Virus record (IMG/VR): IMGVR_UViG_3300047668_000375
Location: 1-20,805 of that record
DNA length: 20,805 nt
Source: a virus
Reading direction: 5' to 3' (one strand)
Part shown: positions 1 through 20,805 of the stretch, piece after piece
How the letters are laid out: the number at the start of each line of letters is the position of its first letter
Position numbering within the stretch: position 1 is the first letter of the stretch
The notes under the pieces: generated by a model
Told to the model about the DNA's origin: nothing
The model's database searches: none
Seen by the model: the letters and a program-made list of their open reading frames with translations, nothing else
Program-made: the position numbers and the translations under genes

Positions 1-1998
1 CAAGACCGTATTAAATCTCAGCGTTATTTTGAGGGTGAAGTTGACATAGGTCAAGAAGATGGTCGCTCTAAGATTGTTGCTACAAAAGTAAGAGACACAA
101 TAAGAGCAATCAAGCCAAGTCTAATGCGTGTGTTTTTGTCTTCAGAAAACCCTGTAGAGTTTGTTCCAACTAACCAAGAAGATGTCAGTAATGCAGAACA
201 AGCAACTAAATACGCTCATTGGAAGTTTCAACAACTAGATGGCTATAAACTTTTAAATGATGCAATACATGATGCCTTAGTCAAGAAAACAGGTGTTTTA
301 AAGATATGGTGGGAAGACACAACTGACGCAGAAATACGCTCATATACTAATGTAACAGAAGAAGAATTATCAGCAATTGTTAATGAAGATAATGTAGAAG
401 TTATTGAGCATTCTACTGAAATGGGAATGATGACTGACGAAACAGGCATGCAAATTGAACAAGAAAAGCATTCTTTAAAAGTAAGTTATTCAAAAAAACA
501 AGGTGAGCTAAAAATTGAAGGCGTGCCACCTGAAGAGTTTCTTGTAGATAGAAACGCAAAGAGTGTAACAGATGCTTATATAGTAGCGCACAAGACTGAG
601 ATGCGTGTAAGTGATTTAGTGTCAATGGGGTATGACTTTGAGCAAGTATCTGAATTATCCGGATTAAGCTCTGACAGTACATACACAGACACAGAACAAT
701 TTGAACGCATGGGTTACGAACAAGAAGACGAAGAGAACATTTCAGATGTTTCAATGAAACAAGTACAAGTTACTGAAGCGTACATGAAGATTGATAAAGA
801 AGGTACAGGCATTGCTATGATGTACAGAATTTTAATGGCTGGTGGTGAAAACGAAGTATTAGAGTGTGAACCTTACGGTGAAGTGCCATTTGCAATATTT
901 GAAATAGACCCTGAACCACATACATTCTTTGGTAGAAGTGTTGCAGACTTAATTATGAATGACCAAGACTCTTCTACAGCGATGCTTAGAGGAATGATGG
1001 ACAACGTAGCGTTAACAAACTCTCCTAGACAGGGTTATGTACAAGGACAGGTTAATGTAGACGATTTAATGAACAATGAGATAGGCGGATTAGTGAGAAT
1101 GAAATCTCCAGCCGCTTTAGTAGATATTGCAACACCATTTGTAGCTGGTCAAGTTTTAACAGCAATGCAATACTTAGACATGGCTATTGAAGGCAAAACT
1201 GGAGTAACAAAAGCTTCTATGGGATTAGACCCTGACGCTCTACAGAATACTTCAGCTACAGCCGCAAGATTACAGGCTCAACAAGGTTCAGCACAGATTG
1301 AAGTAATGGCTCGAAATATTGCCGAGGGCGGCATGAAACGTTTATTTAAGTTAATGCTAGAGCTTTTAATAGAAAATAGCTGTGAAGAGACTATGATGCG
1401 TTTAAACGGACAATTTCAACCTATTGACCCTAGAGTATGGAATACAGGCATGGATATGACAGTTAATGTAGGTGTAGGTACTGGGCAAGAGGGTGAACGT
1501 CACGCGGCACTTACTCAAGCTTTACAAATGCAAATGCAAATTTGGACTCAATATGGTAGTGGCAATGGCATGGTAACTATGACTGGTATTAGAAATACAC
1601 TTGGTGATATGTTAGCTTTACAAGGCGTTCGCAATGTTGATAGATACTTTAGTCCTCTTACACCTGAAATTGAAGCACAGTTAGTACAACAGCAACAACA
1701 AGCGGCTTCAGAGAATCCTGAATTATCCGAAGCAGATGCGCTAGTTCAAGCTGAACAATACAAAGCGGATAAGAAAGCTGAAATGGATATGATGAAAATG
1801 CAGATAGAGGCTCAGAAGGCTCTTGCAGTAGATGATAGAGAGCGTGATGAACTAGACCAGCAACTAATTATAAAAGCGGCTGAAATTCTTGGTAAATACG
1901 GTACATCTGTAGATACAGCAAAAATTAAAGAAGCACAACAAAAAGCTAGATACCCTGATGAGTCTCCAGCACAAGCAGTAGAAGGAGGACGATTCTAG
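1..1998 (+). CDS. Portal protein, P22-like (5' partial)
   Basis: The reading frame is open from base 1, so the gene starts upstream of the window. The ATG at 124 is internal: the 41 codons before it continue the same protein. 665 residues are visible, against about 725 in the P22 portal, so a few dozen residues are probably missing. Portal proteins form the dodecameric ring at the capsid vertex through which DNA is packaged and ejected. The family call rests on the motif PPEEFLVDRNAKSVTDAYIV and the following HKTEMRVSDLV, which are typical of P22-type portals. It also rests on the position directly before scaffold and capsid genes. The last 110 residues are Gln/Lys-rich and helical, like the P22 barrel region. 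The stop codon overlaps the next start (TAGTG). The call is recognition from memory, not alignment. Confidence 0.85.
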   Translation, partial: QDRIKSQRYFEGEVDIGQEDGRSKIVATKVRDTIRAIKPSLMRVFLSSENPVEFVPTNQEDVSNAEQATKYAHWKFQQLDGYKLLNDAIHDALVKKTGVLKIWWEDTTDAEIRSYTNVTEEELSAIVNEDNVEVIEHSTEMGMMTDETGMQIEQEKHSLKVSYSKKQGELKIEGVPPEEFLVDRNAKSVTDAYIVAHKTEMRVSDLVSMGYDFEQVSELSGLSSDSTYTDTEQFERMGYEQEDEENISDVSMKQVQVTEAYMKIDKEGTGIAMMYRILMAGGENEVLECEPYGEVPFAIFEIDPEPHTFFGRSVADLIMNDQDSSTAMLRGMMDNVALTNSPRQGYVQGQVNVDDLMNNEIGGLVRMKSPAALVDIATPFVAGQVLTAMQYLDMAIEGKTGVTKASMGLDPDALQNTSATAARLQAQQGSAQIEVMARNIAEGGMKRLFKLMLELLIENSCEETMMRLNGQFQPIDPRVWNTGMDMTVNVGVGTGQEGERHAALTQALQMQMQIWTQYGSGNGMVTMTGIRNTLGDMLALQGVRNVDRYFSPLTPEIEAQLVQQQQQAASENPELSEADALVQAEQYKADKKAEMDMMKMQIEAQKALAVDDRERDELDQQLIIKAAEILGKYGTSVDTAKIKEAQQKARYPDESPAQAVEGGRF

Positions 1999-2246
1999 TG
2001 CATGTAGTTGAAAAAGGTGCTAAGATGCGAACATTACAGGCTGATGATACGTTTCAATTAGCCTTAAAAGAAATCAATGAACAGCAAATTGCTGTTTTTG
2101 TAGATGCTGATTCTAGTTTAGAACAGCGTGAGGAAGCACACGATATGATATGTGCGCTTAGAAAGATTGATGATTATTTCGACTCTGTTAAAACAGATGA
2201 GGTAATGTACAATCATAAACAAAATAAAGGAGAATCAGCACCGTGA
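1998..2246 (+). CDS. Small protein between portal and scaffold
   Basis: 82 residues, not recognised. The start is GTG, which shares its G with the portal stop TAG. A GGAGG sequence about 10 bases upstream supports this start; an internal ATG at codon 10 is less well placed. The protein is acidic and helical, with a central run rich in Glu, Gln and Asp and no membrane segment. Its end overlaps the scaffold start by four bases (GTGA). Being sealed between portal and scaffold, it is likely translated with them and acts in head assembly, perhaps as a portal-associated or head-completion factor. That role is inferred from position only. Confidence 0.7.
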   Translation: MHVVEKGAKMRTLQADDTFQLALKEINEQQIAVFVDADSSLEQREEAHDMICALRKIDDYFDSVKTDEVMYNHKQNKGESAP

Positions 2247-3238
2247 GTGAATCAACGACTGAAAATATAACCGACATAGATAGTGCTGTATCAAGCATTA
2301 TTATGCCTGAAGAGACAATAGAAGAAAATGTAGATGAATCTCAGATAACAGACGATATAGATGCGTCTGCTGATACTGATATAGATACTGATATTGACTT
2401 GGAAGATGATAACACAGAGGAAGAAGTTGAAATTGAAGCTTCTGATACTGAGGATGACGATGACCTAATAGAGGATGCCAGTCCTAGTGAGCCTTCTACA
2501 CATACTGTCAAGATGGATGGACAGGATATGGAAGTAACTCTAGAGGACTTAAAGCGCGACTATGGTGGACAAAAGTACGTCCAAAAAGGTATGCAAGATG
2601 CGGCGGCACAAAAGAAAGAAGCTGAAGCAGTTTACACAGCCTTAAATAACGAACGAGAGCAAATAGCTCAGTTATATAACCAAATCCAACAGAATGGTAT
2701 GCAAGCTCCACCGGTTAAACCTTCAAAAGAAGAGTTTGATGCAGACCCAATAGGGTACATGCAAAAGAACATTGAATTTGAGGAAGCTAGTGCGGCGTAC
2801 AATAACCAAATGGCACAACTTCAACAAGTTGCACAGAAAAGTAGTGCGGCTCAAGAAAATGCACATAAGGCTTATTTACACGAACAAATGCAAATCCTTC
2901 AAAAGGAAATTCCAGCGTTTGCTGATGCTACTAAAGCCGGCAAATTAAGAGAACGTTTGGTTACAACTGGAACAAATCATTACGGATATTCCAATGATGA
3001 AATTTCAAATATAACTGATGCAAGAGCTATTAAAGTCTTGCTAGACGCTCAGAGGTATCAGGATATTATTTCAGGCAAGTCAAAGGCTCAGGTAAAAACT
3101 AAGTCTGCGAAATCTGTTATGAAGCCGGGTGCTAAGAGAACTGCTACTCCAACTGCTAAAATTCGTGAACGCCAAAAGGCAAAACTCAAAGGTTCAGGCT
3201 CTATTGAAGATGCAATGAACTTAATTTTAAATACATAA
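2243..3238 (+). CDS. Capsid scaffolding protein
   Basis: 331 residues. The GTG start overlaps the previous TGA stop and has GGAG 11 bases upstream. The first 85 or so residues are extremely acidic (long Asp/Glu/Thr/Ser stretches with DIDTDID repeats). Residues about 85-230 are helical and rich in Gln, Glu and Ala, as expected for a coiled coil. The C-terminus (about 275-320) is strongly basic, with many Lys and Arg. An acidic N-terminus, a helical middle and a basic C-terminal capsid-binding tail, located just before the major capsid gene, is the usual profile of a phage scaffold. Scaffolds line the inside of the procapsid and leave or are degraded at maturation. No protease domain is visible. 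Confidence 0.8.
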   Translation: MSESTTENITDIDSAVSSIIMPEETIEENVDESQITDDIDASADTDIDTDIDLEDDNTEEEVEIEASDTEDDDDLIEDASPSEPSTHTVKMDGQDMEVTLEDLKRDYGGQKYVQKGMQDAAAQKKEAEAVYTALNNEREQIAQLYNQIQQNGMQAPPVKPSKEEFDADPIGYMQKNIEFEEASAAYNNQMAQLQQVAQKSSAAQENAHKAYLHEQMQILQKEIPAFADATKAGKLRERLVTTGTNHYGYSNDEISNITDARAIKVLLDAQRYQDIISGKSKAQVKTKSAKSVMKPGAKRTATPTAKIRERQKAKLKGSGSIEDAMNLILNT

Positions 3239-3250
3239 TGGAGAAATATT

Positions 3251-4210
3251 ATGGCGCAACCCGCACATACGTTCGACAGTTATGACGTTAAAGGTATTAG
3301 AGAAGACTTATCTAATGTTATTCATGACATAAGTCCTGAAGAAACTCCTTTTTACTCATCGCTGAAAAAAACTAAAGCAAGTAACACTTACCATGAGTGG
3401 CAGACTGATACTCTTAGAGCTTCAGCCGCTAACGCTCATATTGAAGGTGACGCAACTGCCGCAGAAGCAAGAGTGGCAACTGTTCGTCTTGGTAACTACA
3501 CGCAAATTTTTAAGAATGCAGTAGTTGTTCCTGATACAGACGAAGGACTAGACAAAGCTGGTCGTTCTGCTGAGATGGCATATCAAGTGCTAAAAATTGC
3601 TAAAGAGCAAAAGCTTGACATTGAAAAAGCTTTATTTGCAAACAACGCCTATGTTGCTGGTTCAGCTTCTGCGGCACGTGAACTAGCTGGTCTAGGCGCA
3701 TACATGACATCTAATGTTGCAAACATTGGTGGTTCAGGTGGTGCTAACCCTACTGGTTCTGTTCCGGGTGCAACTGCAAGAACTAACGGTACTCAGACAG
3801 CATTTACACAAGCTGACTTTGATACTGTAATGCAATCTATTTGGGTAAATGGTGGTACAGCAGATTCTGTTTACTTGTCATCTTTCCAAATGAACATTGC
3901 TTTAGGTTTTGCTGGTAATAATAACCAACGTTCAACAGTACAAGCTGGTGACCAAAAGGTTATTAAATCATTAGATGTATATGTAACTCCGTGGGGAACA
4001 GTTGAATTTACTCCTCATCGTGAAGTACAAAGCAGAGATGTTTACATACTTGATAATGATATGTTTGAAGTAGCGGTACTACGACCTACTAAGAACACAG
4101 AACTTGCTAAGACTGGTGATAACACTACTCGTCAAGTTTTGACAGAGTTAACGTTAGTCTCAAAAAATGAAAAAGCATCAGGCTTAGTTGCTGATTGCTC
4201 AACTTCATAA
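3251..4210 (+). CDS. Major capsid protein (DUF5309/SU10 type)
   Basis: 319 residues, starting at ATG with GGAG about 8 bases upstream. The N-terminus contains SNVIHDISPEETPFYSSLKK followed by a YHEWQTDTL motif. Both are hallmarks of the SU10-like major head protein family (DUF5309), an HK97-fold capsid protein. Further along are NYTQIFKNAVVVPDT and a helical stretch with KIAKEQKLDIEKALF, then a Gly/Ala/Thr-rich loop (about residues 145-185), and finally strands ending near residue 310. The length fits the family. The gene follows the scaffold after 12 bases and precedes a strong hairpin, which fits a highly expressed late gene. Confidence 0.88.
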   Translation: MAQPAHTFDSYDVKGIREDLSNVIHDISPEETPFYSSLKKTKASNTYHEWQTDTLRASAANAHIEGDATAAEARVATVRLGNYTQIFKNAVVVPDTDEGLDKAGRSAEMAYQVLKIAKEQKLDIEKALFANNAYVAGSASAARELAGLGAYMTSNVANIGGSGGANPTGSVPGATARTNGTQTAFTQADFDTVMQSIWVNGGTADSVYLSSFQMNIALGFAGNNNQRSTVQAGDQKVIKSLDVYVTPWGTVEFTPHREVQSRDVYILDNDMFEVAVLRPTKNTELAKTGDNTTRQVLTELTLVSKNEKASGLVADCSTS

Positions 4211-4227
4211 TCTGAGGTAAACTATCG

Positions 4228-4257
4228 GTGTGGGGAGTCCTCCTTAACTTCCCACAC
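4228..4257 (+). terminator. Stem-loop after the capsid gene
   Basis: A ten-base-pair stem, GTGTGGGGAG (4228-4237) with CTTCCCACAC (4248-4257), has one G-U pair and a ten-base loop. It lies 18 bases after the capsid stop. No clean T-run follows, so it is at best a weak terminator. It may instead be an mRNA 3' end stabiliser that raises capsid output relative to downstream genes. Confidence 0.5.
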
Positions 4258-4273
4258 TTATACAGGGTAAAAT

Positions 4274-4564
4274 ATGAAAACTAAAGAACAAGTACATTTT
4301 GATAATAAAAACGGTAAGATTATTATTGAGAGTACACACGATAATCAGAGATACCTAGACCGCGTTGAGGATATACGTAAGACAGGACATGGTATGACTG
4401 GGGAAAATCGTTTTGTTGGTTCTATTCCTATACACGTAATGAAAGAATGGTGTAAAGAGGCTGGAATTAAATGGAGTGATATGAATGCGCGTAAAGAGAT
4501 TGTACGCAAAAAATTACTTAGTGGAGATTTTGATAAGCTAAGAGTATGGAAAGGAACATTTTAA
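4274..4564 (+). CDS. Small conserved ORF after capsid gene
   Basis: 96 residues, starting at ATG just after the stem-loop, with an AGGG about 7 bases upstream. No membrane segment or signal peptide is visible. The first half is charged, with HDNQRYLDRVEDIRKTGHGM and then TGENRFVGSIP. The second half is helical and basic (KEWCKEAGIKW, KEIVRKKLL, DKLRVWKGTF). I have an impression that similar small proteins occur beside the capsid gene of other marine phages, but I cannot name a family. Its position between the capsid and fibre genes suggests a virion or head-completion role. Function unknown. Confidence 0.7.
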   Translation: MKTKEQVHFDNKNGKIIIESTHDNQRYLDRVEDIRKTGHGMTGENRFVGSIPIHVMKEWCKEAGIKWSDMNARKEIVRKKLLSGDFDKLRVWKGTF

Positions 4565-4581
4565 TTTAACGGAGTAAACGC

Positions 4582-6231
4582 ATGGCAGATACAACTACTA
4601 CTACTTTCTCCCTTGTAAAACCTGAAGTTGGTGCTTCTGCGGATACTTGGGGAACTAAACTAAATACTGATTTAGATACAATTGATGATTTACTGGATGG
4701 CACTACCGCAATTAAACCTAACCTGACTGCGAGTCAATGGAAGGTTGGTGGTACAGCAGTTACATCAACAGCCGCAGAGCTTAATGCTCTAGATGGCATA
4801 CCAGCAACATTAACAGCAACTGAAATTGGATACATGGATGGCGTAACAAGTGCAGTTCAGACTCAGCTTGGCGTTATCACAGCCAATGATTGGGTGACAA
4901 ATGCTCGTATGGCAGTAAACTCAATCGACTCTGACCAATATGTTGATGGCTCAATTGACACAGCACATTTTGCGGCTGGTGCAATTGATGCGGCGGCTAT
5001 GGGAGCAAATTCTGTAGACTCTTCTGAGCTTGTTGATGGTAGTGTGGACTTATCTCACATGAGTGCAAACTCCGTGGACAGTCCTCAATATGTTGATGGA
5101 AGTATTGACGTAATACATATGAGTGCAAATTCTGTGGATTCTGCCCAATATGTTGATGGTTCAATTGACCTTATTCACATGAGTGCGGATTCTGTGGATG
5201 GTTCAAAAATAGTTGATGATGCAATAAATAGTGAGCATATAGCGGCAGACAGTATAGATGCGGAACACTATGCGGCGGGAAGTGTGGATGCTACAGCTCT
5301 AGGTGCTGATGCGGTAACTGCCGCTAAAATTGGAGATGATGTTATTAATAGTGAGCATATTGCCGCAGACAGTATTGATGCCGAACATTTAGCCCCAAAC
5401 TCAGTTAACACAGAAGCCATTATTGACGATTCAGTAACTTCAGCCCACATTGCGGCTGGTGCAGTAGATGCTACCGCCCTAGGCGCAGATGCAGTAACTG
5501 CGGCAAAGATTGGAGACGATGTTATTAATAGTGAACACATTGCGGCTGGTGCAGTTGACCTTGAGCATATGTCTAGTGAATCAGTAGACGAAGATAATCT
5601 TCATATATCAAATGCTGGTACAAATGGTTTTTTCCTTAGTAAGCAAAGCGGAAACACGGGAGGCTTAACTTGGGCGTCAGTTCCTGAAAGTGAAGATTAC
5701 ATACCTAATGGTTCTGTTATGGTGTTCTTTCAATCAGGCGCTCCTACAGGTTGGACTAAAGTTACATCACAAAATGATAAGACACTAAGAGTAGTATCAG
5801 GAACTGGTGGTGGAACAGGTGGTGACTGGGCAATGTCTGCTGGTGAAACAACTTCTCAAGTTGGCGCTCACACGCATACGTCTGCGGCTCACACGCACAC
5901 AGGTGCTTCACATACTCACGCTACTTCAGCAATGACACTTGCAACTTCTCAAATGCCAGCTCACAGTCACAGCTTTTCTGGCTCAACTGGCTCTGAAGGA
6001 CAAACTGCATCTTATGGTAACTGGCTTAATAACGCTGGCTTTTATCCTAGTGCAACTAGTACAAATAATACTGGTGGTGGTGGTTCGCATACTCACGGAA
6101 ATACAGGCGCTACAACTCCGGGTGCTAGTGGTTCAACAACTCCGGGTGCAACTGGCTCGGCAAACGCTCACACACATACAATACAAGCACCACAGTATAT
6201 TGATGTTATAATTTGTAGTAAAGACGCATAA
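4582..6231 (+). CDS. Tail fibre with 20-residue repeats and His-rich collar-like tip
   Basis: 549 residues, ATG start with GGAG 9 bases upstream. Three regions can be seen. Residues 1-110 begin with [20 protein letters not shown], a common N-terminal motif of marine phage fibre and collar proteins. Residues about 113-340 are a tandem array with a 20-residue period, built on SVDSxxYVDGSIDxxHMSAN and drifting to [20 protein letters not shown]. From residue 375 ([20 protein letters not shown]) there is a phage tail collar-like domain ending in [11 protein letters not shown]. This tip holds five HTH motifs in Gly/Ala/Ser/Thr-rich sequence, comparable to the metal-coordinating HxH repeats at fibre tips such as T4 gp37. 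It is probably the trimeric receptor-binding fibre. The next two ORFs may be partners. Confidence 0.82.
5284..5547 (+). repeat. Duplicated fibre repeat unit, 180-base spacing
   Basis: Codons 235-262 (5284-5367) and 295-322 (5464-5547) encode the same 28 residues. The two DNA copies differ at 14 third-codon positions and nowhere else. They lie exactly 60 residues apart, that is three units of the 20-residue repeat. Confidence 0.85.
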
Positions 6232-6241
6232 GGGAGATAAA

Positions 6242-6664
6242 ATGACAACATTAACAATAGTTAAAGACGATAGTTTTGTAGCAGTAGATGGTTTTGCACT
6301 AGAGCCAATAGACTGTTCAAGTCTTGCTTCTAACATACACGCTATACAATTTGATGGTACAAATGGTGAAGTTCAATATAATGATGGTACAGATAATTTA
6401 GCTATTACTGCCATTAGTGATTATTCAACTATTACAGACCTATGGACATCTGCTAAAGCTACTCACGATACAGCAGTATCAGATGCCGCAACCGCTAAAA
6501 CAGCTTTAGAAGCCACTCATGGGTGGAAACGACAAAATGATGCGACTACTAAATATGCTACTGTAGGTGACCAATTAGACCAACAGTATACAGATGCTGT
6601 AAATGGTACAACTACTTGGAAAGATGCTATAGCGGCAGTTAAGTCGGCACATCCAAAGCCTTAA
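6242..6664 (+). CDS. Fibre-adjacent protein of unknown function
   Basis: 140 residues, ATG with GGGAG 7 bases upstream, 10 bases after the fibre stop. The N-terminal half is predicted beta, beginning MTTLTIVKDDSFVAVDGFAL and containing IQFDGTNGEVQYNDGT. The second half is a helical Ala/Thr/Asp-rich segment (TSAKATHDTAVSDAATAKTA). I do not recognise a family. The position suggests a fibre chaperone, an adaptor or a second structural component. The codon and residue style (Ala, Thr, Asp rich) resembles the fibre repeats, so a virion role is plausible. No signal peptide or membrane segment is present. Confidence 0.7.
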   Translation: MTTLTIVKDDSFVAVDGFALEPIDCSSLASNIHAIQFDGTNGEVQYNDGTDNLAITAISDYSTITDLWTSAKATHDTAVSDAATAKTALEATHGWKRQNDATTKYATVGDQLDQQYTDAVNGTTTWKDAIAAVKSAHPKP

Positions 6665-6683
6665 ACGTATGAAGTAATAAATT

Positions 6684-6699
6684 AACCTAGGAGGAGGTT
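6684..6699 (+). promoter_or_regulatory. Shine-Dalgarno held in a hairpin loop
   Basis: AACCT (6684-6688) pairs with AGGTT (6695-6699), leaving AGGAGG exactly as the six-base loop. A T-run follows and the ATG is at 6704. This is the strongest SD in the rightward block, and its presentation in a loop may affect ribosome access. Confidence 0.4.
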
Positions 6700-6703
6700 T
6701 TTT

Positions 6704-7015
6704 ATGGCTAAAGGTAAAAAAGAACTAAAAGTTGAATACACCTGTCCGCTTGGTAGCGAGTGCGAAGAAATACGAGACAACAAAATGTTTCGGTGTATGT
6801 GGTACACCATGATTGCTGGTACTGACCCTAACACAGGGAAACTTGTTGATGAGTGGACTTGTGCTATTACGTGGATGCCTACCCTACAAATTGAAATGGC
6901 TAATACCAATAGAGGTCAGACTGCGGCTATGGAGTCTTGGCGTAATGAAACAGTTAAAGGACAAAAAGAATTTAACTCTTTAATTGGCAATGAAGTTAAG
7001 AAGAAACTGAAATGA
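6704..7015 (+). CDS. Cys-containing small phage protein, unknown function
   Basis: 103 residues, ATG with a very strong AGGAGG site. The protein has a basic N-terminus (MAKGKKELKVEYTCP). Four Cys are in the first 57 residues: Cys14 and Cys19 (CPLGSEC), Cys31 (FRCMWY) and Cys52 (EWTCAI). This spacing could bind a metal or form disulfides, but it matches no zinc finger I know. A central WYTMIAGTDPNTGKLVDEWT segment precedes a charged helical C-terminus. No signal peptide is present. It sits between the fibre-adjacent gene and the oxygenase. Not recognised; possibly a cytosolic partner of the oxygenase by position only. Confidence 0.7.
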   Translation: MAKGKKELKVEYTCPLGSECEEIRDNKMFRCMWYTMIAGTDPNTGKLVDEWTCAITWMPTLQIEMANTNRGQTAAMESWRNETVKGQKEFNSLIGNEVKKKLK

Positions 7016-7043
7016 GCATTGTTAAACATAAGTATTTATAATT

Positions 7044-7655
7044 ATGAAAATACATAAAAATACTTTAGAGAATTTTGGTTATGTTTACATTGAAGATGTA
7101 TATACAGAAGATGAACTTACAGATATAACTAAAGAAATAGAAAGTCTAACTTGGATGATGGACAATGTTCCTGACATACAAAAAATTAGACATGCTGAAT
7201 CAGCACTTGATGATGATGGCAAACCTAAAATGACAGGCAATGGTGTCAAGGTTGATTACATTTACCAAGAAAGAGCTTGTTCACCAATATTAAAACACAA
7301 CAGAAAACTTGTTTTAGGTAAGGTAGCAGATGAAATGGCTTCAACACATCCTGCAAATGTGGCTGTTTATCAAACCAAGTATGATTTTACTTGTTTAAAT
7401 AAATACAAAAATGGACATAAGTATGCACCACATACAGACGCATCGTCTTTTAGTGCTATAACTTTTTTAAGTTTAAATGATGAAGAAATGGTTGGTGGCG
7501 ATTTTGTTTTTAGCGATTATGACATTACTTTAAAATTTAAAAATAATACTGCTGTGTTTTTTCCTTCTTGGGTTATGCACCATTGCACCAAAATTGAGTC
7601 ACAAAATTCTGTAAGATACTCAATAGCACAGTTTTCTTACATAAGTTATGAGTAA
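7044..7655 (+). CDS. 2OG-Fe(II) oxygenase, prolyl-hydroxylase-like
   Basis: 203 residues. The iron-binding triad is visible: His130 and Asp132 in YAPHTDAS, and His179 or His180 in FPSWVMHHCTKI. Arg191 in SVRYSIAQF is placed to bind the carboxylate of 2-oxoglutarate. GGDF at 151-154, followed by strands ending VFFPSW, is the usual P4H-type (PF13640-like) core. Enzymes of this family hydroxylate protein, nucleic-acid or small-molecule substrates with Fe(II), O2 and 2-oxoglutarate. The substrate cannot be read from sequence. The gene lies between the fibre genes and the secreted cassette and overlaps the start of the latter by 8 bases, so virion or exported proteins are possible targets. Phage-encoded members are common in marine phages. 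Confidence 0.85.
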   Translation: MKIHKNTLENFGYVYIEDVYTEDELTDITKEIESLTWMMDNVPDIQKIRHAESALDDDGKPKMTGNGVKVDYIYQERACSPILKHNRKLVLGKVADEMASTHPANVAVYQTKYDFTCLNKYKNGHKYAPHTDASSFSAITFLSLNDEEMVGGDFVFSDYDITLKFKNNTAVFFPSWVMHHCTKIESQNSVRYSIAQFSYISYE

Positions 7656-8220
7656 TATTAATAAAAAGATTAACAACACTATAGCATTTGGCATAGTAGC
7701 TTGTTTTCTTATATTGTCTTTTTCAGCTATGGCAGATGAAAGCACCATCAACCAAAACACAACGTCAACAGTAACAAGCAATGGCGTAAACGAGACCACA
7801 GTAAAATCTGCACCTCCAAGCGCCATATCTCCGAATGTAGGAGGAAGCAACTCAGACTTATGTACTATCTCATCTAGCGGAGCTTTAGGCACTCAAATCT
7901 TATCCTTGAGCCTAGGAGCGACCTATACAGAGGCAAATTGTTTATTATTAAAGAAGGCTAGAATGTTGTATTCGGCTGGTATGAAAGTAGCTTCAGTCAG
8001 TTTACTTTGTCAAGATGAGGCAATTTTTCAGGCAATGCGTATGGCTGGAACAAGCTGTCCGTATTTAGGTCTCATAGGAGATGAAGCGGCTAGAGCTTGG
8101 GAAGTACATACAGATGAAGCTCCACTTGCTTCACTTGATAAACAGAAAACTGTAGAGGATAAAAGGAATGATGCGATTAAGATTATGGGCGCTGTGGCTT
8201 CTGCTTTTTTGCTTTTCTAG
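7648..8220 (+). CDS. Secreted Cys-containing phage protein 1
   Basis: 190 residues. A signal peptide is clear: KINNTIAFGIVACFLILSFS, followed by AMA, with likely cleavage after residue 29. The mature part starts with a Thr/Asn/Ser-rich linker (31-70) and has four Cys (72, 98, 121, 137) suited to two periplasmic disulfides. The best-conserved-looking parts are SAPPSAISPN, ARMLYSAGMKVASVSLLCQD and MAGTSCPYLG. I recall similar sequences in other marine phages without an assigned function. The last residues (IKIMGAVASAFLLF) are hydrophobic and could be a C-terminal membrane anchor. The gene overlaps both neighbours, so it belongs to one translationally linked run. Confidence 0.75.
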   Translation: MSNINKKINNTIAFGIVACFLILSFSAMADESTINQNTTSTVTSNGVNETTVKSAPPSAISPNVGGSNSDLCTISSSGALGTQILSLSLGATYTEANCLLLKKARMLYSAGMKVASVSLLCQDEAIFQAMRMAGTSCPYLGLIGDEAARAWEVHTDEAPLASLDKQKTVEDKRNDAIKIMGAVASAFLLF

Positions 8221-9031
8221 CGCACAGGCACAAAGTTACATATTCGGATACACACCTAACGCCGCACTCAATGGTTTAAGTTGGGGAATGAATACTAGCG
8301 CTTTAGGCGTTTATGGTATCGGTGGTATGGACATATCAGGTGTCTTATATAGCTACAGACCTGTCAAAGACCTTGCAGATGACTTTGTTGTAACCTTAGA
8401 AAACGATAAGATAGGCGGAGGCTTTGTCTTTCAAGACACAGAGGACTGGTCGCAGAAGCACCCTGTAAAGATTAAAAAAGCTATAGCTTTACCCTACACG
8501 CCTATCGGAGTATTTGGTAATGGCAGACTCCGTACATCAGGAACTGGCTCTATTAAAGATGCTAGTGTGCAATACATCTATCGATTTGATGCTTGTTTTG
8601 ACCCACAGAGTGACCCTAACTGTCCGGGCTATCAGAAACCTAAACCACCACCAGTACCTGACATTCCTGTTTATGATGCACTAAACGATGAGGCAGTCAA
8701 AGAATCTAAGAAAGAAACGGACAGAGATTTATCTGAAGAAGAGACTCAGAAAAGCGAAGAGGAGGAAGAACAAGACTCTGAGATGCAGTTTCTTTTAGCT
8801 AATACAACCAATGCTTTGACAATAGCAAACGAAGTATCGCAGTCTGTTCTCATGCAAGTTATTAATAAAGCTACTAATCTCACTAACTATTATGTTGCTG
8901 TAATACCTGACAGTTACTACCAAGATGCTGTTGCTTTACAAGGTGGTACTATAGTGGATAATAGAAGAGCATTAAGGAGCTTGGGGCAAGACAATTTAAT
9001 GAATCAAATGATAGAGGAGCAATATGAATAA
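8168..9031 (+). CDS. Secreted phage protein 2, beta-rich with acidic linker
   Basis: 287 residues. The start MMRLRLWALWLLLFCFSSAQ is a typical Sec signal peptide, probably cut after AQA at residue 21. The mature N-terminal part (about 22-142) is Gly-rich and looks beta-stranded (YIFGYTPNAALNGLSWGMNT, VLYSYRPV, VQYIYRFDACFD). A Cys pair (143, 152) is followed by a Pro-rich hinge (159-168), a very acidic Glu/Lys segment (about 174-205) and a helical C-terminal part (about 207-287). It overlaps the previous gene by 53 bases and the next by 8. The modular layout suggests an extracytoplasmic structural or anchoring protein. No family recognised. Confidence 0.75.
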   Translation: MMRLRLWALWLLLFCFSSAQAQSYIFGYTPNAALNGLSWGMNTSALGVYGIGGMDISGVLYSYRPVKDLADDFVVTLENDKIGGGFVFQDTEDWSQKHPVKIKKAIALPYTPIGVFGNGRLRTSGTGSIKDASVQYIYRFDACFDPQSDPNCPGYQKPKPPPVPDIPVYDALNDEAVKESKKETDRDLSEEETQKSEEEEEQDSEMQFLLANTTNALTIANEVSQSVLMQVINKATNLTNYYVAVIPDSYYQDAVALQGGTIVDNRRALRSLGQDNLMNQMIEEQYE

Positions 9032-9527
9032 ATTACTAATGACAATAGGTTTAATAATCACAGCTATGCCAGTCGTAGCAGAGAACATTGACATCACAGG
9101 AACAGTACAATCTAGGTGTACAGTCAACACAGACACACCCGGCTACTACGGTAACCCTAATGCCTATACTCTTACAACTTTACCAGCAAGTGCTGGACAA
9201 GAGCCAATAATTCGATTTGACGTAACACTTGCAGATGCGTATTACGCACAGGTTAGCTATCCTACAAGTTTTAGTAGCAGTCCATCTTTATCAGATACCG
9301 TTGCTTGGAGTGGCGCTATAACAGTTGACCAAACTGGCTCTGCTGATATGAGCGGCTACCAGACTGCAAGTACCGAATCAGGCTCTATGAGACAATATGC
9401 CCTTGCATTTGCTGGAGCTGTGTGGATTAAATCTACATCAGTTGTCACATATGGTGGTGGTGGAAACAAAGCCTTTCCGGGTGGAGCTTATAAAGCAGTC
9501 GTATTAGCTGAATGTATCGCGCAGTAG
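9024..9527 (+). CDS. Secreted pilin-like / spore-coat-U-like protein
   Basis: 167 residues. The signal peptide MNKLLMTIGLIITAMPVVA is probably cut after residue 19. The mature protein is all-beta in appearance and has exactly two Cys: Cys32 close to the N-terminus (ITGTVQSRCTVNT) and Cys164 close to the end (LAECIAQ). It ends in FPGGAYKAVVLAEC, which resembles the closing strand (PxGxYxxxVxxxC) of fimbrial and SCPU-type beta-sandwich subunits. RBS: GAGGAG about 5 bases before the ATG. It precedes a gene with features of a small chaperone, which supports a pilin-like reading. The family call is by eye and moderate; it could also be another Ig-like exported domain. Confidence 0.68.
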   Translation: MNKLLMTIGLIITAMPVVAENIDITGTVQSRCTVNTDTPGYYGNPNAYTLTTLPASAGQEPIIRFDVTLADAYYAQVSYPTSFSSSPSLSDTVAWSGAITVDQTGSADMSGYQTASTESGSMRQYALAFAGAVWIKSTSVVTYGGGGNKAFPGGAYKAVVLAECIAQ

Positions 9528-9886
9528 CATTATGTTTGTTGCTGTTTAATTCAGCAGTAGCGCATGAGATGAGTCCGACCTACCCCAAGTGGCAACTTAG
9601 CGCCATGGATGGGGTAGTAAAGACTACCATGGAGCTGTGGAACTCAAGGAAAGATGTACAGTATTATGAGATAGGTGTGTTTACGGAAGACTTTGAAGAG
9701 TCCGTTCCATTCGTAACCTCCTATCGAATACTAAAGGTAGACTTTCAAAAACTTGTTAAATTTGATGTGTACATTAGAAAAGAGAACATAAAGAAAGCTG
9801 TATACATTTGTTCACTATCTAAATTAAGGAGTAAGGATGTGACTCAAACGCTATTGGCTACAAGAATATGTTCAAAGTTCAAGTAA
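9512..9886 (+). CDS. Secreted small protein resembling a one-domain pilus chaperone
   Basis: 124 residues. The signal peptide ends at SAVA (residue 17). The mature chain starts HEMSPTYPKWQLSAMDGVVK and continues with strand-like segments: TTMELWNSRKDVQYYEIGVF, then ESVPFVTSYRILKV, then FDVYIRKENIKKAVYICSLS. This order of strands recalls the N-terminal Ig-like domain of PapD-type chaperones: an edge strand, a VPF...RI segment, then VYIR...YIC. There are two Cys, at 100 and 120. A PapD chaperone has two domains and about 220 residues, so this would be a one-domain form. It overlaps the pilin-like gene by 16 bases. The similarity is suggestive and needs a structural test. Confidence 0.62.
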   Translation: MYRAVALCLLLFNSAVAHEMSPTYPKWQLSAMDGVVKTTMELWNSRKDVQYYEIGVFTEDFEESVPFVTSYRILKVDFQKLVKFDVYIRKENIKKAVYICSLSKLRSKDVTQTLLATRICSKFK

Positions 9887-10293
9887 AATTCTTGTTCTTA
9901 GTGTTACTAAGTTGTCAGGTTATGGCTGAAAGCACCTCACTTAACTTAGCTTTGCCTAGTGCTGGTTCAGCTTATGGTAATGATAGTATTAAAGCTGGTG
10001 ACCTTGACTGCTCTAATAGTATAGGCGGTTCAACTAATTTTGAAATTGGAATGACAGGCATAATTAACCATGCTACCGCTATATTTGGTAAGGAAAATCC
10101 TGACAAGCCACAAGATAAACAACTGGGTTTGTACGCACGAATAATAATACCTCTCGATGCCCCGGCAGAAAGAATTAACTGCAACACGCTCTACCAACTA
10201 GAACTACAAAGACGTAGGCTAGAGGTTGAAAAGTTGCGTGCAGAAATAGAACTGTTAAAATTAATGCAACAGGGAGATGGATTTGACAACTGA
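9868..10293 (+). CDS. Secreted protein with C-terminal coiled coil
   Basis: 141 residues. The signal peptide VKFLFLVLLSCQVMA is cut after residue 20. The mature domain reads SLNLALPSAGSAYGNDSIKA, then DLDCSNSIGGSTNFEIGMTG, then LYARIIIPLDAP and ERINCNTLY. Cys48 and Cys105 may form a disulfide. Residues 107-135 (LYQLELQRRRLEVEKLRAEI and following) are a clear coiled coil. It overlaps the previous gene by 19 bases and the next by 17. The next gene product carries a membrane segment and a long coiled coil, so the two could pair across the inner membrane. A spanin-like role is possible but not supported by a lipobox. Confidence 0.7.
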   Translation: MFKVQVKFLFLVLLSCQVMAESTSLNLALPSAGSAYGNDSIKAGDLDCSNSIGGSTNFEIGMTGIINHATAIFGKENPDKPQDKQLGLYARIIIPLDAPAERINCNTLYQLELQRRRLEVEKLRAEIELLKLMQQGDGFDN

Positions 10294-10753
10294 TTTAGGT
10301 GACAAGGTAGCAGAAATAGAAGGCTTAGTCGATAAGAGGATTAAGATTGGTAGCCTTAGATTTACTTACACTCAGCTAGTAGGCGCATTTGCTTTGTTAG
10401 GTAGTATTCTTGGTTCGCTTTATGGTGGGTTTTTAATGTATCAGAAGGTAGAGTCCTTAGCGTCTTTAGACCTTGGAGCTATAAGTTCTCAGATGAAGAA
10501 GACCTCTGCTGACGTGCTTAGGGTAGAAGAAGTAGCCAAAGAGATTAAGGTAGAGCTAAAGGAAGACCTTGCTAGGCTCAGAACATCTAGTTATAATCTT
10601 GAAAACCGCATAGACACTAAGCTTCAGTCTATTGATGTACGCATTACTACGATGGATAATAAGCTTGATAAATTTGACATACAGCTAGATGCTACAGAAG
10701 AAAAGTTAATGAAGCGAATACAGCAGTCATTAGACAATCCATTAAACAACTGA
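10277..10753 (+). CDS. Membrane protein with long coiled coil
   Basis: 158 residues, ATG with GGGAG immediately upstream inside the previous gene. One transmembrane helix at about 34-54 (LVGAFALLGSILGSLYGGFL) is followed by about 95 residues of heptad-rich, Lys/Glu/Asp-rich helix (70-150). A single membrane anchor plus a coiled-coil ectodomain is the layout of inner-membrane spanins and of some tape-like or lysis-control proteins. It follows the secreted coiled-coil protein and precedes a TM protein and a holin-like gene, so a role in envelope remodelling or lysis is reasonable but inferred. Confidence 0.7.
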   Translation: MDLTTDLGDKVAEIEGLVDKRIKIGSLRFTYTQLVGAFALLGSILGSLYGGFLMYQKVESLASLDLGAISSQMKKTSADVLRVEEVAKEIKVELKEDLARLRTSSYNLENRIDTKLQSIDVRITTMDNKLDKFDIQLDATEEKLMKRIQQSLDNPLNN

Positions 10754-10769
10754 TAACATAGTAAGTATT

Positions 10770-10814
10770 ATGCCAAAAAAAAGAAAATTACCGCCAAGAC
10801 CAAGAAGGTATTAA
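10770..10814 (+). CDS. 14-residue basic micro-ORF
   Basis: ATG at 10770 encodes MPKKRKLPPRPRRY, and its stop TAA overlaps the next start (TAATG). Eight of 14 residues are Lys or Arg and four are Pro. There is no strong SD (only AGTAAG seven bases upstream). The stop/start overlap and the strong composition bias favour a real coupled micro-gene or leader peptide over chance, but with no homologue known to me this stays tentative. Confidence 0.35.
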   Translation: MPKKRKLPPRPRRY

Positions 10815-11008
10815 TGACAACACAGGAAAGGATGCAGATGCAACTGGATAAACAAGATGGGCAGATTAACGACTTATTTAAGTCTGTCCGAGAGATTAAG
10901 AACATGAACCTTAGTAACAAGGCAATGTTTAAAGGCTTACTAATTGGTTTTGGTTTAATGGCGGCAACTGAAGTCGGTGTCTTTGAATTACTTATGAAAC
11001 TTATATGA
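10814..11008 (+). CDS. Small single-pass membrane protein
   Basis: 64 residues. A charged helical N-terminus (MTTQERMQMQLDKQDGQIND, then VREIKNM) is followed by a hydrophobic helix at about 41-62 (KGLLIGFGLMAATEVGVFEL) and a short Lys-containing end. Its start overlaps the micro-ORF stop, and its own end overlaps the next ATG by four bases (ATGA). It lies just before a holin-like gene, so a holin, antiholin or lysis accessory role is possible from position. No family recognised. Confidence 0.65.
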   Translation: MTTQERMQMQLDKQDGQINDLFKSVREIKNMNLSNKAMFKGLLIGFGLMAATEVGVFELLMKLI

Positions 11009-11445
11009 TTAGTTTTTTAGCAAACATAGCGCCAATAGCACTTGGTTTTCTTGGTAAGTTATTTGCGTTAAAGAGTCAAGCGGCTCAAGAACAACAGAAG
11101 CTGATGATAGAAAACATGCAAGCTCGCAATGATTCTATTAATCAAGCAAGAGCGGCGGCAGACAAAGAATCCCCTATGGCGGCTTGGAACAGGCGCATAA
11201 TTATTCTTGTAATATTAGCGTTAGTTATCTTCACACAGGTAGCACCAGTCGTTTTTAATGCGGAAATGGTTATACCAACAACTAAAGAAGGTTATAACTT
11301 TTTAGGTATGTTTCAAATTACCCCGGACGTAGTAGAGTATGTAACTGTACAGGCTGGTTCAGTAGTTAAGATGGATGAACTATTTGGATGGGCAACAATG
11401 ATAATCGAGTTCTATTTTGGAGCGCAACTTGCCAAAGGCAAATAA
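11005..11445 (+). CDS. Holin-like membrane protein (3TM-type)
   Basis: 146 residues with three hydrophobic segments: about 5-22 (LANIAPIALGFLGKLFAL), 65-84 (IIILVILALVIFTQVAPVVF) and 127-143 (FGWATMIIEFYFGAQLAKGK). The middle part is Gln/Ala/Glu-rich and helical (26-55), followed by SPMAAWNRRI just before the second helix. Three helices with a Trp-Asn-Arg-Arg boundary and a final EFYFG helix resemble phage 3TM holins (PF11351-like) found in marine phages and gene transfer agents. Holins time lysis by perforating the inner membrane. No endolysin gene is recognisable nearby, so this call is moderate. Confidence 0.6.
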   Translation: MISFLANIAPIALGFLGKLFALKSQAAQEQQKLMIENMQARNDSINQARAAADKESPMAAWNRRIIILVILALVIFTQVAPVVFNAEMVIPTTKEGYNFLGMFQITPDVVEYVTVQAGSVVKMDELFGWATMIIEFYFGAQLAKGK

Positions 11446-11454
11446 GGAGACAAT

Positions 11455-11955
11455 ATGTCAGTAAAAATTGAATACCAAGAGATGCCACACATGATGCCAG
11501 TACCTATGGAGACTAAATCCAAAGGCTTTGTTGGTGGAATTATCTTATGGCTAACTAAGACTAGAACGTGGGAGATTACTAAAGATTGGAAATTTCACAT
11601 AACACATGATGGTAATACACATCCAACGTACTACGTCATTCCTAAAGGATTTATCTTTGATGGAGCTTCAGTACCTAAACCATTAAGAAGTTGGCTCTCA
11701 CCTATGGGAGTCCTCTTGAGTGGTGGTCTCGTACACGACTATGTATATAAATTTGAAGTTCTCAAGTTAGGTGGCAAGAAGGGTGCTACAGACAAAAAGA
11801 CTCAAAAATGGGCAGATATGCTCTTTAGAGACATTTGTGTAGATGTTAACGGATTTAAACTGATTAATTACCTAGCGTACTACGCACTTAGATTAGGTGG
11901 CTGGTTAGCTTGGAACGGACACCGCAAACGCAATGTCAAATGGGATGCTAAATAA
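11455..11955 (+). CDS. DUF1353 family protein
   Basis: 166 residues, ATG with AAGGAG about 7 bases upstream. The family motif is clear: IPKGFIFDGASVPKPLRSWL (about residues 62-81), then GGLVHDYVY (91-98) with His94-Asp95. The C-terminal helix contains NYLAYYALRLGGWLAW. DUF1353 proteins are common in phages and prophages, often near lysis or tail genes, and their activity is unknown. The conserved FDGAS and HD motifs look catalytic or metal-binding, but that is inference. It is the last gene of the rightward late block and faces the leftward operon across 54 bases. Confidence 0.8.
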   Translation: MSVKIEYQEMPHMMPVPMETKSKGFVGGIILWLTKTRTWEITKDWKFHITHDGNTHPTYYVIPKGFIFDGASVPKPLRSWLSPMGVLLSGGLVHDYVYKFEVLKLGGKKGATDKKTQKWADMLFRDICVDVNGFKLINYLAYYALRLGGWLAWNGHRKRNVKWDAK

Positions 11956-11959
11956 AAAA

Positions 11960-11997
11960 TTTGTACGATAGAAAATTATTTTTGTACGATAGAAAAT
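11960..11997. repeat. Two 17-base direct repeats, 21-base period
   Basis: TTTGTACGATAGAAAAT occurs at 11960-11976 and again, identical, at 11981-11997. A weaker third copy starts at about 12001. The array fills the gap between the convergent gene ends at 11955 and 12010. Same-face spacing of two helical turns suggests a protein-binding site. Confidence 0.6.
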
Positions 11998-12009
11998 CAT
12001 TTTGTTTGA

Positions 12010-12261
12010 TTAAATAGACTTTAACGCTAACTTTAACATTTCGTCTTCGTAAGGTAACAATTTTTCTGCTTTAGGTTGTCTTCCTCTAGGCTTGCCGCCT
12101 TTTGCTCTGTTGTACGGTTCAAATACTTTAGCTCTATCCTTGTGTCTTTTTAAACGATTCCTAGCGGCTGATTCGGTTACGCCTAATGCTTGTGCAACCT
12201 CACGTGCAGTAACTATCGTTCCGTCAGATAACTCATACGTCAGGGTTCTTCGCTTACCCAT
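12010..12261 (-). CDS. Small HTH DNA-binding protein
   Basis: 83 residues from MGKRRTLTYE. A longer GTG start at 12294 is possible but has no SD and would run through the previous small gene. The ATG at 12261 shares its A with that gene's stop (TAATG), so coupled translation is the better reading. Residues about 12-42 form a helix-turn-helix (SDGTIVTAREVAQALGVTES, then AARNRLKRH). The C-terminus has Lys/Arg/Gly-rich sequence (AKGGKPRGRQPKAEK) like an AT-hook. It is probably a transcriptional regulator that ends the leftward operon. Confidence 0.68.
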   Translation of the reverse strand: MGKRRTLTYELSDGTIVTAREVAQALGVTESAARNRLKRHKDRAKVFEPYNRAKGGKPRGRQPKAEKLLPYEDEMLKLALKSI

Positions 12262-12377
12262 TATTGTATGTACTGCTCGTACTGTGAGAACCACAAAGCT
12301 ATGTAAACAATTGCGTACACTTCAATAATAAATCCAATTGAATAAAAAAAGATTAACCATTTCCAAATCTTTCTCAT
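12261..12377 (-). CDS. Hidden 38-residue membrane peptide
   Basis: 38 residues, MRKIWKWLIFFYSIGFIIEV followed by YAIVYIALWF and a polar tail SQYEQYIQ. A basic N-terminus and about 26 continuous hydrophobic/aromatic residues make a single membrane helix. The start overlaps the upstream stop (ATGA, 12374-12377) and the stop overlaps the HTH start (TAATG, 12259-12263). An AGGA lies 8 bases before the ATG. Double overlap with neighbours on both sides argues strongly that it is translated. It may anchor or pair with the anti-sigma-like protein upstream; that is inference. Confidence 0.6.
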   Translation of the reverse strand: MRKIWKWLIFFYSIGFIIEVYAIVYIALWFSQYEQYIQ

Positions 12378-12568
12378 GATTTTTGTCCTATTAAACTGTT
12401 AATTAATGCATTGCGAGTTGAAGTAAACACTTTTAATCTTTTCTTAATCTCTTCAGATTCAGGTGTCTTATCAACTAAGCAACTTAAAATATCCATTGAT
12501 TTTTTACCACTTTTTAACTCACCATCAGCGAACGCCATTAAGTCTTTGTCTGAGAATTTATTTTTCAT
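12374..12568 (-). CDS. Small protein resembling anti-sigma factor N-terminus
   Basis: 64 residues. The start KFSDKDLMAFADGELKSGKK matches the (S/T)DxxLxAxxDGEL motif at the N-terminus of many alphaproteobacterial transmembrane anti-sigma factors. The following pattern (SCLVDKTPESEEIKKRLKVF, then TSTRNALINSL) also fits that domain. The usual C-terminal membrane helix and periplasmic part are absent, but the next coupled gene encodes a lone membrane peptide. Such domains bind and hold an ECF sigma factor. In a phage this could redirect host transcription. The match is by eye and the zinc ligands of ZAS-type anti-sigmas are not present. Confidence 0.6.
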   Translation of the reverse strand: MKNKFSDKDLMAFADGELKSGKKSMDILSCLVDKTPESEEIKKRLKVFTSTRNALINSLIGQKS

Positions 12569-12671
12569 CAGGCATACCTAGTGTCATTAAAAGTAGCACA
12601 AGACCAGCACTAACCAGTCCTGTACCAATTAGTGCAAGCAATGGAACTGTAGTTTCAATTAAGAATGTCAT
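12558..12671 (-). CDS. Hidden 37-residue membrane peptide
   Basis: 37 residues: MTFLIETTVPLLALIGTGLV, then SAGLVLLLMTLGMPDEK. There is one hydrophobic helix of about 22 residues, with an acidic residue near the N-terminus and a charged C-terminus. It overlaps the upstream 55-residue ORF by 17 bases and the downstream anti-sigma-like ORF by 11 bases. The SD is weak (AGAAG), as expected for a coupled gene. Small hydrophobic peptides of this type in phages can be holins, inhibitors of host membrane proteins or superinfection blockers; nothing here decides between them. Confidence 0.5.
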   Translation of the reverse strand: MTFLIETTVPLLALIGTGLVSAGLVLLLMTLGMPDEK

Positions 12672-12822
12672 AGTTTTCTTCTATAAGATTTGCCATAGAC
12701 TTTCTTTTATCTAATTCTACACCTTTTTTTCTAAGTCTTTTTTCAAGTTGAGCTTTAGTAAAGTGTTCTGTAATGTGCTGTATGTTCAGCGATTTACTCC
12801 AGTATGGGCGTAATTTAGTCAT
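12655..12822 (-). CDS. Hidden 55-residue basic protein
   Basis: 55 residues: MTKLRPYWSKSLNIQHITEH, then FTKAQLEKRLRKKGVELDKR, then KSMANLIEENYDILN. A perfect AAGGAG lies about 9 bases before the ATG, inside the end of the lipoprotein gene. It is basic and helical, with a possible short helix-turn-helix (FTKAQLEKRLRKKGVELDKR). Length is just under common ORF cut-offs, which is why it would be missed. Overlap with the next ORF is 17 bases. Function unknown. Confidence 0.6.
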   Translation of the reverse strand: MTKLRPYWSKSLNIQHITEHFTKAQLEKRLRKKGVELDKRKSMANLIEENYDILN

Positions 12823-12823
12823 A

Positions 12824-13039
12824 TTATTTCTCCTTATCTATATCTTTTTGGGTAAGAAAACCTGAACATAACGTCATGTTTTCGCTTGAGCAGATTAATT
12901 GGTCATCACCTATAACATCAGGTGGTATTAACAATGAATCATGCTTTTCTTGTAATGCACTACAGCCGGACATTGTTAATGATATTGCAACATATGGCAA
13001 CACAATTAAAAATGCAAATATTTTAAAATGGGATGTCAT
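12824..13039 (-). CDS. Small lipoprotein starting inside SSB tail
   Basis: 71 residues from MTSHFKIFAF. The ORF could extend upstream in frame to 13090, but that part overlaps SSB and has no sensible N-terminus. From 13039 a signal sequence (KIFAFLIVLPYVAISLTMSG) runs into a lipobox-like LTMSGC with Cys26 as the lipidation site. The mature part is about 46 residues, with a pair of further Cys (50, 58). The start lies within the codons for the acidic SSB C-terminus. It is probably a secreted lipoprotein; an outer-membrane spanin or exclusion lipoprotein are options, but the Pro-rich character of Rz1 is absent. Confidence 0.6.
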   Translation of the reverse strand: MTSHFKIFAFLIVLPYVAISLTMSGCSALQEKHDSLLIPPDVIGDDQLICSSENMTLCSGFLTQKDIDKEK

Positions 13040-13460
13040 CGTCAAACTCCTCAGTAGCAACCGGGGTAATAGAAGCTGGAGCATCAGCAATTTGTTGAGC
13101 TGGAGCTTGCGTGTTAGCTTTCTTAGATAAAATCTTTAACTCAGAACCAAAGCCGGAAAGCTTTACCTCAGTCACGTATTTCTTTTCACCGTTTGGTGCA
13201 TCATAACTTCGGTGAGTTAGCTGTCCTTCTATGTACAATTGCGTACCTGTATCAAGGTCTAATTTTTGTACAACTTCCGCAAGCTTATTAAAAATTGTTA
13301 TACGATGGTATTGAGCCAAGGTCTTTTTTTCTCCGGAATTTTTATCTACCCAAGATTCATTTGTTGCTAAATTTAACAGAGCTACTACTCCGCCACTTGA
13401 CGTGTTTTTAATTTCTGCTGGCTTGGTTAGGTTACCAATCAATATTACTTTATTTACCAT
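13023..13460 (-). CDS. ssb: Single-stranded DNA-binding protein
   Basis: 145 residues, ATG with AAGGAG about 7 bases upstream. The OB-fold is recognisable: MVNKVILIGNLTKPAEIKNT, then VVALLNLATNESW, then KKTLAQYHRITIFNKLAEVV, LYIEGQLTHRSYD and VTEVKLSGFGSELKIL. A disordered Gln/Ala/Pro linker (about 112-138) leads to the acidic tail DDDIPF, the canonical SSB tip that recruits partner proteins. Phage SSBs coat single-stranded DNA during replication and work with annealing proteins; here the Erf-like gene lies just upstream in the same operon. The coding region of the tail is shared with the start of the following lipoprotein gene. Confidence 0.93.
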   Translation of the reverse strand: MVNKVILIGNLTKPAEIKNTSSGGVVALLNLATNESWVDKNSGEKKTLAQYHRITIFNKLAEVVQKLDLDTGTQLYIEGQLTHRSYDAPNGEKKYVTEVKLSGFGSELKILSKKANTQAPAQQIADAPASITPVATEEFDDDIPF

Positions 13461-13484
13461 TACATCTCCTTATATTAAATTAGG

Positions 13485-13504
13485 TGGTTACTTAACGGTA
13501 ACCA
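13485..13504. repeat. Inverted repeat upstream of ssb
   Basis: TGGTTAC (13485-13491) and GTAACCA (13498-13504) form a perfect seven-base inverted repeat around TTAACG. It lies 25 bases upstream of the ssb start codon, in the 102-base gap between the Erf-like gene and ssb. It could be an operator or an mRNA hairpin. There is no T-run on either side, so a terminator is unlikely. Confidence 0.5.
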
Positions 13505-13562
13505 ATCGGTAGCGTTTGTTTTAACTTTACGAGGCTAGGACACCCCGACTTCAGCATAGGTG

Positions 13563-14207
13563 CTACACCTCTGAGTTCTTTTGCGCTTCTGCTGTGGCAA
13601 ATTTTACAATACGTTCAAGCTTATCCTCTTTCTTAGTCTTAGCTTCATCAGCTATTTTAACCGCACGTTCAGTCATATATGCAGATTCATCAGACCGTAG
13701 TTCTTTCCATACAGCAGACTTGAGAGGTACGTTACCTTTAAAATTAGTAAGCACTTCTAATATTCCTTCTTCATCTGCTTCTTCAATAGCCATTGATAAA
13801 GCTTGAGATATGTACGCTACTGCTGACGCCATAGTTAATTCATGTACAGCAATGTGTGACTGTTGCAATTTAGCGTTCTCAACCTCCTCATACGAGGCAA
13901 TTTGACCGCTTGGCATTAAACCGATACCAAACGCCAGCGCCCTCCCTATTGCGGAAGTCTCCGCGCATTCTACATGAGACGTGCTGTTGATGTTACTAGA
14001 ACCCATGTCTTCTTTCGCATGACCAGTACCTCTAATAACTCCATCAACAACAGCATGAGCTTTAAAAATTACTTGCCCATCTTTGTTTGTTACTATCTCA
14101 GTAAGAATTTGTCCATTCTCGTACATCTCTTTAAACTTATGAACACGATTAACCACCATGGCATAATCTGCTCCGCCTTGTACCTTAGTTGTTTTAACTG
14201 TTGCCAT
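13563..14207 (-). CDS. Erf-like single-strand annealing protein
   Basis: 214 residues, ATG with AAGGAG 8 bases upstream; the start overlaps the previous stop (TAATG). The diagnostic stretch is about residues 60-110: GTGHAKEDMGSSNINSTSHV followed by ETSAIGRALAFGIGLMPSG and QIASYEEV. The GxAxE...SxxN...ETSAIGRALA pattern is typical of Erf/Rad52-like phage recombinases and related phage ssDNA-annealing proteins. The second half is helical and Ala/Glu/Lys-rich. The protein is expected to anneal complementary strands during phage recombination and circularisation. The adjacent ssb gene fits this. A short inverted repeat AGGTG-CTA-CACCT overlaps the stop codon. Confidence 0.75.
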   Translation of the reverse strand: MATVKTTKVQGGADYAMVVNRVHKFKEMYENGQILTEIVTNKDGQVIFKAHAVVDGVIRGTGHAKEDMGSSNINSTSHVECAETSAIGRALAFGIGLMPSGQIASYEEVENAKLQQSHIAVHELTMASAVAYISQALSMAIEEADEEGILEVLTNFKGNVPLKSAVWKELRSDESAYMTERAVKIADEAKTKKEDKLERIVKFATAEAQKNSEV

Positions 14208-14581
14208 TATATAATCTCCTTGTCAAGTCTTTTATCCATATTTTTCGTACCAAGATATTGATACTTTGCCCAAGTACATGGTGTACCAAATTTGTTAGTG
14301 CCTTTTATTATTTGAGTAGGCTCAACAAACTGATGACCCAATTTTTTTAAATCAAATATCACAGCCGCTATTCTTGTGATGCTGTATGTGTCTTCAGCTT
14401 CACGATGTGTAATACTTCCTTTAGTCCTAAGGTAAGATAAGACCTGTTCTTTTTGGTTACTGATAGTATTCTCCTTAATTTGCATAGCTTCTAAGATTTC
14501 TGTTTCAATGTATTCACCACCTTCAAAATCATAGTGGTCTTTGTTAGCGTAAGTTCTTTCCACTCCATTAATGTCAGACAT
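14207..14581 (-). CDS. Winged-helix/HTH protein
   Basis: 124 residues. The C-terminal half has the pattern of the HTH_39-type domain: NQKEQVLSYLRTKGSITHRE, then AEDTYSITRIAAVIFDLKKL, then GHQFVEP and a final WAKYQYLG strand. This is a small winged helix often found in phage early regions. The N-terminal 40 residues are acidic and probably flexible. Both ends couple to neighbours by TAATG overlaps. It is likely a DNA-binding protein with a regulatory or replication role; the target is unknown. Confidence 0.7.
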   Translation of the reverse strand: MSDINGVERTYANKDHYDFEGGEYIETEILEAMQIKENTISNQKEQVLSYLRTKGSITHREAEDTYSITRIAAVIFDLKKLGHQFVEPTQIIKGTNKFGTPCTWAKYQYLGTKNMDKRLDKEII

Positions 14582-14913
14582 TATTTCGCTCCTAGTTTTA
14601 GTTCAAAAGAAAGTTCATCTTGTAGCACATCTTTAATCTGCGCTGTAAAGTCATAGTCAAAGGTTTCTTCATAGTCTTGATGCTTGCCATAGACTTGAGC
14701 ATAAAAACTGTAATATCGAAGATTTACCACCTTGTTGATAGCATCAGCTAGTGTAAGAACATCCTGTACATTGACAGTTTGATTAATATCGTCAACTAAA
14801 TGCTCAACCTCCATAAGAATATTATCAACCTCAGTCAAACAATTATCTCTAGCAGAATCGAAGTTAGATTCCCATTCAGTTTGAAAGTCATCATCTTGTT
14901 TAAAATTTTCCAT
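14581..14913 (-). CDS. Acidic helical early protein
   Basis: 110 residues, ATG with AGGAG about 7 bases upstream and a good promoter 45 bases further up, making it the first gene of its unit. It is strongly acidic (many Asp and Glu, for example EVEHLVDDINQTVNVQDVLT) with aromatic residues in YYSFYAQVYGKHQDYEETFD. No motif recognised. Small acidic proteins made first in a phage early operon can be DNA mimics or host-takeover factors; nothing in the sequence proves this. Confidence 0.65.
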   Translation of the reverse strand: MENFKQDDDFQTEWESNFDSARDNCLTEVDNILMEVEHLVDDINQTVNVQDVLTLADAINKVVNLRYYSFYAQVYGKHQDYEETFDYDFTAQIKDVLQDELSFELKLGAK

Positions 14914-14957
14914 TTACTTCTCCTATTTAGTTATGTGATTAATTCAATCACGAAGTG

Positions 14958-14986
14958 AGTATATCATAAACGATATATAAAGTCAA
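14958..14986 (-). promoter_or_regulatory. Leftward sigma70-type promoter
   Basis: On the minus strand: TTGACT, 17 bases, TATACT, with TG in the extended -10 position (TGATATACT). The -35 overlaps the stop codon of the upstream gene (ending 14983). It drives the 14913 to 12010 unit that holds the Erf-like and ssb genes. Confidence 0.7.
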
Positions 14987-15285
14987 CCTAGGTTTAACAA
15001 ATACTCTTCAGAGTAATTAGTGTTAGCTAAAACTTTATCGTAATGTAAATTGATTATTACAGCCATGTCATCGAGAACCATGTGACTCATTATTCCAAGT
15101 GTTTCAAGGTGACGTACATGACTTAGCTTGAGACCGTTCTGTTGCAATATTGAACGCTCAGTCTCAGCTTTGTCTTCATCACCCCATAACGACACACACA
15201 CCATCTCTTTATCATTCCATCTGTAGTCTGCTACATTCAATAGCGTGACCAATACATCTGTAGTATTAATAGTCATAGTTACCAT
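14983..15285 (-). CDS. Early protein of unknown function
   Basis: 100 residues from MVTMTINTTD. The second ATG (15276) has AAAGG at better spacing and gives a 97-residue form. No family recognised. The sequence alternates strands and helices (DVLVTLLNVADYRW, EMVCVSLWGDEDKAETERSI, MAVIINLHYDKVLANTNYSE). The first 20 bases overlap the end of the upstream gene, so it is coupled to it. It is the last gene of the unit that starts at 16154. Confidence 0.6.
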   Translation of the reverse strand: MVTMTINTTDVLVTLLNVADYRWNDKEMVCVSLWGDEDKAETERSILQQNGLKLSHVRHLETLGIMSHMVLDDMAVIINLHYDKVLANTNYSEEYLLNLG

Positions 15286-15775
15286 CCTTTGCGATTACTC
15301 GCGGTTGCTCACCCATAAAAACTCTAGTCATGCTTCCAACGTAATGTCCAGTCATATCCATGACCCATTTTCTAGCGTCATCAACGCCCCAAAAAGGCAC
15401 AATCATTCTTACTGAACCTGTTTGGTTGCCTGTACGAAAACCAACCATCCAATGTACACCATCGTGCTTGTCCATAGGAATTTGGTCAATAGCATCATCA
15501 ACGTTATCCATGATGCAGTTAATAGTTTCCCAGCCAGCATGCTCAGTTTTGAACTCAACGTCCATAATAGCTTCACCATGATAAGGCTCAACAGAACGAA
15601 ACCAAGTGTCTTTTTCAAATACTGATTGTGGATTAATTTCATATCCACGACAAATAACGTAACCCCTGTAAAACCAACCATTGAATGAATATTTGTCATA
15701 AGTAGGCTGTCTAGCAAAACGTTTAAATTCGTCATCATGTGTAATATAAATTCTTGTTTTTTTATTTGGTCTCAT
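15266..15775 (-). CDS. Early protein of unknown function, aromatic-rich
   Basis: 169 residues from MRPNKKTRIY. This ATG has TAGGAG at the right spacing. An upstream in-frame ATG at 15877 would run through the GC-rich hairpin and the previous gene, and is rejected. The protein is rich in Trp, Tyr and Phe: YDKYSFNGWFYRGYVICRGY, then TWFRSVEPYHGEAIMDVEFK, VHWMVGFRTG, MIVPFWGVDDARKWVMDMTG. The alternation of strands suggests a compact alpha/beta or beta-barrel fold. I do not recognise a family. Confidence 0.65.
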   Translation of the reverse strand: MRPNKKTRIYITHDDEFKRFARQPTYDKYSFNGWFYRGYVICRGYEINPQSVFEKDTWFRSVEPYHGEAIMDVEFKTEHAGWETINCIMDNVDDAIDQIPMDKHDGVHWMVGFRTGNQTGSVRMIVPFWGVDDARKWVMDMTGHYVGSMTRVFMGEQPRVIAKDGNYDY

Positions 15776-15792
15776 AAATCTCCTAGGTAGTT

Positions 15793-15809
15793 GGGGGGAG
15801 TTACCCCCC
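15793..15809 (-). promoter_or_regulatory. Intercistronic GC hairpin A
   Basis: GGGGGG (15793-15798) and CCCCCC (15804-15809) close a five-base loop between the 16154 and 15775 genes. No U-run follows on the minus strand; the SD of the next gene follows instead. It closely resembles the hairpin at 17556-17573 in both stem and downstream sequence. Confidence 0.65.
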
Positions 15810-15818
15810 GGATAAAAA

Positions 15819-16154
15819 TTATTTAAAAAATCCTGTTTCAATTTCTTCAAGTTTTGCTTCAGAGTTACGGAAAGCAATTTCTATTCTTGCTAAATCTTTA
15901 TCTTCCCATCGTGAAACCATAGTTGAAAATTCACCTTGAGTTGGCTCAAGACCATCTAAATGTAAATCAGCATCAACAAAATTCCAGTTAACGTTACCAG
16001 CTAGGTCTATGTTTTCAGCTCTAAGTACTGACCTGTTAAATGCATCTTGTAAAATAGCTCTACGAGCCTCACCTTTATGCATACGCTCTTGGGCGTCAAG
16101 TCTAGCAATCTCGATGTCATCTAGTTGGTTGTTAATAATATCTAATGTGTTCAT
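15819..16154 (-). CDS. Helical early protein of unknown function
   Basis: 111 residues, ATG with TAGGAG 8 bases upstream, 45 bases downstream of a consensus promoter. The first 45 residues are a charged helix (NTLDIINNQLDDIEIARLDA, then QERMHKGEARRAIL) and the last 30 another (DKDLARIEIAFRNSEAKLEE). Coiled-coil formation is likely. No domain recognised. It is the first gene of a three-gene unit. Confidence 0.65.
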   Translation of the reverse strand: MNTLDIINNQLDDIEIARLDAQERMHKGEARRAILQDAFNRSVLRAENIDLAGNVNWNFVDADLHLDGLEPTQGEFSTMVSRWEDKDLARIEIAFRNSEAKLEEIETGFFK

Positions 16155-16198
16155 TGTATCTCCTAGTTTTAAGTTAAAGTTATGTTGTTGTTGAGAGT

Positions 16199-16226
16199 AT
16201 TATATCACAATTGAGGTACTTGTCAA
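16199..16226 (-). promoter_or_regulatory. Leftward consensus sigma70 promoter
   Basis: On the minus strand: perfect TTGACA (16226-16221), 16 bases, perfect TATAAT (16204-16199), and a TG at the extended -10 position. It lies between the terminator at 16258 and the 16154 gene. Confidence 0.85.
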
Positions 16227-16257
16227 GCTTTATTTAATTAAACAGAACAAATAAGTT

Positions 16258-16290
16258 AAAAAAAACCCCCGGGAGAATAAGTCCGGGGGG
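16258..16290 (-). terminator. Intrinsic terminator after DUF932 gene
   Basis: On the minus strand, CCCCCGG (16289-16283) pairs with CCGGGGG (16272-16266) around a ten-base loop and is followed directly by eight T (16265-16258). This is a textbook rho-independent terminator 28 bases past the DUF932 stop, insulating it from the promoter at 16226. Confidence 0.92.
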
Positions 16291-16317
16291 AAACGTTACT
16301 TACGTTTATTGGAGAAG

Positions 16318-17118
16318 TTATGCTACAAGCAACTCATTAAGCATAGGGATAGCTTTTCTTACCTTAGCCTCACGATTGTATATAGTAGCAACTTTGTTAG
16401 CCTCATTCTTAAATTTAGCGTGGCTAGACCAGTCAGTTAAAGTATTAAAGACTGCCCAAAGATTCTTACCCATCTCATTAACATACTTTAGGTAAGTCTC
16501 TTCAAGTAGAAGCTCAAGTCTATCACTTTTGCCAGCAACTCTCTGAAAAATTTTAGTAGCTTCTGCATTAGTAACTGGAGACTGTGGGTATTTTTTCCAA
16601 AGCTCAGTATTTTTTGTATAGACTATAAGAGCTGTCTCAAGTTTAGCTACTGCAACGTCAACGTCTAAGCTTCTTGTGTGTTTAGCACTATACTCAGAGA
16701 ATGCATCAGCAATTACTTGACCGTTCATACAAGCCAGTCTAACAGCTCCTACCATAGACATAAACTTCCAAGAACCATCGTAAGAGTTAAGCACCATAAT
16801 TTTAAGGTCAACAAAGTCACCTGTGTCAATCTCAATCCTGTGAGCTGGGAAAGTATAAGTAACAATAGTCTTAGCACCCATGTGAGACTGTTGGATGTCT
16901 TTAGTCATGTCAGTCCTGTCTAAATCAGAAGCTAAAATAACTTCGTGGAACTGAGGCATGATGTCAGCATTCTGAACTAGGTTATAGTTCTTACCTACGA
17001 CTGCGATTGGAGTGCCATCGTCATTAACAATAGCTTTGTGTGTTGGTACTAACATTGCGTCACCACCAGTAAATAAAACTCTCTCTTCTACTACGTTATA
17101 TTCATTTACTAATTCCAT
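16318..17118 (-). CDS. DUF932 phage/plasmid-like protein
   Basis: 266 residues from MELVNEYNVV. This ATG has AGGAG 9 bases upstream; an ATG at 17160 lacks an SD and would cover the conserved leader, so it is rejected. The family pattern is visible: VPTHKAIVNDDGTPIAVVGK, then NYNLVQN, MVLNSYDGSWKF, and MVGAVRLACMNGQVIADAFS near the middle. The C-terminal half is helical (LLEETYLKYVNEMGKNLWAV, then NTLTDWSSHA). DUF932 proteins are widespread in phages and plasmids. Their biochemical role is not settled; links to DNA transactions have been suggested. It is transcribed alone, between its own promoter and a strong terminator. Confidence 0.85.
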   Translation of the reverse strand: MELVNEYNVVEERVLFTGGDAMLVPTHKAIVNDDGTPIAVVGKNYNLVQNADIMPQFHEVILASDLDRTDMTKDIQQSHMGAKTIVTYTFPAHRIEIDTGDFVDLKIMVLNSYDGSWKFMSMVGAVRLACMNGQVIADAFSEYSAKHTRSLDVDVAVAKLETALIVYTKNTELWKKYPQSPVTNAEATKIFQRVAGKSDRLELLLEETYLKYVNEMGKNLWAVFNTLTDWSSHAKFKNEANKVATIYNREAKVRKAIPMLNELLVA

Positions 17119-17181
17119 CTGTGTATCTCCTATTAAGTTAAAAGTTTGTCTCGCCATCAAGTGTGTCTCAATGACGAGGTA

Positions 17182-17210
17182 ATTATGCCAGCTCTTAGAC
17201 TGTTTGTCAA
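17182..17210 (-). promoter_or_regulatory. Leftward promoter of DUF932 gene
   Basis: On the minus strand: perfect TTGACA (17210-17205), 17 bases, CATAAT (17187-17182). The transcript would start near 17175, inside a 13-base motif repeated at 17838-17850. Confidence 0.8.
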
Positions 17211-17221
17211 GAACTATTTAA

Positions 17222-17539
17222 TTAGACAGAAGCTTGGGCAACTTTCTCAGCAACTGAAACCATGCATCCGCAGTCATCGCATGGGATGTCTATCCACTTG
17301 TCATAGCTAACTTCTTGACCGCCAGCATAGAACTTGTAGCCGCTAACTTTTTCTACAGCTTCTTGGACAATCTGCTTAGGCTCAGTCATGTTGCTATCTA
17401 TTAGTTGGTCAATAAACATTTCAACCAAACCACTAACGTCTTGTCTAGTGGCTAACCTTGTAGATGTCTTACCATCAAGTAGGTTTTTAATATGGTCGCG
17501 CTGAGTATCTGTTAAAGTAATTTTAATATTTGTATTCAT
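17222..17539 (-). CDS. Small early protein with C-terminal Cys cluster
   Basis: 105 residues, ATG with AGGAG 6 bases upstream. The N-terminus (MNTNIKITLTDTQRDHIKNL) with following helices resembles ribbon-helix-helix or other small helical DNA-associated proteins, though no family is certain. A second part, YKFYAGGQEVSYDKWIDIPC, leads to a CDDCGC cluster near residues 90-95. That could be half of a zinc-binding site in a dimer. It is the second gene of the unit from the 17884 promoter, after hairpin B. Confidence 0.62.
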   Translation of the reverse strand: MNTNIKITLTDTQRDHIKNLLDGKTSTRLATRQDVSGLVEMFIDQLIDSNMTEPKQIVQEAVEKVSGYKFYAGGQEVSYDKWIDIPCDDCGCMVSVAEKVAQASV

Positions 17540-17555
17540 ACATCTCCTAGTTGGT

Positions 17556-17573
17556 GGGGAGGTTGCCCTCCCC
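17556..17573 (-). promoter_or_regulatory. Intercistronic GC hairpin B
   Basis: GGGGAGG (17556-17562) pairs with CCTCCCC (17567-17573) around TTGC, between the 17803 and 17539 genes. No U-run follows on the minus strand. It is the partner of hairpin A and shares the downstream CCAACTA...GGAGAT sequence with it. Confidence 0.65.
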
Positions 17574-17581
17574 GGTTAAAT

Positions 17582-17803
17582 TTAGTTTATGTAAAGGTTT
17601 CCGTCAGTTCTTAAATCAAAATTGTTAACATCGAACCAATTTGGATTGTCTAACAAGCCTTGTCTAACTGAACCTTTTTTAGTTTCAAGGTAAAGACCCT
17701 CATGACCAGAAATCATAGCCCAAGCAAAAACGTGTTTAGCTTTTGCAAGCATTTTTGTAATTTCTTTATTTTGTTCTTTATTATATTTTTCAAATGCGTT
17801 CAT
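17582..17803 (-). CDS. First leftward early gene, unknown function
   Basis: 73 residues, ATG with AGGAG 7 bases upstream. A charged N-terminal helix (MNAFEKYNKEQNKEITKMLA) is followed by KAKHVFAWAMISGHEGLYLE and a strand-rich end (NPNWFDVNNFDLRTDGNLYI). No family recognised. It is nearest to the divergent control region and is driven by the promoter at 17884-17856, so it should be among the first leftward genes expressed. Confidence 0.65.
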   Translation of the reverse strand: MNAFEKYNKEQNKEITKMLAKAKHVFAWAMISGHEGLYLETKKGSVRQGLLDNPNWFDVNNFDLRTDGNLYIN

Positions 17804-17855
17804 TGTATCTCCTGTTTAAGTTAAAAGTGCCACCGTTTGTCTCAATGACGCAGTC

Positions 17856-17884
17856 ATTATATCATATAAGATACGTTCTGTGTA
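17856..17884 (-). promoter_or_regulatory. Leftward promoter with extended -10
   Basis: On the minus strand: TACACA (4 of 6), 17 bases, perfect TATAAT (17861-17856), with TG at the extended -10 position (TGATATAAT). It reads into the leader of the 17803 gene. Confidence 0.7.
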
Positions 17885-17912
17885 ATTAAATAGAAAAATA
17901 AATTAAAATAGT

Positions 17913-17941
17913 TTGACCTAGATTTAATCTACGGGTATGAT
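17913..17941 (+). promoter_or_regulatory. Rightward promoter for the structured RNA
   Basis: TTGACC (17913-17918), 17 bases, TATGAT (17936-17941): five of six matches at each box with ideal spacing. The predicted start is at about 17948, five bases before the first long-range helix of the structured region. Confidence 0.72.
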
Positions 17942-17947
17942 TTGTGT

Positions 17948-18540
17948 TCTTGGTTTAGAGTTATTTAAGAGATTAGATAGCAAAAATGCCTAGAGTGATT
18001 GAAGCTCTAAGCATTTTCTAAACTGGTGTTTGCCCCACCGTTCTATGAAAGATTATACCATTTTCAGTTCAGAAGGCAACTATCAGGATACGACTGTAGA
18101 TATGTCTGACTTCGGTTTCACTCACTACAGTAAAAAAAAGAGATTCAGCTATGTGTTCCAAGAAGCTGTTGATTGATGTTTAGATAAGAACCTTTATGTT
18201 GGTAACCACCTCGGAGGCTAAGAAATCTAAGCGCAGAGTGCAGAAGGCTGAGTACCTATTACAAGGTAGCGATGACTCTGACCTAATTAGTTGTATTGGA
18301 ATTAGGCATACGGATAATACTGCGAAGGACTTATACCGATGAATGAATCTCTAGTTTACTTGACTGTAGGCTAGGGATTTCTTTGCTCCGAAACTCCCAG
18401 CTCAGGAATTACCCGATAAGTTAAGAGCTAAGATTAAAAGCTCTAAAAAAAAGGAATTTATTCCTAAGCTCTACCGAAGAGTAGCTTGGGTGCTTTAGCA
18501 CCGAGCAGACAAACGAACGAAGTGGAGTGCGTTCAGGGAG
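17948..18540 (+). ncRNA. Candidate giant structured ncRNA (~0.6 kb)
   Basis: No convincing gene lies in 17804-18615. Within it, at least thirteen helices can be read in order: 17953-17959/18017-18023 enclosing 17984-17995/18005-18016; 18025-18028/18036-18039; 18046-18050/18062-18066; 18093-18099/18125-18131, enclosing a C(UUCG)G tetraloop at 18110-18115; 18146-18150/18164-18168; 18234-18239/18275-18280, enclosing 18253-18257/18264-18268; 18282-18288/18300-18306; 18311-18317/18331-18338 (one bulge); 18346-18354/18371-18379; 18424-18429/18439-18444; 18452-18456/18461-18465 with a UUUA loop; 18484-18493/18498-18506 with a second UUUA loop; 18515-18519/18530-18534. A near-consensus promoter lies just upstream. 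Size, phage setting and complexity recall the GOLLD and ROOL classes of large ornate RNAs, but I cannot match a consensus. The 3' end is uncertain. Confidence 0.68.
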
Positions 18541-18580
18541 AATAATAAATGTTAAACCAACTAAGAAAAGTTATCTATGG

Positions 18581-18589
18581 TGATATAAT
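18581..18589 (+). promoter_or_regulatory. Rightward extended -10 promoter
   Basis: TGATATAAT at 18581-18589 is identical to the extended -10 of two leftward promoters. No good -35 is present 16-18 bases upstream. It would start a transcript near 18596, giving the 18616 gene a leader of only about 20 bases. Confidence 0.55.
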
Positions 18590-18615
18590 TAAATCTTTTT
18601 CAATATATATTTATT

Positions 18616-18825
18616 ATGAAGAAAGCTATTTATTATCATTCAATCCCAGCAGAAATTAAAAGGTTAGGCATAACACAGAAAGAATGTGCTACTTTACTTG
18701 GATGTTCTCTGTCAGGTTTAACTCATCGTATCGCCGCAAACAAACAACAGCTACATTGGGCAATCTATGGAGTTTCAAATTATTTAGGAGCTGAAGAAAA
18801 TCTGCAACGTAATGTCGAAGGATGA
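18616..18825 (+). CDS. Small HTH (Cro-like) regulator
   Basis: 69 residues. Residues about 10-42 form a helix-turn-helix: IPAEIKRLGITQKECATLLG, then CSLSGLTHRIAA, followed by a short helix (LHWAIYGVSNYLGAEENLQR). The TQKECATLLGCSLSGLTHRI part matches the Cro/XRE or YdaS-like pattern of phage control genes. No SD is visible before the ATG, so it may be translated from a near-leaderless message. It is the first gene of the rightward unit and sits beside the divergent promoters, suggesting it governs that switch region. Confidence 0.68.
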   Translation: MKKAIYYHSIPAEIKRLGITQKECATLLGCSLSGLTHRIAANKQQLHWAIYGVSNYLGAEENLQRNVEG

Positions 18826-18973
18826 GGTAGCTGAGACTATTCATTCTTTAATGACTTTGTTAGGTAAGCTTGACGATAAGAAATTAAAAGGTGAACTGGA
18901 AAACCAAATTATTAGATTGTGTGACCAGCTTAAATCTACCATGATAATGGATAAGATACGAAATGAAAAATGA
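18812..18973 (+). CDS. Hidden 53-residue helical protein
   Basis: 53 residues: MSKDEVAETIHSLMTLLGKL, then DDKKLKGELENQIIRLCDQL, then KSTMIMDKIRNEK. It fills the gap between the HTH gene and the VRR-NUC gene, overlapping the first by 14 bases and the second by 11. It looks amphipathic-helical with heptad-like spacing. No strong SD is visible, which fits coupled translation. Function unknown. Confidence 0.55.
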   Translation: MSKDEVAETIHSLMTLLGKLDDKKLKGELENQIIRLCDQLKSTMIMDKIRNEK

Positions 18974-19328
18974 TGAACACCTAGTACAAAAAGCTATATG
19001 TGAGTATTTAGATATGCGGAAGATTTTTTATTTTGCTATTCCGAATGGTGGTAAGCGCAGTAAATCTGAAGCTGGTAAGTTTAGAGCAGAGGGTGTTAAA
19101 AGTGGTATCCCTGATTTATGTCTTCTTATGTCAGGCATTGCATTTTTTTTAGAAGTGAAGAGACCTAAAACAGATAGCAACCCGGCTGGAAGGTTGACAG
19201 ATAATCAAAAAATTATGATTGAAAAGTTAGAGGATGCTGGCTCAGATACTGCTGTGGTATATTGTGTAGCAGATGTCATTGGACAATTAATAGATTGGGG
19301 ATTTAATGAAACAAAACGCAATAACTAA
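18963..19328 (+). CDS. VRR-NUC family nuclease
   Basis: 121 residues. The catalytic pattern is complete: GIPDL with Asp51, then FFLEVKRPK with Glu64 and Lys66, then TDNQKIMIEKLEDAGSDTAV with Gln82. This is the minimal phage form of the VRR-NUC domain (PF08774), a PD-(D/E)XK nuclease that can cut branched DNA such as Holliday junctions. The N-terminal segment LVQKAICEYLDMRKIFYFAI with PNGGKR is also typical. It likely processes recombination or replication intermediates before packaging. It overlaps the next gene by 23 bases. Confidence 0.9.
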   Translation: MKNDEHLVQKAICEYLDMRKIFYFAIPNGGKRSKSEAGKFRAEGVKSGIPDLCLLMSGIAFFLEVKRPKTDSNPAGRLTDNQKIMIEKLEDAGSDTAVVYCVADVIGQLIDWGFNETKRNN

Positions 19329-19653
19329 ATCAGCTCGTCACAAAGCATGTACCTTTCGCTCTGATGTCTGTGACTCAGGTGTTAATAATGAAAACGTGGT
19401 CTTCTGTCATGAAAACGTTTCAGGTGTTGGAATTAAAGCTAAAGATAGTCATGGTAATGACATAGGTTTTTACGGTTGTCATGCATGTCATGCGCTTTAT
19501 GACACGTTAGAACATCCATACTACAAGCCGCACTTTATTAAAGAGATGGCTCAGTTTGCTATAACTAGAACCAAGAGACAGTTAGTCAGGTCTTTATTGG
19601 TTGATGAGTATTATTCCGAGTCAGCTTCACCACCTAGAACTCCTTTTGACTAA
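19306..19653 (+). CDS. YbcO/DUF1364-like endonuclease
   Basis: 115 residues. The N-terminus KSARHKACTFRSDVCDSGVN resembles the start of DUF1364 (YbcO) proteins, KSARGxxCxxRxxGVC. It is followed by VVFCHENVSGVGIKAKDSHG and FYGCHACHALYDT, matching their LAH...GxGxKxxD and GCxxCHxxxD parts. Metal-type ligands are Cys15, Cys22, Cys58 and Cys61, with His35 and His62 as likely active-site residues. YbcO-type proteins are small HNH/Holliday-junction-type nucleases carried by lambdoid prophages. The position between VRR-NUC and a PD-(D/E)XK protein supports a nuclease role. Confidence 0.75.
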   Translation: MKQNAITKSARHKACTFRSDVCDSGVNNENVVFCHENVSGVGIKAKDSHGNDIGFYGCHACHALYDTLEHPYYKPHFIKEMAQFAITRTKRQLVRSLLVDEYYSESASPPRTPFD

Positions 19654-20091
19654 ATGAATACTTTTAAGGAGGATTTAGAAGACGGACACAATGCAGAAAA
19701 AGATGTTCTAAAGTTAATACAGAAACAATATCCTAGTGCTGTTATCATTCCGGGTTACTGTAAAGAAATGGATATAATTGTTCCTGAGAATGGCAAAAGT
19801 TATGAGGTTAAGAAAGATTTTAAAAGTAAGTACACAGGGAATTTAGTCGTAGAGATTGCAATGTATGGTAAACCTTCTGCGTTAATAACTAGTAAGGCTA
19901 AGACATGGGTTTTTGTTACACATACTAAGTATATTTTTATAGCAAGAGATAGAATTAAAGATTGCATCATAGAAAACAACTTACAATTTAGAACGTTTGT
20001 TGGTAATGGGGATACTGAGGCAAAAGATGCGTATCTAATTAAAGAAGATTTATTATTACCTTATTCTTACAAAATTTTAAATTATGAATGA
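19654..20091 (+). CDS. PD-(D/E)XK-type nuclease-like protein
   Basis: 145 residues, ATG directly after the previous stop. The active-site pattern is readable: Glu15 in the first helix (NAEKDVLKLIQKQYP), Asp40 in YCKEMDIIVPE, then Glu51-Val-Lys53 in SYEVKKD. Strands VVEIAM and TWVFVTHTKYIFIARD follow. This is the layout of a small single-domain PD-(D/E)XK nuclease of the kind phages use for DNA processing or degradation of host DNA. The family is not more precisely identified. It overlaps the NinB-like gene by 8 bases. Confidence 0.7.
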   Translation: MNTFKEDLEDGHNAEKDVLKLIQKQYPSAVIIPGYCKEMDIIVPENGKSYEVKKDFKSKYTGNLVVEIAMYGKPSALITSKAKTWVFVTHTKYIFIARDRIKDCIIENNLQFRTFVGNGDTEAKDAYLIKEDLLLPYSYKILNYE

Positions 20092-20497
20092 GACATTAAC
20101 TAGAATACTAAAGAGAGACAAACCTAAAGCTGATATAGTAGAGGGCATGACTAGAAGTTTCTTTAAGAATACTAGTGAAGATGAAGCTGTCATAACTATT
20201 AAAGCACACAAAATGACCCGGAGCTTACAACAAAATAAATTGTATCACAGTATTGTAGACCAAATAAGAATGGAGACTGGTAACACTAAAGATGCTATAA
20301 AGGTACATTGCCAGTCAGAATTTCTTGAGACTAGAATTGAAGAGGTTGCTAAGAAGCAAAGACTGGTGTTAAAATCGACAACAGAACTTAATACAAAAGA
20401 GATGTCTATTTTTTTAGATGATGTTATAGCTTGGGTTGAGAATGATTTAGTAATCACACTTAATCTTCCTGATAATTGGAGAGAGTTAGTTGGATAA
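20084..20497 (+). CDS. ninB: NinB-like recombination protein
   Basis: 137 residues. The central motif RSLQQNKLYHSIVDQI (from residue 46) and the C-terminal STTELNTKEMSIFLDDVIAW fit NinB of lambda (Orf, PF05772), which has RSxxQNxxxW and STxxLxxxEMxxxxD patterns. Lambda Orf stands in for host RecFOR by loading annealing functions on SSB-coated DNA. Here the genome also has an SSB and an Erf-like protein, which gives it natural partners. The length is close to the lambda protein (146). The residue usually Trp after QN is replaced by LYH. Confidence 0.8.
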   Translation: MNETLTRILKRDKPKADIVEGMTRSFFKNTSEDEAVITIKAHKMTRSLQQNKLYHSIVDQIRMETGNTKDAIKVHCQSEFLETRIEEVAKKQRLVLKSTTELNTKEMSIFLDDVIAWVENDLVITLNLPDNWRELVG

Positions 20498-20720
20498 TAA
20501 ATTTGACATAGATGGTAATGAATTTGACATAGATGGCGAAACAGAAATGCAAATATCAGACACAACTGTATTACCTTATTTGTATATCGCCTTGCTTGAA
20601 TATTGCTCAGAGCTTACAGGTGAGTCAATCAAAGATATAGATAAACATATAGCAAGGACAGTTGGATTGTATGGCACAACTGGTGCTAATTTTCCGAGAG
20701 GAGACAAACTAAATGGCTAG
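20490..20720 (+). CDS. Small protein before terminase, TTG start
   Basis: 76 residues from a TTG at 20490, with GGAGAGAG about 5-12 bases upstream. The overlap with the NinB-like gene is 8 bases. The N-terminus has a short duplication (FDIDGNEFDIDGE), mirrored in the DNA by two identical 16-base copies (20500-20515 and 20521-20536). The rest is helical and acidic (LPYLYIALLEYCSELTGESI). No family recognised. It overlaps the terminase small subunit by 8 bases, so it may act with packaging. Confidence 0.6.
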   Translation: MDNKFDIDGNEFDIDGETEMQISDTTVLPYLYIALLEYCSELTGESIKDIDKHIARTVGLYGTTGANFPRGDKLNG

Positions 20721-20805
20721 ACCAAGTAAATATAATGCCACAATACTAGAGAAGGCTGAACACTACATAATTAACTATATTAAGTACGGTGACCAAATAC
20801 CTATG
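20713..20805 (+). CDS. Terminase small subunit (3' partial)
   Basis: The first 31 codons are visible: MARPSKYNATILEKAEHYII followed by NYIKYGDQIPM, cut by the window edge. ATG with GAGGAG about 9 bases upstream. The MARPSKYxxxxxEKAxxYxxNYxxxGDxIP start is typical of phage terminase small subunits with an N-terminal HTH that binds the packaging site. The large subunit should follow beyond the edge. The call is good for so short a fragment but rests on one motif. Confidence 0.75.
   Translation, partial: MARPSKYNATILEKAEHYIINYIKYGDQIPM

Follow-up and report, generated by a model that had tools for sequence, protein, structure and literature searches.

We read positions 17948-18540 of IMG/VR record IMGVR_UViG_3300047668_000375, a stretch of about 600 nt without protein genes between back-to-back gene blocks, as a new family of large (~500-600 nt) structured phage non-coding RNA. 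The window that we analyzed comprises positions 1-20,805 of this record (20,805 nt), and the carrier of the stretch is a marine-type phage. Comparison of homologous sequences shows that the region is non-coding and has conserved a single fold of several domains, in which helices covary and two loops make a kissing contact. The first-pass annotation had proposed a large structured RNA at this site, a view now backed by covariation in all domains and by the fact that no reading frame survives in most homologues. The most likely reading, to which we assign a probability of roughly 0.6, is that of a stand-alone folded RNA. The folding energy of the single window sequence is only mildly better than chance (z = -2.3, with 1 of 100 shuffles equally good) and by itself proves little; it is the homologues that settle whether the structure is real.

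Homologues were fetched by way of the neighbouring VRR-NUC gene, which yielded 49 phage loci, and in most of these blastn found 17948-18540 to be conserved, across a wide range. When IMG/VR was scanned for exact patterns taken from conserved cores, 77 loci and then 6 additional ones came up, and looser patterns combined with a covariance-model check added at least 20 (at least 3, then 17). The RNA is carried by at least about 100 IMG/VR contigs, is 54-100% identical to that of the window, and is spread over the window's own group and no fewer than three divergent clades, whose type loci are L041/L097, L267/L272 and L355/L363. Two loose patterns run on viral contigs returned mostly chance matches among those listed, and one of them revealed a divergent clade. 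A covariance model built on 18226-18402 (R1) found the window as its sole match in 0.77 Mb searched, a set that also included two cultured phages, six distant relatives and 78 pattern-chance loci, and made no false matches in ~0.75 Mb of other phage sequence. Each of seven longer RNA-bearing records contains one copy.

The phages that carry the family form a group whose genomes measure close to 40 kb. When three family members were used as blastn queries, cultured phages gave no DNA match to the RNA, one of the three queries returning short chance-level matches only; two motif scans of 84,980 bacterial and archaeal species genomes gave zero matches. On these grounds the carriers seem to be uncultured phages and not known prophages. 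By capsid protein (65%), the closest phage in culture is Octadecabacter Antarctic DB virus 2, whose 39-kb genome has no match to the RNA model. A description of this RNA was not found in the literature searched, coverage of which was incomplete.

Covariation was assessed with our own R-scape-style implementation, an APC-corrected G-test for which null alignments were produced by reshuffling the inferred substitutions over columns along a FastTree tree. For a first set of 49 sequences, RNAalifold gave a consensus of -148 kcal/mol with 120 pairs, 14 of them significant; when all 228,826 column pairs were tested, four passed E<0.05, and all four were consensus pairs. A second set, with divergent clades added and redundancy cut to 95% (47 sequences), had a consensus energy of -159, and the two pairs significant in its all-pairs test were again both consensus pairs. 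Among its 126 consensus pairs, 21 were significant at E<0.05, spread over every domain, whereas the adjacent coding stretch of the same phages, run through the same pipeline as a control, gave -9 kcal/mol and 24 pairs, none of which was significant. In independent pair counts, the core and domain III (described below) beat all 500 shuffles on both paired cells and double changes, and conservation follows the helices, not codons.

The RNA lies on the plus strand, as do all of its parts named here; its 3' limit is approximate, the last covarying columns mapping to ~18525. Domain I (17953-18023) is a three-way junction closed by P1 (17953-17959/18017-18023) and containing hairpins at 17961-17983 and 17984-18016, and the nesting of P1 around 17984-17995/18005-18016, one of several pairings noticed in the first-pass annotation, is present where it had been placed. 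Compensatory changes are seen in this domain across the window's group, with significant columns at 17987-18013, 17991-18009 and 17996-18004. Some of the details first pointed out are not shared by all homologues: P1 is missing in one divergent clade, L041/L097, which lacks both P1 and the first domain I hairpin and keeps the second. There follows a small hairpin (18025-18039), GGUG/CACC in the window and GGUG/CACC, GGCAG/CUGC or GGAA/UUCC among homologues. Domain III (18086-18158) is a stack of the helices 18088-18092/18152-18156, 18094-18099/18125-18130 and 18104-18111/18114-18121; across its 16 pairs, 98.9% of cells are paired and 10 pairs are doubly changed, and none of 500 shuffles was as good. 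The C(UUCG)G loop that had been pointed out is indeed present, at 18110-18115, but the UUCG is kept in close relatives only.

The helix 18174-18183/18227-18235 (overall 18174-18235) includes five significant covarying pairs, from 18179-18231 to 18183-18227, and is capped by a length-variable insert that ranges among homologues from a tetraloop to more than 100 nt, being absent from L010 and long in L041 and L052. The core (18234-18306) is formed by Pa (18234-18239/18275-18280), Pb (18253-18257/18264-18268) and Pc (18282-18286/18302-18306); here, too, the enclosure of Pb by Pa and the start of the next helix at 18282 are as originally described. In the core, 97.5% of cells are paired and 12 pairs are doubly changed (kissing contact included), a result reached by none of 500 shuffles, and slid controls were 28-38% paired. 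Domain V (18311-18388) consists of a hairpin at 18311-18338 and the helix AAUCUCUAG/CUAGGGAUU (18346-18355/18370-18379), whose bases are near-invariant and whose tip covaries at 18355-18370 and 18359-18366.

Within the core, the loop of Pb (18258-18263, AUUACA) is complementary to that of Pc (18292-18297), the contact extending over 18258-18297. The Pc loop reads UGUAAU in most homologues and UGUAUU in the window, and 92.4% of cells of the contact are paired. The pair 18260-18295 is UA in 16 sequences and CG in 10, and the loops of L267 are AUCAUA/UAUGAU, two exchanges with pairing retained. As judged from these alignments, the loop-loop (kissing) pairing is maintained through compensatory changes; it is weakened in L008, L076 and, partly, in the L041 clade.

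Toward the 3' end (18452-18506) lie a GGAA-UUUA-UUCC hairpin (18452-18465), whose pair 18455-18462 covaries (E=0.03 when all column pairs are tested), and a last hairpin that varies. At 18484-18506, the UUUA hairpin of nine pairs and one bulged G that had been reported at the end of the RNA is indeed present, but it is confined to the window and its close relatives; the last hairpin is CGCUGAAAGCG or CUCCGAAGGAG in most homologues, and the significant columns 18486-18523 and 18488-18521 represent the homologues' hairpin, in place of which the window has its own. The GGAAUUUAUUCC hairpin was found as claimed. The last 3' hairpin is exchanged between lineages (18481-18530 in the window, and the 3' parts of L041 and L106), as if it were a small mobile hairpin, and several lineages share a 3' element, GCUUGG[G/A]UGCUUUAGCA[C/U]C followed by ACAAACGAACGAAGUG. 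We also considered a helix closing the whole RNA, between 5' UUGGUUUAG and 3' CUAAACCAA, which is present in many homologues. It was not adopted because it is broken in others, its pair 17953-18557 being only 68% paired, whereas the inner P1 is compensated.

The RNA is preceded by a sigma70-like promoter, TTGACC-17-TATGAT (17913-17941, plus strand; 10/12 matches), already recognized in the first-pass annotation, whose register with the RNA start is held across homologues. Nearly every member of the window's group has, 9-12 nt ahead of the first helix, a -10-like hexamer (mostly TAT[G/C/T]AT) and, 16-18 nt above it, a -35-like one; the mean best promoter score is 8.7 versus 7.5 of 12 in shuffles, and the divergent member L097 has a perfect TTGACA-16-TATAAT. 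A second promoter, with the extended -10 TGATATAAT (18581-18589, plus strand), lies between the RNA and the following helix-turn-helix (HTH)-like gene, and TGnTA[TC]AAT is found downstream of the RNA in 44 of the 49 homologous loci. Since conserved promoter-like sites bracket the RNA, a separate transcript is favoured, and the RNA is probably one. No intrinsic terminator was found past the last hairpin on the plus strand, so that transcription may run on into the operon, leaving the 3' end of the RNA undefined. A TATC-N6-GATA dyad (18571-18590), which recurs in homologues, overlaps the extended -10 and is possibly an operator for the HTH-like protein.

The position of the RNA between a leftward and a rightward gene block is fixed. 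The leftward block, which includes SSB and a DUF932 protein, ends with a minus-strand gene at 17582-17803; its minus-strand genes are preceded by similar repeated leaders, e.g., TCAATGACGCAGTCATTATATCATATAAGATA (14944-14975, 16220-16247, 17161-17186, 17204-17231 and 17842-17873), that, read leftward, resemble reiterated promoters with a TGAC...GTCA dyad. The rightward recombination-terminase block runs through NinB to terminase. Its first gene (18616-18825, plus strand) encodes a small protein of family F0, which has no Pfam match and which we infer from its sequence to be HTH-like; in 65 of 66 loci (52/53 and a further 13/13) it is the next gene after the RNA and shares its strand. The usual order thereafter is a 50-70-aa protein, VRR-NUC (18963-19328, plus strand, in the window; Pfam PF08774, E=1.4e-8), a YbcO-like nuclease, NinB and the families of putative terminase subunits, assigned by position and sequence. 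tRNAs were found neither in the window nor in 16 related loci. In a related phage locus, L044:246-307 (minus strand), there is a near-threshold match to the type II hammerhead ribozyme (34.9 bits against a cut-off of 37, E=0.0024).

What might such a molecule do? As a stand-alone RNA, it would be started by host RNA polymerase at ~17948, a start strongly suggested by the promoter, and would be separate from the downstream operon, which would be served by its own promoter; the folded RNA may then act during infection as a scaffold or as a binder of a host or phage component, as has been supposed for GOLLD and ROOL. The main rival, which we hold to be possible yet distinctly less probable, makes it a cis-acting leader of great length for the rightward operon: while nascent, the RNA would fold on or near RNA polymerase and control elongation into the recombination and packaging genes, or would switch between folds. 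The place of the RNA directly upstream of the HTH-like gene in nearly every locus speaks for a leader, as does the lack of an intrinsic terminator separating the two, and so do distant relatives (L042, L043 and L045-L047) in which the SSB and HTH-like genes are co-oriented with SSB upstream and which gave no match to the RNA model. However, gene order is conserved throughout these phages, which makes fixed position weak evidence, and, given the second conserved promoter, the gene can be started without the RNA. The phage RNA that offers a precedent, HK022 put, is also several times smaller than the present one, which counts against a leader. In its nascent state, put suppresses pausing and termination (PMC9378689).

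That the DNA similarity is a trace of coding, left by a gene in decay or by several small protein genes, is already contradicted by the alignments, and we give it almost no credence. The window does have two 48-aa ORFs, 18030-18176 and 18196-18342, open also in a few close relatives, but these and a third frame (18370-18496) were rejected as coding: across 47-48 homologues the three are disrupted by net frameshifts in 28-32 and by stop codons in 37-40, leaving 4, 8 and 2 intact among ~48. A Pfam search of the region's ORFs gave no credible match, and the conservation along helices described above likewise opposes a coding origin; the earlier statement that 17948-18540 holds no convincing gene therefore stands, there being no conserved ORF or protein in it. 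In one clade only (L355, L356, L361, L363, L360 and L354), an antisense ORF of ~130 aa overlaps the RNA, spanning about -380 to +25 relative to the core motif; no comparable antisense ORF of at least 40 aa is found in the RNA region of the window. The packaging RNA of phi29, pRNA, suggests another role, in packaging or virion assembly, for an RNA that lies near the terminase genes and is held together by loop-loop contacts. The kissing contact and a position at the head of an operon that contains terminase genes (TerL-like family F12) would suit it, but nothing specific points to such a role, the distance to the terminase genes is 2-3 kb, and packaging proceeds in related phages that lack the RNA; we regard this role as very unlikely.

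Whichever reading prevails, at least about 100 examples, a fixed genomic address, flanking promoters and a covarying tertiary contact make this RNA a target for structure work and deletion tests, for which the relatives without it are a natural comparison. As a cis leader, the RNA would stand out for its size among RNA regulators of phage operons; if multimers form, RNA assembly would seem to be something that phages resort to repeatedly. To our knowledge, few large and highly structured phage RNAs exist, and for the best known of them, GOLLD and ROOL, the function is unsolved.

The first-pass annotation had offered two identities, a divergent member of GOLLD or ROOL or a new class, and the Rfam comparisons favour the latter: the RNA is structured and matched no library family. 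Against Rfam 15, the window had no match at gathering scores and chance-level matches only at relaxed scores, and 13 related loci gave only sub-threshold or chance-level matches lying outside the RNA; GOLLD and ROOL were absent at E<=10 in the window region and at E<=1 in the 13 loci. At E<=10, the GOLLD model (RF02032) matched none of seven records from related phages, in a search whose control genomes gave sub-threshold GOLLD matches only, and the ROOL model (RF03087) likewise matched none, in a search without a positive control. Because the models fail in these seven records and no tRNA is near, we do not file the RNA as GOLLD or ROOL. That it is nonetheless a divergent member, the library models being too narrow, is very improbable in our estimate, although the ROOL search, lacking a positive control, leaves remote kinship conceivable, and size, phage location, ornate fold, kissing loop and length-variable insert are all similar (PMC12286853).

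Both of those families are phage RNAs, frequently encoded close to tRNAs, that have kissing loops as well as variable linkers and assemble into cages made of RNA only (PMC12286853). Like GOLLD, the present RNA is a large, phage-borne structured RNA with a conserved and a less conserved part, a length-variable insert and kissing loops (PMC12286853), but it always heads one operon. Like ROOL (~570 model positions), it is phage-borne and has a multi-branched fold in which loops make tertiary contacts and a linker varies (PMC12286853), but it is not part of a tRNA island, its insert can shrink to a tetraloop, and its helices differ as far as sequence can tell. HK022 put is far smaller and a strictly nascent cis element. 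What the present RNA has in common with it is that it is a phage RNA placed upstream of the genes of an operon (65/66 loci), from where it might act on host RNA polymerase (PMC9378689). The ICP1 ncRNA (~800 nt), which is abundant and was likened to GOLLD and ROOL by its authors, is alike by description only, as a large phage ncRNA in ORF-less space of a phage without tRNAs (PMC7567579), and belongs to another phage and another position. In size, non-coding character, complex covarying structure and a tertiary contact supported by covariation, the present RNA resembles the large ornate phage ncRNAs as a general kind, not as a homology family. It is a tentative and rather doubtful further step to see in it a third phage RNA class, unrelated to GOLLD and ROOL, whose kissing contact would be intermolecular and would drive a putative loop-mediated self-assembly into an RNA-only complex.
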